Part shown: piece by piece, positions 1-64,000 of the stretch
Position numbering within the stretch: the stretch's first letter is position 1
Layout of the letters: each line of letters starts with the position of its first letter
Source: Clostridia bacterium
GTDB lineage: Bacteria > Bacillota > Clostridia > Christensenellales > Aristaeellaceae
Direction: 5' to 3'
NCBI GenBank assembly: GCA_017431005.1
Contig: JAFRLY010000052.1
Span: 1-64,000 of the forward strand
DNA: 64,000 nt
Notes under the pieces: generated by a model
Seen by the model: only the letters and a program-made list of their open reading frames with translations
What the model was told of the DNA's origin: nothing
The model's database searches: none
Program-made: the position numbers and the translations under genes

Positions 1-1
1 C

Positions 2-67
2 GCTCAGGAGAAGCCTCTGATCCAGATCGATGAAGCGGAACGCTGCATCCCGGCAATCGCTGTATAA
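2..67 (+). CDS. 3' end of an unidentified CDS (partial)
   Basis: Reading from base 2 gives 21 codons ending ...IPAIAV and a TAA at 65-67, with codon use like the other genes in the window. A strong intrinsic terminator follows 14 bases later, as expected for the end of a transcription unit. The remaining gene lies left of the window. The tail is too short to assign a family. It could be a chance open frame, but the terminator position favours a real gene end. Confidence 0.5.
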   Translation, partial: AQEKPLIQIDEAERCIPAIAV

Positions 68-80
68 AACAAATAGAATT

Positions 81-120
81 CGGCCAACGCGAGATAACAC
101 TCATGTTGGCCGAGTTTTTT
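81..120 (+). terminator. Intrinsic terminator
   Basis: CGGCCAAC (81-88) pairs with GTTGGCCG (105-112), followed by a run of T. It ends the transcription unit entering from the left edge. Confidence 0.8.
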
Positions 121-138
121 CTTTTCAGAGCAAAAAAA

Positions 139-185
139 GGGGTGCGGTATAGATGCTTCGATTCTATCGAAGTTGCTAACACCCC
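139..185 (+). other. Two-level stem-loop of unknown role
   Basis: GGGGTG (139-144) pairs with CACCCC (180-185) and encloses a perfect 7-bp hairpin, CTTCGAT/ATCGAAG (156-172). It lies just upstream of the tRNA-like sequence and is not followed by T residues, so it is not a simple terminator. It may be part of a structured RNA or the remnant of an inserted element. I do not recognise a family. Confidence 0.3.
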
Positions 186-210
186 ATTTAACAAAGTGGA
201 AGCCAAATTG

Positions 211-287
211 GGAGTGCAGAAAGCTGAACTCGTTAGCGCGCGACATTCGCATTGTCGAGGTCAGGGGTTCGACTCCCCTATGCTCCA
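211..287 (+). pseudogene. Degenerate tRNA-Ala(CGC)-like gene
   Basis: The 3' half is a good tRNA. The anticodon arm has 5-bp stems CGACA/TGTCG at 241-257 around loop TTCGCAT with anticodon CGC at 248-250. The T arm is AGGGG/CCCCT with loop TTCGACT at 263-279, and the acceptor strand ATGCTCC is at 280-286. The 5' half is wrong: GGAGTGC at 211-217 pairs only 6 of 7 with the acceptor, two of those by G-U, and no 4-bp D stem can be formed with GCGC at 236-239. No CCA is encoded. A tRNA whose 3' half is kept and 5' half is replaced is typical of an attachment-site remnant. It could also be a diverged but functional tRNA. Confidence 0.55.
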
Positions 288-289
288 CA
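262..289 (+). repeat. Left copy of 28-bp tRNA-3'-end direct repeat
   Basis: These 28 bases, covering the T arm and acceptor strand, recur exactly at 3757-3784. The pair brackets the transglutaminase gene and the IS66 element, an arrangement like attL/attR of an element integrated at a tRNA 3' end. Confidence 0.75.
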
Positions 290-291
290 AG

Positions 292-326
292 AAAACCTTG
301 CAGATCAAAGTCTGCAAGGTTTTTTC
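292..326 (+). terminator. Intrinsic terminator after tRNA-like gene
   Basis: Complementary arms at 294-304 and 311-321 with a 6-base loop, followed by a T run. It sits immediately after the tRNA-like acceptor end. Confidence 0.8.
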
Positions 327-372
327 GTACTCATTTTTCAGTCGTTCAGAGTGTGCAGATACTGCACAGCTG

Positions 373-403
373 CCCTTGGTATATTACTCAAGGGTTTTCT
401 TTT
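373..403 (+). terminator. Second terminator-like hairpin
   Basis: CCCTTG (373-378) pairs with CAAGGG (389-394), followed by TTTTCTTTT. It reads on the plus strand and backs up the terminator at 292-326. Confidence 0.5.
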
Positions 404-474
404 GCCGCGTGCGATCCCTCCCATCTGTTTCCGCCGGGCATACACGCCTGGCGAATACTCCGCGAATTCTACGA

Positions 475-1341
475 TTAATAATACCGTTCAGCCTTGTAAC
501 CGGCTTTGGCGGTTGCATTGCAATAGTATGTCGGGTCTAAAGATAGACTTTTCAGCTTGCCGTCATCTCCATGGTAGTAGACGGTAACCCAAGCGTGAGG
601 CGTGCCGCTGCAGGTGCCAACGACGAGCCGGGCATGAATACCCTGCGACCGGAGCATAGCGCACATGATGGCTGCCATGTCCTGGCAGATTCCGGTCCCG
701 GTTCCCCAAGAACCATCAATGTCGGGGAGAATATCTTTAAGTGTGCCTGCTTTGACGTCTCTGGCTTTGAACCAGTCGTAGCTGAAATTCTTCTTCATGA
801 ACTCAAATATAGCCATGGTGATTTCATACTCGTCAGTCAAATCAGCACAAAGCTCATCAGCGTACTGCACCGCGGCAGTTTCAGCGGTGTAATTCACCCA
901 TTGGTTTGGATACAGGGTGTAGCCGAGCTTGTCCTTCATTTTAACGGTAAAGGAGATTTCACCGTCTTTCTGATATTTCGAGCCGCTGATCTGGCGATAC
1001 AGTGAAACGGTGTATTTACCGCTGCCGAACTGAAGCGGCAGGATTTCTTCTTCACCGCCTGCATTAAGATTATAGTGAATCCTGGTGTCACCGTCGAAAG
1101 AAATCGCAATCTTCAGACTGCAGCTTGATTTGGGTGCTTTCACGATGATGTAGCCATCAGACGCGTGGTAATGATCGATGGTCAAGGAATCGTGAGTCTC
1201 GGTTCTGCCAGGCTCTGGAAAACATGAAGTACTCACTCCGGTCATCACGTCAGCGTTAGCCGGTACAATAGCAGATAGCAGGCCATGGATTGCCAGAGAA
1301 ATCAGAAGAACCGTTTTCAGAATTATTTTAATTGCTTTCAT
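475..1341 (-). CDS. Secreted transglutaminase-like protein
   Basis: A 288-residue protein with a signal peptide (residues 1-30, ending PANA), a middle beta-rich region, and a C-terminal transglutaminase-like domain. The papain-fold triad is visible: Cys219 in GICQDMA, His249 in HAWV and Asp269 in LDPTY. The start at 1341 is chosen because GGAGGA lies 8 bases upstream and the signal peptide begins there; the open frame extends further without a ribosome site. Bacterial members of this superfamily are proteases, peptidases or crosslinking enzymes acting on extracytoplasmic proteins, and the substrate here is unknown. It is the only cellular gene between the two tRNA-like repeats, so it may be cargo of an old insertion. 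Confidence 0.8.
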   Translation of the reverse strand: MKAIKIILKTVLLISLAIHGLLSAIVPANADVMTGVSTSCFPEPGRTETHDSLTIDHYHASDGYIIVKAPKSSCSLKIAISFDGDTRIHYNLNAGGEEEILPLQFGSGKYTVSLYRQISGSKYQKDGEISFTVKMKDKLGYTLYPNQWVNYTAETAAVQYADELCADLTDEYEITMAIFEFMKKNFSYDWFKARDVKAGTLKDILPDIDGSWGTGTGICQDMAAIMCAMLRSQGIHARLVVGTCSGTPHAWVTVYYHGDDGKLKSLSLDPTYYCNATAKAGYKAERYY

Positions 1342-1423
1342 GGAAAGATCCTCCGGTCTATTTTTTTCAGAGATACGCCCGGAAGGATCCCCAGGTTTCT
1401 TTTGTTTTGGGTGTGTATATGGT

Positions 1424-1612
1424 AGAATTGCAAGTGATCTTCCATCAGTTTCCGCACCCCAGAATAGTATTGTCAAGGTTGAGCTTGCCTCTGAACTGGA
1501 AGAACCGGAAACAATTCACTTTTCAGTGAACGGGTTTGAATTCCGGGTTCCTTCCAATGTCAGCAGTACATTCCTTGCTCGGCTTCTGGAGGCGACAAAG
1601 CATGCTGGCTGA
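1424..1612 (+). pseudogene. IS66 TnpA, C-terminal remnant
   Basis: The frame ending at 1612 encodes a tail reading VNGFEFRVPSNV...FLARLLEA. It matches the conserved C-terminus of IS66 OrfA proteins (a short beta hairpin and the LARLL helix). The DNA-binding N-terminus usual for the family is absent, and the frame runs upstream into unrelated sequence. The stop overlaps the tnpB start, the normal IS66 arrangement. Confidence 0.6.
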
Positions 1613-1949
1613 GACCATTGCCTACAGAAATGTGTATATCATTACTGGATATACAGATATGCGAAAAAGCATCAATGGGCTTGTAGCCATATTGACCCAA
1701 CAGTATCAGATAAGACCAGATGCTGAAAGCCTCTACCTGTTCTGCGGCAAACGAGCAGACAGAATGAAAGCAATTTTGTGGGAAGAAGACGGTTTTCTCC
1801 TGCTCTACAAAGTGCTTACCGGATACAAATACCAGTGGCCGAGGAACGCAAGTGAAGTACGTTTGCTGACCAGGATGCAATATGCCAGGTTACTGGAAGG
1901 CCTGGAGATAGAGAAAAAAGTATTTTCTCTTCCAAAAGAATTCTTCTGA
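1602..1949 (+). CDS. tnpB: IS66 accessory protein TnpB (Orf2-like)
   Basis: A 115-residue protein, full length for IS66 Orf2. It has the family signature YTDMRKSINGL near the N-terminus, followed by LYLFCGKRADRMK and the RLLEGLEIE tail. The ATG at 1602 overlaps the end of tnpA and has GGAGG upstream. TnpB is needed for transposition of many IS66 elements, though its biochemical role is unclear. It appears intact although the neighbouring tnpA is broken. Confidence 0.9.
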   Translation: MLAETIAYRNVYIITGYTDMRKSINGLVAILTQQYQIRPDAESLYLFCGKRADRMKAILWEEDGFLLLYKVLTGYKYQWPRNASEVRLLTRMQYARLLEGLEIEKKVFSLPKEFF

Positions 1950-2041
1950 AAGCATTGAAAAATAAGGAAATTTCAGAGAGTTTCCAAAAGGAGTTCGCCC
2001 TCTGCATGTCGAATATATAATATATCGACATAAGGGGGTGA

Positions 2042-3688
2042 ATGTGCTTGAACAGGCCGGCAATCGACAATCTGAATCAGGATGTTCAGGAATACATCAT
2101 CTCCCTTGAGACCAATCTGGAAGAACAGAATAAACGAATTGCGGATCTGGAGATCATGCTACAGAATATGCAGCGGATGCTCTTTGGCAAGAAAAGCGAG
2201 AAGACGGTTCCGCAGGTTCCGGCAGATGCCGGAGAACAGCTAAGCCTGTTCAACGAAGCGGAAGAATGTGCAGATCCGGAAATCCCGGATCCGCTGGAGG
2301 TTGAGGAAGTCGAGGTTACCGCGCACAAGCGGAAGAAGAACTCCCGCAAGGAACTGTTCGGAAAGTTTCCGGTACTCACGCAGGATTACCTGCTGGACAC
2401 CCCGGCCAGGAACTGTGACGAATGCGGCCGTGAAATGAATCTCATCGGCAAGGAATTGGTCAAGGAAGAATTCGAATTCATCCCTGCACATATTGAGAAG
2501 CATGAATTCTACCGCGGTGTTTACAGCTGCAAGTGCTGTGAGAACGGAACACCAGCATGTATTCATTGCCTGTTTGCCAGCGAGGAACGCTGCGCTGCAT
2601 GCAAGAATCGTCCGAGAACCATCTTCAAGAAAGCCCAGCTTCCGCCGGAATACAGATATCCTTTCCTGAAACACAGTTATGCAAGTCCCTCTACGATTGC
2701 CCAGGTCATTTACGCCAAGTATGTTCAGGCGATACCGCTGGATCGTCAGGTGAAAGACTGGGAGCGGGCGAAATTCCCCATGTCAAAGGCAACGCTCTGT
2801 AACTGGATCCTGGAGGTTGACAAGTATTACGGGAAAGCTCTGGTGGAATATATGCACCGGCAGCTGCTGAAATCCCATGTGCTGCACTGTGACGAAACAC
2901 CGGTGCAGGTTGTCAGAGAAGAATACCCGGATAAATGCCATATGTGGGTATTCCGAAGCGGTGAATGTGAGGAGAAACAGATCGTCATCTTCGACTATCA
3001 GCCTTCCCGAAAGGGAGAATGTGCTTCAAGATTCCTCGACGGTTATAAGGGATACTTCGTATCAGACGGTTATTCCGGTTATAACCGTGCCGGAGAAGAT
3101 GGAACCCGATGCGGCTGCTGGGTTCACGCCCGACGAAAATTCATAGAAGCATCACCAGATAAAAAGATGCTGACACCGAGCAAGGCAAAAACCGGTTTTG
3201 ACTTCTGCGAGGAGATTCTTCTGGAAGAAAAGAAGCTGAAAGGCCTGAATCCGGAAGAACGAAAGAAGAAACGGCAGGAAAAGATCAAGCCGATCATTGA
3301 CCGGTTCTATTTGTGGTGCGAACAGGTTGATCCGCGTGGAGTCAATAAAGATTTCGAGAGAGCATTGACCTATGCCCGCAATCAAAAGGAATCACTTTGC
3401 CGTTTTCTGGAAGACGGGAATCTTCCGGCTCATAATAACAGAGCGGAAAATGCAATCCGTCCATTTGTAATTGGTCGGAAGAACTGGCTATTCAGCCAGA
3501 CGGCAAAGGGAGCCGGTGCCAGTGCCGATATGTACAGCCTTGTGGAAACAGCAAAAGCAAACGGCCTGGACGTATTTGAGTACCTGTGCTGGCTGTTCCG
3601 GCAGATCACAGCAGCAAATCATCATTTCACAGATGAATTCCTGGAAAAACTGATGCCGTGGAGCGAACAGGCTCAGGAAAATTGCTGA
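2042..3688 (+). CDS. tnpC: IS66 transposase TnpC
   Basis: A 548-residue full-length IS66 transposase. It has an N-terminal coiled coil (about residues 10-48), a Cys-rich zinc-binding region (Cys125/Cys128 and clusters at 163-187), and a DDE catalytic domain with Asp284 (HCDETPV), Asp342 (VSDGYSG) and Glu469 (NNRAENAIRP). The C-terminal SLVETAKANGLD segment is also typical. It begins at an ATG after GGGGGTG, about 90 bases downstream of tnpB. No frameshift is visible, so it could act in trans on other IS66 copies. Confidence 0.95.
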   Translation: MCLNRPAIDNLNQDVQEYIISLETNLEEQNKRIADLEIMLQNMQRMLFGKKSEKTVPQVPADAGEQLSLFNEAEECADPEIPDPLEVEEVEVTAHKRKKNSRKELFGKFPVLTQDYLLDTPARNCDECGREMNLIGKELVKEEFEFIPAHIEKHEFYRGVYSCKCCENGTPACIHCLFASEERCAACKNRPRTIFKKAQLPPEYRYPFLKHSYASPSTIAQVIYAKYVQAIPLDRQVKDWERAKFPMSKATLCNWILEVDKYYGKALVEYMHRQLLKSHVLHCDETPVQVVREEYPDKCHMWVFRSGECEEKQIVIFDYQPSRKGECASRFLDGYKGYFVSDGYSGYNRAGEDGTRCGCWVHARRKFIEASPDKKMLTPSKAKTGFDFCEEILLEEKKLKGLNPEERKKKRQEKIKPIIDRFYLWCEQVDPRGVNKDFERALTYARNQKESLCRFLEDGNLPAHNNRAENAIRPFVIGRKNWLFSQTAKGAGASADMYSLVETAKANGLDVFEYLCWLFRQITAANHHFTDEFLEKLMPWSEQAQENC

Positions 3689-3708
3689 CGCTGAATCGTT
3701 TGACGGTT

Positions 3709-3733
3709 ACGCAGAGCCCAGTGGGCTCTGCGT
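3709..3733 (+). terminator. Perfect hairpin at the IS66 right boundary
   Basis: Eleven-base arms (3709-3719 and 3723-3733) with a 3-base AGT loop. It follows tnpC by 20 bases and touches the presumed IS end. There is no T run, so it may be a Rho-independent terminator without a U tract, part of the IS end, or remnant tRNA-flank structure. Confidence 0.45.
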
Positions 3734-3756
3734 TAATCGACCAAGCGTAGCGCGAC

Positions 3757-3784
3757 CAGGGGTTCGACTCCCCTATGCTCCACA
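3757..3784 (+). repeat. Right copy of 28-bp tRNA-3'-end direct repeat
   Basis: Exact copy of 262-289. Immediately upstream it also has TAGCGC then GAC (3748-3756), matching the D-arm end of the left copy but with the anticodon arm missing. It is thus a tRNA 3' fragment, not a gene. Confidence 0.75.
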
Positions 3785-3789
3785 TCCAC

Positions 3790-3892
3790 GGAAGCGTTGA
3801 TTCTCAACGCTTCCGACCATCGACAAACCTCTAGAAATAGGGGTTTGTCGATGGTCTGGACAGGCTGTATCTGACAGCCTGTCCTTTTTTTG
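3790..3892 (+). terminator. Three consecutive hairpins ending in a T run
   Basis: Hairpin 1 is 3790-3814 (11-bp arms), hairpin 2 is 3816-3855 (14-bp arms) and hairpin 3 is 3858-3884, followed by seven or more T. Only the third has the form of an intrinsic terminator on the plus strand. The cluster insulates the IS66/tRNA-like region from the convergent operon to the right. Confidence 0.65.
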
Positions 3893-3934
3893 TATCTTCT
3901 CTGTTGCAGAATAGCGGCAGTATCTGCTGTTCCG

Positions 3935-4489
3935 TTATTCCGGGCTTTCCTTTTTCGCCGTCTGATTTCCCTGTTTCTGTTTCTTTTTGACCTCGTCCAT
4001 TTCGGCGATCAGTTCCTCCAGCGGATGGTATTCACCGCCCCACCATTCAAACGCATGCATTCCTTCCTCTTCCAGCACTGATTCCCTGAGCGTCATCTGA
4101 ATACCCAGCTGTTTAAGAAGCCCTTCGCGATCCACCGCCTGATAATCAAAGGGCAGCAGCTTGCAGAACGCGTTGTAGGAAACGCCGCACACGATCTGAT
4201 GCACCCCAAGAGACGCAATGGCTGCCAGGCACCGTTCACAGGGAGCGCAGCTGGTATATACGACAGCGTGCTCCAGGATTTCATCGGAATACTTGTTGGC
4301 GCATCTGTGCACCAGATTGAATTCCGCATGCCCGAAGATTCCGTGAACGTAGTCTGCCGTATTTTCCGCTTCCTCCAGGATTTCCCCGTTATGCACAAGC
4401 ACCGCGCCAAAGGTGTCATGACCCTTTTTTCCGGCGCTGATCGCCAGCTCATAGCACCGTTTCATAAACTTCACATGATTGTCATCCAC
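3935..4489 (-). CDS. CMP/dCMP-deaminase-family nucleoside deaminase
   Basis: A 184-residue protein with the zinc deaminase signature: His54-Ala-Glu56 (HAE, with Glu as proton shuttle) and Cys84/Cys87 in PCERC. The family includes guanine deaminase, cytidine deaminase and TadA-like enzymes. The substrate cannot be decided here, although the length and layout suit a free-base or nucleoside deaminase better than tRNA TadA. The start is taken as GTG at 4489, which has AGGAGG nine bases upstream; the more upstream ATGs lack a ribosome site. It is the last gene of the minus-strand run starting near 11.6 kb. Confidence 0.8.
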   Translation of the reverse strand: MDDNHVKFMKRCYELAISAGKKGHDTFGAVLVHNGEILEEAENTADYVHGIFGHAEFNLVHRCANKYSDEILEHAVVYTSCAPCERCLAAIASLGVHQIVCGVSYNAFCKLLPFDYQAVDREGLLKQLGIQMTLRESVLEEEGMHAFEWWGGEYHPLEELIAEMDEVKKKQKQGNQTAKKESPE

Positions 4490-4544
4490 AGTTGCTTTCC
4501 TCCTGACAGAAATCATCATTTGCGCCAGAGCCGGTTTTCATCGT

Positions 4545-5360
4545 TTACCTTTCCGTTTTCCGTCCCTGGATGATCATGGAAAGAGGAAAACCGCTGTGAT
4601 CAAGCGCACCGAAGCCGCCGCTGATATCGCGGTCGAATTCCTGCAGGCCGGTCACAACAATCCCGTTGCTGCACATCCCGGAAATGATTTCCGACAGCGG
4701 GTGCGTATAGTCGGTGAATGTCTTTGACCGGTACCTTTTCTGCGTCATGTAATACATGCCCTCATTGCTTGTCCATTCATGCACAAAGTAGGAATAAGGG
4801 CACGCAGTCCTGTGCTCCGGATCGAACAGCTCTTCGCCCTCCGCGGCAAGCATGTTTGTGCAGGGATGCTGTTCATTGATCACAATAGATGCCCCTGGCT
4901 TCATGCATTTTGCGGCAACCGCGAAAAAACGGTTCAGATCCCGGAACCAGCAAAGCACCCCGATGGTGATGAGCACAATGTCAAACTGTTCCCGGTAACG
5001 GTCGTCAATATCGTATATATTAACTGCCTCAAACGTGCACGGCAGTCGCAGCTCCTCTGCTTTTTCATTGGCAAACGCCACCTGGTTTTCGGCGATGTCA
5101 AAACCGACGCCTTTCTTTGCCCTGCCGCTTTTAACCAGTGAAAGCAGCTCCCGCCCGTTATTGCAGCAGAACTGGCCGATCACAGCACCCTCTGTATGGA
5201 GATTTTTCAGCACGCTCTTCGTTTCCTCGTTGAAGAACGGATATTCTTCCGTCCGGATGCGTTCCGGTATGTCAGCGCCCCAGGAAGCGTCCCTGTTCTC
5301 GAACGCCTCCTCCCATGCCGCCTTGTTTCCTTCAATATACTGTTCCATGTCATCCCTCAT
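4545..5360 (-). CDS. Class I SAM-dependent methyltransferase
   Basis: A 271-residue protein with a Rossmann methyltransferase fold. Motif I appears as VIGQFCCNNGREL (about residues 60-72), the acidic loop as VGFDIAE, and motif IV near FDIVLITIGVLCWF. Motif I has CCNNG in place of the usual glycine-rich E/DxGxGxG, as in some ubiquinone/tellurite-resistance-like methyltransferases. The methyl acceptor is unknown. Its ATG overlaps the stop of the upstream GNAT gene by 4 bases (ATGA), indicating translational coupling. A second in-frame ATG four codons in is a possible start. Confidence 0.8.
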   Translation of the reverse strand: MRDDMEQYIEGNKAAWEEAFENRDASWGADIPERIRTEEYPFFNEETKSVLKNLHTEGAVIGQFCCNNGRELLSLVKSGRAKKGVGFDIAENQVAFANEKAEELRLPCTFEAVNIYDIDDRYREQFDIVLITIGVLCWFRDLNRFFAVAAKCMKPGASIVINEQHPCTNMLAAEGEELFDPEHRTACPYSYFVHEWTSNEGMYYMTQKRYRSKTFTDYTHPLSEIISGMCSNGIVVTGLQEFDRDISGGFGALDHSGFPLSMIIQGRKTER

Positions 5361-5887
5361 TCTTTATCCCTTACTTTTTCCCATTCTTCCCTTGTAATGG
5401 AAAAAGCATAGGAGATCGTGTTCTTCGGATCCGGGTATTCCTTCACCTTTTTCATGCCGTTGGCCATGGCGGTGCGCCAGGAACCCTCATTGGTATACTT
5501 CATGTAGGAATACAGCACGTTATATTCCGTGTTCAGGAACGTCCAGTCCCGGACAGCCCGGGCCGCTTCTTTGGCAAAGCCCTGCCGCCAGTATTTCTTA
5601 TGGATATGATACCCGATCTCCGGAAGCATCTCCCCGTCAATGTTCTGCAAAGTCAGTCCGCAGTCCCCGATGAACTCGCCCGTTTCCTTCAGCACCACTG
5701 CCCACAGGCCGAAGCCGTACTGCATATAGTTTTCCAGGTTCCATTCAATCCATCGCCTGGTGCGGGCTTCGTCAAACGGCGCGGGGTAATGCGCCATAGT
5801 CTCCGGATCGGACATGATTTCATAAAGGGCGTTATAATCATCCCGGGTGTAATCCCGCAGGAGCAGGCGTTCGGTTTCGATCATCAT
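5357..5887 (-). CDS. GNAT-family N-acetyltransferase (RimJ/RimL type)
   Basis: A 176-residue acetyltransferase that begins ETERLLLRDYTRDD, the usual opening of RimJ/RimL-like GNAT proteins, and has the acetyl-CoA loop region YWRQGFAKEAAR. These enzymes acetylate protein N-termini, small amines or antibiotics; the target is unknown. The start at 5887 is supported by GGGGAGGA five bases upstream. The stop overlaps the methyltransferase start. Confidence 0.85.
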   Translation of the reverse strand: MMIETERLLLRDYTRDDYNALYEIMSDPETMAHYPAPFDEARTRRWIEWNLENYMQYGFGLWAVVLKETGEFIGDCGLTLQNIDGEMLPEIGYHIHKKYWRQGFAKEAARAVRDWTFLNTEYNVLYSYMKYTNEGSWRTAMANGMKKVKEYPDPKNTISYAFSITREEWEKVRDKE

Positions 5888-5942
5888 GCTTCCTCCCCGT
5901 TTCCGGATCACGGTATAGTTCTTCACATATTCCTGTAACGGC

Positions 5943-8174
5943 TCACAGTTTTTTCACATATGCAACGATCCGGTTGGCTTCCTCAAAGCCCGCCGCGCGG
6001 TGAAAGCTCTGGCTGTCCGTGTTGTCCAGCCCGCAGTCACTGGCAAATTCTGTGCAGCCCCTGGCCCTGGCCCAGCTTTCACACGCGGACAGCAGCCTGC
6101 GGGCGATGCCCCGGCGGCGCATGCCCTCACAGACATAGATTCCTTCCAGATATCCCACCGGTGATGTTTCCGCCCCCTCCACATAATCCCTGCGAAGCTG
6201 GCATTGAGCGAACCCCACGCCTTCTCCCTGCTCTCTGTACAGGAAAACCGCCGCGTCTTCCCGTGCGAGCAGGGAAACGGTTTCCTCCGTCATTTCTTCT
6301 GCTGAATGTTCCGGCCAGAGCTCACAGGCAAGCGCGGCAACCGCTGAAGCGTCTGCGCCGGATGCCTGACAAGGATTGATCATAGGATCAGCCGCCTGGT
6401 GCTCCTCCCCTGTCAGCTGCTCTCCGTATCCTCTGTATTCAAGACACAGCATCGTGAGATCGTCGAACTGTTTTGCCCCCTGCACAAACTGATCCACATC
6501 GGCTTTCACGCTTGCAAGGATCCCCTGCGGCGTCTCCTTTGCGGCGCGGTTAAGGGCAGCTTCCATCCGTTCCATACCGTAGAACTCTCCCGCGGCATTG
6601 TTTGCCTCCGGTACGCCGTCCGTGTAGACGAAGACAGCGTCGCCGGGTGCAAGTGTCAATTCATAATCCCTGTATTTTGACTTTGCAGCGCCGCCGACCA
6701 CCAGGCCGTGTTTGTCATGGAAGATGCGGAAAACGCCATCGCTGCCGCGAATGGCCGGATACTCGTGGCCGGCATTGGTACAGACCATCTGCCCTGTTTT
6801 TACATTCAGAATTCCAAGCCATACGGTCACAAACATTTTGGATTTGTTGTTTTTACAGATCTGGGCGTTCACCGCTGTCAGGATCTCACCCGGCGTTCCG
6901 CCCTGCTGGGCGCGGTAGTTGATCAGGATTTTGGAAGACATCATGAACAGCGCGGCAGGCACGCCCTTGTCGGATACATCGGCGATCAGTGTGCACAGAT
7001 GATCCTCGTCAGTCATGAAGAAATCGTAAAAATCACCGCCGACTTCCTTTGCCGGATTCATGCTGGCAAACAGATCAAACTCCCTGCGTTCCGGGAATGG
7101 CGGAAATACACCGGGCAGCATGGATGCCTGAATATTCGTAGCCATTCGCAGCTCCGTGTTCACCCGTTCTTTGTCCGCTGTGATCTGGGTAATATGATCC
7201 GTATAATCCACAATACGGCTCTGCATGGACTGGATTTCCCGGTACAGATCACCGATTTCATCCCGGGAACGGATGGGAAGCCGGATCACGTCTGCCTTTG
7301 TGTATCCTTTCTCGTCTTTGGCGAAGCCCGTTGCGGCTTTGGCCAGCATGTTCAGTGGCCGGGTGACAGCTCTGTGCATCAGCCACACGCCAATGACAAT
7401 TGCAGCGGCGAGCTCAGCAAGAATAAACAGGAAGCTGTTCATCAGAAACCAGTGGCGTTCCTTCATTACCTCATTCATATCAATATCCACGCCGACTGTT
7501 CCCAGAATCTCGTCCGTCCATGTGTCCCTGATCGTCCGACGGGTGGTGCACAGCCAGCCGCCGTCACCCTGGTATACAGTGGGCGGGACGTCCGCGTTAT
7601 CGCCGTAAGCGGCAAAAACAGGGATTGCTTTCTCTGCTGTGCCAATGCCGAGCACCCCTTTCGCGGGATCTGCCACGTTATAGGTGAGTCCGTTTTCATC
7701 GAATTGCAGGTATACATTGGCAACATCAAAAATATCCCTGACACTGAGAAGGATCGACTCCGCGGAGAGGTAATCCCCGTACAGGCTGAACATCATCTGA
7801 ATGTACTCAGCATCCGTCCCTTCAGCTATCATTCCATTCAGCAGCTCTTCTGTTGTTATATCCTTGTAGAAGCATGGTCTGGATGTCATCCATGCCTGAA
7901 GTATGCTTTCATCTTCCGCTTCCGCAGCCTGCTGCCGCGCCTGCGCGAATTCGTCTGTCCGGTAATATTGCAGTAATCCCTTCATGGAATCCTTGCTTGA
8001 GGCAAGCACATCCTCTGCTGCGCGTTCCGTCTGGGCAAAATACAGAGCGTCCACTTTTCTGCAGTACACCCGGTAGCTGGTAAAAACCAGTCCCAGAGAA
8101 ACCGACAGCACGAGCACAATGATGAAGAGATTCATTTTCAGCGAAAGAGGCAGTCTCTTTTTCTGACCTTTCAC
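5943..8174 (-). CDS. Membrane SpoIIE/PP2C phosphatase fused to an AAC(6')-like acetyltransferase
   Basis: A 743-residue protein. It has TM1 (about 12-34), an extracytoplasmic sensor region (35-240), TM2 (244-267), HAMP (268-323), a short coiled coil, and a SpoIIE phosphatase domain (345-580) with the metal-binding motifs EVGGDFYDF (377-385), DVSDKGVPA (399-407), NAGHEYP (467-473) and FDDLTML (570-576). A GNAT domain (about 604-743) follows, with GFAQCQLRRDYVEG and YLEGIYVCEGMRRRG, very like aminoglycoside 6'-N-acetyltransferases of the AAC(6')-I group. SpoIIE/RsbU phosphatases dephosphorylate STAS antagonists, and a STAS gene lies upstream in the same run. The fusion is in frame with no stop between domains. 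A Met at about 598 could be an internal start or a relic of the separate gene. Confidence 0.9.
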   Translation of the reverse strand: MKGQKKRLPLSLKMNLFIIVLVLSVSLGLVFTSYRVYCRKVDALYFAQTERAAEDVLASSKDSMKGLLQYYRTDEFAQARQQAAEAEDESILQAWMTSRPCFYKDITTEELLNGMIAEGTDAEYIQMMFSLYGDYLSAESILLSVRDIFDVANVYLQFDENGLTYNVADPAKGVLGIGTAEKAIPVFAAYGDNADVPPTVYQGDGGWLCTTRRTIRDTWTDEILGTVGVDIDMNEVMKERHWFLMNSFLFILAELAAAIVIGVWLMHRAVTRPLNMLAKAATGFAKDEKGYTKADVIRLPIRSRDEIGDLYREIQSMQSRIVDYTDHITQITADKERVNTELRMATNIQASMLPGVFPPFPERREFDLFASMNPAKEVGGDFYDFFMTDEDHLCTLIADVSDKGVPAALFMMSSKILINYRAQQGGTPGEILTAVNAQICKNNKSKMFVTVWLGILNVKTGQMVCTNAGHEYPAIRGSDGVFRIFHDKHGLVVGGAAKSKYRDYELTLAPGDAVFVYTDGVPEANNAAGEFYGMERMEAALNRAAKETPQGILASVKADVDQFVQGAKQFDDLTMLCLEYRGYGEQLTGEEHQAADPMINPCQASGADASAVAALACELWPEHSAEEMTEETVSLLAREDAAVFLYREQGEGVGFAQCQLRRDYVEGAETSPVGYLEGIYVCEGMRRRGIARRLLSACESWARARGCTEFASDCGLDNTDSQSFHRAAGFEEANRIVAYVKKL

Positions 8175-8188
8175 GGGTGCTCCTCCTG

Positions 8189-9961
8189 TTAAATACGGAT
8201 CATGAGTACATTCAGACCAAGGATGTTCTGGTATTTCACATCCTTGGCTCCCAGATATACCATGCGGATGCCCACGCCCTTCAGCCGGTCCCGGGGGTCA
8301 TGAATGTCCTGCCACTCTGCGGGATTGAAGGGAATGCAGTCATCTTTGATGCGCAGGATCACATCGTCGTCCTTGAAAATGACGCGGATGTCGACGGAAT
8401 GAGATTTTTTGTCTTTGTTGAATCCATGATCCACGACGTTACCCGCCATCTCCTCAAGGAACAGTCCGGACAGGTACGCGCGCATTTCATCGAGGCCGCG
8501 GCTTCTGCAATAATCCATCACCTGTTTGGATACGCTCATTACGTCATTTTTTCTGCGGACGCTGATGTCCATGCGGTCGCATTTGGCCACACCGAAATCA
8601 TCCGGGATCACCATGAGCTGCTCCATATTCCGGGGAAACTTTTTGCGCTTGATCCAGGCATAGGAAACGATTGCCGCCGCGCAGGTAAGGCCATTGAGTA
8701 TATAAGCCAGATAGAATCCGTTCATTCCCAGAAGAGGAAGCAGCAGCGCGCTGAAGCTGACCATGCAGACCACACCGTCCAGTGCGGACAGAAGATGGAT
8801 CAGGAATTGTTTTCCGGAAGCCTGAGCGTAGCAGGAAAACTGCAGCAGTATAATGCTCAGCGGCATACTCAGCGGAACAATGCGGAAGGCGGCTGCAGTC
8901 ATCTGAAACACAGGATCGGCCGGATCCCGGAAGAACAGCCGGGTCAGAGGCACTGCCAGAGCTATCAGGGCTGCTGATACACAGCACATCAGCGGCACGC
9001 ACCTGAACAGCGACACACGCATGGTATCCGTCAGGGACTGCCTGTCTTCCTCACCGATGTTCACACTCATCAGCATACGGGATACCGCCAGTATTCCGAA
9101 CGGGATCGTCCAGAACAGATTCAGTACAGAGTCAGCCGCCGCGCAGGCGGACAGCCCCGCCGAGCCCACAAACTGTATAATCAGGGCGTTGACAATAAAG
9201 CCGCGCAGCGTCTGATATCCGTTGTTGACAGCTCCCGTATATCCGGTTTTCACGATTTCCGCAGCGTCCTTCAGCCGTGCACCCGCTTTGGACAGCTTCA
9301 GAACGGATTTCCCGGAGAAATAATACTGAATCTGAACCAGCAGGAACACCCAGTTTCCCAGAGACGAAGCCAGTGCAAGCCCTAAAATGTCCAGGTCGAT
9401 CACGACAACCAGTAAATAACTGAATACAAGCTTGGTTCCGATGCTGCACAGGCTGGCGATGGTGACACGGCGTGTCTGGTTTTCCAGCGACAGAAAAGCG
9501 GATAACTGCCGCCCAAGCAGCAGCGCCGGCATGCCGACGGCATGTCCCAGCAGACTCCTGTTCAGCGATATTCGGACAGCAGCATCCGCCGTCATAAGCC
9601 GGGCCGCATCCGTTGCCGCGCCCAGGAAAAGCAGGGCTGAGGCAATAAGCGAAACAACCCCGGTGATAAATATATCCGTGGAAAAAACGCTTTGGGTGCG
9701 TTCCACCTGATTCGCGCCCATATACCGGGCGCAGGAAATCTGAGCGCCGCAGACAAAAATGGTGCTGACCGCGGCGGTCAGTTTTTTGATGGGGCTGTAC
9801 AGACCGATGGCGGCCATGGCTTCCGCGCCTATGAAGTTGCCTGCAAACAGGCCGGAAATGATGCCGTTCACCGCGCTCATCAGTTCCAGAAGAATCTGCA
9901 ATGGCAGAAGCCTGAAGAAGAGCTTGGAGATCAGTCTGGTATCTGAGGCTTGTGTACTCAT
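8189..9961 (-). CDS. MATE-type transporter fused to an RsbW-like ATPase domain
   Basis: A 590-residue protein. Residues about 10-440 form a twelve-helix MATE/MOP transporter with typical gating-loop text (GLFAGNFIGAEAMAA, CARYMGANQ). Residues about 460-590 form a HATPase_c domain of the anti-sigma/serine-kinase type, with N-box Glu504...Asn508...His512, G1-like IKDDCIPFNP (538-547) and G2 GVGIRM (562-567). A transporter carrying a GHKL ATP-binding tail is unusual. The tail could bind or phosphorylate the STAS protein encoded upstream, or make export respond to signalling. Only 14 bases separate it from the SpoIIE-GNAT gene. Confidence 0.88.
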   Translation of the reverse strand: MSTQASDTRLISKLFFRLLPLQILLELMSAVNGIISGLFAGNFIGAEAMAAIGLYSPIKKLTAAVSTIFVCGAQISCARYMGANQVERTQSVFSTDIFITGVVSLIASALLFLGAATDAARLMTADAAVRISLNRSLLGHAVGMPALLLGRQLSAFLSLENQTRRVTIASLCSIGTKLVFSYLLVVVIDLDILGLALASSLGNWVFLLVQIQYYFSGKSVLKLSKAGARLKDAAEIVKTGYTGAVNNGYQTLRGFIVNALIIQFVGSAGLSACAAADSVLNLFWTIPFGILAVSRMLMSVNIGEEDRQSLTDTMRVSLFRCVPLMCCVSAALIALAVPLTRLFFRDPADPVFQMTAAAFRIVPLSMPLSIILLQFSCYAQASGKQFLIHLLSALDGVVCMVSFSALLLPLLGMNGFYLAYILNGLTCAAAIVSYAWIKRKKFPRNMEQLMVIPDDFGVAKCDRMDISVRRKNDVMSVSKQVMDYCRSRGLDEMRAYLSGLFLEEMAGNVVDHGFNKDKKSHSVDIRVIFKDDDVILRIKDDCIPFNPAEWQDIHDPRDRLKGVGIRMVYLGAKDVKYQNILGLNVLMIRI

Positions 9962-10034
9962 GAACTCACCCCGCTAAACATGAATCAGCACTGAAGCTAT
10001 ATCGCCCGCGTACCGGATTCATCGGTTTTATCTG

Positions 10035-10826
10035 TCAGTCAATCAGGCCGAAATGCCTCAGGGCATTTTCAATTCCGTCTTCATCCACCGGGCTGGTTAC
10101 ATAATCTGCTGCGGCTTTCACGGCTTCACCGGCGTTGCCCATTGCCACGCCGATGCCGGCAAACTGAAGCATGTCTATATCATTTTCACCGTCGCCGAAA
10201 GCCATAATTTGGGTACGGTCCAGGCCGTGTTCATCCAGGAATTTCTGAATGCCGGCAGACTTGCCTCCGCCCTTGGGAATAATGTCGATGCCTGTGTCAT
10301 TCCAGCTTGTAATCGAGCATTCATCCAGCAATTCATCCAGGATCCTTTTCTGTTCCTCCGGGACAAAAGCTAAAATCTGGTAGATCTTTTCGCCGTTGTA
10401 AATGCCTGTATCCGGAATCTGCTGCTTTGTTTCAGCTGTTGTACGGAGGACCGTTTCATCCACAAAATTGATGTAGCGCTGATCTTCGCCCACCAGAAGA
10501 AAAGGGATTTGCTTGCGCTTAAAAATCCCCGCCAGGACTTTCATTTCTCCTTCATTGATGGCAGTGCCGGCATATACCTTTCTGTTGGAATCCAGCAGAA
10601 GCTGCCCGTTCAGAGTAAGGTAGCCGTCAAATTCAATGTTGCCGACGGGCAGCTGGGAATATTCGATCATGTGGCGGCCTGTCGCCACAACGGTCAGAAC
10701 GCCGCGTTCCCGCAATGCTTTCAGTGCCCTGCGGGTGCTTTCTGGCACGTCGTTCAGCCTGTGGGAAAAAAGCGTGCCGTCCACATCAAAGAAAATGGCC
10801 TTGATCTTGTTTCCGTCCGCTGTCAT
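10035..10826 (-). CDS. HAD-family (Cof/YidA-like) sugar-phosphate phosphatase
   Basis: A 263-residue Cof-type HAD hydrolase. Motif I is FFDVDGTLFS near the N-terminus, motif II VVATGR, the motif III lysine is in the GGGKSAG region, and motif IV is FGDGENDIDML. Such enzymes dephosphorylate small phosphometabolites in the cytoplasm, often with broad specificity. It lies between the RsbW-like gene (21 bases upstream) and the MATE-ATPase gene, so it is probably co-transcribed. Nothing else links it to the signalling module. Confidence 0.9.
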   Translation of the reverse strand: MTADGNKIKAIFFDVDGTLFSHRLNDVPESTRRALKALRERGVLTVVATGRHMIEYSQLPVGNIEFDGYLTLNGQLLLDSNRKVYAGTAINEGEMKVLAGIFKRKQIPFLLVGEDQRYINFVDETVLRTTAETKQQIPDTGIYNGEKIYQILAFVPEEQKRILDELLDECSITSWNDTGIDIIPKGGGKSAGIQKFLDEHGLDRTQIMAFGDGENDIDMLQFAGIGVAMGNAGEAVKAAADYVTSPVDEDGIENALRHFGLID

Positions 10827-10847
10827 CTTTCCAGCTCCTTCTTCTGC

Positions 10848-11255
10848 TCAGAACATCTTGCGGATCGTCAGGATGTTCATGCCGTCTCTGTACTCATAGG
10901 CAATATCATCCATTGTATTTTTCAGTATGAACACGCCCAGGCCTCCGATACGGCGCTGCCTTGCCGGCAGTGTCGTGTCCGGCGCTGCTGTGGTCAGGGG
11001 ATTATAAGGCTTTCCGCGGTCGATGAAAGTAATGGTCATGCTGAGCGGTTCATCTGTCACGTCCGCGCGCACTGTGGCAGTGCCTTTCTCCGGACCGTAG
11101 GCGTATCGGACAATATTGCTGAACACCTCGTCAACGGCGATATCGACCTGCGTCCTGACAGGCAGCGGACAGCGTATCGCATCCAGCTGTTCGTTCACAA
11201 ATGCCGTTACGGTTTCAACGCTGTCCGGCGCGGCGGGAACTGTTATCTCCTTCAC
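10848..11255 (-). CDS. RsbW-like anti-sigma factor / serine kinase (HATPase_c)
   Basis: A 135-residue single-domain GHKL ATPase. It has an N-box in AVDEVFSNIVRYAY, a G1 region FIDRGKPYNPL, and a G2 motif GGLGVFILK. This is the size and layout of RsbW/SpoIIAB-type switch kinases, which phosphorylate a STAS antagonist and sequester a partner. The start is GTG at 11255, eight bases after AGGAGG; the upstream ATG at 11318 would run into the STAS gene and has no site. The STAS gene lies 43 bases upstream. Confidence 0.85.
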   Translation of the reverse strand: MKEITVPAAPDSVETVTAFVNEQLDAIRCPLPVRTQVDIAVDEVFSNIVRYAYGPEKGTATVRADVTDEPLSMTITFIDRGKPYNPLTTAAPDTTLPARQRRIGGLGVFILKNTMDDIAYEYRDGMNILTIRKMF

Positions 11256-11298
11256 GGACGCGGCCTCCTGTTCGTTTCGGTTTGCGGTATTGGATCCG

Positions 11299-11598
11299 TC
11301 ACTCCACTGTAAAAACATCCAGGAAGCCTACCATATCAAAAATCTGCATGATCTGGGGATTCACATGAATCACCTTCATGGTTCCTTCCCGGTCTTCCAT
11401 TTCCTGCTGCACAGTCAGCAGCACCCGAAGTCCGCCGGAAGAAACATATTCCACCTTTTCCAGGTCGATGATCACTTCAGTCATGCCGTTCATTTCCGGC
11501 TCCAGGCACTGTCCGAATTCCGGCGAGGTGACCGAATCCAGCCGTCCTTCGGGTTTGGCGGTCAGAGTGGTCCCGTTTTTTTCAAAATTGATGGTCAC
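11299..11598 (-). CDS. STAS-domain anti-sigma-factor antagonist (RsbV-like)
   Basis: A 99-residue STAS protein. The phosphorylation region reads KVEYVSSGGLRVLL, with the conserved serine pair at the start of the helix. By family analogy this is the switch protein phosphorylated by an RsbW-like kinase and dephosphorylated by a SpoIIE-type phosphatase; both are encoded downstream. The start is GTG at 11598 with GAGGAGG upstream. It is the first gene of the minus-strand run. No sigma factor is adjacent, so the protein finally controlled is unknown. Confidence 0.9.
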   Translation of the reverse strand: MTINFEKNGTTLTAKPEGRLDSVTSPEFGQCLEPEMNGMTEVIIDLEKVEYVSSGGLRVLLTVQQEMEDREGTMKVIHVNPQIMQIFDMVGFLDVFTVE

Positions 11599-11639
11599 GT
11601 CTTTTCCTCCTCGTTCTGATATTGTATCTGTATCAATCT

Positions 11640-11668
11640 ATTATACCCGAATCAGACGTAACATTACA
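11640..11668 (-). promoter_or_regulatory. Candidate promoter of the STAS operon
   Basis: On the minus strand a perfect TATAAT (plus 11640-11645) lies about 40 bases before the STAS start, with a weak TGTAAT at -35 (plus 11663-11668, 17-base spacer). The poor -35 suggests activator dependence or an alternative holoenzyme. Confidence 0.55.
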
Positions 11669-11676
11669 ATGTTGTT

Positions 11677-11694
11677 TGTCAGAGTTTTCTGACA
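11677..11694. promoter_or_regulatory. Inverted repeat TGTCAGA-N4-TCTGACA
   Basis: Perfect 7-base arms directly upstream of the STAS promoter's -35. The symmetry and position suit a regulator-binding site, though the regulator is unknown. The rest of the gap to 11867 shows nothing recognisable. Confidence 0.45.
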
Positions 11695-11867
11695 TCCTGT
11701 TCAACGGTTGTGTTGCAGCCGGTCTGCAGCGTCGCTTTGGAAAGTAGTGTCAGCTTGTCCCTGCCATATTCCGCCGCCGGCCGGTCCCTGTCTGTCCGCA
11801 GATGAGATGCGCTATCCCTGGCAGGAGGCAACACGGTACATTTCACCTGAACATACCCAAAAAACAG

Positions 11868-11897
11868 TTGCGTGCGGTTTTCCGGATATGGTATACT
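11868..11897 (+). promoter_or_regulatory. Promoter of the NifU-like/GGGtGRT operon
   Basis: TTGCGT (11868-11873), 18-base spacer, TATACT (11892-11897). The AGGAGGG site and start codon follow about 50 bases downstream. Confidence 0.6.
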
Positions 11898-11948
11898 GAA
11901 CTGGTCATCCTATATTAAAAACAACCTGAACAGGAGGGACAAAGTCAC

Positions 11949-12650
11949 ATGCAATACACCAAGGAAGTTGAAGACATGGTTTGTGTCGCCAAAGGCCCCA
12001 ACCATGGTCCTGCTCCCATCCCCGAAGAAGGAAAATGGATTCAGGCGAAGGAAATCAAGGACATTTCCGGATACACTCACGGCATCGGCTGGTGCGCGCC
12101 GCAGCAGGGCACCTGCAAGCTGAGCCTGAATGTGAAGAACGGCGTGATCGAAGAAGCCCTGGTCGAAACCATCGGCTGCTCCGGCATGACCCACTCCGCC
12201 GCCATGGCCAGTGAAATTCTGCCCGGCAAGACCATTCTGGAAGCGCTGAACACCGACCTGGTATGCGACGCCATCAACACCGCCATGCGGGAGCTTTTCC
12301 TGCAGATCGTGTACGGCCGTACCCAGTCCGCGTTCTCTGATGACGGCCTGCGCATCGGTGCCGGCCTTGAGGATCTCGGCAAGGGCCTGCGCTCCATGGT
12401 CGGCACCATGTACGGCACCCGTTCCAAGGGCACCCGTTACCTGGAAATGACCGAAGGCTACGTTATCAAAATGGCGCTGGACAAGGACGATCAGGTCTGC
12501 GGTTACCAGTTCCTGAGCCTCGGCAAGATGATGGACGATATCAAGAAGGGCCTGTCCGCCCAGGAAGCCTATGACAAGAATCTGGGCACCTATGGCCGGT
12601 TCAAGGCAGAAGACGGCGCGGTCAAATGGATTGACCCGCGCAAAGAATAA
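11949..12650 (+). CDS. NifU/IscU-like iron-sulfur scaffold homologue (GGGtGRT partner)
   Basis: A 233-residue protein containing an IscU/NifU-like segment, GCSGMTHSAAMASEILPG (76-93), resembling the GCGAAIAS...GKT loop of scaffold proteins. Cysteines at 12, 49, 56, 77 and 106 could bind a cluster or metal. Databases usually call such proteins iron-sulfur assembly scaffolds, but the sequence is longer than IscU and its client is unknown. It precedes the GGGtGRT gene by 14 bases, and this pairing is known in anaerobic bacteria. AGGAGGG lies ten bases before the ATG. Confidence 0.75.
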   Translation: MQYTKEVEDMVCVAKGPNHGPAPIPEEGKWIQAKEIKDISGYTHGIGWCAPQQGTCKLSLNVKNGVIEEALVETIGCSGMTHSAAMASEILPGKTILEALNTDLVCDAINTAMRELFLQIVYGRTQSAFSDDGLRIGAGLEDLGKGLRSMVGTMYGTRSKGTRYLEMTEGYVIKMALDKDDQVCGYQFLSLGKMMDDIKKGLSAQEAYDKNLGTYGRFKAEDGAVKWIDPRKE

Positions 12651-12664
12651 AGGAGGCGCTGCAA

Positions 12665-13684
12665 ATGGCTTTGTTTGAAAACTACGAAGGACGCATGCCT
12701 CAGCTGCAGCCCGTCCTGGACAAATACGGATTCAAGACCTTTGAGGATGTCAAGGCTTTCACCAACGGCAAGGGCGTTGACGCCTATTCCATCGTCGAGA
12801 GCACTCAGCCCATCTGCTTCGAGAACGTGAAGTGGGCTTATGAGCTGGGCGCCGCCATCGCCATGAAGGAAAATGCGAAGTCCGCTGCCGAAGCCGCGAA
12901 GTGGATCGGCGTCGGCCTGCAGGCCTTCTGCATCCCCGGTTCCGTGGCGGATCAGCGCCAGGTCGGTATCGGCCACGGCAATCTGGGCGCCATGCTGCTG
13001 GATGAGGAAACCGAGTGCTTCGCTTTCCTGGCCGGCCATGAATCCTTCGCCGCCGCGGAAGGCGCCATCAAGATCGCTCTGAACGCCAACAAGGTGCGCA
13101 CCAAGCCCCTGCGCGTTATCCTGAACGGTCTGGGCAAGGATGCTGCCATGATCATCAGCCGCATCAACGGTTTCACCTATGTGCAGACCAAGTATGACTA
13201 CCTGTCCGCCGACGTGAAGGAAGACCATGCGCTGACCATCGTCAGCAAGACGGCCTATTCCACCGGCGACCGGGCGAAGGTCAACTGCTACGGCGCGGAT
13301 GACGTGCGTGAAGGCGTTGCCATCATGTGGCACGAAGGCGCGGATGTTTCCATCACCGGTAACTCCACCAACCCCACCCGCTTCCAGCATCCCGTGGCGG
13401 GCACCTATAAGAAGGAACGCTGGGAAGCCGGCAAGAAGTACTTCTCCGTGGCTTCCGGCGGCGGCACCGGCCGTACGCTGCATCCCGACAACATGGCCGC
13501 CGGCCCTGCCTCCTACGGTATGACCGACACCATGGGCCGCATGCACTCTGACGCGCAGTTCGCCGGTTCCTCCTCCGTTCCCGCTCACGTGGAAATGATG
13601 GGCTTCCTGGGCGCCGGCAATAACCCCATGGTCGGTATGACTGTGGCCGTGGCCGTGGCTGTTCAGCAGGCGATGAGCAAATAA
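12665..13684 (+). CDS. GGGtGRT family protein
   Basis: A 339-residue protein with the name-giving motif GGGTGRT at 265-271, plus GNSTNPTRFQHPV (232-244) and GHGNLGAMLLD (104-113). The family is conserved in anaerobes and has no established biochemical function. There is no signal peptide or membrane segment, so it should be cytoplasmic. It ends the two-gene operon with the NifU-like gene and is followed by a terminator. Codon use is strongly biased (GGC, CTG, AAG), suggesting high expression. Confidence 0.85.
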   Translation: MALFENYEGRMPQLQPVLDKYGFKTFEDVKAFTNGKGVDAYSIVESTQPICFENVKWAYELGAAIAMKENAKSAAEAAKWIGVGLQAFCIPGSVADQRQVGIGHGNLGAMLLDEETECFAFLAGHESFAAAEGAIKIALNANKVRTKPLRVILNGLGKDAAMIISRINGFTYVQTKYDYLSADVKEDHALTIVSKTAYSTGDRAKVNCYGADDVREGVAIMWHEGADVSITGNSTNPTRFQHPVAGTYKKERWEAGKKYFSVASGGGTGRTLHPDNMAAGPASYGMTDTMGRMHSDAQFAGSSSVPAHVEMMGFLGAGNNPMVGMTVAVAVAVQQAMSK

Positions 13685-13700
13685 TCCCATGTTTTTCCCG

Positions 13701-13731
13701 CGCTCCCGAGGGTGACTTCGGGAGCGTTTTT
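13701..13731 (+). terminator. Intrinsic terminator after the GGGtGRT gene
   Basis: CGCTCCCGA (13701-13709) pairs with TCGGGAGCG (13718-13726), then five T. Confidence 0.85.
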
Positions 13732-13754
13732 CATGGGAATAGGAGGAGATCGGA

Positions 13755-14225
13755 ATGGATCATGCTGAAGAAGCGAAGCGGCTGTTTATGGCAGGATACA
13801 ACTGTTCCCAGGCTGTTTTTTGCGCCTTCTGCGACGAGACCGGCCTGGATCTGGATACAGCGGCGCGGCTGTCATCCTCCTTCGGCGGGGGAATGGGCCG
13901 TCTGCGGGAGGTATGCGGCACCGTCAGCGGCGCGCTGATGGCGCTGGGCGCCATACAGGGATATGCTGATCCCCGGGACCGGAACGCCAAAACGGCGCAT
14001 TATCACCTGGTCCAGGAATATGCCCGCCTGTTCCGGGAACAGAACGGTTCAATCATATGCCGGGATTTGCTGAAGGGCGTGCAGGTGACAGAGGGCGGCG
14101 TGCCTGAGGAGCGGACCCCTGAGTTCTATGCCCGTCGTCCATGCCTGCGTCTGGCCGGAGAGGCCGCCGCGATCCTCGACAGGCTGCTTGAGGATCAGAA
14201 CAAAGAAAAAAACGGGCATCCGTAA
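13755..14225 (+). CDS. C_GCAxxG_C_C family putative redox protein
   Basis: A 156-residue protein of the C_GCAxxG_C_C family. The conserved pattern is visible as YNCSQAV (Cys17), FGGGMGRLREVCGTVSGA (Cys54; Thr replaces the usual Ala) and two later cysteines in IICRDLL and RRPCLRL. The family is thought to be redox active because of these cysteines, and some members lie next to oxidoreductases; no reaction is proven. It has its own GGAGGAGA site and follows the GGGtGRT terminator, so it may be read through from that operon. Confidence 0.85.
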   Translation: MDHAEEAKRLFMAGYNCSQAVFCAFCDETGLDLDTAARLSSSFGGGMGRLREVCGTVSGALMALGAIQGYADPRDRNAKTAHYHLVQEYARLFREQNGSIICRDLLKGVQVTEGGVPEERTPEFYARRPCLRLAGEAAAILDRLLEDQNKEKNGHP

Positions 14226-14246
14226 GGGCGCCCGCTTCCATGATTC

Positions 14247-14274
14247 CGGGCAGGGAAAGCTTATTCCCTGCCCG
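14247..14274. terminator. Bidirectional terminator
   Basis: CGGGCAGGGAA (14247-14257) pairs with TTCCCTGCCCG (14264-14274). It lies between the convergent C_GCAxxG_C_C and GH3 genes. Confidence 0.7.
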
Positions 14275-14293
14275 TGTTTATGAATACAGCCTG

Positions 14294-16912
14294 TCATTTC
14301 TCCTGTGTAAAAGTGATGCATTTCCCGGGAACCGCCGTGTTGTACGGCTGACGGGAATAAAGATGGCTGCGCAGCATCAGAGTCAGCGTATTCCTGGCAT
14401 TCCGTTCCAGATGAGCCCGGGTGATGACACCCTGCGCAAGGCCCTCCATGATCCGGTCAAAGTCCGCTTTTTCTCCCGGTTCAATCAGATCATTCTGCGC
14501 CTTCACACACAGCGCCGCGTCAGATTTTCCGTATTTCAGCGTTGCTCCGGCGGAAAGCTGTGCGCTCAGGTCGCTGGTGGTCAGCCAGTCTGTCATCACC
14601 ATGCCCCGGAAGCCCCATTCGTCCCGCAGCAGACGGGTGACGGAGTCCTCATTGTTGGCTGAGTGAACACCATTCACCAGATTGTAGGAGGTCATCAGCG
14701 ACATGGGCTGCGCCTCCTCGACCGTGATCTGGAAGTTCCGCGCGTAAATTTCCCGGATCGCACGCTCGGAAATATGGGAATTCGTAAACATCCGGTTATC
14801 CTCCTGGTTATTGGCCAGGAAATGTTTAACCGTCGTGCCGTATCCGGGATGCCGCTGCACGCCTTCGGTGTCCGCAGCCGCGCATTTCCCGGCCAGCAGG
14901 GGATCTTCGGAATAATACTCGAAATTCCGTCCGCACAGCGGATTCCGGTGGATGTTCATGCCGGGCGCCAGCCACAGGGTTGCTCCGAAGTCTTCCATCT
15001 CCGATCCGACCAGGTCCCCCATGGAAGCAATCAGTTCCAGATCCCAGGAGGATGCGAGGGTCACGGCAATCGGAACGGCCGTCAGATACTGATAGTGGTG
15101 AATTCCTTCCGCATCCCGGTCCCCGCCGAAGGTCATGCCGCCCAGGCCAACAGCCATTCCGTCCGGCTGCTCGATATACTCCGGGGTCAGCCGCAGTCCG
15201 GCAGGGCCGTCGCAGAGTTCCATCTGCTTCAGGCCGTATTTCGTTTCCAGCTTGCCGGTGGTCTCGCCGGCGGCTCCGGGCAGCGTTTTCGCTGCGGCGC
15301 CCAGAACGCTGTTGAACCCGACATTGTCCACTGAGTTTCCGACCATCAGATAGGCCAGCTCCTCATCCGTCAGCTGGGCAATGAAATCGTCCGTGGAAGC
15401 CCGGCCGCCGGCAACGTCATCAAAGGGAATCAGTCTGTCCGGTTTCTTCTGCAGGGCATCCTGCAGAGAGGAATATTCCGCCTCCTCAGATTCGATCAGA
15501 GCGGGATCCAGTGTCAGTTTATCCGCCGCGGCAATATCCGCCGCTTCGTCCGGTGCGGTCCGGGGTGTTCCGGAAGGCGTTATTTCAGTCAGCGCGCCGT
15601 CGGGATCCCGGAAAAGGGGCCTGACTTTTTTCGTGACAACGCTTTCCGGCAAATGGATGACGGCGGCAGCATGTGTGTTCCGTGAGCTGTTTCCGATCCG
15701 GAGAATATAATCCCCGCTCTCCAGCATCCAGGCGGAGCGTTCCGGACAAAAACTCGCAAGAGAGGCGGCATGAATACGGATGCTCAGGGTTTCCTCCCCT
15801 CCCGGCTGAAGCATGCCGGTTTTCGCAAATCCGCGCAGCTCCTGCCAGGGTTTGACCGTTTCCCCTGCCAGCGCGGACACATAGACCTGCACCACTTCCC
15901 TGCCGGCATACTCCTTACCGGTATTCTGCACCCGCACGCGGACCAGAATGTCCGCTCCCTCGATGCTGACCTTTTCTGTTTCTACTGTAAAGTCCGTATA
16001 ACTCAGTCCGAAACCGAACGCGTAGGCAGGTTTTACATCAAAAGAGTCGAAGTACCGGTATCCAACGAAGATACCCTCCGTATAATACTCGTCGCAGACG
16101 TCGCCGTCATTATGGCTGAAGGTCGGAGAGGAAGGATAATCCGCATAGTTTTCAGCCCAGGTATCCGTCAGCTTCCCGGACGGAACAGCCTTGCCTGACA
16201 GCAGATCCGCCACAGCCAGCCCGGTGATGTTACCCATCTGGCCGATGAGCACAACAGCGTTGATTCCCGGAATCTGCCGCAGGGGTTTCGTGTCAATCAC
16301 TCCGCCGACATTCAGCAGCACGATGAGCCGGGCATATTTTTCTCCCAGGAAAGTGAGACTCCGGATCTCCTGCTCCGACAGCTCATAATCACCGGGCTCC
16401 GCGCTCCTGTCCTTTCCCTCGCCGCTGTTCCTGGACAGTACGAACACCGCGGTATCGGTGCCGGAAGCGTCGACGTCCTCCTCTGTAATTTCCGCCAGGG
16501 CTTTGGGTGACAGCGGATTCAGAATCATCATCATCTGTGCCGCTTCTTTGGGCTGTCCGGCGGCCAGCGCGGCGTCGATAGCCGCCTGCTCAAAAGCCTG
16601 CCGTTCCGCCGCTGATGCCTGATCCTGCCGGTCAAGCCAGGCTCCTGTTGTGACCGTAAAGCCTTCCCGCAGGAGGCCTTCCTCGATATTGATGGTTTCC
16701 CGGACGTACACGTCGCCGGAGCCGGTACCGCCCTTAACGGTAGCCCTGGCACCGTTGCCGTACAGCGCGATCCGCCCTTGCTCCTTCAGCGGGAGCGTCC
16801 CATCATTTTCCAGCAGAACCATGCAGTCGCCGGCAATCGCCCGGACCCGGGCCTGATGCTGAATTTCGCGTTCAGTAATTTCAGGGGATGTAGGGGCCAG
16901 ATATCTGGACAT
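14294..16912 (-). CDS. GH3 beta-glycosidase with permuted domain order
   Basis: An 872-residue glycoside hydrolase family 3 enzyme in reversed order. The alpha/beta-sandwich (GH3 C) domain comes first (about 27-300), then a fibronectin-III-like domain (about 318-405), and the catalytic TIM barrel is last (about 510-870). The nucleophile is Asp775 in GMVMTDWL; KHFLANNQEDNR (696-707) is the usual substrate-binding loop. Permuted GH3 enzymes are known from rumen Clostridia and act on beta-glucosides or beta-xylosides. There is no signal peptide, so it works on imported oligosaccharides. It ends the operon after GH39 and the ABC importer, favouring a xylo-oligosaccharide role. Confidence 0.9.
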   Translation of the reverse strand: MSRYLAPTSPEITEREIQHQARVRAIAGDCMVLLENDGTLPLKEQGRIALYGNGARATVKGGTGSGDVYVRETINIEEGLLREGFTVTTGAWLDRQDQASAAERQAFEQAAIDAALAAGQPKEAAQMMMILNPLSPKALAEITEEDVDASGTDTAVFVLSRNSGEGKDRSAEPGDYELSEQEIRSLTFLGEKYARLIVLLNVGGVIDTKPLRQIPGINAVVLIGQMGNITGLAVADLLSGKAVPSGKLTDTWAENYADYPSSPTFSHNDGDVCDEYYTEGIFVGYRYFDSFDVKPAYAFGFGLSYTDFTVETEKVSIEGADILVRVRVQNTGKEYAGREVVQVYVSALAGETVKPWQELRGFAKTGMLQPGGEETLSIRIHAASLASFCPERSAWMLESGDYILRIGNSSRNTHAAAVIHLPESVVTKKVRPLFRDPDGALTEITPSGTPRTAPDEAADIAAADKLTLDPALIESEEAEYSSLQDALQKKPDRLIPFDDVAGGRASTDDFIAQLTDEELAYLMVGNSVDNVGFNSVLGAAAKTLPGAAGETTGKLETKYGLKQMELCDGPAGLRLTPEYIEQPDGMAVGLGGMTFGGDRDAEGIHHYQYLTAVPIAVTLASSWDLELIASMGDLVGSEMEDFGATLWLAPGMNIHRNPLCGRNFEYYSEDPLLAGKCAAADTEGVQRHPGYGTTVKHFLANNQEDNRMFTNSHISERAIREIYARNFQITVEEAQPMSLMTSYNLVNGVHSANNEDSVTRLLRDEWGFRGMVMTDWLTTSDLSAQLSAGATLKYGKSDAALCVKAQNDLIEPGEKADFDRIMEGLAQGVITRAHLERNARNTLTLMLRSHLYSRQPYNTAVPGKCITFTQEK

Positions 16913-16975
16913 GGTTTCCTCCTTTGTCGTTCAGAATGTTTTTTGTTTCTGATCCGAAGGATCATTCCGTTTAGT

Positions 16976-17022
16976 CTGAAGCGCAGAACCGGAGCGGAAT
17001 GGCCGTCGGTTCTGCGCTTCAG
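16976..17022 (-). other. 16-bp perfect hairpin between GH39 and GH3
   Basis: Arms 16976-16991 and 17007-17022 are perfectly complementary. There is no T run on the minus strand, so it is more likely an mRNA-stabilising or processing structure, or a partial attenuator, than a full terminator. Confidence 0.6.
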
Positions 17023-17058
17023 GAAACATTTCAGTCGGATTGATTCTTTTGAAACAGA

Positions 17059-18579
17059 TCAGGCCAGTACCGCTTTCACAATGGCTACGCTTTCGGGCTC
17101 CAGCTCCAGGGTGACCGTGTTTTCCGTCCCGTTCACGGGGATCTCCTGCCAGACCAGCAGGGATGCCGCCTCGATCTCCGCCAGCTGGGCCTTCGTGGGA
17201 TAAACAGGTTTTCCCTGTGCTTCCCAGCATCCGCAGGGATTGGTATGCCCGCTGTCGATCAGGGCTATGGATATGGATTTTACCGGACCCTCAAGATGCA
17301 GTGCAACCTGCTCAGTGCGGATATCCCTGGCCTCAATATCATGATTATAGACGAAGAGGGTCACCGTGCCGCCGTCGGAAAGGGGCAGAACCTCCGCCGT
17401 CCGGCTGGCGCCTTGGTTTTTCACTGAAAGGCGCCGGTCTCCGGCTGCATGCAGCTGCTCAAACAGGCGGTAACAGGGTTTCCTGACGCCGTATACGTTC
17501 ACCAGGCCGAACTCATTGTTGAAGGGGAGCCCGTGAAGCCCCATCTCTTCGAAAATATCGGATATGCACCAGTAGGAATAGCCTTCCACCAGGCCCTCGT
17601 TGTAAGCCAGGGTCGCCGCCACGCCTGCCGCTGCATAGCTGGTATCGTAATGGCCGGCATTCCACTCCGTGTAATAGAGCGGATAATCCCCCGCCTCCTG
17701 CTTTGCCTTTTTGGCAGTCTGATAAAGGACGTCCCGGGGATTGTTATTTTCTCTGTTGAAGAATTCCGCCATCTTTTCCATTGCTTCCCTGCGCTCTTCT
17801 TCGGACAGAGTGTCAAAATTAGGTATGGAACCAAATCCGGGGCCTTTTTCGTCCTCCGTATTCATACCGGCTCTGGACAGCGGATCGTCGGAAGGATAAT
17901 GATGCGTCGTGATAAAGTCCAGCGGTACTCCGTTTTCCTCGCAGAAAGCCCGGAACTCCGGAATCCACATATTGTTGCTGGTCGCGGGGCCGCCAACGCG
18001 GATCCTCTGATCCACTTTTTTGATGGCGCAGGCGGTCAGCTCATACAGATGGAAATAGTCCTTCATGGTTCCGTCGAAGAAGAATCGGAGGTTCGGTTCA
18101 TTCCAGACCTCAAAGAACCAGCTGCGGACCTCGGCAGCGCCGTATCTTTCCTCCAGATGCTCAATCAGCAGGGTAATCAGATTGACCCAGTCCTCATCCT
18201 TCTTCGGCATGGAAGAGAAGCCCCGGTAATGGAAAGTGGTCTGCTCCGTGCTGGCATAGGCTTCAGGCATAAAACCAAGCTCCACAAACGGCTTCATGCC
18301 TGTATCCAGCAGGAAGTCAAAGACCCGGTCGATATTGAAGAAGGATATCTGTGTCGTCTGTCCGGGAAACATGCCTTTGATCACGACGCTCATATCGTCA
18401 TCCAGCAGTCCGTGAAAGCGGATATACTGAAAGCCGATTTCCCTGTGCGCCTTCCGGATATGATCCTGCACGTCGCTGCGCAGAAGAGTTGCGGCGTGGC
18501 AGGATCCGACGCATTTTTCCCAGTAGTGAGGATAAGGTCTGCCCTGTTCGGTCAGACAGATGCCGTATTCAATTGCCAT
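17059..18579 (-). CDS. GH39 beta-xylosidase
   Basis: A 506-residue family 39 enzyme of normal length. The acid/base is Glu161 in FEVWNEPNL and the nucleophile is Glu305 in YYTEWNAGH, both in the expected strands of the TIM barrel. IRFHGLLDDDM near residue 53 is also typical. A C-terminal beta domain follows (about 360-500). No signal peptide is present. Family members release xylose from the non-reducing end of xylo-oligosaccharides. It lies 28 bases after the ABC permease gene, fitting uptake followed by intracellular hydrolysis. Confidence 0.92.
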   Translation of the reverse strand: MAIEYGICLTEQGRPYPHYWEKCVGSCHAATLLRSDVQDHIRKAHREIGFQYIRFHGLLDDDMSVVIKGMFPGQTTQISFFNIDRVFDFLLDTGMKPFVELGFMPEAYASTEQTTFHYRGFSSMPKKDEDWVNLITLLIEHLEERYGAAEVRSWFFEVWNEPNLRFFFDGTMKDYFHLYELTACAIKKVDQRIRVGGPATSNNMWIPEFRAFCEENGVPLDFITTHHYPSDDPLSRAGMNTEDEKGPGFGSIPNFDTLSEEERREAMEKMAEFFNRENNNPRDVLYQTAKKAKQEAGDYPLYYTEWNAGHYDTSYAAAGVAATLAYNEGLVEGYSYWCISDIFEEMGLHGLPFNNEFGLVNVYGVRKPCYRLFEQLHAAGDRRLSVKNQGASRTAEVLPLSDGGTVTLFVYNHDIEARDIRTEQVALHLEGPVKSISIALIDSGHTNPCGCWEAQGKPVYPTKAQLAEIEAASLLVWQEIPVNGTENTVTLELEPESVAIVKAVLA

Positions 18580-18607
18580 GATATTTCTCCTGTTCTGCTG
18601 TTTTTTC

Positions 18608-19498
18608 TTAACCCTTGACTGCGCCGATCATGACGCCCTTGGTGAAGTATTTCTGGATAAAGGGATAGAAGCACATGATGGGTACCGTGCTGACGATGAT
18701 GGTGCAGTACTTGACCAGATTGCGCTCCAGCTGTACGTTTTTGACAGCATCCGCTGAGGTGGTCATGACGCCGGTATCGTTCAGCAGCAGGATTTCACGA
18801 AGGATCAGCTGCAGCGGGTACTTGTCCCGGCCCTTCAGGTAAATCATTGCGGGGAACCAGGAATTCCAGAGGCCGACCGCGTAATACAGGATAATCACGG
18901 CAATCGTTGCCTTGGAAAGCGGCACAATGATCCGGAACATAATCGTCCATTCATGCGCTCCGTCCAGCTTGGCTGATTCGATCAGGGATTCCGGAACCTG
19001 CTGGAAGCCGGTCCGGAGAATGATCAGGTTGAATACGCTGATTGCCGTCGGAACGATCACCGCCCAGCGCGTATCATACATATGAACCACATTCTTGACC
19101 ACCATGTAGGTGGGAATCATACCGCCGTTAAACAGCATGGTAAAAGAAATGAACAGCATGAACACATTGCGGTATTTCATAGTCTTCCGGGACAGCGCGT
19201 AGGCGCCCATGATGGTCAGCACCATGCTGATCGTCGTACCGACGATCACGTAGAAAGCAGTGTTCGCGTAGCCGGTGCCGATGCTGGGACTGGAGAGGAC
19301 AATGCGGTATCCGCCCAGGTTCATATCACCCAGGGGCCACCAGACGATCCCCGTATGGGAAGTAAGCTTTGCCGCGTCCGAAAAGCTGGCCATCACCACA
19401 TGCCAGACGGGAACGATAAACGCGAGTCCCAGCAGGGTCAGGAAACAGTAATTGAATATGAGAAACGCGATCCGGCTTGGAGATGCTTTGATTTTCAC
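18608..19498 (-). CDS. CUT1 sugar ABC permease (LplC/YtcP-like)
   Basis: A 296-residue inner-membrane permease with six predicted helices. The EAA loop reads ESAKLDGAHEWTIMFRIIVPLSK (about 193-215), where it contacts the ATPase. It ends in GAVKG, typical of this subgroup. Its partner is the permease encoded 12 bases upstream. No ATPase is encoded in the operon, so a shared MsmK-type ATPase elsewhere must power it. Confidence 0.93.
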   Translation of the reverse strand: MKIKASPSRIAFLIFNYCFLTLLGLAFIVPVWHVVMASFSDAAKLTSHTGIVWWPLGDMNLGGYRIVLSSPSIGTGYANTAFYVIVGTTISMVLTIMGAYALSRKTMKYRNVFMLFISFTMLFNGGMIPTYMVVKNVVHMYDTRWAVIVPTAISVFNLIILRTGFQQVPESLIESAKLDGAHEWTIMFRIIVPLSKATIAVIILYYAVGLWNSWFPAMIYLKGRDKYPLQLILREILLLNDTGVMTTSADAVKNVQLERNLVKYCTIIVSTVPIMCFYPFIQKYFTKGVMIGAVKG

Positions 19499-19510
19499 TG
19501 CAATCCCTCC

Positions 19511-20413
19511 TTAGAACAGACTGGTTTCGGTGAACTTTTTACTCAGCTTGTTGCTGGCAACAAGCAGCGTTGTGTTGATCACCGAGTTGAACAGGCCGAC
19601 TGCCGAGGAATAGCTGTAATTGAATTCCTGCAGGCCTTTCCGGTACACATAGCTGGAAATAACGTCCGCAGTTTCATATGTGTTGGTCGAATACAGCAGA
19701 ATAATCTTTTCATACCCTACCGCGAACAGCGTGCCCATCCGGAGGATCAGCAGCGTAATGATTGTGGTGGAAATGCCGGGAAGGGTTACGTGGATCAGCT
19801 GCTGAATATGACCTGCGCCGTCCAGGGAAGCCGCTTCATAAAGCTCCTGATCGATGCCCGACAGCGCCGCCAGATAGATGATGCTGCCGAATCCCAGGCC
19901 CTGCCACATGTCCGACAGAATATAGATGGTACGGAAATACTCCGGCTGGCCCAGATAGTTCTGCCGTTTTCCGCCCAGGCCTACGATCAGTTCGGTGATC
20001 GGTCCGTCAGAGGCAGTGAAGGTGGCGATCAGACCGCAGACAATCACCAGCGAAATAAAATACGGAAGATAGCTGACCGTCTGCAGGGTCTTTTTGAACA
20101 CCTTGTTTTTGACTTCGTTCAGCAGCAGGGCAAGAATGATCGTCGCCGGGAAGTTGAACAGCAGGTTCAGCAGGCTGATCAGCAGTGTGTTCCGGATCAG
20201 GCGGCCGAAATAGACGCTGCCAAAGAAGTCCGCGAAATGCTTGAATCCGACAAACTGGCTCCCGAAGAAACCGCCCTTGGGCGTATAGTTTTCGAAAGCC
20301 ATCACCAGGCCGAACATCGGCAGATAGGCAAAAATGATAAACCAGATCAGCACCGGGAGCAGGATCAGATAGATACCCGGATTCTTCTTGATGTCCAGTA
20401 GGAATGATTTCAT
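19511..20413 (-). CDS. CUT1 sugar ABC permease (LplB-like)
   Basis: A 300-residue permease with six predicted helices and the EAA loop YEAASLDGAGHIQQLIHVTLPGI. The start is taken at 20413 because AGAGGT lies six bases upstream; the ATG at 20431 lacks a site. It forms the heterodimeric channel with the downstream permease, and the binding protein is encoded upstream behind a hairpin. Confidence 0.92.
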   Translation of the reverse strand: MKSFLLDIKKNPGIYLILLPVLIWFIIFAYLPMFGLVMAFENYTPKGGFFGSQFVGFKHFADFFGSVYFGRLIRNTLLISLLNLLFNFPATIILALLLNEVKNKVFKKTLQTVSYLPYFISLVIVCGLIATFTASDGPITELIVGLGGKRQNYLGQPEYFRTIYILSDMWQGLGFGSIIYLAALSGIDQELYEAASLDGAGHIQQLIHVTLPGISTTIITLLILRMGTLFAVGYEKIILLYSTNTYETADVISSYVYRKGLQEFNYSYSSAVGLFNSVINTTLLVASNKLSKKFTETSLF

Positions 20414-20438
20414 GGCACACCTCTGTTTCATGTCAAAA

Positions 20439-20469
20439 GCGGGACTTCCCTCCGAGAGAGAAGCCCCGC
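20439..20469 (-). other. Binding-protein/permease intergenic hairpin 1
   Basis: Ten-base arms 20439-20448 and 20460-20469 with one mismatch. Located between a binding-protein gene and its first permease gene, as at 33840, 37229 and 61262. It likely protects the upstream mRNA or limits read-through. Confidence 0.65.
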
Positions 20470-20482
20470 CAGGAAGTGGAGA

Positions 20483-22078
20483 TTAACGGCCGTTGAAGCG
20501 GTCCAGCGCAGCCTGCTGGAGGCTGACGGCTTCTTCAACACCCATGCTCTTCACTGACTGTACATAGCTGTCCCATTCCGACAGATCCCGGGAACCCAGA
20601 ATGAACTTCGTCGTGTTCTCTTCCACAAAGGTACTGATGTCGCCCATCAGGACGCTGTAGCGGTTAGCTTCGTCCGATGTCATCGTGATGTTCGGCATCA
20701 TGTAGTTACCGTCAGCGTTGGAAGGCCAGATATCGTTGATGGCGCTCAGGGCCTTCGGGCCGGCGGTCTGCAGCTCACGGTCCCAGATATACATGCCCGC
20801 GGAGCGGAAGCAGAACTTGGTCATTGCGTCAGAGGCGGACAGTCCGTCCGGGTTGTGCAGGATCTTGTCCGTGTATACCGGCTTGCCGTCCACCACGTTA
20901 TAGGTGTCGCCCTCAACGCCGTAATAGGCCAGCCAGGCATATTCCTGTTTGGAGCCCAGGTTCAGGTAAGCGGCGGCGAGCTCCGGATTCTTGCACGCGG
21001 TGGAAATGGCGCAGGCGTTGGTGCCGCGGGTGAAGTTGTACTGCCGCAGGTGCAGGGTGTCTCCCTCGTTCCGCACCGGAGCGGCGATCGGCACAACGTT
21101 CATGTCCTTGTTGTTTTCATCCGCGCCCATGTAGGGACGGATGTCCAGCAGCGTGTAGATGTCCGGCCAGGCACCTGCATTTCCGGTCGCCCACAGATCA
21201 TCCGGGGGAATATAGGTAGCGGTCGTGTTGGAATAGAAGTCGGGATCAATGAGGCCTTCCTCATACCACTCATGAAGCATGGTGATATAATCGCGGTAGC
21301 CGTCCTCGATCGGGCTGTATTTCACCGTTCCGTCCACATTGATGAACCCTGCGCCGGAAGCGCCCAGCACGCTCACGCCATAGCCGGCGGAGAACACGCT
21401 GAAGACGTCACCCGCGTGATAGTTCAGCCAGAGGGGGGATTTGGAACCATACTTGTCCTTAAAGGCCTTCAGCACGGTATGCCAGTCGTCATAGGTCACC
21501 GGCGCTGCCAGTCCCAGCTCATCCAGCCAGTCCTGCCGGATTGCCATGCCGTACCAGGGGCCCTGGTCCGGTGTGTTGATGAAATACACCGCGGGGAAGT
21601 TTCCTTCGTCGGTCTTGCAGTCCTTATAAACCGTTTCGTTCCGGCTGATCAGCGCGTTGTAGTCGCTGAGACGGTTGTCCATGTAGTCGTTCAGGGGAAC
21701 GATCACACCGTCGGAAATCGCCTTGTCCAGGCCGCCCACATAATACTGCGCCACATCGAAGATCAGATCCGGATAATCACCGGAGGCGATCATCAGGTTG
21801 AAATTCTCCTGCTCCTGTCCGGACGGGGGAATCTGCCACTCAATGTGGACATTTGTCGCCTTCTCCCAGGCCTGAACAGCTTCAATGTCGTTGTAGGTGG
21901 TAATGCCAAGCTTCGGGTCAGAGGTCGCTGCAACACGCCAGGCTGTCAGCGTAATCGGCTCCGCCAGCGGGAAGGTTATTTCTTCCGCTTTTGCCGAGAA
22001 GCTCCCGGTCACTCCTCCCATGGCGCCGATGAGGAGCGCCAGCACAAGTGTCAGAGCCCAGATTTTCCTTGTTTTCAT
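20483..22078 (-). CDS. Extracellular sugar-binding protein of CUT1 ABC importer
   Basis: A 531-residue binding protein with a Sec signal peptide (MKTRKIWALTL... cleaved near AKAEE). No lipobox cysteine was seen, which is unusual for a Gram-positive binding protein. The length and the motif order (WRVAATSDP, NVHIEWQIPPSG, DYPDLIFD) match LplA/YtcQ-type proteins for oligosaccharides. The start at 22078 has AGGAGAAGG upstream. With the GH39 and GH3 downstream, the ligand is probably a xylo-oligosaccharide; this is inference from context. Confidence 0.88.
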   Translation of the reverse strand: MKTRKIWALTLVLALLIGAMGGVTGSFSAKAEEITFPLAEPITLTAWRVAATSDPKLGITTYNDIEAVQAWEKATNVHIEWQIPPSGQEQENFNLMIASGDYPDLIFDVAQYYVGGLDKAISDGVIVPLNDYMDNRLSDYNALISRNETVYKDCKTDEGNFPAVYFINTPDQGPWYGMAIRQDWLDELGLAAPVTYDDWHTVLKAFKDKYGSKSPLWLNYHAGDVFSVFSAGYGVSVLGASGAGFINVDGTVKYSPIEDGYRDYITMLHEWYEEGLIDPDFYSNTTATYIPPDDLWATGNAGAWPDIYTLLDIRPYMGADENNKDMNVVPIAAPVRNEGDTLHLRQYNFTRGTNACAISTACKNPELAAAYLNLGSKQEYAWLAYYGVEGDTYNVVDGKPVYTDKILHNPDGLSASDAMTKFCFRSAGMYIWDRELQTAGPKALSAINDIWPSNADGNYMMPNITMTSDEANRYSVLMGDISTFVEENTTKFILGSRDLSEWDSYVQSVKSMGVEEAVSLQQAALDRFNGR

Positions 22079-22148
22079 TTGCCTTCTCCTTTTCCGTTTT
22101 TGGTTCTCCCGGGGTTCTTCTCCCCGCAAAGATGGTTCTTATGGTAAT

Positions 22149-22178
22149 ATAGTAACATCAATTGTATATGTCTGTAAA
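22149..22178 (-). promoter_or_regulatory. Candidate promoter of the xylo-oligosaccharide operon
   Basis: On the minus strand TTTACA (plus 22173-22178), 18-base spacer, TACTAT (plus 22149-22154), about 70 bases before the binding-protein start. No known operator was recognised in the leader. Confidence 0.45.
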
Positions 22179-22290
22179 GTGTATCTGCACATTTTCCCAT
22201 ATTTTCTTTTGTTCTTCAGAATCCTGCACGGGGATGCAGTACGGCGCAGACGGGCACCGAGGAAATCAGGGATTGCGTGCCGCTCAGCCA

Positions 22291-22319
22291 TTCAATATGA
22301 AGCGGTTTCGTGGTATAAT
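22291..22319 (+). promoter_or_regulatory. Promoter of the MFS gene
   Basis: TTCAAT (22291-22296), 17-base spacer, TATAAT (22314-22319) preceded by TGG, giving an extended -10. The start codon is 136 bases downstream, leaving a long leader without recognised structure. Confidence 0.6.
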
Positions 22320-22454
22320 GCCTGTAAAACAATCCCTGCCTTCGGCGCCAGCCCAGGCCCTGTATCTGACGTTTTCCGGACGGTAACTGTCAGTGCCGGT
22401 CCTGCGGTCCCTGCACAATGTTCCGGTTTTCCGGGAAAGGACGGAAGAGCTCAT

Positions 22455-23729
22455 ATGAACCGCGATTCAGCATACAGGCATAACGAAAGGCTTATGCTTC
22501 TTGCCATTTTCTTCTTCTGGTTCTCGGTATATACCTATCCGTCCTTTCTGACGAGCTATGCCGTAAATGAGCTGAAAGCCTCCGGAGCGATTGCCGGCAT
22601 GATTGTCGGAAGCTACGGACTGACCCAGATGGCTTTCCGGATTCCGCTGGGCGTTCTGTCCGATGTGCTGAAAAAGCGCAGGCCGTTTATTATGCTCGGC
22701 TTCGGGTTTTCCATTCTCGCTTCGGCCGGTCTGGCCTTCATCGCTTTTCTTGCCGGAAGGGATCAGATTCCCCAGGGCCTGGCGCTTGCAGCGCTTATCC
22801 TGCGCGGGATATCCGGAATCACCGCTGCCACATGGGTGCACTTCTCGGTGCTTTATACCGCCGGTTATGAGGCTGACCAGGTTCCGGCAGCCATGAGCCG
22901 CATCATTGTGCCGCAATGCGGATCCCAGATTCTGGCCATGTTGGCCGGAGCGCAGCTGGCCGGATATATCGGTGAAATTTACGCGTTTCTGCTGGCCGCG
23001 GCCGCGGGCATCGTCGGTCTCGTCCTGATGACGCGGATCCGGGAGCAGCGGCCGTCAGGTGCGCCTCTGACCTTCAGGGGGCTTCTTGAGGTGGCCGGAA
23101 ACCGGCGGCTGCTCATGAGCACCCTGCTGGCAACGCTTTATCAGATGGTTGCCTGGTCAACAGCCCTCGGCTTTGTTCAGAACTGGGCCCGGGAGGTTAT
23201 CGGTCTGACAACCGCCCAGTTGGGTTATCTGTCCGTGGCAAATCTTCTGCCGAACATGGTTCTCTCCCGGCTCAGCGGAACCCGCTTTTTGCGTAAGCTT
23301 GGCAGGAAGGCTGTACTCTGTGCCGGATTTCTGCTGCTTGCCGCGGCATGCTTTCTTTATCCGAAAACCGATTCGCTGGGAACGCTTCTGGCCGTTCAGG
23401 CCCTGCTGGGATCCGGCGTAGGTCTGATCATGCCTCAGACGATGTCCGGCGCAATAGAGGAAATCCCTGACGAAAAGCGCGGCGCGGCCATGGGAATCTA
23501 TCAGGCGGTTTACGGCCTGGGAATGTTTGTCGGCCCGGTGCTTGCCGGACTGATCATGGAACGGTTCCCTGCCGCAGCGTCCGGAGGCAGCGAAGCAGTT
23601 CCGGCCTACTCGGCTGTATTCTTCATGGCCATGATCATCGCTCTTGCCGGACTTGTTCTGACCCTTTTTACCGTCAGGAAACGGCCGGCCGGAAAAAGCG
23701 CGCGGCCTGACGGGCGGAATGCGCTGTAA
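22455..23729 (+). CDS. Major facilitator superfamily transporter
   Basis: A 424-residue MFS carrier with about twelve predicted helices. The loop 2-3 motif appears as GVLSDVLKKRRPFIMLGF, and loop 8-9 as RLSGTRFLRKLGRKAVL. The start at 22455 is chosen because the hydrophobic first helix begins just after it and GGAAGAG lies upstream; the frame is open far upstream through unrelated sequence. The substrate is unknown. Its convergent neighbour is a FadR-type regulator sharing the terminator. Confidence 0.88.
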   Translation: MNRDSAYRHNERLMLLAIFFFWFSVYTYPSFLTSYAVNELKASGAIAGMIVGSYGLTQMAFRIPLGVLSDVLKKRRPFIMLGFGFSILASAGLAFIAFLAGRDQIPQGLALAALILRGISGITAATWVHFSVLYTAGYEADQVPAAMSRIIVPQCGSQILAMLAGAQLAGYIGEIYAFLLAAAAGIVGLVLMTRIREQRPSGAPLTFRGLLEVAGNRRLLMSTLLATLYQMVAWSTALGFVQNWAREVIGLTTAQLGYLSVANLLPNMVLSRLSGTRFLRKLGRKAVLCAGFLLLAAACFLYPKTDSLGTLLAVQALLGSGVGLIMPQTMSGAIEEIPDEKRGAAMGIYQAVYGLGMFVGPVLAGLIMERFPAAASGGSEAVPAYSAVFFMAMIIALAGLVLTLFTVRKRPAGKSARPDGRNAL

Positions 23730-23749
23730 GACAGAGTGCTTCACAGAAA

Positions 23750-23786
23750 ACAGCCATGCGGGAGCTTTACGTTCCTGCATGGCTGT
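23750..23786. terminator. Bidirectional terminator between MFS and GntR genes
   Basis: A 16-bp stem (23750-23765 with 23771-23786) flanked by A residues on the left and T-rich sequence on the right. Confidence 0.8.
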
Positions 23787-23807
23787 TGTTGTTTCATGGT
23801 CCGGAAA

Positions 23808-24503
23808 TTATGGATTCTGTTCCAGGCGCTGCAGAAGCGCCTTCAGGCCGGAATCGATATGCACGGACACCGCTGTTCTGACTTCATTGCTGTCTTTGCT
23901 TTTCAGCGCTCTGATAATATCCGTATGCTCAGCGAGTGTGCTGCGGTGACGTTCAAACACCCGGAAATCCTTTTCCCGGATATTGGGATTCCGGATCAGA
24001 TGGTGCGGCATAAAAATATACATCACGCTTTCGTACTGCTGAATCAGAGACTGAATATTCAGATGCTCCAGCAGCGCCTTGTGAAATGCCAGATCATCCA
24101 GCCAGAACCGGCCGATACTGTAGGCCTCATCATTTTCCAGCAGTCTGTGCTGCTGCTGCAGCGCTTCCTCCATCCTGCCGATCGTGTCCGCCGCGTGCCT
24201 GTCAGGATAATCGGCGGAGACGATCCCGGCGCAGTAATCCTCAATCATTCTGCGGACATGATATGCTTCATTGATATCTGCCCTGCTCGGCGTATGCAGC
24301 ATAAATCCTTTGTTGGGAAGGATATCAATGTACCGTTCATGCGCCAGCTTGTTCAGGGCGTCCCGCACCGGTGTTCTGGAAACAGAGATCTGTGCGGCAA
24401 GCTTTGTTTCACTGTAAACCTTTCCGAACTCGAGCTCGCAGTTGTAGATCATATCCCGCAGATGATCATACGCGATATTGTTCAAAGCCTTGTATTCAGA
24501 CAT
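23808..24503 (-). CDS. GntR-family (FadR/FCD) transcriptional regulator
   Basis: A 231-residue regulator. The N-terminal winged helix includes VYSETKLAAQISVSRTPVRDAL (about 23-44). An all-helical FCD ligand domain follows, with metal-binding histidines likely in DLAFHKALLEH (about 132-142) and near the C-terminus. FCD regulators usually sense a carboxylate or sugar acid. It is the last gene of the operon with dehydrogenase, transketolase and SDR genes and probably controls it. A 14-bp palindrome at 28136-28149 is the best candidate operator. Confidence 0.9.
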   Translation of the reverse strand: MSEYKALNNIAYDHLRDMIYNCELEFGKVYSETKLAAQISVSRTPVRDALNKLAHERYIDILPNKGFMLHTPSRADINEAYHVRRMIEDYCAGIVSADYPDRHAADTIGRMEEALQQQHRLLENDEAYSIGRFWLDDLAFHKALLEHLNIQSLIQQYESVMYIFMPHHLIRNPNIREKDFRVFERHRSTLAEHTDIIRALKSKDSNEVRTAVSVHIDSGLKALLQRLEQNP

Positions 24504-24564
24504 CCAAACACCTCTTCATTTCTTCCGTGCCTGACGGATTCCCCTCCGCCGTGTTCGGAACAAA

Positions 24565-25452
24565 TCAATGGTGCAGGGTCTCTCCGGACAGCTTCTGGTA
24601 GTATTTCAGCAGCGCACTGTGATCGCAGCTGCCGTCGCCGTCATGATGCAGGATTTTCATCATTTCCAGCACCGCCTGCGTCAGCGGAATCGGAGCGTCC
24701 ACAGTTTTGGCCGCGTCCACCACATTGTTCAGATCCTTGATATGCAGATCAATGCGGAATCCGGGCTTGAAATTCTGATCCATCATCATCGGCGCCTTTG
24801 CGTTCATAACTGTCGATCCGGCCAGGCCGCCCCTGATGGCCTCAAAGATTTTCTGCGGTTCCACACCGCACATCTGACCCATCTGCATGGCTTCCGCCAG
24901 GGCTGCGATGTTCACGGCAACGATGGTCTGGTTGCACAGCTTGGTCACATTGCCGGCGCCGATATCGCCGCACCGGACGACGGATGATCCCATCTTGCTG
25001 AGAATCGGCTGGCACTGCTCAAAGATTTCCTGCTTTCCGCCGACCATGAAGGCAAGCGTTCCGTCGACCGCCTTAGGCTCACCGCCGGACACCGGTGCGT
25101 CCAGCATCTCGATGCCGCGCTTTTCCAGCTCGGCGCAGATTTCGCGGGAAGCAATGGGATTGATGGAAGAGCAGTCCAGCACGATCGTCCCCTTCTTCAT
25201 GGTCTTAGCTGCTCCGTCCTCACCGAACAGCGCTTCTTTCACATGGGGAGAGTTTGGGACCATCGTAATCACGATGTCCGCCTGCGAACCGACATCCATG
25301 TTGGACGCGCCGGCCGCAGCGCCGCAGGCCACGAGCTCCTCCACTGCGGCAGGAGCAAACTTATCCGCTACGATTACATCATACCCGGCCTTGACCAGGT
25401 TCTTCGCCATCGGCTTTCCCATAATGCCCAATCCGATAAATCCGATTTTCAT
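24565..25452 (-). CDS. GarR-like 2-hydroxy-3-oxopropionate / beta-hydroxyacid dehydrogenase
   Basis: A 295-residue protein of the beta-hydroxyacid dehydrogenase family. The NAD(P) motif is GFIGLGIMGKPMA at the N-terminus, the substrate motif is DAPVSGGEPKA (about 117-127), and the catalytic Lys lies in GNVTKLCNQ (about 167-175). Closest in pattern to tartronate-semialdehyde reductase and 3-hydroxyisobutyrate dehydrogenase. The substrate cannot be decided. It lies between the transketolase subunits and the FadR-type regulator. Confidence 0.85.
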   Translation of the reverse strand: MKIGFIGLGIMGKPMAKNLVKAGYDVIVADKFAPAAVEELVACGAAAGASNMDVGSQADIVITMVPNSPHVKEALFGEDGAAKTMKKGTIVLDCSSINPIASREICAELEKRGIEMLDAPVSGGEPKAVDGTLAFMVGGKQEIFEQCQPILSKMGSSVVRCGDIGAGNVTKLCNQTIVAVNIAALAEAMQMGQMCGVEPQKIFEAIRGGLAGSTVMNAKAPMMMDQNFKPGFRIDLHIKDLNNVVDAAKTVDAPIPLTQAVLEMMKILHHDGDGSCDHSALLKYYQKLSGETLHH

Positions 25453-25479
25453 TTTTTATGTCTCCTTTCAGTCCCCGGG

Positions 25480-26421
25480 TCACACAATTGCTTTCTTCAC
25501 ACACTGCACGATATCCTGTGGCATCAGATGATATTCAACCAGCAGCTCCTCATAGGTCTGCGCCGATGTTCCGAAGCAGTCCGGAATCCCCATGCGCAGC
25601 ACCCTGACCCGGCTTTCAGCCGGTCCTTCTGCCAGCGCTTCGCAGACTGCTGCGCCCATGCCGCCGATAACGCTTGCTTCCTCAACCGTCACAGCGCCTT
25701 TCATTCCCTTCGCCGCAGCCTGCACGCCTTCCGCGTCCAGGGGCTTGATGGTATGAAGGTTGACAACACGGACGGAAATGCCTTCAGCCTCCAGGATTTT
25801 TGCAGCTTCCAGTGCCTGATATACCATATAGCCCGTGGCATACACAACCGCGTCGCTGCCGTCCTTCATCTGCACAGCTTTTCCGGGTTCGAACAGGGTG
25901 TCTTCCTCTGTCACATTGGGAACGTCGTTGCGGTTCACCCGGATATAGCAGGGGCCGTCCATCTCCGCCATCGCTTTGACGATCTTTTTTGTTTCGTAAT
26001 AATCAGCGGGAGAGAACACCTTCATATTCGGCAGAACCCGCATCAGGGCAATATCATCCACCGACTGGTGGGTTTTTCCGTCGCCGAAGTCGGACAGGCC
26101 CGCGGAGGAACCGCAGATTTTTACGTTCAGCCGGGGAATGGCCACGGAGGAGCGGATCTGGTCATATGGACGTCCGCTGGCGAACACGGCAAAGGTGCTG
26201 GCATAGGCAACATGTCCCGTCAGAGCCAGTCCTGCTGCCGCTGAGATCATATTGGCTTCCGCGATTCCCATCTGAAAATAGCGTTCGGGAAACGCGCCGC
26301 CGAACATATTGGACATGGTTGATTTGCCCAGATCAGCTTCCAGCGCCACCACGCTCTTATTGTCCCGGCCCAGCTCCAGCAGTGCCTCGCCGTATGCCTT
26401 CCGCATATTCATCTTGCTCAT
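25480..26421 (-). CDS. Transketolase, C-terminal (pyrimidine-binding) subunit
   Basis: A 313-residue half-transketolase carrying the Pyr domain (ALEADLGKST, MGIAEANMISAAAGLA with the catalytic Glu) and the C-terminal domain (VVYATGYMVYQALEAA). GGGAGGAGGT lies seven bases before the ATG, overlapping the end of the N-terminal subunit gene. It works with that subunit as a heterotetramer, moving two-carbon ketol units. Split transketolases in sugar-acid operons often have substrates other than pentose-phosphate intermediates. Confidence 0.9.
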   Translation of the reverse strand: MSKMNMRKAYGEALLELGRDNKSVVALEADLGKSTMSNMFGGAFPERYFQMGIAEANMISAAAGLALTGHVAYASTFAVFASGRPYDQIRSSVAIPRLNVKICGSSAGLSDFGDGKTHQSVDDIALMRVLPNMKVFSPADYYETKKIVKAMAEMDGPCYIRVNRNDVPNVTEEDTLFEPGKAVQMKDGSDAVVYATGYMVYQALEAAKILEAEGISVRVVNLHTIKPLDAEGVQAAAKGMKGAVTVEEASVIGGMGAAVCEALAEGPAESRVRVLRMGIPDCFGTSAQTYEELLVEYHLMPQDIVQCVKKAIV

Positions 26422-26423
26422 GG

Positions 26424-27263
26424 TTATACCTCCTCCCGCATTCTTGCAACGATTGACAGGGCCTCTTTGTATTCCTCTTCCGTCATGGCTGCGTTATGAT
26501 AGGCAGCCTTTCCCTCCGCGAAGGGGAAGCCTTTTCCCTTGACGGTATTCGCGATAATGGCAGTGGGCTTTCCCTTGCACTGCTTCGCCGCGTCCAGCGC
26601 TTCCAGAATCTGCAGCATGTCATGTCCGTCAATTTCGATGGCGTTCCAGCCGAATGCTTCCCATTTTTCCCGGATCTGTCCGTTCGGAAGAACCTTTTCA
26701 ACCGTATCCGTAGCCTGTACACCGTTCCGGTCAATAATGGCGACCAGGTTGTCCACCCGGTGAGCAGCGCTGGCCATTGCGGCCTCCCAGATCTGGCCTT
26801 CATCCATCTCGCCGTCGCCGACGATGCAGTATACCCGGCTGTCGCTTCCGTCCACGCGCAGACCAAGCGCCATGCCCAGGGAAACGGACAGGCCCTGCCC
26901 AAGGGAACCGGTCACGGCTTCAATGCCGGGCGTATGATCCATATCCGGATGTCCCTGAAGCGTTCCGTCCAGCGTCTTGACTTTTTTCAGATCCTCCCGG
27001 CTCACATAACCCAGCTCGGCAAATGCGGCGTACTGCGCAAGCACCGCGTGGCCCTTTGAGAAAACGCAGCGGTCGCGCCGGGGATCTTTGGGATCGGCAA
27101 AAACCCGCATGTGCTTGAAATACAGGGCTGCGGTGACATCCATAATGGAGCTGCTGCCTCCGAGATGACCCACCTTCCCGGCAGGAATCATGTCAATCAG
27201 GTCCGCCCGCAGATCTGCGGCTATTTTTCTCAGATCATGAAGTTCTTTTTCAGTGTACGGCAT
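26424..27263 (-). CDS. Transketolase, N-terminal (TPP-binding) subunit
   Basis: A 279-residue half-transketolase with the thiamine pyrophosphate motif GDGEMDEGQIWEA...IIDRNG (about 147-177) and histidines in KVGHLGGSSS, KGHAVLAQ and GHPDMDHTPG. The start at 27263 is chosen for AAGGAG upstream; an ATG three codons earlier has none. It is coupled to the C-terminal subunit gene, with 2 bases between the two frames. Confidence 0.9.
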   Translation of the reverse strand: MPYTEKELHDLRKIAADLRADLIDMIPAGKVGHLGGSSSIMDVTAALYFKHMRVFADPKDPRRDRCVFSKGHAVLAQYAAFAELGYVSREDLKKVKTLDGTLQGHPDMDHTPGIEAVTGSLGQGLSVSLGMALGLRVDGSDSRVYCIVGDGEMDEGQIWEAAMASAAHRVDNLVAIIDRNGVQATDTVEKVLPNGQIREKWEAFGWNAIEIDGHDMLQILEALDAAKQCKGKPTAIIANTVKGKGFPFAEGKAAYHNAAMTEEEYKEALSIVARMREEV

Positions 27264-27279
27264 GAATCTCACTCCTTTG

Positions 27280-28041
27280 TCAATAGCATGTTACGCCGCC
27301 GTCAATGGGCAGGGCGACACCGTTAATGAAGCTGGCTTCATCACTGGCCAGATACAGAACCGCGTTGGCCACGTCAGCCACCGTGGCCAGCCGGCCGAGC
27401 GGCACTTCGCCGAGACGTTCCGCCTTCCGCTGCGGATCCTTGAAAAGCACCTGAACGAAAGGCGTGTCGACTGTACTGGGATGAATGGAATTGCAGCGGA
27501 TGCCGTCCTTTGCGTACCGGGAGGCAATCGCCTTTGTCAGCATCGTAACCGCGCCTTTGGAGGCCGTATAGGCTTCGGGTGTATACTTATGGCCGATCAG
27601 TCCGCATACGGAGGATGTGTTGATGATCGCGCCGCCGCCCTGCTCCCGCATGACGGGAATCGCGTACTTGCATCCCAGGAACGTTGAGCCGGTGTTCACC
27701 TTCATCATGGTGCACCACTCGTCGATGTTCATTTCCTCCACGGGCTTGCGGATATTGATCCCCGCATTGTTGACCAGCACGTCCAGCCTTCCGCAGGTCT
27801 CTGTGGCCTCGTGAATGGCATTCTTCCAGTCTTCCTCGCTGGTAACGTCCATTTTGACGAACCAGGCTTCCCCGCCGGCTGCACGTATTTCGTCCGCTGC
27901 TGCCTGTCCTTTTCCCCCGTCCAGGTCAAGCAGCCACACCCTTGCCCCGTGCCGGCTGAGCACTCTCGCCATTTCGCTTCCCAGGCCGCCGCCTGCACCG
28001 GTAATCATGATAACCTTGTCCTTCACATTCACCGTTTTCAC
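27280..28041 (-). CDS. Short-chain dehydrogenase/reductase
   Basis: A 253-residue classical SDR. The cofactor motif is TGAGGGLGSEMA (15-26), followed by NNAGINIRKP (NNAG), the catalytic Ser in INTSSVCG, and YTASKGAV (Tyr-x-x-x-Lys). Asp in LLDLDGG after beta-2 suggests NAD(H) preference. It is the first gene of the transketolase operon and probably oxidises a sugar or polyol entering this pathway. Confidence 0.9.
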   Translation of the reverse strand: MKTVNVKDKVIMITGAGGGLGSEMARVLSRHGARVWLLDLDGGKGQAAADEIRAAGGEAWFVKMDVTSEEDWKNAIHEATETCGRLDVLVNNAGINIRKPVEEMNIDEWCTMMKVNTGSTFLGCKYAIPVMREQGGGAIINTSSVCGLIGHKYTPEAYTASKGAVTMLTKAIASRYAKDGIRCNSIHPSTVDTPFVQVLFKDPQRKAERLGEVPLGRLATVADVANAVLYLASDEASFINGVALPIDGGVTCY

Positions 28042-28135
28042 CCTCTTTCAAAGTCAGTCCCTGTTGATGGTGGTTCTGCTTCCCGATGTCTGTCTGTACA
28101 GGATACCTTTGTGCTATGGATTTTTCTTCCTGCAT

Positions 28136-28187
28136 ACCGGTATACCGGTTGTACCTGCAGTTTATATCATACGCGTGCCGTTGTCAA
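28136..28187 (-). promoter_or_regulatory. Promoter with 14-bp palindromic operator for the SDR/transketolase operon
   Basis: On the minus strand TTGACA (plus 28182-28187), 17-base spacer, TAAACT (plus 28159-28164). Just downstream, around the expected start of transcription, lies the perfect palindrome ACCGGTATACCGGT (28136-28149). Its position fits repression, most simply by the FadR-type regulator encoded last in the operon. Confidence 0.6.
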
Positions 28188-28319
28188 CATCCGTTTCTCT
28201 TTTTGCCGCATTTCGGTGTCGTTCGCCGTCTTTTGCCTTTGCCTGTAATCTTTTGACCGGCTCCGTCGGCGGATCCGTCAACGAGGCTGTTTCCTTTCTG
28301 TCCGCGCTGATCGCGTTTT

Positions 28320-29084
28320 TCAGGAACAGGCATCCGACGCAGTGAAGACTGCTTTCCGGCCGCTGTCCCGGGCTGCCGCCCATCCGGCCAGAATGCTGTA
28401 CAGACTGTCAAAGGAGGAAGCGCAGTAATCGATTTCATATTCCTTCACCGCTGCACTGACGTCTCCCTCCGGCATGAACCATACGGATGCCATGGAGGCA
28501 TTTTTCGCGCCCAGCATGTCTGAGGAAAGAGAATCGCCGATCATAATACACGATTCCCGGGGTTCCCGGATTCTTTCCAGGATAAATTCAAAAAACGCGG
28601 CGGAAGGTTTCGCAGCGCCCATATCCTCGCTCACAAATATTCCGTCGATATACCGGTCCAGCCCCGTGGAAGCAATCCTGCCTTTCGCGTTTACGGTCGC
28701 GCCGTTGGAAGCAATATAAATTCCGGCGTCCGGTATACCCGTTTTCAGCTTTCTCAGAAATTCCGGCGCGCCTTTCATCGGAACGCCGTTTACAGACATC
28801 GTCCGGATGAAATCATCATTCACCTGCAGAGGGTCCAGCCCGTACGTTTCTCCGCCGCACCTTCTGAAAACATCCTCAAACCGCCTCGTAAAGAGCTCTG
28901 TCCTTGTGATCGTTCCCTTCTCAAGCTCCAGCCAGAGGGATTTATTGTATGCTTTGAAAGCCTGATAGATTTCGTCCGAAAACGGAAGGCCGTTTACTGT
29001 CAGCACGATGCCGAGCGCTTTGTATTCAGACGCGTGGAAATCCAGCAGCGTCTGATCAAGGTCAAAAAGGAAGTTATGATGCAT
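28320..29084 (-). CDS. HAD-superfamily hydrolase (YjjG-like)
   Basis: A 254-residue HAD hydrolase with motif I FLFDLDQTLLDF at the N-terminus, a helical cap, motif II IYIASNG, a Lys in GAAKPS, and motif IV MIGDSLSSDMLGA. The DLDQTL form of motif I and the cap are typical of YjjG/YfnB pyrimidine 5'-nucleotidases. It lies 26 bases after the NUDIX gene, suggesting a joint role in nucleotide clean-up. Confidence 0.85.
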   Translation of the reverse strand: MHHNFLFDLDQTLLDFHASEYKALGIVLTVNGLPFSDEIYQAFKAYNKSLWLELEKGTITRTELFTRRFEDVFRRCGGETYGLDPLQVNDDFIRTMSVNGVPMKGAPEFLRKLKTGIPDAGIYIASNGATVNAKGRIASTGLDRYIDGIFVSEDMGAAKPSAAFFEFILERIREPRESCIMIGDSLSSDMLGAKNASMASVWFMPEGDVSAAVKEYEIDYCASSFDSLYSILAGWAAARDSGRKAVFTASDACS

Positions 29085-29110
29085 GCGGCGCCTCCCCGGT
29101 TCCTGCCGGA

Positions 29111-29644
29111 TTATTTTGTCGGATCGCTCCGGGTATGGGAGCTGCTGTGATTTCTGCGGAAGAAGAGCAGCTCAATCAGGCTCTTCTCATAGGGAATAAA
29201 GCGTCCGTCATCAATCATCCGCAGGATTTCCTCCTTGCCGGCCCAGCGCACCGCCTGCACTTCCTCATACTGCAGCTGCAGCGACGCCGGATCCACATCC
29301 TGCGTCAGAATATAATAATCATCAAAGCCATGCTCCCAGTTGATGGTCATTGTCGGACGGGTATCGGACAGATCGATGGAAAGGCCCAGTTCCTCACGGG
29401 TTTCCCGTTCCGCCGCTGACCGGCTGCTGTCTCCCGACACAGCGCTGCCGCCTACGGTCACATCCCACAGGTTGGACCAGCCTTCCTTGAACGGCTGCCG
29501 CTGCTGAATCAGCATCTGTCCCTCCGGACTGAAGATGCAGACATGGACAACCAGGCGGTAAAACCCGTCCGGTGTCGGTTCACCGCGCACCATTGTCCGT
29601 CCTGTTTTTTCCCGCTCTGCGGTATACAGATCAAACAGTTCCAT
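29111..29644 (-). CDS. NUDIX hydrolase (isopentenyl-diphosphate-isomerase-like subgroup)
   Basis: A 177-residue NUDIX protein. The Nudix box reads GSAVSGDSSRSAAERETREELGL, with Asp replacing the first Glu but the REXXEE core kept. The N-terminus (LFDLYTAEREKTG) resembles the YfcD/IDI-like subgroup, whose members hydrolyse nucleoside diphosphate-linked or prenyl substrates; no isomerase activity is implied. A single promoter drives it with the downstream HAD gene. Confidence 0.87.
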   Translation of the reverse strand: MELFDLYTAEREKTGRTMVRGEPTPDGFYRLVVHVCIFSPEGQMLIQQRQPFKEGWSNLWDVTVGGSAVSGDSSRSAAERETREELGLSIDLSDTRPTMTINWEHGFDDYYILTQDVDPASLQLQYEEVQAVRWAGKEEILRMIDDGRFIPYEKSLIELLFFRRNHSSSHTRSDPTK

Positions 29645-29685
29645 GTCATATCTTCCTTTCTTTCCCGTGTTATTTTCCTGTCCCG

Positions 29686-29715
29686 ATCATATCACACCGG
29701 AAAACGCTCCGTCAA
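29686..29715 (-). promoter_or_regulatory. Promoter of the NUDIX-HAD operon
   Basis: On the minus strand TTGACG (plus 29710-29715), 18-base spacer, TATGAT (plus 29686-29691). The -35 overlaps the T run of the upstream GH3 terminator. Confidence 0.65.
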
Positions 29716-29716
29716 A

Positions 29717-29770
29717 AACATACTCCCTTCATGACAGCAGTGTGCTTCTGCCGTCTGAAGGGAGTATGTT
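29717..29770 (-). terminator. Terminator of the GH3 operon
   Basis: Fifteen-base perfect arms (29717-29731 and 29756-29770), with an inner GAC...GTC stem and a T run on the minus strand. Confidence 0.8.
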
Positions 29771-29820
29771 CCTTGCGGTTCGTATCCTTCAGATCCTGCG
29801 CTGTTCAGCGCTTCCCGTTC

Positions 29821-31899
29821 TTACTCTCCCAGGCGGATCGTCACAGACTGCAGATCCTCCGGCGCTTCACTGGACCCGGTGAAGACGGTGTATTCCGTAT
29901 TTTCCAGTTTCCATTCGCGGTGCACCGGATCATACCACTTCAGTTTTTCCAGCGGAACCCGGATCTCCACCGCTTTGGTTTCACCGGGCTGAAGACTGAC
30001 GCGCCTGAAGCCCTTCAGCTGCTGCAGCGGACGGTCCACTGCGGAGTTCGGGCATCCGACGTACAGCTGCACCACTTCGTCGCCTGCGCGGCTGCCGGTA
30101 TTGGTCACGGACAGCCGTGCAACCAGCTCCTCCCCTTCCTTCACTGCCTCCGGCGCGCTGAACTTGAATGTCGTGTAGGACAGGCCGAATCCGTAGGGCA
30201 CCAGCGGCCGGATTCCGTTTTTGTCCAGCCGGGTGTACCCGTGATAGTATTCATAGTACTGATCGTCCGCATCCCAGTCCACGTACGGCAGATCACTTTC
30301 CTGCCGCGGGATGACATAGGGCAGCTTACCGGACGGGTTCACGTCGCCGAACAGGATCTCCGCGATTGCGGTGCCGCCCTCCTGGCCGGGATAATAGGCC
30401 ATCAGAATAGCGTTTGCCTGATCGGCCCATTCGGTCATCATGATCGTGTTTCCGCCGATCAGCACCACCGCGTGGTTCGGGTTTTCAGGAAGCACGGCCT
30501 GCAGCAGCTCAACATCCTTCCCGTGCAGTCCCAGACCTGCCTTGCGGTCTCCGCCGATGCCGCCCAGATAGTTGCCGCTCTGCTCCTCGGAGACAAATTC
30601 ACCCTCGTCGTGATGGTTGTAGCCCACAACAAACACGACCGCGTCGGCATCCCGGGCGGTTTTCTTTGCCTTTTCCGGATCCGATCCGTCGTCATAAACG
30701 ATTTCACATGCCGGCGCAGCGGTCTTCAGCCCCTGCAGCGGTGTCACGATGTAGGCCGCCCGCACCTGGGAAGAGCCGTGGTCGCCGATATTCGCGGTGT
30801 CTCCCAGTTCGCCGATGACTGCCAGTTTCCGGATTTTCTCCCGGTTCAGCGGGAGCACGCCCTTGTTTTTGATCAGCGTGATGGATTCCTCCGCCGCCTT
30901 CTTCGCCAGGTCGATATGGGCCTGGCAGCCCACGACGGACATATCGTATTCCTTGTGCCCGCGGTCGAAGGCAAGAATGGTCCGGACGATCCGCAGCGCC
31001 GCGTCGTCGATGCGGCTCTCCGGCACAAATCCGTCCCGCACGGCCTTGATCAGCTTGTCGCCGAAATAATTGGTCAGCATCATTTCGATATCCTGTCCGC
31101 CGTTGGCGGCTTCCACGGTATCCTTGACGCCCCAGATAAAGTCAGACATAACGAAGCCGTCGAAGTCCCACTCACCCTTCAGGATTTCAGTCAGCAGGTA
31201 GTGATGATGTCCGCACTGCACGCCGTTATAGCGGTTGTAGGAGCTCATGATGCTCGCGGCCCCGGCATCCAGGCAGTCCTTGAAATGCGGAAGCATGACT
31301 TCCTTTTCCGTACGCTGGTCGCAGGTCACGGAAACCTTAAACCGGGCGTTTTCCATATTGTTGAAGGCAAAGTGCTTGACGCAGGCCATAACATCCTCGC
31401 TCTGCACGCCGCGGACCAGCGCCGCGCCCATCGCACCGATATGGGTTGTTTCCTCGCCGTAGGTCTCCTGGCTGCGGCCCCATCCCGGATTGTAGGGCAT
31501 GTTGATGCATACTCCGGCAAACAGGTTTCCGCCGAACGCGCGCACCTCCCGGCCGATCGCGTGACCGATCTCCTCCTCCAGGGCAGGATCGAAGGTTGCT
31601 CCGCGGGCCATGGATACGGGGAAGCAGGTGCTCTGACCGTTTCCGCAGACCACGCCGCGCGGCCCGTCTGCGAATTTCATCGGCGGAAGGCCGAACCGGT
31701 CGCATCCGCCCGCTTCATAGGGCGTGACATTATAGTGCATTGTATCGTCGGACATCATCTTCCCCACATATTCGGGAGTCAGGATGCTGACGTCCAGGTT
31801 CGCGCTCATCAGGTTGACTTTCTCTTCCAGGGACATCTGGGAAACGATTTTCTTCGCTTCCTCCGTCAGCTGCAGCCGGTATTCCTTTGTTGCTCTCAC
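29821..31899 (-). CDS. GH3 beta-glycosidase (canonical order)
   Basis: A 692-residue GH3 enzyme with the normal order: TIM barrel (about 20-310) with nucleophile Asp253 in GFVMSDFIWG and loop KHFAFNNMENAR (175-186), alpha/beta sandwich (about 330-560), and C-terminal FnIII-like domain (about 585-690). No signal peptide, so intracellular. GH3 members of this group are beta-glucosidases or beta-xylosidases. It ends the operon whose binding protein begins at 35239 and whose promoter carries an AraR-like operator, hinting at pentose-containing substrates. Confidence 0.92.
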   Translation of the reverse strand: MRATKEYRLQLTEEAKKIVSQMSLEEKVNLMSANLDVSILTPEYVGKMMSDDTMHYNVTPYEAGGCDRFGLPPMKFADGPRGVVCGNGQSTCFPVSMARGATFDPALEEEIGHAIGREVRAFGGNLFAGVCINMPYNPGWGRSQETYGEETTHIGAMGAALVRGVQSEDVMACVKHFAFNNMENARFKVSVTCDQRTEKEVMLPHFKDCLDAGAASIMSSYNRYNGVQCGHHHYLLTEILKGEWDFDGFVMSDFIWGVKDTVEAANGGQDIEMMLTNYFGDKLIKAVRDGFVPESRIDDAALRIVRTILAFDRGHKEYDMSVVGCQAHIDLAKKAAEESITLIKNKGVLPLNREKIRKLAVIGELGDTANIGDHGSSQVRAAYIVTPLQGLKTAAPACEIVYDDGSDPEKAKKTARDADAVVFVVGYNHHDEGEFVSEEQSGNYLGGIGGDRKAGLGLHGKDVELLQAVLPENPNHAVVLIGGNTIMMTEWADQANAILMAYYPGQEGGTAIAEILFGDVNPSGKLPYVIPRQESDLPYVDWDADDQYYEYYHGYTRLDKNGIRPLVPYGFGLSYTTFKFSAPEAVKEGEELVARLSVTNTGSRAGDEVVQLYVGCPNSAVDRPLQQLKGFRRVSLQPGETKAVEIRVPLEKLKWYDPVHREWKLENTEYTVFTGSSEAPEDLQSVTIRLGE

Positions 31900-31959
31900 A
31901 GGCTTATGCTCCTTTTCTTTCCGGTCGGTTCCTCATGCTGTTGTCTTCCGTTATATTGA

Positions 31960-31993
31960 AACAGGCGGAATTCACCGGGGAATTCCGCCTGTT
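31960..31993 (-). other. Hairpin between ABC permease and GH3 genes
   Basis: Thirteen-base perfect arms (31960-31972 and 31981-31993). The minus-strand downstream sequence is T-rich but lacks a clean T run, so it is probably a partial terminator or mRNA-processing element. Confidence 0.6.
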
Positions 31994-32021
31994 CAGTTGT
32001 GATCCGCGCCGCGCGGCATCC

Positions 32022-32879
32022 TTATCCCTTGACGGCGCCTGCCATCATGCCCTTGACCAGCTTGTCCTGGAAAATGATGAACACGATCACCGTCGGTAAT
32101 GCCGACAGCGTCAGAACGGTCAGGATCAGGGGCGTATCCTGGGAATGCTCGCCCTTGAACGCGCCCAGCGCCAGGGGAAGCGTTTTCACCCGGATATCAT
32201 TCAGGAAAGTGTTCGCGAAGGCGAACTCGTTCCACATGCCGACTGCGTTGTAGATCGCCAGGGTGGACAGGCCGGCTTTGGCAAGCGGCAGGATAATCCG
32301 GGAGAACATGTTGTACTTGTTGCACCCGTCTATTACCGCCGCTTCTTCCATTTCCTTCGGAATGGTCATCATGAAGCCTGTCAGGATAAAGACCGACATC
32401 GGCAGTGCGAAGGCCACATACGGTCCCAGCAGGGAGAACAGGTTATTGATCAGTCCCATATTGTTGGTCATCTGGTAAACCGGGATCAGCGTCACGTGCA
32501 TGGGCACGGACATCATGGCCACAATTCCCGCGTACAGGAAGCCCCGAAGTTTGAACTTCATCCGTGCCAGCGGATATGCCGCAAAGGAGGAGATGATCAG
32601 CATCAGCACCAGGGAGATACTGACAATAAGCAGGGAACGGAAGAAGAATCCGAAAAAGCCGTTGTTGATCACGTCCGGATAATTCTGGAAATACCAGGGA
32701 TCCGGAAAATGCAGAACGCCCTGCCGTCCCATCATCTTTTTGTCGCGGAAGGAATTCACGACCATGAAAATGAACGGGCCAACCGTTACCACCACCCAGA
32801 TCAGCGCGAAAAAGATCGCGACGGACCAGGCCATGCGGCTTTTCATCTTTTCCCGCTGAGGATTAGCCATATTTGACAT
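32022..32879 (-). CDS. CUT1 sugar ABC permease (MalG-like)
   Basis: A 285-residue permease with six predicted helices and the EAA loop EEAAVIDGCNKYNMFSRIILPL. It ends in MAGAVKG. One base separates it from the upstream permease gene, so the two are translated together. The ATPase is not encoded nearby. Confidence 0.93.
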   Translation of the reverse strand: MSNMANPQREKMKSRMAWSVAIFFALIWVVVTVGPFIFMVVNSFRDKKMMGRQGVLHFPDPWYFQNYPDVINNGFFGFFFRSLLIVSISLVLMLIISSFAAYPLARMKFKLRGFLYAGIVAMMSVPMHVTLIPVYQMTNNMGLINNLFSLLGPYVAFALPMSVFILTGFMMTIPKEMEEAAVIDGCNKYNMFSRIILPLAKAGLSTLAIYNAVGMWNEFAFANTFLNDIRVKTLPLALGAFKGEHSQDTPLILTVLTLSALPTVIVFIIFQDKLVKGMMAGAVKG

Positions 32880-32880
32880 C

Positions 32881-33789
32881 TCAGTAATCCTCCTTCACGA
32901 CAAAGACTTTCTGGAACAGCAGCGCAATAACAGTAATCAGAATGAACATGCCGCCCGCAACTGCTGAGCCGTACCCCATGTTAAACTTCTGGAAGGACAT
33001 TTTGTACATATATGTGGCCATCAGCTCTGTTCCGCCTGTTGGCCCGCCCTGCGTCATATTCCAGATCAGGTCGAAATACTTCAGGGATCCGATCAGGGAC
33101 ATTGTGCAGGCTGTCTTGAAAATCGGTCCGAGAAGTGGAATCGCAACTTTAAAGATATACTGCCGCCGGTTCGCGCCGTCGATGACGGCCGCTTCATACA
33201 GGGAAGTATCGATGTTGGAATATCCGGCGATGAAGTATACCATGTAGAAGGGCGTATACTGCCACGCCACAACGCCGATCACCGCGTACAGCGCGTGCGG
33301 GGATTTGCCCAGCAGATCCACCATGGTCCGCTTGCCCGCAAACAGCGTGGCAATTCCGGAGATCAGGCCTCCATTGGTCGCCAGCAGATAATAGAACAGG
33401 AAGCCGACCGCGACGGAACTCATCAGATACGGCAGGAACCAGAGGATTTTGAAAAGATTGAATTTCCTGCCGCCGGCATCCAGGAATGTTGCCAGGGCCA
33501 TGCCCAGCGGAATCTGAATCAGGATGGAGCATACCATCAGGATTACGTTATGCAGGAATGCGTTCCAGAAAAGCTGGTCGTTGATCAGTGTAATCCAGTT
33601 TTCCCATCCGACGTTGATCTTTTCAGCCGTGTAGAAGCCGTTCCATTTCAGCCGGCTGATCATGAACGTATCAATGATCGGATAGACCATGTAAACGATA
33701 AGCAGCGCGACAGCCGGAAAAAGGAAAATCGTCGCCGCGATTGCAGTGCTGCGGGCATCCCTTTTTGCCATGCCATGCAACTTAGCCAT
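32881..33789 (-). CDS. CUT1 sugar ABC permease (MalF-like)
   Basis: A 302-residue permease with six predicted helices and the EAA loop YEAAVIDGANRRQYIFKVAIPLL. A ribosome site GGAGGAGA lies just upstream. It is separated from its binding-protein gene by about 110 bases containing a perfect hairpin. Confidence 0.93.
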   Translation of the reverse strand: MAKLHGMAKRDARSTAIAATIFLFPAVALLIVYMVYPIIDTFMISRLKWNGFYTAEKINVGWENWITLINDQLFWNAFLHNVILMVCSILIQIPLGMALATFLDAGGRKFNLFKILWFLPYLMSSVAVGFLFYYLLATNGGLISGIATLFAGKRTMVDLLGKSPHALYAVIGVVAWQYTPFYMVYFIAGYSNIDTSLYEAAVIDGANRRQYIFKVAIPLLGPIFKTACTMSLIGSLKYFDLIWNMTQGGPTGGTELMATYMYKMSFQKFNMGYGSAVAGGMFILITVIALLFQKVFVVKEDY

Positions 33790-33839
33790 TGCCTGTCTCC
33801 TCCTTCGGGGAAAAGATAGAGTCCGGTATCCATGATCAA

Positions 33840-33875
33840 GGAATACCCGCAGGATTTTTATCCTGCGGGTATTCC
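33840..33875 (-). other. Binding-protein/permease intergenic hairpin 2
   Basis: Perfect 16-bp arms (33840-33855 and 33860-33875) with a TTTT loop, the strongest of the four such hairpins in the window. Confidence 0.75.
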
Positions 33876-33898
33876 GTTAAGGTTTCTTCAGAAGAGAA

Positions 33899-35239
33899 TT
33901 ACTCCTCGCGGGCAGCAGCCATCGCCGCATCCTGAGCCTGGCCCACTTCTTCGGGGGTCTTTGTCAGGCCGAACAGTTCGCCCATCATGTCCTTATGGAC
34001 TTCTGTCACGGACGCCGGCAGATACTGGTCGTACCACAGCTGGACGTTGGAGGCGCTGAAGAACACGTCGATAACAACCTTGTTGTTCGGATCTTCAACA
34101 TTTTCGTAACCCTTGATGGAGGGGGTGTTTCCGCCTTCAACCTGGATCGCGTTGTAGGTCTCGTCGTTATAGTACTGGGTGGCCAGCACATAGCAGGCCT
34201 TCAGCTTTTCTTCGTCAACCTGGGTGTGATCAGCATCCAGCCAGCAGTTGAAGGAGAAGCCGTTGCCGATGGCGGTACCGATTTCAACGTTCTGGGGAAC
34301 GCCGGCAGCCTGAGCTTCCTCGTCAACCGGGAAGCGGAAGACGCCCAGATTGTCATTGTAGAACTCCAGGTCGTCGTTCTTGATGCCGGAAACCTGCCAG
34401 GAACCGTGCAGCATCATCGCGCACACACCCTGGATCAGCAGAGCGCGGTCATCGTTGTTGTCGGGAGCCATGGAGTTGAAGCCTTCGTTGAAGTAGCCCT
34501 TCTTGACCCAGTCCTGAATCTTCTCGCCGGCATAGATGAAGGCCGGGGAGGTGAAGGAGCCTGTTCCGTCATAGGCAGCGTCGAACTCGGCGTTGCCGGA
34601 ATGACGGGCTACCAGATACATGTAGTACATGGAACCGGTCCACCGGGGCAGGTTCGCCAGGGAGAAGGGGATATAGTTGTTCTCGAGCAGCTTGTCGCAG
34701 GCGGCTTCCAGCTCGGTGATCGTGGTGGGAACCTCAATGCCGAGTTCTTCGAAGATCTGCTTGTTGTAGAAGATGTCGCAGCCGGACAGACCGCCGAACG
34801 GGATCGCCAGGATCTTGCCGTCGAAGGTGGACTGCGCCACAGCGGCGTCGATGAAATCCGGATGGTCGTAGGTGTTGAACAGCTCGGTGATGTCATTCAC
34901 GCAGCCGGACTTGTAATATTCGGCCATGGGACCGCCGCCCCAGTGAATGTACATGTCGGGCTGGCCTTCCTTCGCGGAGAAGCCGATCTGCAGATCCTGC
35001 TTGTAGGTATCGTTCTGCTTATGGACCTGATCCACAGTGATGTTCGGATAATCGGCCATGAAGCGGGCAACCGCGTCTTCCTGCGCCTTCTTGCCGACGC
35101 CTTCAGTGGCGATGTCCCACAGCAGAATCGTCATGGGTTCCTTGGTCAGCTCGGGGATGTTCTTCTCGCCTTCCGCCAGCGCGGACACAGCGGTCAGAAC
35201 CATCAGAACCGCCAGAACCAGTGCCAGTAACTTTTTCAT
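33899..35239 (-). CDS. Sugar-binding protein of CUT1 ABC importer
   Basis: A 446-residue binding protein with signal peptide MKKLLALVLAVLMVL...ALAEG. No lipobox is visible. The fold text (ITVDQVHKQNDTYKQDL, GQPDMYIHWGGG, ALLIQGVCAMMLHGSWQV) matches CUT1 family 1 binding proteins. The start at 35239 follows GGGAGGA. It heads the operon with two permeases and a GH3. The AraR-type operator in its promoter suggests an arabinose-containing oligosaccharide as ligand; this is inference. Confidence 0.9.
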   Translation of the reverse strand: MKKLLALVLAVLMVLTAVSALAEGEKNIPELTKEPMTILLWDIATEGVGKKAQEDAVARFMADYPNITVDQVHKQNDTYKQDLQIGFSAKEGQPDMYIHWGGGPMAEYYKSGCVNDITELFNTYDHPDFIDAAVAQSTFDGKILAIPFGGLSGCDIFYNKQIFEELGIEVPTTITELEAACDKLLENNYIPFSLANLPRWTGSMYYMYLVARHSGNAEFDAAYDGTGSFTSPAFIYAGEKIQDWVKKGYFNEGFNSMAPDNNDDRALLIQGVCAMMLHGSWQVSGIKNDDLEFYNDNLGVFRFPVDEEAQAAGVPQNVEIGTAIGNGFSFNCWLDADHTQVDEEKLKACYVLATQYYNDETYNAIQVEGGNTPSIKGYENVEDPNNKVVIDVFFSASNVQLWYDQYLPASVTEVHKDMMGELFGLTKTPEEVGQAQDAAMAAAREE

Positions 35240-35298
35240 ACGTGTTCCTCCCATTCTTTTTTTGTTGACGGAAATGCGTTCCGTCATCGTCTGTCCGG

Positions 35299-35327
35299 AT
35301 CATACTACTTGTACGTACAAAAGTCAA
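35299..35327 (-). promoter_or_regulatory. Promoter with AraR-like operator in its spacer
   Basis: On the minus strand TTGACT (plus 35322-35327), 17-base spacer, TATGAT (plus 35299-35304). The spacer contains the perfect 12-bp palindrome TTGTACGTACAA (35309-35320), which matches the core of Firmicutes AraR (GntR/LacI-type) boxes. Bound protein would block RNA polymerase. araR itself is not in the window. Confidence 0.8.
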
Positions 35328-35403
35328 GCCTTTTTTGATCCTTTTTGGAGATAATATGACCGGTTTTCACACGTCACGAAAAGATGACCCCTTTCATCCT
35401 TCC

Positions 35404-36255
35404 CTAGCCTTTGATTCCTCCGGCTGTCATACCTGCAATGAAATGCCGCTGGAACAGGGCAAAAAGAATCACAATCGGGATGACTGAGAACACAGCGCCT
35501 ACGATCAGAATATCGTAATAATTTTTGTATGGGCTGAGCAGCGTTTCCAGGAAAACCGAAAGCGTCCTGTTCTCCTGTGAGAGCAGCAGCACCGGCAGAA
35601 CGAAAGAGTTCCAGCTGTTCATCCCCACGAATATGCCCATGGCGGCAAACGAAGGCTGCATCAGCGGCAGAATGATCCGGAAAAAGATTCCGTATTCCGT
35701 ACACCCGTCCACCCGTGCGGCATCCAGATAGTCCTTCGGCAGTCCGATCAGGTACTGCCGGAAGAAAAACACAGGCAAAGGCGCTGTCAGCTGCGGCAGA
35801 ATCACCGCCCACATTGAGCCGTACAGCCCGATTTTCTGCATTTCAAGGAAAAGCGGCAGCATCAGGATTTCCACAGCTGTTGTCATCATCAGAAGCACAA
35901 GGCCGAACAGCAGGGTTTTCCCGCGGAAATCGTACATCGCGAAGCCATAGGCCACAAAGGAGCTGAAAAAAAGCGTCAGCACTGTCTGCAGGAAAGTGTA
36001 TTTCAGGCTGTTGAAGAAATACAGAAAATAGTTCTGGTTTTCCCCGAAGAACAGCATATGGTAGTTGTCCAGGTTCATCCTTGAAAAATCCAGGTTCAGC
36101 CCGAGGCCGTAGCTCATAATTTCGTTTCCCGGGCGGAAGGATGCCAGGAAAATGCAGATGAAGGGCAGCAGGGTGACGGCTGTGATCACAGTGAACAGCA
36201 GAAGCATGGCTGCGCCGGCCCCGGAGAATTTTCTGTTTTTCCTTACTGTGTCCAT
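35404..36255 (-). CDS. CUT1 sugar ABC permease (MalG-like)
   Basis: A 283-residue permease with six predicted helices and the EAA loop LDAARVDGCTEYGIFFRIILPLM; it ends in AGGIKG. It lies 4 bases downstream of the other permease gene. It is the last gene of a three-gene importer operon that has no hydrolase. Confidence 0.93.
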   Translation of the reverse strand: MDTVRKNRKFSGAGAAMLLLFTVITAVTLLPFICIFLASFRPGNEIMSYGLGLNLDFSRMNLDNYHMLFFGENQNYFLYFFNSLKYTFLQTVLTLFFSSFVAYGFAMYDFRGKTLLFGLVLLMMTTAVEILMLPLFLEMQKIGLYGSMWAVILPQLTAPLPVFFFRQYLIGLPKDYLDAARVDGCTEYGIFFRIILPLMQPSFAAMGIFVGMNSWNSFVLPVLLLSQENRTLSVFLETLLSPYKNYYDILIVGAVFSVIPIVILFALFQRHFIAGMTAGGIKG

Positions 36256-36259
36256 CCCG

Positions 36260-37153
36260 TCACTCCTTCCTGAAGAATCCGGTCAGAATGAGCTGAATAA
36301 GGTTGACCGCCAGTGTCAGAACCAGCAGGAAGATGCCGATCGCGCTGCCCAGGCCGTAGTTCATTTTCCGGATGCCGACACGGTACAGGTAGCCGACGAT
36401 CGTCAGCGCCTGGTTCCCCACCTCCGTATTTGCGAACAGCATCCGGGACTCGACGAACATCGCCAGTCCGCCGTAAATGCTGATGGTCAGCACATAGATT
36501 GTCGTCGGACGGACCAGCGGGACGGATATGTGGCGGAACCGCTGCCACGCGCCGGCGCCGTCAAGCTCCGCCGACTCATACAGGTCCTCCGGAATGCTTT
36601 GCAGCGCCGACAGATAGTACATCGTGTTCACGCCCATCCATCGCCAGCAGCACAGAATGACCAGTGCGAACATGGTGGTCCATCTGACCGGACCTCCCAG
36701 CCATTTGACCGGCTCCGCGCCGAAGGCCGCCAGCAGGCTGTTCATCAGTGCGCCGGGTCTTTCGCCGAAAATCAGGCGGAAGGTGATGCCGGCAACGACT
36801 ACACAGACCAGCGCCGGAAGAAAAAGCATGGAACGGAAAAACCCCTTGGCGGGCATCTTTTTGGAATTCAGCATGACCGCCAGAACCATGGGCACGGGGA
36901 TCAGAATCACGCAGGTGCACACCATATAGACCGCGCTGTTTTTCAGAGCCGTAAGAAATGAATTGTTCCACATCTTGCGGTAGTTATCTATGCCGATAAA
37001 GCTGGTCTGCCCGGGTACAACCCGCTGAAAGCTCATGATGATTGTGGAAGCGATCGGATACAGGAAAAAAACCAGAAATACAATCACAAAGGGCGCAATA
37101 AACACATACGGCGCCAGCCTTTGGGAGTACAGCAATGATTTCAGTCGCCTCAT
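36260..37153 (-). CDS. CUT1 sugar ABC permease (MalF-like)
   Basis: A 297-residue permease with six predicted helices and the EAA loop YESAELDGAGAWQRFRHISVPLV. It pairs with the downstream permease. A hairpin at 37229-37270 separates it from its binding-protein gene. Confidence 0.93.
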   Translation of the reverse strand: MRRLKSLLYSQRLAPYVFIAPFVIVFLVFFLYPIASTIIMSFQRVVPGQTSFIGIDNYRKMWNNSFLTALKNSAVYMVCTCVILIPVPMVLAVMLNSKKMPAKGFFRSMLFLPALVCVVVAGITFRLIFGERPGALMNSLLAAFGAEPVKWLGGPVRWTTMFALVILCCWRWMGVNTMYYLSALQSIPEDLYESAELDGAGAWQRFRHISVPLVRPTTIYVLTISIYGGLAMFVESRMLFANTEVGNQALTIVGYLYRVGIRKMNYGLGSAIGIFLLVLTLAVNLIQLILTGFFRKE

Positions 37154-37228
37154 GAAGCCCTGCTCCTTATCTTCTGCCGTATTCTGCCGGATCAGACAGC
37201 ATACCCTTTATGCATGAAAACAACGTAA

Positions 37229-37270
37229 GGGGAAAGAAAAGCACCGGATTCCGGATACTTTCCTTTCCCC
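37229..37270 (-). other. Binding-protein/permease intergenic hairpin 3
   Basis: Outer arms GGGGAAAG (37229-37236) and CTTTCCCC (37263-37270), with an inner CCGG/CCGG stem around 37244-37254. Confidence 0.65.
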
Positions 37271-37305
37271 GCGGAATCAGAGTCCCCTGTGCCGTCACAG
37301 ATAAA

Positions 37306-38589
37306 TCAGAAGGCTTCCGCCTCAGCGTCAGCCTGCGCGGCGCTCAGGATATCCTCAATGCTCTCATCGGTTTCATAAACCTTCTGGAGCACCACGCTCT
37401 TCATCGTGTCCAGAACCGTGGGCAGCATCTCATTGTTGTTCACGGCGACGATCTCATCCTTGATCTGGAGCAGGGTGTCAAACGGATTGCTGGCATAGTA
37501 CTTGACGAACCGGTTCTCCGGATCATGCGTAATATCTTCCATTGCCCAGATCTCTGTGCGGATCGGATCGAAGCCAAGCGTCTGCCAGAGCTTGATGCCG
37601 CCTTCCTTGGAGAGCTTGCAGAAGCCCAGGAACGCTTTGGTCAGCTCCGGATCGTCCGCCTGATTGGTCACGGCGGTACCGGTGCCGCCCTGGCCGACCG
37701 AGCGCTTTTCACCGGCTTCCCAGACAGGAAGCGGAGCGGAAACGATCTTGCCCGCCAGGTCAGGCATATAGTCGGTGAAGCGGTCAATGTACCAGAACGG
37801 CATGACGATCGAAGCAATGCTGCCCTCATTCATCATGGCGTAGAATTCCGGAGCATGATGATAGGTGCCCGGAGCAACGACAGCCAGGCCTTCCTTGACC
37901 ATTTTGCGGTTGTACTCGAGAACCTTCGCCATCTCAGGCGTGTTAATGGTGGCGTTTCCTTCAGCGTCGGTCATATCGCCGCCCAGCTCAGCCAGCTGCG
38001 GCCACATATGCCAGATGTCGGAGGATTCCACGGACATCCAGTATTTTTCAGGATTGGCAGCCTTGAAGGTCTTGGCGGCCTCGTAATACTGATCCCAGGT
38101 CTGAATGGAGGTATAGTCGATCCCTGCGGATTCGCAAAGCTCTTTGTTATAGTAGATGACAGCTGCGCCGACATGGAAGCAGATGCCGTAGTAATTGCCA
38201 TCCTTGGAATAGATGTCCACGCGGGCCTTGACGATGTTGTCCAGCTCCGGTTCAACAATATCATTCAGGGGAAGCAGCTGAATATCGCCCTTCATGAAAT
38301 TGGCGAACTTGCCGAACTCGATGTCGACCAGGTCAGGAGCTCCTGTCCCGGCCATCAGCGCGTTGCCCAGATTTTCGTGCATTTCCTCAAAGGGGAAGGG
38401 TGTCGATTTGAGCTTGATCTGGCGGTCAGGATTCTGGGCGTTCCATTCCTCAGCCATTGCTTCATAGAACGCTATGTGGAGATCCTGGAAGGTCCAGAAC
38501 TCAATTTCGGTCGGTTCCGCATCCGCGAACGCAGCACCGCAGCCGATGACCAGGGTCATGGCCAGTAAGAGAGCTAATACCTTTTTCAT
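37306..38589 (-). CDS. Sugar-binding protein of CUT1 ABC importer
   Basis: A 427-residue binding protein with signal peptide MKKVLALLLAMTLVI and a cysteine in VIGCGAAFA that could be a lipobox (GCG rather than the ideal AGC). The body (EFWTFQDLHIAFYEAMAEEWN, GTGAPDLVDIEFGKFA) is typical of CUT1 family 1 proteins. The ligand is not predictable, since the operon has no glycosidase. Confidence 0.9.
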   Translation of the reverse strand: MKKVLALLLAMTLVIGCGAAFADAEPTEIEFWTFQDLHIAFYEAMAEEWNAQNPDRQIKLKSTPFPFEEMHENLGNALMAGTGAPDLVDIEFGKFANFMKGDIQLLPLNDIVEPELDNIVKARVDIYSKDGNYYGICFHVGAAVIYYNKELCESAGIDYTSIQTWDQYYEAAKTFKAANPEKYWMSVESSDIWHMWPQLAELGGDMTDAEGNATINTPEMAKVLEYNRKMVKEGLAVVAPGTYHHAPEFYAMMNEGSIASIVMPFWYIDRFTDYMPDLAGKIVSAPLPVWEAGEKRSVGQGGTGTAVTNQADDPELTKAFLGFCKLSKEGGIKLWQTLGFDPIRTEIWAMEDITHDPENRFVKYYASNPFDTLLQIKDEIVAVNNNEMLPTVLDTMKSVVLQKVYETDESIEDILSAAQADAEAEAF

Positions 38590-38742
38590 GTTTTCTCCTC
38601 CCGTTCTTAATGATGTTTTTATTCACTTCGGAAAGAGACCCGTCTGTCTCATTCCGGGCAAACCAGACTGAACTGTATGGGATGAAACACTTTTTTCCGG
38701 CAGTTCGTTCATTTTCATTATTCAGCTTTTATCTGCAAGCAG

Positions 38743-38772
38743 AATATAGCACACATGCTTCGCAAAATGCAA
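38743..38772 (-). promoter_or_regulatory. Promoter of the third sugar ABC operon
   Basis: On the minus strand TTGCAT (plus 38767-38772), 18-base spacer, TATATT (plus 38743-38748). It lies about 150 bases before the binding-protein start; the intervening leader shows no recognised element. The 345-base gap 38590-38934 holds this and the divergent promoter at 38869. Confidence 0.6.
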
Positions 38773-38868
38773 TACACTCTTATATGGTTATTTGTAATTT
38801 TATGGTTGTTTTTGATATCTTTTAATGTCTTTTTGACACAGACTCGGCCTGCGTTCACGGCGTCTGTC

Positions 38869-38896
38869 TTGCCATTCAGCCGTCTTCGGGTATAAT
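38869..38896 (+). promoter_or_regulatory. Promoter of the secreted hypothetical gene
   Basis: TTGCCA (38869-38874), 16-base spacer, perfect TATAAT (38891-38896). Confidence 0.6.
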
Positions 38897-38934
38897 AGAA
38901 GACTGTATAAGCTCTGCAGAAAGGAGAATTCACT

Positions 38935-39750
38935 GTGAAAAAGATTATTTCAGTATTGATGATATCACTGCTCTTTCTGGCGCTGATCCCATTCTCCGCC
39001 ATGGCGGAAACCCGCGAGGGAGTCATTGCCCTGGAAGGCATGGAGGAAACCATTGAGGAAACACTGTTTGACAGTCCGCTGGGTTTTTCATTCTGGTACG
39101 CAAATGACAGGCTTGAAGCTTATCCCGGCGAGACTGAGGGAATCGAAGGCGTGACAGTCGCGAATCCGGATTCTGATGACTGCATGGTGCTGTCCGTGAT
39201 TACTCCGGAGGAAGCCGCGGAATATGCCGCGGATTACGGTAAAAACCTGCCGGAGGAATCTGCCGCACCTGCACAGACGGATCTGTATCTGGAGCTTGAG
39301 GACGGACAGTATTCCTTCTGTACGCTGATCGGGGGAAACGGAAAATACCTCCGTGCGGTCGGATGGTACAGTCAGGAGGCTGCTGAGGGAACCGCTAAAT
39401 TTTTCCGGCGGGTGCTGGACAATGTCATGCTGGCTGATCCCGGCAGTTTTCCTGGCCGGTATGCCAACGGCAGCTATGATGAGGTCGTGATCGGAAAGCA
39501 GGAGGACACCTGGACCATGGCTGTCTCACTTTACCGGCTTGCTTCCCTGGATGAAGGGACCGTTTCATTCACAGGCAGAAGCGCCGTATTTCAAACGGAG
39601 GATCCCGCCGAGAATCCGATGACCCTGTCGTTTTTTCCGAACGGAGAAGGCCGGTTCACCCTCAGGGTGGATGAGAGCACCTGGGAGTATCTGACGCCCG
39701 GAACCGTCTTTGAAGATCTGGTCAGAGTCCCCGCCGGTGAAGAGCCCTGA
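38935..39750 (+). CDS. Secreted protein of unknown function
   Basis: A 271-residue protein with a clear signal peptide (MKKIISVLMISLLFLALIPF, cleavage after AMA near residue 24). The rest is acidic, with no membrane anchor and no recognised domain. The start is GTG at 38935 with AAAGGAG upstream. It contains only two cysteines. It lies alone between two promoters, just ahead of the glycine riboswitch. No function can be proposed. Confidence 0.8.
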   Translation: MKKIISVLMISLLFLALIPFSAMAETREGVIALEGMEETIEETLFDSPLGFSFWYANDRLEAYPGETEGIEGVTVANPDSDDCMVLSVITPEEAAEYAADYGKNLPEESAAPAQTDLYLELEDGQYSFCTLIGGNGKYLRAVGWYSQEAAEGTAKFFRRVLDNVMLADPGSFPGRYANGSYDEVVIGKQEDTWTMAVSLYRLASLDEGTVSFTGRSAVFQTEDPAENPMTLSFFPNGEGRFTLRVDESTWEYLTPGTVFEDLVRVPAGEEP

Positions 39751-39792
39751 AAAAACGCGGCAGAAAAAACAGGAACAGAACAGGATTACGCA

Positions 39793-39821
39793 TTGATTGC
39801 AGGGCGGTTAGCCTGTAGAAT
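39793..39821 (+). promoter_or_regulatory. Promoter of the glycine riboswitch transcript
   Basis: TTGATT (39793-39798), 17-base spacer, TAGAAT (39816-39821), starting transcription just before the first aptamer. Confidence 0.6.
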
Positions 39822-39838
39822 AGGAAAGTCAGTTGAAT

Positions 39839-39996
39839 CGCGCAGGAAACATTCCCCTTCCGGGGATGACCGAAGGAGTAATACTCTCAGGTACACAGAC
39901 TGCGCGTGGATGACACTCTGGAGAATCCCGGCTTTGCCGGGTGCCGAAGGTGCAAGGCCGTATCCCGGCCAATCTCTCAGGCAAAAGGACAGAGAA
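39839..39996 (+). ncRNA. Tandem glycine riboswitch (gcvT motif)
   Basis: Two aptamers in series. Aptamer I runs 39839-39906, closed by CGCGCAG/CTGCGCG, with the core CCGAAGGAGTAA and CTCTCAGG. Aptamer II runs about 39916-39994, closed by CTCTG/CAGAG, with CCGAAGGTGCAA, TCTCAGGCAAAAGGACAGAG. These are the diagnostic sequences of the glycine riboswitch. It precedes an alanine/glycine symporter gene, so it should tie uptake to the glycine level. The terminator hairpin at 40039-40069 is the likely expression platform. Aptamer I has GGTACACAGAC in place of the usual GGACAGA segment. Confidence 0.93.
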
Positions 39997-40038
39997 GAGC
40001 TTCCCGTTTTGCGTGGATTGCGTTGTCCGGACAGCTTG

Positions 40039-40069
40039 AGATTTCGCTTCGGCGGAATCTTATTTTTTT
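40039..40069 (+). terminator. Riboswitch-controlled terminator
   Basis: AGATTTCGC (40039-40047) pairs with GCGGAATCT (40052-40060), with a TTCG loop, followed by TATTTTTTT. It lies between the glycine aptamers and the symporter start. Confidence 0.8.
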
Positions 40070-40091
40070 ACTGAGAAAGGATGATTCTTTC

Positions 40092-41597
40092 ATGGGTGAT
40101 TTCTCGCAGGCCGTAGCTTCCGTCAATGATGCCGTCAACAGTGTTGTCTGGGGTGTTCCCGCCCTGGTTCTGCTGATTGGCACCGGCATTCTGATGACTG
40201 TGCTGACCCGGTTCTTCCAGTTCCGCCGGTTCGGTCATATGTGGTCCAACACGATCGGAGGCCTGTTCAGAAAGGATAAAGGCATCCGTCAGAGCAATGA
40301 CAGACACTCCATCTCCCAGTTCCAGTCCCTGTGTACGGCTCTGTCCGCCACCATCGGCACAGGCAACATTGCCGGTGTGGCCTACGCCATCACCATGGGA
40401 GGCCCCGGCGCCGTGTTCTGGATGTGGATCGCGGCCATCGTGGGCATGATGACCAATTATTCGGAAAACGTGCTGGGCATCTATTTCCGCCGCAGGAATG
40501 AAAAGGGCGAATGGAGTGGCGGCGCCATGTACTATCTGAAGGACGGCGTTGGAAAAATGAAGTACGGCAGGATTGCCGGTACGGTCCTTTCCGTGCTCTT
40601 CTCCATTTTCGCGGTTGTGGCTTCCTTTGGAATCGGCAACATGGGTCAGGTGGCTTCCATCACGGAGAGCATCAACACCCTGATCCCGGCGAATCCCGGC
40701 ACGGTCAATCTGGTCACCGGTCTGGTTATCATCGTGTTCCTGTCCCTGGTAATCATCGGCGGACTGAAGCGGATCGCCACCACCAACGAGCGCATCGTGC
40801 CCTTTATGGCGGTGTTCTTCATCATCGGCTCCCTGATTATCATCTTCATGAATATCAGCAAGGTTCCGGCGGCCTTCGGCGCGATTTTCGCCGGCGCCTT
40901 CAATTTTAAATCCGCTGCCGGCGGCGTCGGCGGCGCGGTGATCGCTCAGGCCATGACCTGGGGCTTCAAGCGCGGCGTCTTCTCCAATGAGGCCGGTCTC
41001 GGCTCCTCCGTGATGGTTCATTCCGCTTCCAATGTGAAGGAGCCCGTGGTGCAGGGCCTCTGGGGCATCTTCGAGGTCTTTGCCGATACCATTATCGTCT
41101 GCACCTGCACCGCGCTGGTCATTCTGACCACCGGAGTGGTGGATCTTCAAACAGGCGCTTCTATCTCCGGAGCCACCAAACTGGGTCTGGCGACGGAAGC
41201 CTTTACCCAGTCCTTCGGAACCTTTGGCGGCATCTTCCTTGCCGTTGCGGTCTGCCTCTTTGCCTTCACGACAATCCTGGGCTGGAGCTACTACGGCTCC
41301 AAGGCCTGGGAATACCTCTTCGGCACCAAATCCACCCTGGCCTATAAGATTGTGTTTATTGCCATGGTCATCGTCAGCGCAACCATGAACGTATCCCTTG
41401 CGATTGACCTGAGCGATACCTTCAACGGCCTTATGGCCATTCCCAACCTGATCGGCGTCGTCTGCCTCAGCGGCCTGGTGGTGAAAATCACAAAGAACTA
41501 CAGTGCCCGGAAGATCAGAAAGGATCAGCCGGATCTGGAGCCCATGTATTCCGCTTTCCTGGAGATTCAGAAGGAGCAGGAAGCACGGGAGGACTGA
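40092..41597 (+). CDS. Alanine/glycine:cation symporter (AGCS family)
   Basis: A 501-residue membrane protein of the AGCS (AlsT/DagA) family with about 10-11 helices. Family motifs are visible: GTGNIAGVAYAITMGGPGA in the first third and GLGSSVMVHSAS (the substrate-site region NEAGLGS) in the middle. It couples Na+ or H+ entry to alanine or glycine uptake. The ATG at 40092 follows AAAGGA. The glycine riboswitch upstream makes glycine the likely physiological substrate or signal. Confidence 0.93.
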   Translation: MGDFSQAVASVNDAVNSVVWGVPALVLLIGTGILMTVLTRFFQFRRFGHMWSNTIGGLFRKDKGIRQSNDRHSISQFQSLCTALSATIGTGNIAGVAYAITMGGPGAVFWMWIAAIVGMMTNYSENVLGIYFRRRNEKGEWSGGAMYYLKDGVGKMKYGRIAGTVLSVLFSIFAVVASFGIGNMGQVASITESINTLIPANPGTVNLVTGLVIIVFLSLVIIGGLKRIATTNERIVPFMAVFFIIGSLIIIFMNISKVPAAFGAIFAGAFNFKSAAGGVGGAVIAQAMTWGFKRGVFSNEAGLGSSVMVHSASNVKEPVVQGLWGIFEVFADTIIVCTCTALVILTTGVVDLQTGASISGATKLGLATEAFTQSFGTFGGIFLAVAVCLFAFTTILGWSYYGSKAWEYLFGTKSTLAYKIVFIAMVIVSATMNVSLAIDLSDTFNGLMAIPNLIGVVCLSGLVVKITKNYSARKIRKDQPDLEPMYSAFLEIQKEQEARED

Positions 41598-41615
41598 TCA
41601 GCTTTCCGGGATAAA

Positions 41616-41644
41616 TTGACGGAGTCTTCAGCGGGTGGTATGAT
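41616..41644 (+). promoter_or_regulatory. Promoter of the esterase/ATP-grasp operon
   Basis: TTGACG (41616-41621), 17-base spacer, TATGAT (41639-41644). Confidence 0.7.
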
Positions 41645-41718
41645 CGGACTGTACTTATGACGCACAGTTCCGGCGGCGCAGGCTGAAGCAGGCCCGCGGG
41701 GAAAGGAAACAGCAGCGG

Positions 41719-42459
41719 ATGAATCGGGAGGAAATCAGAGGATACAGCCCGGTCCTGAACCGGGAAATGGGAATCATGGTCTACGGGCACGGCGGAAGGC
41801 CGGTGCTCGGCTTTCCCACCCAGAATTCAAAATGTAAAAACTACGAGGAGTTCGGACTGATTGATCAGCTTGCCGATTTCCTGGACCAGGGCAGAATCCA
41901 GCTTTTTGTCGTGGACTCCGTGGATGAGGAAAGCTGGTCGGCGGAAGGAAAGGATCCGTCGGAACGCGCAGCCCGTCAGGAACAGTATTATCACTATATC
42001 ATGGAGGAAGCGCTGCCCTTTCTGCGCAGCAGAAACAATCAGCCGCCGATCACCATGGGGCTGAGCATGGGTGCCAATCACGCGGTCAACTTTTTCCTGC
42101 GGCGTCCCGAGCAGTTCAGCGGCCTGATGGCGCTCTCCGGCGTCTATGACAGCGATTATTTCTTTCACGGCTGGATGAATCCGGTCCTGTATGACAATTC
42201 TCCGGAGCGTTATCTGCCGAACATGCCGAGCGATCACTACTATATTTCGGAATATAACCGGCGGAAGATGGTTCTCTGTGTCGGGCAGGGCGCCTGGGAG
42301 GAGGACGGCATACGCACCCTCCGTCATCTGGAAAGTGTTTTCGCGCAGAAGGGAATCCACGCCTGGTGCGATTTCTGGGGCTATGACGTCAACCATGACT
42401 GGCCCTGGTGGTATAAGCAGTCCCGGTATTTCCTGCCGTGGCTTCTTGGGGAAAACTGA
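41719..42459 (+). CDS. Alpha/beta-hydrolase of the esterase D-like (PF00756) group
   Basis: A 246-residue cytoplasmic alpha/beta hydrolase. The nucleophile elbow is GLSMGA (Ser at about residue 116) and the C-terminal histidine is in DVNHDWPWW (about 223). Family members are esterases or acyltransferases. It lies 23 bases before an ATP-grasp gene, and the two probably work on the same small molecule. No signal peptide is present. Confidence 0.82.
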   Translation: MNREEIRGYSPVLNREMGIMVYGHGGRPVLGFPTQNSKCKNYEEFGLIDQLADFLDQGRIQLFVVDSVDEESWSAEGKDPSERAARQEQYYHYIMEEALPFLRSRNNQPPITMGLSMGANHAVNFFLRRPEQFSGLMALSGVYDSDYFFHGWMNPVLYDNSPERYLPNMPSDHYYISEYNRRKMVLCVGQGAWEEDGIRTLRHLESVFAQKGIHAWCDFWGYDVNHDWPWWYKQSRYFLPWLLGEN

Positions 42460-42482
42460 AGCGCAAGAAAGGAAGCAGGCCT

Positions 42483-43661
42483 ATGAATTTCGTGTTTATC
42501 TCTCCGCATTTTCCGCACACCTACTGGCAGTTCTGCGACAGGCTGAAGCGGAACGGCGTAAACGTGCTGGGCATTGGCGACGCCCCGTACGACAGCCTGG
42601 AAGGCTGCCTGAAGGAAGCGCTTACGGAATATTACCGGGTGGATACCCTGGAGGACTATGATCAGGTTTACCGGGCGGTCGCCTTCTTTGCCTTCAGATA
42701 CGGTAAGATCAGCTGGATTGAGTCCATGAATGAGTACTGGCTGGAGCAGGATGCCCGGCTGCGGACGGATTTCAACATTACCACCGGCATTCAGGCGGAC
42801 CGGATTGAAAACATCAAGGAAAAATCCAGGATGAAGCAGATTTACCTGGACGCCGGCATTCCCACTGCCCGCCAGCACCGTGTCACAGACCGGGCAGCCG
42901 GCAGAAAATTCGTGAAGAAGGTCGGGTATCCGGTCATCGTCAAGCCCGATGTTGGCGTCGGCGCCACGCATACCTGGAAGCTTGAGAACGACGCGGACCT
43001 GGACGCCTTCTACAATCAGCTTCCCGAAACCCCCTATGTGATGGAGGAGTTCATCGAGGGGGAGATCTGTTCCTACGACGCGATTCTTGACGCGGACTGT
43101 GAACCGCTGTTTGAAAGCATGACGGTCTGGCCTCCGGTGATGGATATCGTCAACAAGGATCTGGACCTGATGTATTACACCTGCCCGGATGTGCCCGCCT
43201 CGCTCAGCGCCCTGGGCCGCAGAACCGTGAAAGCCTTCGGCGTGGACCGCCGGTTTGTGCACCTGGAGTTTTTCCGGCTGACCAAAGGAAAGCCGGGTCT
43301 CGGGGAAATCGGCGATTTTGTCGCGCTGGAGGTCAATATGCGGCCGGCCGGAGGCTATACGCCGGATATGATGGACTTTGCGCATTCCACGGATGTGTAT
43401 CAGATTTATGCGGATATGGTCGCGTTCAACGCCACCCGTGTCGCGCAGGGGCCTCATTACTACTGCGTCTACGCCAGCCGGAAGGACGGGCATTCCTATG
43501 TCCGGACCCATGACGAAATCATGGCCCGGTACGGCGGAGAGATGGTCATGCAGGAGGAGATGCCTCCCATGAACTGGCCGCAGATGGGCCGGTATATGTA
43601 TACCGCGCGCCTGAAAACCCGGGAGGAAGCGGATGAATTCATCCACTTTGTTCTGGACTGA
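42483..43661 (+). CDS. ATP-grasp ligase-like protein
   Basis: A 392-residue protein. After an N-terminal Rossmann-like preATP domain (NFVFISPHFPHTYW), the ATP-grasp core shows IVKPDVGVGA (phosphate/lysine loop), YVMEEFIEG (hinge) and a metal-binding FVALEVNMRPAGG (Glu and Asn). Such enzymes join a carboxylate to an amine or thiol through an acyl-phosphate. The substrate is unknown. The ATG at 42483 has AAAGGAAG upstream. The gene is followed by a terminator. Confidence 0.85.
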   Translation: MNFVFISPHFPHTYWQFCDRLKRNGVNVLGIGDAPYDSLEGCLKEALTEYYRVDTLEDYDQVYRAVAFFAFRYGKISWIESMNEYWLEQDARLRTDFNITTGIQADRIENIKEKSRMKQIYLDAGIPTARQHRVTDRAAGRKFVKKVGYPVIVKPDVGVGATHTWKLENDADLDAFYNQLPETPYVMEEFIEGEICSYDAILDADCEPLFESMTVWPPVMDIVNKDLDLMYYTCPDVPASLSALGRRTVKAFGVDRRFVHLEFFRLTKGKPGLGEIGDFVALEVNMRPAGGYTPDMMDFAHSTDVYQIYADMVAFNATRVAQGPHYYCVYASRKDGHSYVRTHDEIMARYGGEMVMQEEMPPMNWPQMGRYMYTARLKTREEADEFIHFVLD

Positions 43662-43675
43662 GGATTCATATTACA

Positions 43676-43704
43676 CAGCCGTCTTTTTCGGGCGGCTGGT
43701 TTTT
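43676..43704 (+). terminator. Intrinsic terminator after the ATP-grasp gene
   Basis: CAGCCG (43676-43681) pairs with CGGCTG (43693-43698), then a T run. Confidence 0.75.
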
Positions 43705-43706
43705 AT

Positions 43707-43735
43707 TTGACAGCGGTCTTCCCTGCTGTTATAAT
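43707..43735 (+). promoter_or_regulatory. Consensus sigma-A promoter of the ABC-2 operon
   Basis: TTGACA (43707-43712), 17-base spacer, TATAAT (43730-43735): a perfect consensus match, implying strong constitutive expression unless repressed. A small GGAACC/GGTTCC hairpin in the leader lies just before the ribosome site. Confidence 0.85.
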
Positions 43736-43832
43736 GCGCTTCCACACGCTTGCGATGCCGGAAGAGGGGCAAGCCTCTGCGAGAATCATATAACACCGGA
43801 ACCTTCGGAGGGTTCCGCGAAAGGAAAGCAGA

Positions 43833-44798
43833 ATGAGCTATATTCACGTGGAGGGGCTCTGCAAGCATTTTGACATTCGGCTGAAGCGGGAAAAAGGCTC
43901 CCTTATCCGCGGAAAGAAACGGGTTCAGGCGCTGCAGGACGTGTCCTTTGATGTGGAGCAGGGTGAGCTGGTCGGCTATATCGGCCCCAACGGAGCTGGA
44001 AAATCCACCACGGTCAAAATTCTTTCGGGCATCCTGACCCCGGATGAAGGCACTGTGACAGTCGGCGGCCGGGTTCCCTGGAAGGAGCGGAAGGCGCATG
44101 TGCGCCGGATCGGCGTGGTCTTCGGCCAGCGGATGCAGCTGTGGTGGGATGTGCCCATCGCCGACAGCTTCGAACTCCTGAAGGAAATCTGGCATATTCC
44201 GGACAACGCGTATCATAAAAGGCTGGCAGAGCTGGCTGAAGCGCTGCGTCTGGAGGATCTACTGCGTACGCCCCTGCGCCAGCTGAGCCTTGGCCAGCGG
44301 ATGAGGGCTGAGCTCTGCGGATCGCTGCTGCATTCGCCGGAGCTGCTCTTTCTGGATGAGCCGACCATCGGGCTGGACGCGGTCACCAAGCTTGCGCTGC
44401 GGGATTTTCTGCTGTGGGAAAACCGTGAGCACCATACCACCATTCTCCTGACAACCCATGACATGGAGGATATCGCTGCCCTCTGCTCCCGGGTCATGGT
44501 GCTGGGCCGCGGACAGAAGCTTTATGACGGCCAGCTTTCGGAGCTGCTCAGCCGGTATGATACGCAGCGGATCCTCACGGTCCGGTATGACCGGATGCCT
44601 GTGCTCCCGGAGCTTCCCGCCCCGGTTTCAGCCGTTGCCGAAAATGAAACCCTGCGGCTCACCTGCCGGACAGCCGATCTGGACATGGATACGCTTCTGC
44701 CCCTGCTGCAGCAGGCCGGCACCATCCGCGAGCTGATCGTTCAGCCGCAGAACATTGACCATCTGATCGCCGCCATGTATCAGGAGATGGGATTATGA
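43833..44798 (+). CDS. ABC-2 type transporter ATPase (COG4586-like)
   Basis: A 321-residue ATPase. It has Walker A GPNGAGKST (51-59), signature LSLGQ (151-155) and Walker B LLFLDEP (171-177), then a C-terminal extension typical of this uncharacterised exporter type. It powers the two permeases encoded next; its stop overlaps the first permease start by 4 bases. The transported molecule is unknown. Confidence 0.92.
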   Translation: MSYIHVEGLCKHFDIRLKREKGSLIRGKKRVQALQDVSFDVEQGELVGYIGPNGAGKSTTVKILSGILTPDEGTVTVGGRVPWKERKAHVRRIGVVFGQRMQLWWDVPIADSFELLKEIWHIPDNAYHKRLAELAEALRLEDLLRTPLRQLSLGQRMRAELCGSLLHSPELLFLDEPTIGLDAVTKLALRDFLLWENREHHTTILLTTHDMEDIAALCSRVMVLGRGQKLYDGQLSELLSRYDTQRILTVRYDRMPVLPELPAPVSAVAENETLRLTCRTADLDMDTLLPLLQQAGTIRELIVQPQNIDHLIAAMYQEMGL

Positions 44799-45586
44799 AT
44801 GCATATTATGCGGTTTTCCGTCTGCGCAGGCGTCTGGAAACCCAGTACCGCGGCGCGGTGATCGGCGGACTGATCTGCCAGGTTTTCTTCGGTCTGATTC
44901 TGATTGCGCTGTACCGCGCGCTTTATGCCGGCAAACCTCAGATGCTGCCGTTTTCCCATGTTGCAACCTACGTCTGGCTCCAGCAGGCGTTCTTCCGGAT
45001 GCTGCTGGCGTCGGACGCCGAACTGATGGACAAGGTGCGCACCGGCGGTATCGCCTATGACCTGTGCCGGCCGATGAACCTGTACGGTTTTTACTATGCC
45101 CGGATTCTGGCGCAGAAGCTGACGGGCTGCCTGCTCCGGGCCGCGCCGATGCTGCTGTTCGCCGCCCTGCTTCCGGAGGGATGGGGTATCAGCCTGCCGG
45201 TCTCCCTGCCCGCGCTGCTCTGGGCGCTGGCCGCCTGGGTGCTGGGCCTGTTCTGTGTCAGCGCACTGGAAAACATCACCATGGCATTTACCATGCGCAC
45301 GCTGGATCCCCGGGGCATGCAGGCAATGATGAACCTGCTGATGATGATTCTTGCCGGTAACGTGCTGCCGCTGACCCTTTTCCCGGACAGCTGGCAGCCT
45401 GTGCTGACCGCCCTGCCCCACGCGCAGCTTCTGGACGCGCCGATCCGGATTTATACCGGTGAATATGCGCTCTCCCAGGCCGGTCTGATTCTGCTGCGTC
45501 AGGCAGGCTGGACCGCCGCGCTGATCTGTACCGGCATGCTGTTCTGGCGGCGGAATCAGCGCCGCCTTGTCATTCAGGGAGGGTAA
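44795..45586 (+). CDS. ABC-2 permease (COG4587-like)
   Basis: A 263-residue integral membrane protein with about six helices, which starts inside the ATPase gene (ATGA overlap). Together with the following permease it forms the membrane part of an uncharacterised three-gene ABC-2 system common in Firmicutes. Confidence 0.88.
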   Translation: MNAYYAVFRLRRRLETQYRGAVIGGLICQVFFGLILIALYRALYAGKPQMLPFSHVATYVWLQQAFFRMLLASDAELMDKVRTGGIAYDLCRPMNLYGFYYARILAQKLTGCLLRAAPMLLFAALLPEGWGISLPVSLPALLWALAAWVLGLFCVSALENITMAFTMRTLDPRGMQAMMNLLMMILAGNVLPLTLFPDSWQPVLTALPHAQLLDAPIRIYTGEYALSQAGLILLRQAGWTAALICTGMLFWRRNQRRLVIQGG

Positions 45587-45591
45587 AAAGC

Positions 45592-46392
45592 ATGCAGACC
45601 ATTCGTCTTTACGGGAAGTCCATGGCCATGCTGATCCGGAGCCAGCTGCAGTATCCCGCGTCCTTTCTGATGCAGACGCTGGCCCAGCTGGTCATGGAGG
45701 GCGGCGAAATGCTGGCCGTTATTCTGCTGGTTCAGCGCTTCGATCATCTGAATCAGTGGACCGCCGGAAACCTTTATTTCTTCTTCGGACTCATGGCTGT
45801 ATCCTTCTATATCACGGAATGCTTCGGCCGGGGAATCACGGGCGCTTTTCCCTCCATGGTGCGCACAGGCCAGCTGGATACCCTGCTGCTCCGTCCCCGC
45901 GGCGTCCTGACCCAGGTGCTGTGCAGCGCGGTGGATCCCCGCCGGATCACCTGCATCGCCGTGGGCATTGTCAGCCTGGTGCTGGGCAGCAGGCTTTCAG
46001 CAATCCGCTGGTCCTTTCCGAAAATCCTGCTTCTGCTGGAGAGCATCTTCTGCAGCTTCTGGCTGATTCTGGGGCTTTTTATGATCGAAGCGGTGCTGTG
46101 TATTTACAGCGTGAAATCCGTGGAGCTTGCCAACACGCTGACCTACGGCGGAAGAAGCGCCTGCCAGTATCCGGTGGACACCTATCCCCGGACGCTCCGC
46201 ATCCTGTTCACTGTCGTGGCGCCGTTCGCTCTGGTCATGCATATTCCCGCGTCCCATATACTGGACAAACCGCTGTTTGCCTGGCCCGCCTGGACGGCTT
46301 TCGTCACTCCGCTCGCCGGGTTCGTTCTTTTCGGTGTCATGTATCTGCTGTTTACAAGCGCCATGCAGCACTACCGCTCCGCCGGTAATTAA
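45592..46392 (+). CDS. ABC-2 permease (COG3694-like)
   Basis: A 266-residue membrane protein with about six helices. GRGITGAFPSMVRTGQLDTLLLRPR (about 80-104) is the cytoplasmic coupling segment typical of this family. It begins 5 bases after the first permease and completes the exporter. Confidence 0.88.
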   Translation: MQTIRLYGKSMAMLIRSQLQYPASFLMQTLAQLVMEGGEMLAVILLVQRFDHLNQWTAGNLYFFFGLMAVSFYITECFGRGITGAFPSMVRTGQLDTLLLRPRGVLTQVLCSAVDPRRITCIAVGIVSLVLGSRLSAIRWSFPKILLLLESIFCSFWLILGLFMIEAVLCIYSVKSVELANTLTYGGRSACQYPVDTYPRTLRILFTVVAPFALVMHIPASHILDKPLFAWPAWTAFVTPLAGFVLFGVMYLLFTSAMQHYRSAGN

Positions 46393-46422
46393 CCGGCCGG
46401 GTCTTTCTTCTGGAGAACCGTC

Positions 46423-47409
46423 ATGAAAATGAAATGGTATTTACGGATGCTGGTTCTGTCTCTGGCTGCGCTGATGCTGGCGGCAGCCTCCCTTTCGGAA
46501 TCCGCCGATCCGGTCCGGGAAGCAGTTTACACCGCGAAAACCAATCTGGAATTTCATCTGCGTCCGGCCCCCGCCTCCGAAAGATGGGTATGCACCGTCC
46601 CGATCCATGAACGTGTGGAGGTGCTGGAATACGGGCCGGACTGGAGCCTGCTGCGCTGGAAAAACGCCGAAGGCTGGGCGGAAACCCGCTGGCTCAGGGA
46701 ATTCATTACCCTGGACCCGCTGCACCATGCGCTCCCGGGCTTTTCCCCCTGCACCGGTCTGTGGACCTTCAGCCGGGAAACCTTCATTTCCGCCGGCCAG
46801 TTCGACGGCCTCCGTGTGAAAAAAAGCACCGTTGTCGCGGTGCGCAGGGAAAGTAGCCGGATCGTCCTCCCGGTCTGGCGGTCTGAGGCAGCGCTTGACA
46901 CCGTTTCCGGGAACTATGCGTCCTTTGCCGCCTGGGATTCCGCGGAAAGCGGTGACAGCATTGCGGGCTTTACGACCTTTTACAACGACGCCTACGGCGC
47001 GCCGCTGGCGGAGGAACGCCGGCACAACATTGAGCTGGGCTGCAGGCTGCTTTCCGGCCGGGTCGTCGCCCCCGGAGAATCCTTCTCCTTCAACGATGTG
47101 TGCGGGCCCTACAGTAAAAAAACAGGCTATGTGACCGCCCGGAATGTCAGCGCCTCCGGATACGGAACAGGCGGCGGCGTCTGCCAGCTGAGCACAACGC
47201 TGTACAACGCCCTGCTGCAGATTCCTGTGCAGATCACAGACTGGGCGGTGCATACCATCAGCGGCGTAAAATATATTCCTGTCGCCTATGACGCGTGCGT
47301 GGGCAGATATTCAGACCTGTGCTTCATGAACACCCTGCCCTACGCAATCCGCCTTCGGGCAGTTTCCCAGGGCGGAGCGCTGACCGTACTGATTGCCCGG
47401 GCCGAATGA
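46423..47409 (+). CDS. Secreted SH3/VanW-domain protein
   Basis: A 328-residue protein with a signal peptide (about 1-27), a bacterial SH3-like region (about 35-93; LEFHLRPAP...WVCTVP) and a C-terminal VanW domain with FNDVCGPYSKKTGY and GTGGGVCQLSTTLYNALL. VanW proteins occur near glycopeptide-resistance and cell-wall genes, but their action is not known. The SH3 region suggests wall binding. It lies 30 bases after the ABC-2 exporter and may be co-transcribed with it. Confidence 0.88.
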   Translation: MKMKWYLRMLVLSLAALMLAAASLSESADPVREAVYTAKTNLEFHLRPAPASERWVCTVPIHERVEVLEYGPDWSLLRWKNAEGWAETRWLREFITLDPLHHALPGFSPCTGLWTFSRETFISAGQFDGLRVKKSTVVAVRRESSRIVLPVWRSEAALDTVSGNYASFAAWDSAESGDSIAGFTTFYNDAYGAPLAEERRHNIELGCRLLSGRVVAPGESFSFNDVCGPYSKKTGYVTARNVSASGYGTGGGVCQLSTTLYNALLQIPVQITDWAVHTISGVKYIPVAYDACVGRYSDLCFMNTLPYAIRLRAVSQGGALTVLIARAE

Positions 47410-47413
47410 CGGC

Positions 47414-47749
47414 TCAGAAGGTTCCGTCCTCCTGAATCAGGGGAAGGAACGGCACCCTGAACCTTTGTATGTCCACATGCGAGTCATCCAGAAAGGCGAC
47501 GCCCTCCGCCTCCAGGAGCTCCTTCTGCCGTCCGGCTCCGCCGAAGGCGAACGCAGGGGAAACAGCTCCGTCGCGCATGACCACTCTGTGGCAGGGAATC
47601 ACACCGGGCTCCGGATTCACATGCAGCGCGTAGCCGACCACCCGGGAAAGCCGCCGGCCGCCGGCCGCTTCGGCCACCTGTCCGTAGGTAGCCACCTGCC
47701 CCTCCGGAATCAGCTTCACCGCTTCATATATTCTCTGAAAAGTATTCAT
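47414..47749 (-). CDS. MGMT-domain DNA-repair or alkyltransferase-like protein
   Basis: A 111-residue protein equal to the C-terminal MGMT DNA-binding/catalytic domain only. IPCHRVV contains the alkyl-acceptor cysteine, and YGQVAEAAGG...RVVGYAL is the recognition helix region. Full Ogt/Ada-type enzymes have an extra N-terminal domain, which is lacking here. The start at 47749 follows GGGAGGG. It is the only minus-strand gene in this stretch and is antisense to its neighbours, with its 3' end 5 bases from vanW's. Confidence 0.85.
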   Translation of the reverse strand: MNTFQRIYEAVKLIPEGQVATYGQVAEAAGGRRLSRVVGYALHVNPEPGVIPCHRVVMRDGAVSPAFAFGGAGRQKELLEAEGVAFLDDSHVDIQRFRVPFLPLIQEDGTF

Positions 47750-47918
47750 GCTGTCCCTCCCAAGTTCAGACATTTCACGCTTCCCCTGACAGGCGCCGCG
47801 CTGACAGATCAGTCTGTTCCGTCTTTCTTTTGTTTATCCGGAATAAAGTATAGCAAAACGTACGGAAAAAGAGTATACATGAAGAAAAAGGAGCGAACAG
47901 AAAAAGGAGTGAAGGTTC

Positions 47919-48752
47919 ATGAGACTCGGTTTATCGTCTCCCCTTTCCCATCAGTCTCCCGCGGACTGGGCCCGGCAGATGAAAACGCTGGGCTGTGAAT
48001 CGGTCGTTTTCCCTCTAGATTATACCCGGAAAGAGAATGACATAGCGGATTATGCCGACGCGGCCGCCGCGGAAGGGCTGACCATTGCGGAAGTCGGTAT
48101 CTGGCGGAACGTGCTCGCCGTGAATTCTGCGGAGCGGGAGGCCGCCCGTGCCCATGCCCTCGGACAGCTCCGCCTGGCGGAGCAGCTCGGCGCGCGCTGC
48201 TGTGTAAATATCTCCGGCACCTTCGGCGGCCCGGTCTGGGACGGCGGATACCGGGAGAATTATTCGCCGGAATGCTGGCAGGCGGTCGTGGAATATACCC
48301 GAAGTCTGATCGATGCGGTCCGCCCCGTCCGGACGAAATACACCCTGGAGCCCATGCCGTGGATGATTCCCACCGGCCCGGATGAGTATCTGAAGCTTCT
48401 GGAGGACGTGGACCGGGAAGCCTTCGGCGTGCATATGGATATCATCAATATGATTAACCAGCCCGCCCGCTATTTCTTCCCGGAAGTCTTTATGGACGAA
48501 TGCTTTGAGAAACTCGGTTCCCGGATCCTCAGCTGCCATCTGAAGGATATCCGCCTGCTGGATCAGCTGACCTTCCAACTGAAGGAGCTTCCCTGCGGGG
48601 AAGGTGTTTTCCCGCTTCAGACTTATCTCGACTGGGCGGATCGCTGCGATCCGGACATGCCCATGATCATCGAGCATCTGGAATCGGATCAGGAATACCT
48701 GACCGCGCTGAATTATATTAAGAAAATGATCAGAAAGAACGAAACAGTATGA
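47919..48752 (+). CDS. Sugar phosphate isomerase/epimerase (AP-endonuclease-2 TIM barrel)
   Basis: A 277-residue TIM-barrel protein of the xylose-isomerase-like/AP-endonuclease-2 fold. Metal ligands probably include Glu in YTLEPMPW, Asp and His in GVHMDIINM, His in SCHLKDIR and Glu in MIIEHLES. Relatives interconvert ketoses or act on inositol derivatives. It is followed closely by two VOC-family genes, suggesting a short pathway for a keto-sugar or sugar-acid. Confidence 0.85.
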   Translation: MRLGLSSPLSHQSPADWARQMKTLGCESVVFPLDYTRKENDIADYADAAAAEGLTIAEVGIWRNVLAVNSAEREAARAHALGQLRLAEQLGARCCVNISGTFGGPVWDGGYRENYSPECWQAVVEYTRSLIDAVRPVRTKYTLEPMPWMIPTGPDEYLKLLEDVDREAFGVHMDIINMINQPARYFFPEVFMDECFEKLGSRILSCHLKDIRLLDQLTFQLKELPCGEGVFPLQTYLDWADRCDPDMPMIIEHLESDQEYLTALNYIKKMIRKNETV

Positions 48753-48763
48753 AAGGGGAATGA

Positions 48764-49246
48764 ATGGATATGGGACTGAAGGAAATTCTGCGTCAGGCCA
48801 AATTTGCCCAGGTGGGCTTCGTCGTGAACAATATTGAGGAGACCAAGAAAAAGTACGCGCTCCTGTTTGACTGCCTCGTGCCGGACACTCAGCCCTGCGG
48901 GGAATATGAGATCACCCAGACCCGCATCTTCGGTGAGCCGGCGCCGAAGGCCACCAGCAAGCTGGCGTTCATCGATCTGACGCCTGGGGTGCAGCTGGAG
49001 CTGATCGAGCCCAATGAGGAGCCCTCCGTCTGGCGGGATCATCTGAACAAATACGGCGAGGGGATTCACCATATCGCCTTCCAGGTGGAAAACGGCGACG
49101 AGGTCATCCGCCGCCTGAAGGAGGAGTTCGGTGCCGTCGTGGAGCAGGAAGGCAATTACGGGGACGGCTCCGGCCGCTATGTCTATCTGGATGTGCAGGA
49201 CTCCCTGAAATGCCGGATTGAACTGCTTGAAAGCTTTAAAAAGTAA
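48764..49246 (+). CDS. VOC-superfamily protein (glyoxalase/dioxygenase fold)
   Basis: A 160-residue protein with paired beta-alpha-beta-beta-beta units. A metal-binding His may be in QVGFVV-type strand 1 (here Gln replaces His) with others in GIHHIAFQV and YLDVQDSLKCRIELLE. It is close to methylmalonyl-CoA epimerase-like members, but the reaction is not predictable. Eleven bases separate it from the isomerase gene. Confidence 0.8.
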   Translation: MDMGLKEILRQAKFAQVGFVVNNIEETKKKYALLFDCLVPDTQPCGEYEITQTRIFGEPAPKATSKLAFIDLTPGVQLELIEPNEEPSVWRDHLNKYGEGIHHIAFQVENGDEVIRRLKEEFGAVVEQEGNYGDGSGRYVYLDVQDSLKCRIELLESFKK

Positions 49247-49263
49247 CCGGGAGGAAGAGAAAT

Positions 49264-49695
49264 ATGGGACAGATCATCAAAGGAATCGCGCATGCCGCAT
49301 ACACCGTTAAGGATATGGAAACCGCAGTCGCCTTTTATGAAAAGGTTTTCGGCTTCAAAAAAGCCTTCACGATGAACCATCCTCTGACAGGCGCTCCCTG
49401 GATTGTCTATGTGTATGTCGCTGAGGGACAGTTTATTGAGCTCTTCTACGGCGGCGTCACGGAAGATCCTTACACGGATGAGAGAATCGGATACTCCCAT
49501 CTCTGCCTGCAGGTCAGTGACATTCAGGAGGCTGCCGCCGCGGTTCTGGCTGCCGGTGCGCCGCTGGACTCTGCGCCCCGCAAAGGGATGGACGGCAACT
49601 GGCAGTGCTGGACACATGATCCCGATGGCAACCGCATCGAACTGATGCAGATGATGCCGGATTCTCTTCAGGATAAATACCAGAAGGGTCTGTAA
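49264..49695 (+). CDS. VOC-superfamily protein (glyoxalase-like)
   Basis: A 143-residue VOC protein. It has HAAYTVKDMETAVAFYEKVFGF at the start (residue 9 His as first metal ligand), SHLCLQVSD (second unit) and DPDGNRIELMQ with the usual C-terminal Glu ligand. The pattern resembles glyoxalase I/lactoylglutathione lyase-like proteins. It closes the isomerase/VOC operon before a strong terminator. Confidence 0.85.
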   Translation: MGQIIKGIAHAAYTVKDMETAVAFYEKVFGFKKAFTMNHPLTGAPWIVYVYVAEGQFIELFYGGVTEDPYTDERIGYSHLCLQVSDIQEAAAAVLAAGAPLDSAPRKGMDGNWQCWTHDPDGNRIELMQMMPDSLQDKYQKGL

Positions 49696-49712
49696 TTCTT
49701 CAGACCGCAGAA

Positions 49713-49747
49713 ATGCCGCCCATATCAACATATGGGCGGCATTTTTT
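49713..49747. terminator. Bidirectional terminator
   Basis: Perfect 13-bp arms (49713-49725 and 49730-49742) with a T run to the right. It separates the VOC operon from the convergent arabinanase gene. Confidence 0.88.
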
Positions 49748-49760
49748 GCGTTTATGGCCG

Positions 49761-51284
49761 TCATTCTGCGGGATACCGGACGCCCCAGACGCTTTCATTC
49801 CCGCCAACTGCGGTAAAAACAATGACCTCATTCTTCGCGTCATCCTGCATTCTGCAGAGCACCCCGCTGTATTCCTTCCCGTCAAGTGTCAGATGCAGGA
49901 ACGCGGTGCCGTCAGTCAGTGCCCAGGAGCCGGAGAGATCCTTTCCCCCGATACTCCCGTCTTCCCGAAGATACAGTACCATCGGCTCCGCGATCTGATC
50001 GTTGATCAGGATACCCTGGTTGATGACGTAGTAGCGCCCGGGAACATCCTTCGGGTCAAAGGCAGCCGGTATATCCTCTCCCCGGGTGGTGTACGGCAGC
50101 AGGCAGGGCCAGCCCTCCTCATTGACGCCGTACTGCTTCACCTGGGGAGTGTGTCTTTCTGAATTGTTGTTGAACCGGGTATGATAGCATACGTAGCGCT
50201 TGCCGTCGGACCCGATCATGGCGCTGTTGTGCCCGGTGGCCATATAGGCGGTCCGCACAGAGGGCAGAATATAGTTGCCGGAAAGCTTCAGCCCGTAGCG
50301 GAAATGGGAGATGGTGCCGGGGTGTTTCCCGTTCATGTCCTCGTAATCCCCGTCCGGGGTGCGGGAACGGAAAACCCGGATCTGATAACCGCCGTGGGCC
50401 GCCAGGCCTCCGTAGGAAACGAAAAGATAGTACCAGCCGGCGGCCGCGTCATAAAGAATGTACGGCCCCTCCATGGACTGGTGGTTTCCGCCCATGAGCT
50501 TTTTGCCGAAGTATGGGTCGATGCCGTTTTTCTCATCCGCCTCCGGATGGATGACCAGTCCTGTTGCGGGATCCAGCTCCAGCAGGAAGATGCCGCCGGA
50601 CCAGGAGCCGTATACCATCCACAGCCGGTGATTTTCATCATAGAACACAGCCGGATCCAGCGCGTTGGGATAATCGTTGTAGTTGTAGGTTCCCGCTGAA
50701 TTCAGATAGTGCTTTGAAATCCATTCCTCATCCGCATACTGTGCCACATCCGTCGCCTGAATCGTGTTCCGGTCAAAGCCGGAGCAGATCAGCGCCCCCT
50801 GCCAGATATAGGGACCCTCTATGCTGTCCGCAATCCCGAAACAAAGGTTGGATGCGTTCCAGGTGGAGGATGTGCAGTAATACATCATGTATTTCCCGAG
50901 CGTATCGTTGTAAATCACGTCCGGCGCCCAGACATGATACCCTTTGTCATCCGTCGGGATCACGCTTTTGGGGCCGCCGGCGTAATCAAATACATGGGAG
51001 TCCTCGCTGAAGATATTGCCCCATACTTTGTTGTTCGGCAGATATCCGTCCGCCCTCATGACCCAGGTGCGCAGGTCGTCGGATACCGCGGCGGTCATAT
51101 GCGTTCCGAAAATATAGTATTTTCCTTCCGCCTCCAGGATGGAGGGATCGTGCACCGCGGCCCGGGACGTCACGATACCAGCCGGCACATCCTTCCAGTC
51201 CTCCGTATAGTCCTCCGCGGCAGAGGAACTGAAGACGGATAACAGCACAGCAGCACTCAGGATCAGGGACAGCAGTCTCATCAA
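49761..51284 (-). CDS. Secreted GH43 endo-arabinanase
   Basis: A 507-residue GH43 enzyme with a signal peptide (about 1-23). The five-bladed propeller carries Asp46 (HDPSIL, base), Asp210 (LDPAVFYD, pKa modulator) and Glu272 (SMEGPYIL, acid). A C-terminal beta domain (about 400-507) is like that in AbnB-type endo-1,5-alpha-arabinanases. No sortase signal or transmembrane anchor. It is the only obviously secreted hydrolase of the long operon and the last gene of it, supplying arabino-oligosaccharides outside the cell. Confidence 0.88.
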   Translation of the reverse strand: MMRLLSLILSAAVLLSVFSSSAAEDYTEDWKDVPAGIVTSRAAVHDPSILEAEGKYYIFGTHMTAAVSDDLRTWVMRADGYLPNNKVWGNIFSEDSHVFDYAGGPKSVIPTDDKGYHVWAPDVIYNDTLGKYMMYYCTSSTWNASNLCFGIADSIEGPYIWQGALICSGFDRNTIQATDVAQYADEEWISKHYLNSAGTYNYNDYPNALDPAVFYDENHRLWMVYGSWSGGIFLLELDPATGLVIHPEADEKNGIDPYFGKKLMGGNHQSMEGPYILYDAAAGWYYLFVSYGGLAAHGGYQIRVFRSRTPDGDYEDMNGKHPGTISHFRYGLKLSGNYILPSVRTAYMATGHNSAMIGSDGKRYVCYHTRFNNNSERHTPQVKQYGVNEEGWPCLLPYTTRGEDIPAAFDPKDVPGRYYVINQGILINDQIAEPMVLYLREDGSIGGKDLSGSWALTDGTAFLHLTLDGKEYSGVLCRMQDDAKNEVIVFTAVGGNESVWGVRYPAE

Positions 51285-51319
51285 AGGATAACCCCCTTCC
51301 GTATAACCGATCAGCGTTT

Positions 51320-53491
51320 TCAGTCTTTTGTAAGCGTGAACACCCGGGTTTTCTCCGGGTGATCCGCGTATCCCGTCGAAATCTCAAATGCTCCGGGTTC
51401 GGAAACATACCGGCATTCATAATCCCAAAAGCGCAGCTGTTCCTCCGTCACGTCAAAGGTCACCTCAGCGGTTTCACCGGGCTTGAGGAAGACCTTTTTA
51501 TAATCAATCAGCTGCTGCACCGGCCGGACGACAGAAGCGGCCCTGTCCCGCAGATAAAGCTGCACAACCTCTTTTCCCGCCCTCTCTCCGGCATTCCGGA
51601 CTGTAACAGTCACCTGCAGCGTTTCATCCGGGCGGATCGTTTCCCGGCTCAGCGTCAGATCCAGCGTCTCAAAACGTGTATAGCTCAGCCCGTGGCCGAA
51701 GGAATACAGCGGCAGGTTCGGTGAATCCAGATAGGAGCTCGTAAAGGGGAATACGCCGGAATCAGGCTGCGGTTTCGGCCTGCCGGTGTTCATCCGGTTA
51801 TAGGGCAGCGGGCACTGTCCCACACTTCTCGGGAATCCCGCTGAAAGCTTCCCGCAGGGATTGGCTCTTCCGAAAAGCAGCCTGGCTGCCGCGCTGCCCG
51901 CCTCTGTGCCGGGATACCACATCTCCAGAACAGCCGGTGCGATGGCATCCAGCTCCGTCAGCGCCAGCGGACGGCCGTTAAAGAGCAGCACCGCTGTACG
52001 CGGGTTGGCAGCCAGCACCCTGCGTGCCAGCTCCATCTGCGGTCCCGGCAGGCAGAGATCCGCCCGGCTGCGGCCTTCCCCGCTGTCGTTCTCGGGTTCA
52101 CCCAGTGCCAGAATCACGGCCTCCGCCTCCCGGGCAGCCGCAACCGCCCGTTCGATTCCGGAAATATCCGTATCTCCGATCTCCGCGCCGCAGCCCCGTT
52201 CTGTAATCACTTCCAGAGCGGGCAGCATGGCTTTCAGGCCCTCCGGAAGGGTTACCGCGTCCTTCCAGGCTCCCGGCCTGCTCCAGAATCCCACCAGATG
52301 GCGCTCCTCCGCGAAGGGGCCGATCAGCGCCACCTTCCGCAGTGTCTCCGGGAAGGGCAGAATCCCGTCGTTTTTAAGCAGCACAGCGCTTTCCTCCGCC
52401 GCTCTCCGGGCGATCTCCCGGTGCTCCGGGCAGAGGTAGATTTCCCTTTCCTTAGCTTCATCCGCGCCGTGATAGGGGTTTTCAAACAGGCCGAGCTCAT
52501 TTTTCAGCTCCAGCACACGCAGCACCGCTTTGTCCAGGGCTTCTTCGGACACGGTCCCTTCCCGGACCAGCTCCGCCAGATGCAGGTAATAGGCATTCTG
52601 CACCATATCGATATCACATCCGGCAGCCATCGCCAGCCGGACGGCATCCTTCATGTTCTCCGCCACGCCGTGGGCCACCAGTTCTCCCACCGCGTTATAG
52701 TCGCTGACAACAACGCCGCTGAAACCCCACTCCCCGCGCAGCACCTGATTCATGAGCCAGCGGTTTGCCACCGACGGAATGCCGTTCAGGGCGTTGAACG
52801 AAGGCATTACCAGACGTGCTCCGGCGTCCACGCAGGCCTTGTATGCCGGCAGATAGCTTTCGCGCAGCTGCCGTTCGGACATATCCACCGTGTTGTAATC
52901 CCGTCCGCCCTCCGGTGCGCCGTATCCCGCATAGTGTTTAACGCAGCAGGCAATATTGTCTTTCCGGCTCAGGTCGTCTCCCTGTGCTGTCCGCACAAAG
53001 GCGGCGCCCATCCGGCTGTTGATCAGCGGCTCTTCGGAGTTTGTTTCCAGGATCCGGCCCCAGCGCGGATCCCGGGCAGTGTCGACCATCGGATTGAAGG
53101 TCACATGCACGCCGCATGCGGCTGCTTCCTTCCGGGCCATATCCGCGCATTCCGTCATCAGGCCGTCGTCAAAGGAGCAGCCCATGGCAAGGGGAATGGG
53201 ATAGGTTGTGCGCAGCCCGTGGATCACGTCCAGCATCAGCAGCAGGGGAATCTTATGGGGATCCGCCGCCAGATGCTTATCCTGCAGGGCTCTCGCCTGA
53301 GCGGCATCCTCAAAGGTCAGCACGCTCCCGATCACCCGGTTCAGTTCCTCTGCAGGAAGTATTTCGCCGTCCGGGCCTGTGATATCCATTTTGTTTTCAA
53401 TAAACTGTCCCGCGTTGCACTGAACCAGCTGCCCCACCTTTTCCTCCAGTGTCATGGAAGCAAGCAGCTTTCCGAGTTTCTCCTCTCTCAT
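51320..53491 (-). CDS. GH3 beta-xylosidase/beta-glucosidase
   Basis: A 723-residue GH3 enzyme in canonical order: TIM barrel (about 10-320) with nucleophile Asp264 in GVVVSDYNAVGE and KHYAGYGAPEGGRDYN (185-200), sandwich domain (about 370-570), and FnIII-like domain (about 630-715). The length and the GGRDYN sequence are common in BglX-type enzymes, but there is no signal peptide, so it acts on imported sugars. Confidence 0.92.
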   Translation of the reverse strand: MREEKLGKLLASMTLEEKVGQLVQCNAGQFIENKMDITGPDGEILPAEELNRVIGSVLTFEDAAQARALQDKHLAADPHKIPLLLMLDVIHGLRTTYPIPLAMGCSFDDGLMTECADMARKEAAACGVHVTFNPMVDTARDPRWGRILETNSEEPLINSRMGAAFVRTAQGDDLSRKDNIACCVKHYAGYGAPEGGRDYNTVDMSERQLRESYLPAYKACVDAGARLVMPSFNALNGIPSVANRWLMNQVLRGEWGFSGVVVSDYNAVGELVAHGVAENMKDAVRLAMAAGCDIDMVQNAYYLHLAELVREGTVSEEALDKAVLRVLELKNELGLFENPYHGADEAKEREIYLCPEHREIARRAAEESAVLLKNDGILPFPETLRKVALIGPFAEERHLVGFWSRPGAWKDAVTLPEGLKAMLPALEVITERGCGAEIGDTDISGIERAVAAAREAEAVILALGEPENDSGEGRSRADLCLPGPQMELARRVLAANPRTAVLLFNGRPLALTELDAIAPAVLEMWYPGTEAGSAAARLLFGRANPCGKLSAGFPRSVGQCPLPYNRMNTGRPKPQPDSGVFPFTSSYLDSPNLPLYSFGHGLSYTRFETLDLTLSRETIRPDETLQVTVTVRNAGERAGKEVVQLYLRDRAASVVRPVQQLIDYKKVFLKPGETAEVTFDVTEEQLRFWDYECRYVSEPGAFEISTGYADHPEKTRVFTLTKD

Positions 53492-53547
53492 GATGCTTCG
53501 GTCCTCTCTTTCATTGTTCCGGTATGTCCCGCCTCTTTTTCCGCCCG

Positions 53548-54480
53548 TCAGATGCCTAGCGCGGCAAACACCGCAAATCCCGCGATGGCAATCAGTGTGG
53601 ATACGGAAAGTGCGGAGGAAACGTACACCCGCTGATCCGGCTCGTCCGCGAATACCGGCAGCACGAAAGGCGGCGGCAGAATAAAGATCACGTTGACCGC
53701 GGAGGTCAGGTCCGCCTCCGGCCAGAACAGGCGCAGCAGCGCCAGGAACGCAAACCGGAGAATCACCATGATTCCCAGCCGCACGGCAGCCACCTGCAGC
53801 GTGGGCTTCCAGGGAATATCCCTGAATACCAGATCGTAGCCGATGGTCAGCAGAATGATCGCGCCGGTCGGTGCGGAAATGAAGTCCGTGCAGGCGTCCA
53901 GGATTCCGCTGATTCCTGACGGGATCAGCCGCTGGTAGAGGCCGGTTGCTCCCAGCAGAATACCGCCCGCGATCGCAAAGATAATCGGTGAAAGCACCAT
54001 TTCACGGAGGAGCTGCCTGCCGTTCGCCTGCTGTTTCCCGTCCAGTCCCAGCAGAATTTTATACAGCGTGAATACGAACAGCACCTGGCCCAGGTCGACC
54101 CGCGCGAACTCGCTGATCCGGGCTGTTCCGTAAAGCATCTGGAACAGGGCATACCCCAGCATGCCCGCCTCAAAGCCGGTCGTCAGGAACGGCACGAAAC
54201 GGGACTGCATATGAAACAGCTTTGCCGCAAGCTTTCCCAGCGCCCAGGCCGCGACGCACACCAGGAACATCAGCAGCGGAACGGCAACATCCATGAAGGT
54301 GTACCGCATCGTCGCGAACGCGTTCAGCAGCACCGCGGGCAGGGCAATATTGACGACTACGGTCTTCAGGGCATCGATTCCCTCCCGGGAGATCAGGCTG
54401 CGCTGCCTGCAGATCATGCCGATGCCCAGCATGAGCATCACAGGCAGAATGGTCTTCAGAACCTCCGTCATCTGATTCAT
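53548..54480 (-). CDS. AEC-family transporter
   Basis: A 310-residue auxin-efflux-carrier-type membrane protein with about ten helices. The first half has MLGIGMICRQRSLISREGIDALKTVVVNIALPAVLL, typical of the family, and the helix break near PTGAIILLTIGYDLV is also characteristic. AEC carriers move organic anions such as malate. Its start overlaps the end of the ankyrin-GH43 gene by 4 bases. An exporter of fermentation or deacetylation acids would fit, but this is inference. Confidence 0.88.
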   Translation of the reverse strand: MNQMTEVLKTILPVMLMLGIGMICRQRSLISREGIDALKTVVVNIALPAVLLNAFATMRYTFMDVAVPLLMFLVCVAAWALGKLAAKLFHMQSRFVPFLTTGFEAGMLGYALFQMLYGTARISEFARVDLGQVLFVFTLYKILLGLDGKQQANGRQLLREMVLSPIIFAIAGGILLGATGLYQRLIPSGISGILDACTDFISAPTGAIILLTIGYDLVFRDIPWKPTLQVAAVRLGIMVILRFAFLALLRLFWPEADLTSAVNVIFILPPPFVLPVFADEPDQRVYVSSALSVSTLIAIAGFAVFAALGI

Positions 54481-56339
54481 CCGGCAGTCTCTCCTCTGTT
54501 AAAATACACCGTATGGTTCAGGAAGGCAGCCTCACCTGCCCCGACCGCTGCCAGCCCCAGCAGTGCGCCGGTAAAGCGTTTCCCTCCGGTGATGCCTTCA
54601 TCGCTCAGGTAATCCGCCTCGAGGGAGCAGAGATATTCCCATCCGCCGCCGGACCGGATCATCAGCTTCCGCAGCACGCCGTTTCCGGACACCGCCAGCT
54701 CAGCGGTTACTCCGGTAACCGTCATAAGCTCCCGAACAGTTCTCTCTTCTCCGGTCTGCTCCGTGACTTCCACCTGCAGCCCGTACCCGGCTCTGCGGGC
54801 GGTGAAAAGGAAGAAGCTTCGTTCATCATAGTAGCCGGCGATACCGGCGCTGCTTCCCTCTTCACAGCCGGAAAGATCCGCCTGAACGGACTGGAAGAAA
54901 TCCAGCTCTTTCTGCCTGCACAGCAGCAGGCTGCATGGACCGGCTCCTGCCGGGTCCGCTCCGCATCGCAGGGTCATCCGCGCTCCGATGATCCGGGTAA
55001 AGCTGCGGGGATCTGTCCGCGGCGCGATCCAGTCCTCCTGCTCCGGTCCGGGAATTTCCTCCGCATTTCCGAAGGGTGCCCGCTGCAGGCAGCTGGGGCC
55101 TTTCAGCCGGTTGACCATCGGCCAGCCGTCCGCTGTCCATTCCATCGGGTCCAGGGCTGTCTCCCGGCCGAGCACCGTTTTTCCGCCTGATTTTCTGCCG
55201 CACAGATAAACCATGTACCACCTGCCGTCCGGGGTGGATACCGGTTTGCCGTGGCCGCTGCGCTGAATATACGCGTCCGGCTTTTTTCTGCCGAGGATGG
55301 GATTGAAGGGGCAGGCTTCATAGGGTCCCTTCAGGCTGCGGCTGCGCATCACGGTTTCCATGTGGCCGTCTCCCGTTCCGCCCTCCGCCAGGAACAGATA
55401 ATACCATCCGTCCTTTTTCAGCAGATGCGGGCCCTCCGGCTTGATCCGGGCATCCCCGAAAAAGATCATTTCAGGTTCGGAAAGGATTTCCCCTTCCTCG
55501 CTGATTTCGGCCATAATCGCGCCGGGGTTCAGCAGGATATACCGCCTGTCTCCCTCCGCGAACAGGGAGGGATCGATCCCGTCCAGCGGCAGGAACTTCG
55601 GTTCCGCCCAGGGTCCCTCCGGCTTTTCCGCCCAGGTCAGCATCTGCAGCCGGTAGGGCGGGGTGTTGCGGCGCAGCGTCGCCACAACCCAGAACCGGCC
55701 GTGCCACCAGGAAATATCCGGCGCCCAGTAGCCGAACCCGCCCGGCAGCCCCTGCAGTCCGGATTTTTCCAGGTTATCCGCCGCGTGTCCGATGAGCCGC
55801 CAGTGTACCAGATCCCTGGAGTGAAAAACCGGCAGCCCCGGAAAGCAGACGAAGGAGGAATTTACCAGGTAATAATCCTCCCCCACCCGCACCACGGAGG
55901 GATCCGGATGAAATCCGCGGATCACGGGATTCCGGTAGCAGTCCTCCAGCCTGAAGCCCAGGCGTTCCGTCAGCCAGGCGTACCCCGCGGGGTTCTCCGC
56001 CCCTGCCGCCTCGTCCAGCGGCGTCCGCCCGGCGGCGTCGCCCTCCATCGGATCCAGGCCGGCCACATCCATGGCAAAAGCGATGGTCTCCGGGTCTCCG
56101 GAGGCTGCCGCGTCATGCAGCAGGGTTCTTCCGTCCGCGTCTGTCTCCATGGAGTAAAGATGATAATGCGTGAACAGGTCCTTCAGGATCTCCGCCTGCC
56201 CCTTTCCGGCAGCCAGCCGGGTTATCTGCAGGCGGTCGTCCTCAGAGGCGTCCTCCAGCTCCCCTGCCAGAAACAGCTGCCAAAGCGCATCGCTGTCCCC
56301 GTTCTCAACAGCCCGAAGCGTTTCCTTCAGTTTTGTCAT
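54477..56339 (-). CDS. Ankyrin-repeat/GH43 glycosidase fusion
   Basis: A 620-residue protein. Residues 5-125 contain about three ankyrin-like repeats, the clearest being DADGRTLLHDAAASGDPET (67-85) and DAAGRTPLDEAAG (101-113). The GH43 catalytic propeller (about 136-410) has Asp146 (HPDPSVV), Asp256 (GIDPSLF) and Glu302 (KPEGPHLL). A C-terminal beta-sandwich (about 440-615) follows. No signal peptide, so cytoplasmic. Ankyrin repeats normally bind proteins, and I know of no characterised fusion to GH43; a scaffold for an intracellular hydrolase complex is possible. The gene overlaps both neighbours by 4 bases. Confidence 0.88.
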   Translation of the reverse strand: MTKLKETLRAVENGDSDALWQLFLAGELEDASEDDRLQITRLAAGKGQAEILKDLFTHYHLYSMETDADGRTLLHDAAASGDPETIAFAMDVAGLDPMEGDAAGRTPLDEAAGAENPAGYAWLTERLGFRLEDCYRNPVIRGFHPDPSVVRVGEDYYLVNSSFVCFPGLPVFHSRDLVHWRLIGHAADNLEKSGLQGLPGGFGYWAPDISWWHGRFWVVATLRRNTPPYRLQMLTWAEKPEGPWAEPKFLPLDGIDPSLFAEGDRRYILLNPGAIMAEISEEGEILSEPEMIFFGDARIKPEGPHLLKKDGWYYLFLAEGGTGDGHMETVMRSRSLKGPYEACPFNPILGRKKPDAYIQRSGHGKPVSTPDGRWYMVYLCGRKSGGKTVLGRETALDPMEWTADGWPMVNRLKGPSCLQRAPFGNAEEIPGPEQEDWIAPRTDPRSFTRIIGARMTLRCGADPAGAGPCSLLLCRQKELDFFQSVQADLSGCEEGSSAGIAGYYDERSFFLFTARRAGYGLQVEVTEQTGEERTVRELMTVTGVTAELAVSGNGVLRKLMIRSGGGWEYLCSLEADYLSDEGITGGKRFTGALLGLAAVGAGEAAFLNHTVYFNRGETAG

Positions 56340-57691
56340 GCTTTCTCCTCCGCTTTGCGGTATCCGCTGGCAAAGCCCTGGTATCCGCCTGTCACAGGGC
56401 CGCTGGAACAGCGGCTCTGCACTGTCGCCCGGTTTTCGCGGATATGAATCAGCATGTCAAATCCGCAGGGCGAATCCCCGACGGCGAAGCACCGGACCCG
56501 CAGCAGCCCATCCTCCAGCCATCCGGCGGATATGAGCGCAGGCACCTCCGGCCATCCCGGGAAAGCGGTTTCCAGAATTTCTCCTCGCCGGAAGGGAATG
56601 GCCGCGTCCCCCCTGGTGTTCTCCAGCCGGACGCAGTCCCGATCCATCCGCAGATGTTTCAGCCCCAGGGCGTTTCCCTCCGGGAAGCAGTATTCCCCTT
56701 CCGCAGTGCCGGCAATCTCCGCACGGTCCTCCAGCGGCCGCACCGCCAGGTTCAGGCGGACCGGCGCCGTATCCTCCGTTCCGAGGTAAGGATACACTTC
56801 ATCGAAAAACGCGTTGTAAATCCGCTGCACGCCCTGGGGATCCAGCCGCGTGTCCGCAATAGTGGACAGTACCGCCTGCTTCTCCGGACAGATAACTGCC
56901 AGCTGTCCGCCCATGCCGTACATGGCCCATCCGGTCCGGACGCGCCAGCACTGCCATCCGTAGCCGTACCGCTCCTCTTCCTTGTCCTGCAGTACGGTTT
57001 CAATATGCTTCCGCTGCATTTCCTCAACGAACCAGCCGGGAATCAGGCCTCTGCCTCCGTCCGCCAGGCACAGGGCAATCCGGTGCATATCCCGCAGGCT
57101 CATGCACAGCCCGGTACCGCCCTGGCAGCAGCCGGAGGGATCCCGCAGCCAGAACCGCGGATCCTCGCATCCCAGCGGCTTGAACAGCCGCTCCTCCAGG
57201 AACTCCATGACCTCCTGCCCGCTCAGCCGCCGGACCAGCGCCGCCAGCACCTGGCTGTTGCCGGTATCATACGCGAAAACGGTTCCCGGCTCATGATCCG
57301 CAGGCGTACGGAAGAACGCCTCCGCCCAGTTTTCGTCGGTGCCTTCCCGGTAGGCAGTTTTGCTGAAGCAGGTCGCCATCCGCAGCATATCCCGGATTTT
57401 CAGCCGTTTCACCCGTTCATCCGTCTTCTCGGTAATCCAGTCCCGGAAGAAATCGGCGATCAGGCTGTCCAGGGTGAGCTTTCCGTCATCAATCAGCATC
57501 CCGATGGCGATGCCGGTCAGCGTCTTGCTGACGGAATACAGCCTGTGCGGTTTTCCTTCCCGCATCGGCGCATAATAAGCCTTCGCCTTTTCTTCCCCAT
57601 TCACAGACAGGATAAATCCGTACAGGTTCACATCCTCCCGTGCCAGGCGATCCGTAAAACACCGGACTCTGTCAGCCAGCCTTCCGTCCAT
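56336..57691 (-). CDS. Beta-lactamase-fold serine hydrolase
   Basis: A 451-residue class-C-like serine hydrolase. The SxxK motif is Ser53-Val-Ser-Lys56, and a Tyr141-centred YDTGNS takes the place of YxN. The final third (about 330-451) is an added beta-rich domain. No signal peptide. Within this operon a carbohydrate esterase role (removing acyl groups from imported oligosaccharides) is more likely than beta-lactam hydrolysis, but this is unproven. Its stop overlaps the ankyrin-GH43 start. Confidence 0.85.
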   Translation of the reverse strand: MDGRLADRVRCFTDRLAREDVNLYGFILSVNGEEKAKAYYAPMREGKPHRLYSVSKTLTGIAIGMLIDDGKLTLDSLIADFFRDWITEKTDERVKRLKIRDMLRMATCFSKTAYREGTDENWAEAFFRTPADHEPGTVFAYDTGNSQVLAALVRRLSGQEVMEFLEERLFKPLGCEDPRFWLRDPSGCCQGGTGLCMSLRDMHRIALCLADGGRGLIPGWFVEEMQRKHIETVLQDKEEERYGYGWQCWRVRTGWAMYGMGGQLAVICPEKQAVLSTIADTRLDPQGVQRIYNAFFDEVYPYLGTEDTAPVRLNLAVRPLEDRAEIAGTAEGEYCFPEGNALGLKHLRMDRDCVRLENTRGDAAIPFRRGEILETAFPGWPEVPALISAGWLEDGLLRVRCFAVGDSPCGFDMLIHIRENRATVQSRCSSGPVTGGYQGFASGYRKAEEKA

Positions 57692-57721
57692 GCTTCTGCC
57701 GTCCTTTCGCTTTTGTCCTGC

Positions 57722-59191
57722 TCAGTCTTTCACTTCTGTGAACCGGGCGTAAAGGAAATCCGCGTATCCGCCCCAGACACCGCTGCGGTTCAGGCAGAAG
57801 ATGCCCGGCCGGGCGGCGGTCCATCCGCCTGCAGCCATCGGACAGGCATCGCCGATCTCCTGCCAGACCTCCCCCGGCAGGGCATAACCGAAGCGCATTT
57901 CTCCTGCTCTCACCCGCATCCGTATACGGATTTCCTCCCCGCCTGCGGGCGCTTCCGCCAGCACCGTTTCCCGGATCCGTTCCGGAATGCTGCGGCTGTA
58001 TTCCGTGATATCGCCGCGGATCAGACGGATCCGTCCGTCCTCCAGGCACAGATAATGGTAGGGATAGCCGATCATCCCGATCCCGCAGGCATCCCCCGCC
58101 TGCGGGGCAAAGCGCACGGATGTCTCCATGTCAAAATCATAGCTCTGCATCAGCTGGGAGAGGAACTGGCCTGCCTCAAACAGCGTATCCGCCGGCGCGG
58201 CATAAAGTCGCAGTCCCGGCTTCATTGCCTGATACCAGGCCGGGTCCGGATTCGCCTGCCACTGCCACTGCAGCCCCAACCCTTCTCTGAACGTGTCTGA
58301 GGTGGGAATGCTCATCGGACATTCCGGCAGCCCGGTATCTCCCTCCGCCACCGGCTCCCCGGCCCGGCCCATGACCGGCCATCCGCTGCTCCAGTCCACC
58401 GGCTGCAGATGCGGCACCCGGCCGTATACGCCGATATCCTGAAAATGGATAAACCAGTCCCGGCCGTGCCCGTCGTCAAACCAGGCGCCCTGGTGCGGGC
58501 CGTTGACCGGCGTGCTTCCCTGTGCAAGCACCGTCCGGGCCTCATAGGGACCCAGAACATTCTCCGACCGCATGGCCAGCTGGTACCCCGGCTTTACGCC
58601 GCCCGCGGGGCACATGATCCAGTAGGTCCCGTTCCGCTTGTACCACTTGGGGCCCTCCACGGTAACATCCCCGTGATCCGCACCGCTGTAGACCAGCACG
58701 CCCTTGTCCAGCACCTGCAGCCCGTCCGGGCTCATCTCATGGGCATACAGAATATTGTTGATTCCGCAGCGGCTGGCAGCAAACCCGTGCACCAGCCAGG
58801 CCCGCCCGTCTTCGTCAAACAGCGGGCAGGGGTCAATCCATCCGCTGACATCCTTTACCCAGTGGCAGTCCCACCTTCCGGCCGGATCCTCCGCCGTAAA
58901 GGCAAACAGCCCTTCATCCGGCATACAGACATAAACGTAGAACAGCCCCTGATGGTACCGAAGACTCGGTGCCCAGGTGCCGCATTTGTGAGCCGGTTTC
59001 CGGTAACGTTCAAAGGGCAGATGATCCGCGGCATAGCCGGTCAGCTCCCAGTGAACCAGATCTTTTGAATGCAGGACCGGAATTCCCGGCACATAGGTGA
59101 AGGAGGAGGAAATCATGTAAAAGTCCTCACCCACCCGGATCACGTCCGGATCCGAGTAATCCCCCCGCAGAATCGGATTCTGATAGCGCAT
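57722..59191 (-). CDS. GH43 beta-xylosidase/arabinofuranosidase
   Basis: A 489-residue GH43 enzyme with catalytic Asp14 (SDPDVI), Asp120 (WIDPCPLF) and Glu179 (VEGPKW) in a propeller domain (about 1-300), followed by a beta-sandwich domain (about 310-485), the XynB-like architecture. The start at 59191 has AAAGGA upstream. No signal peptide, so it hydrolyses imported xylo- or arabino-oligosaccharides. It is the first enzyme gene after the ABC importer. Confidence 0.92.
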   Translation of the reverse strand: MRYQNPILRGDYSDPDVIRVGEDFYMISSSFTYVPGIPVLHSKDLVHWELTGYAADHLPFERYRKPAHKCGTWAPSLRYHQGLFYVYVCMPDEGLFAFTAEDPAGRWDCHWVKDVSGWIDPCPLFDEDGRAWLVHGFAASRCGINNILYAHEMSPDGLQVLDKGVLVYSGADHGDVTVEGPKWYKRNGTYWIMCPAGGVKPGYQLAMRSENVLGPYEARTVLAQGSTPVNGPHQGAWFDDGHGRDWFIHFQDIGVYGRVPHLQPVDWSSGWPVMGRAGEPVAEGDTGLPECPMSIPTSDTFREGLGLQWQWQANPDPAWYQAMKPGLRLYAAPADTLFEAGQFLSQLMQSYDFDMETSVRFAPQAGDACGIGMIGYPYHYLCLEDGRIRLIRGDITEYSRSIPERIRETVLAEAPAGGEEIRIRMRVRAGEMRFGYALPGEVWQEIGDACPMAAGGWTAARPGIFCLNRSGVWGGYADFLYARFTEVKD

Positions 59192-59251
59192 TTTGATGTT
59201 ATCCTTTCCCGCTCCGCTCGGCGGAGCCTGTCCGGCTTCATTATAAAGCAG

Positions 59252-59280
59252 AAGGCGCAGATGGTACAAGCCCATCTGCG
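59252..59280 (-). other. Hairpin between permease and GH43 genes
   Basis: Arms 59252-59262 and 59270-59280 are perfectly complementary. Downstream on the minus strand there is only a weak T-rich stretch, so it may reduce rather than stop read-through into the hydrolase genes. Confidence 0.6.
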
Positions 59281-59310
59281 CCGTGATAATATGTCCGTTG
59301 TTTCTGTCGC

Positions 59311-60222
59311 TTATTCCTTGACCGCGCCGATATTGATGCCCTTCACGAAATACTTCTGCAGGAAGGGATACAGGATCATGAACGGCAGGATCGCGGTGAT
59401 GATGCAGGCGTTGCGGATCGTGTTTTCCGTCGCGCCGCCGACTGCCTCAGGCAGGTCAGAGGACTGCATCATGTCGCGCAGCTTCATCTGGAAGTTGTAC
59501 AGATCACGGTTGGTGATGTACAGCTTGAAGTTGGTGTAGTCATTCCAGTAGGCCACTGCGAACATCAGACCGATGGAAGCCAGGGCCGCCTTGGACAGGG
59601 GCAGCGCGATGCGCCAGAACATGCCCATGGGCGTGCAGCCGTCCAGGTCCGCGGATTCGAACAGGGACTTCGGAATACCCTCAAAGAAGTTCCGCATCAG
59701 CACCAGGTTGTACACGTTGATGGCGGGCAGCAGGATCGGTCCGAGGGGATTGTCGGTCAGGTGCACAGCGCGCATGACCAGGTAGCTCGGGATCATACCG
59801 CCGGAGAAAATCATCGTGAACAGCAGCAGGTTCGCGAACAGGGTACGTCCGGGCATATCCCACTGGATCAGCACATACGCGCCCATGGTGCTCAGCAGCA
59901 GACCGATGAAGGTTCCGGCCACCGTCGTGTAAATGCTCACCCACAGCGGCTGCAGCAGACTCTTGTTGGTGAAGATGGAAACATATCCGTCCAGACCGAA
60001 CTTTGTGGGCAGCAGCTTCATGCCGTAACCGGAGGTCAGATCCAGAGAGTCAATCAGCACCTTCCAGATCGGGACCAGGATGATCAGGCACACCAGGATG
60101 AATACAAAGCCGTTGATGAAATGGAAAACCGTATACTGGGATTTCGCTTTATTCAGGTGAGGGGGCGGCGGCACTTCCACGCCGGCGGGAGTAATGTATT
60201 TCAGTTCAGCTTGCTTTGCCAT
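59311..60222 (-). CDS. CUT1 sugar ABC permease (LplC-like)
   Basis: A 303-residue permease with six predicted helices, the EAA loop FESADLDGCTPMGMFWRIALPLS, and the C-terminus GAVKE. A cytoplasmic N-terminal extension has EVPPPPHLNKAK. It lies 17 bases after its partner permease. Confidence 0.93.
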   Translation of the reverse strand: MAKQAELKYITPAGVEVPPPPHLNKAKSQYTVFHFINGFVFILVCLIILVPIWKVLIDSLDLTSGYGMKLLPTKFGLDGYVSIFTNKSLLQPLWVSIYTTVAGTFIGLLLSTMGAYVLIQWDMPGRTLFANLLLFTMIFSGGMIPSYLVMRAVHLTDNPLGPILLPAINVYNLVLMRNFFEGIPKSLFESADLDGCTPMGMFWRIALPLSKAALASIGLMFAVAYWNDYTNFKLYITNRDLYNFQMKLRDMMQSSDLPEAVGGATENTIRNACIITAILPFMILYPFLQKYFVKGINIGAVKE

Positions 60223-60239
60223 TATTCGTACCCCCTTCC

Positions 60240-61190
60240 TTACACGATGCCGCGTCCGCGGACCTTCTTGGACGCCCAGTTGCAGATCAGCATCAGTGCC
60301 AGACCGACCAGAGAACGGAACAGACCGACCGCAGTGGTGTAGCCGTAGTCAGCGGACGCGCCGGCATTGAATGTCTGATAGTAAACGTAGGTCTGCAGCA
60401 CGTTGGTCGCGCGGCGGACGGAGTCGTTCTGCAGCACGAAGACGCTCTCGAACAGGTTCATGATCTTGGCCAGGTTCAGGATCAGCACCGTGATGATGGT
60501 GTTGCCCAGTGCCGGAAAGGTCACGTACCACATTTTCTGCCAGCGGCCCGCGCCGTCGATGGAAGCGGCTTCATAGATGCCCGGGTCGATGCCGGTCAGC
60601 GTGGCCATGAAGATGATGGTCTGCCAGCCGGTTTCACGCCACAGGTTGATGATATAGTACCAGGTACGCCAGTGTCCCTTGTCTGCCAGATAGTAGATGC
60701 CCTCATCGATGATGTGCAGCTTGATCAGCACCTGGTTGATCAGACCGTTCGCAGAGGGAGCCAGCAGCAGGGAGAACACGGAAGCCGTCACAACCCAGCT
60801 CATGAAGTGAGGCAGATAGATGATTGTCTGGCTCAGCTTCTTGAACTTGATGGAAATCATTTCGTTCAGAAGCAGGGAGATGATGACTGCCATACCGGTG
60901 TTCAGCACCAGCTTGACCACGGAGAAAACGATGGTGTTCCAGAAGGAGGTCGAGAACTGACTCTGCTTGAACAGCTTCTCAAAGTTCGCCAGGCCGACCC
61001 ACTGGGGATCGCCGACGATCTTCCAGGAATAGAAGGCGTACCGGATGCCGAACATAGGCGCGTAATGGAATACGGCCACAAAGATCAGCACCGGAATGAA
61101 CATCAGATAGAAGCCCCAGTATTTCTTCATTCTCTGGCCCAGGGGCTTTTTTCCGACCCGGATCGTTCCGTTGGACGTGGAAGAAGCCAT
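60240..61190 (-). CDS. CUT1 sugar ABC permease (LplB-like)
   Basis: A 316-residue permease with six predicted helices and the EAA loop YEAASIDGAGRWQKMWYVTFPAL. AAAGGG precedes the ATG. A GC-rich hairpin separates it from the binding-protein gene. Confidence 0.93.
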   Translation of the reverse strand: MASSTSNGTIRVGKKPLGQRMKKYWGFYLMFIPVLIFVAVFHYAPMFGIRYAFYSWKIVGDPQWVGLANFEKLFKQSQFSTSFWNTIVFSVVKLVLNTGMAVIISLLLNEMISIKFKKLSQTIIYLPHFMSWVVTASVFSLLLAPSANGLINQVLIKLHIIDEGIYYLADKGHWRTWYYIINLWRETGWQTIIFMATLTGIDPGIYEAASIDGAGRWQKMWYVTFPALGNTIITVLILNLAKIMNLFESVFVLQNDSVRRATNVLQTYVYYQTFNAGASADYGYTTAVGLFRSLVGLALMLICNWASKKVRGRGIV

Positions 61191-61261
61191 AGGATTTCAC
61201 CCTTTCTCAATTGGACTGGTTGTTGCCAGATGGTCCTTGTCTTCCGCGCTTCAACCACAAC

Positions 61262-61288
61262 GGGGGCGGCGGCTCAACCGCCACCCCC
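61262..61288 (-). other. Binding-protein/permease intergenic hairpin 4
   Basis: GC-rich arms 61262-61272 and 61278-61288 with one mismatch, extended by AACC/GGTT outside. Same position relative to genes as the other three. Confidence 0.7.
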
Positions 61289-61309
61289 TGAGGTTTCAGG
61301 CAGAAGCAA

Positions 61310-62782
61310 TCAATTCAGGGCGTTCAGGCTCTCAACGATCGCGTCGGACAGTTCCTGTCCGCCTTCATCAACGAAGGTCTTGTAGCCTTCCTCAACGCTG
61401 ATGGAGCCCAGGGCAACGTCAGCAATGATCTGGCTCTTGATGCTGGTCAGTTCACCGTTCATCTCGCTCAGCTCGGGCGTCGCGGGAACGATGGAGGCCA
61501 GGCGGGAATTCGCGTTGAACAGCTCGGAAGCAGCCTTGGCTTCGGGCGCTACGCTCATGGGATCGTCATAGCTCGGATCGAAGCCCGCCAGAGCCAGCAT
61601 CGGATCGATGTGGTTCTTGGTGTACAGGGTGCCGGCCTTTTCCAGGTTCTCCTTCATGTGGAACTGGCCTTCTTCATAGGTGGCTTCCTTCTCGGTGCCG
61701 GCCAGCACGGTTTCAGCGGCCCGGCTCCAGTGGGTGCCTTCAGCGCCGTACTCCCACAGCATCTGGGTGTCACCGCCGTCCAGCATGGTGTCGATGAAAG
61801 CATCGAAGACTTCCTGAGGATTCTTGCAGGCAGCGGAGATGCACCAGACCGGAGGTACGCGGTCATAGTACAGCGGGTTGCCTTCCAGGGGCTTCAGGGC
61901 GACCAGCTCGCCGTCACGGCCGTTGGCTTCCAGGTTGGTCTTCAGGTTGGTTGCCCAGGTGCCCGCCCAGTAGGTGAACACGCCGAACTTGTCGTCATAG
62001 AACTTGTTGCGGGCGTCAGAGGTCTTGTTGGTCAGGGTTTCCTTGTCGATCAGGCCTTCCGCTACGGCGTCCTGAATCCGCTGCAGAGCTTCCTTCATGT
62101 TGTCCTGGCAGAAGCCGTCCACCCAGGTGCCGTCTTCCTGCTGTACAAAGAAGGGATAGGCATCCTGATAGAACTCAGGCAGATAGTTGACGAAGGGAGC
62201 TTCGTTGCCCACGAATCCGGCGGCGGAAACCGCATAGGTGCCGAACTTGTCCTTGAAGGCTCTGCACATGGCGATGTAATCGTCATAGGTGGTGGGAGCT
62301 TCCAGACCGCAGGCATCCAGCCAGGCCTTCTTCACGTAAGTGACGCAGCCGTTTCCGCGGGTGGGGGCAAAGCCGTAGAGCTTTCCGTCAATCTTCAGGC
62401 CGTCGAACACGATGTCGCCGGTGAACCGGCCGCTGTTCTTGGTCTTGCTGTTTTCCCACGCTTCGGTCATGTCCCACAGGACGCCGGCCGCGGCGTAGTC
62501 AGCATAGTAGGTGGAGCTCAGGATCAGTACATCGGGCCAGTCGCCGGAGGAGATCCGCTGCTGCATAACGTCATAGTAGGCGCTGTGGTCCGGCTGAACG
62601 AACTCAATGTCATATCCGGGATGCAGTTCTTCCCAGCGGGCTTCAATGGCATCGCGGCCGTTGTTCTGATCCAGAACAGTACCGTCAACCATCACGACGA
62701 TTTTCAGTGCATCCGCAGACGCAAAAGAGATGAGACTCAGGCACAGCGCCAGAGCCAGTACCAGGGCGGTTAACTTTTTCAT
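61310..62782 (-). CDS. Sugar-binding protein of CUT1 ABC importer
   Basis: A 490-residue binding protein with signal peptide MKKLTALVLALALCLSLISF (cleavage near ASA); a cysteine inside the hydrophobic stretch is not in a lipobox context. The fold text (YDIEFVQPDHSAYYDVMQQR, DWPDVLILSSTYYADY) is typical of oligosaccharide-binding CUT1 proteins. The start at 62782 follows GGAGGG. It heads the nine-gene operon running to 49761. Codon bias is strong, suggesting high expression. Confidence 0.9.
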   Translation of the reverse strand: MKKLTALVLALALCLSLISFASADALKIVVMVDGTVLDQNNGRDAIEARWEELHPGYDIEFVQPDHSAYYDVMQQRISSGDWPDVLILSSTYYADYAAAGVLWDMTEAWENSKTKNSGRFTGDIVFDGLKIDGKLYGFAPTRGNGCVTYVKKAWLDACGLEAPTTYDDYIAMCRAFKDKFGTYAVSAAGFVGNEAPFVNYLPEFYQDAYPFFVQQEDGTWVDGFCQDNMKEALQRIQDAVAEGLIDKETLTNKTSDARNKFYDDKFGVFTYWAGTWATNLKTNLEANGRDGELVALKPLEGNPLYYDRVPPVWCISAACKNPQEVFDAFIDTMLDGGDTQMLWEYGAEGTHWSRAAETVLAGTEKEATYEEGQFHMKENLEKAGTLYTKNHIDPMLALAGFDPSYDDPMSVAPEAKAASELFNANSRLASIVPATPELSEMNGELTSIKSQIIADVALGSISVEEGYKTFVDEGGQELSDAIVESLNALN

Positions 62783-62907
62783 TTTTTTCCCTCCACTTTT
62801 TTTATCCGGCAGAACGCCGGTGCCAAAGCGGGCTTCCCCGCTGATAGCCTGATTCAGGGACACAAACCTGTAAAAACCAGGAACATAAACGCAAATGTGC
62901 TAACGTT

Positions 62908-62936
62908 ATTATACATATTCCGGACAGCTTTAGCAA
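62908..62936 (-). promoter_or_regulatory. Promoter of the long pentose-polysaccharide operon
   Basis: On the minus strand TTGCTA (plus 62931-62936), 17-base spacer, TATAAT (plus 62908-62913). The leader is about 120 bases. No AraR-type palindrome was seen here. Confidence 0.7.
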
Positions 62937-62977
62937 GGCAAAATATAAATTCGCTGAATTCGGCCGGAATGCCCGTT

Positions 62978-64000
62978 TCAGACCGTTTCCGCCGCCCCGG
63001 CGTCCGGCCGGCTGATGATTTCCCGCCACTGCTTTGAAAACAGATAATATCCGATCATGCAGCACATCCCGAAAAAGAAGGAGATCGGGAAGCACAGCAT
63101 GATCCAGGTTCCGTCGAACCAGGCCCGGATCATGTAGGCGCTGGGAATCCGCACCGCCCAGAGCATCAGCAGATTGATCAGCGTTGTATAGCGTACGAGG
63201 CCGACCCCGTTCACAGTGCAGATGATCGTATTGAAAACGGAGAACATCCACAGGCTCAGCAGCTGCACGGACACATACCTGTTTGCGTACATCAGCACTG
63301 TGGCGTCCTGGGTAAACAGCCGAAGCAGCGGCCTGCGCATCAGCAGAAACAGCAGGCAGCTGGTCAGGGTGATCGCGCCGGCGGATATCGGAATCCGTCT
63401 GTATCCCCGCCGCAGCCGGTCGAAGTTTCCGGCGCCGAAATTCTGTCCGGAGAAGGTGGTTGCCGCGGAGGACATGCCGGCGATGGCGATGTTTGCCATG
63501 CCGGTGATTCTTCCCGCCACCGCCTGCCCCGCCATGAACAGGGAGCCCTGTGAATTGACCAGCGTCTGCAGCGCCAGATGCCCCATGGAGTACAGGGAAT
63601 TGTTCAGTCCGATCGGCAGGCCGATCCGTACGATAGCCCGCAGCTGTTCCCCGGAAAACCGCAGGCAGAAGGCCGGGAACCGCAGCTCCGGATAATGCTT
63701 CCGGATATAGAAAATACTGACAATCCAGCTGACATAGATCGCCGCTGCGGTGGCCAGGGCGGCGCCTGCCACATCCATCCCGGCTCCCGCCACCAGCGCC
63801 ACGTCCAGAATCACGTTGACAACGCAGGAAACCACCAGAAAGAGCAGTGATGCCGTGCTGTTGCCCATTCCCCGCAGGATGCCTGCGTTCATATTGTATC
63901 CGATATTCCCCAGGGACCCGGCCAGCACGATCCGCACATAGGTGGTTGAAAGACCGATTGCGTCCTCCGGCACCTGCATCAGCCGCAGGATCAGCGGCGC
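62978..64000 (-). CDS. MATE-family efflux transporter (5' end outside window)
   Basis: At least 340 residues of a NorM/DinF-type MATE protein. The frame stays open to the window edge (reading APLILRL before the first Met shown), so the N-terminal part is missing. GILRGMGNSTASLL and GQAVAGRITGMANIAIAGMSSAATTFSGQNFGAGN are typical MATE segments. These carriers export cationic drugs with Na+ or H+. Unlike the MATE protein at 8189-9961 it has no ATPase tail. Confidence 0.9.
   Translation of the reverse strand, partial: APLILRLMQVPEDAIGLSTTYVRIVLAGSLGNIGYNMNAGILRGMGNSTASLLFLVVSCVVNVILDVALVAGAGMDVAGAALATAAAIYVSWIVSIFYIRKHYPELRFPAFCLRFSGEQLRAIVRIGLPIGLNNSLYSMGHLALQTLVNSQGSLFMAGQAVAGRITGMANIAIAGMSSAATTFSGQNFGAGNFDRLRRGYRRIPISAGAITLTSCLLFLLMRRPLLRLFTQDATVLMYANRYVSVQLLSLWMFSVFNTIICTVNGVGLVRYTTLINLLMLWAVRIPSAYMIRAWFDGTWIMLCFPISFFFGMCCMIGYYLFSKQWREIISRPDAGAAETV

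Follow-up and report, generated by a model that had tools for sequence, protein, structure and literature searches.

In the window (the whole 64,000-nucleotide stretch of DNA analysed here), one gene encodes a protein in which four ankyrin repeats run directly into a GH43 glycosidase. We tentatively propose that the ankyrin part of this protein, Ank-GH43, serves as a rigid module for assembly, carried by an intracellular, exo-acting GH43 that is probably an arabinofuranosidase, both activity and binding being predictions from sequence. For the repeats, an assembly role is the most likely one, and a purely intramolecular role ranks next. One would not expect ankyrin repeats on an enzyme that degrades carbohydrates, and bacteria of the rumen and gut, cultured species among them, have retained them. 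The architecture itself is surely visible in sequence databases already; its spread, its fixed joint and its link to a tandem GH43 appear to be unreported so far.

Domain layout and predicted structure

The features of the gene and of its operon are collected in Table 1. By Pfam, Ank_2 is followed by GH43 and then by GH43_C2, a C-terminal domain absent from the first-pass annotation, which had described about three ankyrin-like repeats and a GH43 propeller with all three catalytic residues, in a protein lacking a signal peptide. The repeats are real. Ank_2 matches residues 42-120 with an E value of 1.6e-9 (38.7 bits against a curated cut-off of 27.3) and residues 1-128 match ankyrin proteins of the PDB (best E 1.2e-13), so the ankyrin assignment stands well above chance; the Pfam Ank and Ank_4 profiles match under their own cut-offs. 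Their number has to be corrected, since four helix pairs are modelled. The propeller was recognized correctly: the PF04616 match spans all of it (profile positions 1-288 of 288), and D146, D256 and E302, which we take to be the catalytic Asp/Asp/Glu of GH43, are kept in 64 of the 64 aligned homologues. Inspection by eye found no hydrophobic stretch at the N-terminus, in agreement with the reported lack of a signal peptide. In NCBIfam the protein falls under every curated cut-off.

Table 1. Ank-GH43, its domains and the neighbouring genes (positions within the window)
Feature	Position	Strand	Basis or remark
Ank-GH43 gene	54477..56339	(-)	620 aa, ATG start
Four ankyrin helix-turn-helix units, residues 2-127	55959..56336	(-)	AlphaFold helices, Pfam Ank_2, PDB ankyrin matches
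Joint of fixed length, from residue 124 to the catalytic D146	55902..55970	(-)	23 residues in 63/64 rows
GH43 catalytic propeller, residues 135-407	55119..55937	(-)	Pfam PF04616, E 1.4e-78
GH43_C2 concanavalin-like domain, residues 454-603	54531..54980	(-)	Pfam PF17851, E 5.9e-12
Serine hydrolase, beta-lactamase/esterase family (PF00144)	56336..57691	(-)	Stop overlaps Ank-GH43 start (ATGA)
AEC-type carrier (PF03547)	53548..54480	(-)	Start overlaps Ank-GH43 stop (ATGA)
Second GH43 + GH43_C2, ankyrin-free	57722..59275	(-)	Groups with relatives' tandem partner GH43s
GH3 glycosidase	51320..53491	(-)	Downstream of Ank-GH43
GH43 + GH43_C like extracellular endo-1,5-arabinanases	49761..51284	(-)	Below NCBIfam cut-off; signal-peptide-like start by eye
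ABC solute-binding protein (PF01547)	61310..62863	(-)	Upstream in gene order
ABC permease (PF00528)	60240..61190	(-)	Upstream in gene order
ABC permease (PF00528)	59311..60222	(-)	Upstream in gene order

AlphaFold models were obtained for the window protein (64-row alignment; mean pLDDT 94.9, pTM 0.93) and for a homologue from [Clostridium] fimetarium, L082 (57 rows; mean pLDDT 93.5, pTM 0.92). The window model has eight helices arranged as four pairs (2-12/16-24, 33-45/49-59, 73-80/83-92 and 107-112/117-127), with block pLDDT values of 91-98, and in both models the four N-terminal pairs run directly into the propeller. Modelling of the N-terminus, the check suggested with the first-pass annotation, thus bore out its ankyrin reading: residues 1-127 fold as ankyrin helix pairs, as do those of the homologue.

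The joint between the ankyrin part and GH43 hardly varies in length, being 22 residues in the one exceptional row, while the linker between GH43 and C2 (420-437) ranges from 15 to 61 residues across rows. About half of the windows of that size inside GH43, and a third of those inside the ankyrin part, are equally fixed. The joint is as fixed as windows within a fold and so resembles a piece of the fold more than a tether. The ankyrin part would then form a rigid extension of the propeller; we infer its packing and interface with GH43 from the global model confidence.

Spread, descent and conservation

In the window's family, 93 of 300 genomes match Ank-GH43 at E 1e-30, and 44 of the 93, the window's own included, match from residue 62 or before to residue 385 or beyond. 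At least 550 relatives were confirmed in public named genomes and the best 80 were retained as loci. All 80 match the ankyrin profile, L053 and L105 being broken or partial; the ranking was by similarity to the fused query, so that the share without ankyrin among the other 470 is not readable from it. The fusion is thus retained in homologues, both in these best-matching public loci and within the window's family, as the docking idea of the first-pass annotation had presupposed. Across the phylum (398 genomes) nine match at E 1e-70: two with ankyrin, one of which is the window's own genome, and seven without. The fusion also occurs in non-metagenome records: Butyrivibrio proteoclasticus P18 and P6B7, other Butyrivibrio, [Clostridium] fimetarium DSM 9179, Lactobacillus rogosae ATCC 27753 and Clostridium sp. 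C2-6-12. The broken copy L053 is split across three frames; its assembly, RGIG4437, also contains the intact L044.

The ankyrin profile was also searched in 200 genomes of the family of a Lachnospiraceae member, of which 17 matched; it matches only once in 14 of 16 genomes, and the window's genome (85% complete) has one Ank_2 match. Among the loci examined, a GH43 follows the ankyrin part in L115 and L148-L161. We considered a docking module common to several enzymes and rejected it, a second enzyme with this ankyrin module being unseen in the examined loci. One frame, L176, has 270 residues without a Pfam match before its ankyrin part, probably an upstream open frame only.

For a tree, 70 rows were selected (41 fused, 18 ankyrin-free and 11 tandem partners) and analysed by a short search without bootstrap. 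The 41 fused rows form one clade (SH-aLRT 99) beside six ankyrin-free enzymes, and the simplest reading of this 70-row sample would be a single gain of the ankyrin part with zero losses.

Once gained, the ankyrin part has been retained under purifying selection. Median dN/dS over 10 disjoint pairs, taken as domain dN over whole-gene dS with dS near 1 in several pairs, was 0.20 for ankyrin, 0.08 for GH43 and 0.32 for C2; two of the 10 pairs gave high ankyrin values (0.73 and 0.49), at a whole-gene dS near 1. Mean pairwise identity is 0.34, 0.67 and 0.35, respectively. Conservation of the four repeats, counted from the N-terminus, is 0.35, 0.49, 0.61 and 0.47, highest in the third; the outermost repeat, the least conserved, is missing from two of the 64 rows.

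We assumed the contact positions to be those of designed ankyrin proteins and compared their conservation with that of the other non-structural positions. The means were 0.418 and 0.516 over all rows (permutation p 0.96), 0.562 and 0.604 in the window clade (p 0.76), and 0.475 and 0.613 in the remaining rows (p 0.98). A conserved recruitment face was dropped as a candidate, since the contact positions as a set average below the others. Of the contact-type positions, R71 and S80 alone stand out as well conserved.

Gene neighbourhood and the tandem GH43

In 28 of the 80 best loci an ankyrin-free GH43 lies on the same strand within 700 nt of Ank-GH43, 24 times upstream and four times downstream, a count that leaves out L053 and L105, whose flagged GH43 are pieces of Ank-GH43 itself. 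No adjacent GH43 was found in 52 of the 80; where each flank extends for 1.7 kb or more, the same holds for 41 of 68 loci, and two groups of loci, in unrelated contexts, have no GH43 neighbour. Among L148-L161, two repeat loci of the 80, and eight of the other 12 have the partner beside or joined to Ank-GH43.

In two genomes the pair is fused in frame as GH43-C2-Ank-GH43-C2 (L163, 1126 aa; L164, 1178 aa), and in both the ankyrin part sits between the first enzyme and the second. These fusions sit on separate branches of the tree (supports 91 and 90, under the starred level). Even where partner and Ank-GH43 are a single chain the ankyrin part persists, so it is not needed merely as a tether. 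Distances within 27 tandem pairs correlate with r 0.88, which none of 2000 permutations reached but which is obtainable from shared descent alone. In the window a serine hydrolase stands between the partner GH43 and Ank-GH43. In view of the tandem and fused arrangements elsewhere, this second GH43 of the operon is a plausible partner of Ank-GH43.

Two further loci have related arrangements. L165:5003-8447 is laid out like L163 and L164 with a frame break between GH43 and Ank-GH43, and is possibly a decayed or misread fusion. A 1071-aa frame from the window's genus, L166 (G242:C42:79500-86500), joins the partner GH43 to an ankyrin-free sister enzyme.

The coupling of Ank-GH43 to both of its neighbours, described in the first-pass annotation, is seen in the ATGA overlaps at 56339-56336 (serine-hydrolase stop, Ank-GH43 start) and at 54480-54477 (Ank-GH43 stop, AEC start). 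The serine hydrolase is directly upstream in four close loci as well (L037, L038, L040 and L041; Pfam on L040), which makes it a possible partner in that lineage. In NCBIfam it comes closest to 3-succinylated cholic acid synthase (E 7.3e-30), although its 103.9 bits fall far below the cut-off of 800.

Apart from GH43 and ABC genes, the neighbours differ between lineages. In one subgroup (L044-L048, L050, L052 and L061) an FMN oxidoreductase, a gene that by eye is short-chain-dehydrogenase-like and an FAD enzyme are nearby, mostly with a Gfo/Idh gene next; neither ABC permease clusters nor a second GH43 are listed in these loci. In L092:7065-9770 and L113:5668-7802 the start of Ank-GH43 overlaps, again as ATGA, the end of an anti-sigma-like gene of the zf-HC2 type (91 aa), preceded in L092 by a sigma-70-type gene; the same gene clusters precede Ank-GH43 in L076 and L085.

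Proposed role and relation to known systems

Ank-GH43 would be a cytosolic exo-enzyme acting on oligosaccharides that the operon's ABC transporter brings in. Its activity is most likely that of an alpha-L-arabinofuranosidase, perhaps combined with beta-xylosidase activity. The substrates may be arabinan or pectin side-chain oligosaccharides that are trimmed in the cytosol. Hints to such substrates come from the arabinanase-like GH43 in the window operon and from Lachnospiraceae loci, where single representative neighbours match GH28, GH88, GDSL-esterase and TIM-barrel families. Xylosidases are numerous among the solved relatives, alongside arabinofuranosidases, which makes arabinofuranosidase a guess. 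The four ankyrin repeats would be a rigid extension that holds the enzyme in place within a defined assembly; its partner there would be the tandem GH43 in loci that have one, and elsewhere another copy of Ank-GH43. A more specific picture, possible though rather doubtful, is a widespread two-enzyme machine inside the cells of gut Firmicutes in which the rigid ankyrin stack positions the tandem GH43 against Ank-GH43, both exo-enzymes attack one and the same branched oligosaccharide after its import, and some lineages have fused the pair permanently. If the repeats do pair two glycosidases, the result would be a simple assembly in the cytosol that breaks down fragments of pectin or arabinan.

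Protein binding is a common function of ankyrin repeats, and the idea put forward from the sequence at first was that they anchor an intracellular hydrolase complex, perhaps with the operon's other GH43, its GH3 or its serine hydrolase. What survives of it is a plausible specific partner, the tandem GH43, which neighbours Ank-GH43 in 28 of the 80 loci and shares one reading frame with it in two genomes. A general hub that recruits serine hydrolase, GH3 and GH43 alike we consider unlikely. The start and stop overlaps with the neighbours do favour co-production, and R71 and S80 are conserved as a docking surface might be, but the contact set as a whole is no better conserved than other positions, the joint is short and fixed, genomes mostly have a single such module, and the genes around it, GH43 and ABC genes aside, change with the lineage. 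No result points to the GH3 as a docking partner, nor to the AEC carrier. Much of this also fits an ankyrin stack that needs no partner, packing on the propeller so as to stabilize it or to narrow the entrance to the active site: the joint is fixed, the models of the whole chain are confident, the contact set is unconserved and the contexts are diverse. Such a purely intramolecular role, second in rank, is possible, if on the improbable side. Ankyrin-free sister enzymes manage without the module, and the in-frame fusions to the neighbouring GH43 suggest partnership.

That another cytosolic protein reads the state of the enzyme through the repeats would account for the overlap with the anti-sigma-like gene in L092 and L113, for the sigma-70-type gene in L092 and for the same clusters before Ank-GH43 in L076 and L085. 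We regard this sensing role as quite improbable: the zf-HC2 cluster occurs in only four of the 80 best loci, one of the two zf-HC2 genes tested is just under the Pfam cut-off, and catalytic residues intact in every aligned homologue point to an enzyme. It is hardly credible that the fusion is an artefact of assembly or annotation, or a neutral relic. Most copies do come from metagenome assemblies, but it is present in the named isolates (Butyrivibrio, [Clostridium] fimetarium, Lactobacillus rogosae and Clostridium sp.), forms one clade in the tree and is under purifying selection.

We found no description of an ankyrin-GH43 enzyme in the open literature, most subscription journals being outside its scope. 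The ankyrin literature found, to the extent that its text was accessible, deals mostly with fungi, plants and animals. In the accessible parts of PMC5217386 and PMC2914790 the main text is without the word 'ankyrin'; in those of PMC6801697, PMC12483993 and PMC9123166, which name bacteria, it is used for other proteins or in references only; and the passages available from PMC7809346 and PMC4967831 contain no ankyrin-GH43 enzyme.

By both sequence and fold, the best PDB match to Ank-GH43 is BlXynB, a GH43 of Bacillus licheniformis (PDB 6MS2/6MS3; E 4.4e-106 over residues 132-603, 39-40% identity, TMt 0.87-0.88), for which, unlike Ank-GH43, no ankyrin match was reported. The next solved relative by sequence is BoGH43A, the Bacteroides ovatus alpha-L-arabinofuranosidase (PDB 5JOW), with the two-domain GH43 layout seen in the part of its description available to us (PMC4967831); it matches in fold with 33% identity, and its sequence match starts only at residue 134. 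All 50 Foldseek matches listed are GH43 or xylosidase/arabinofuranosidase, and none of them is described with ankyrin repeats. The nearest relatives in the 70-row tree, sister GH43s of other Bacillota (L116-L120), are ankyrin-free: their match begins at profile position 122-129, at most 13 residues from the start of the frame, and L116 shares GH43 + GH43_C2 with Ank-GH43 (Pfam on L116). Bacterial ankyrin-rich ORFs such as those in G697 and G705 have ankyrin repeats in common with Ank-GH43, but they have many of them, and none of the six further ORFs of this kind has a glycosidase domain (two are cut by the locus end and one has a DUF4253). Cellulosome-type docking places one module on several enzymes, unlike the ankyrin module of Ank-GH43 in the genomes searched, and sets a flexible linker between the catalytic and docking parts, whereas the joint of Ank-GH43 has one and the same length in 63 of 64 rows.
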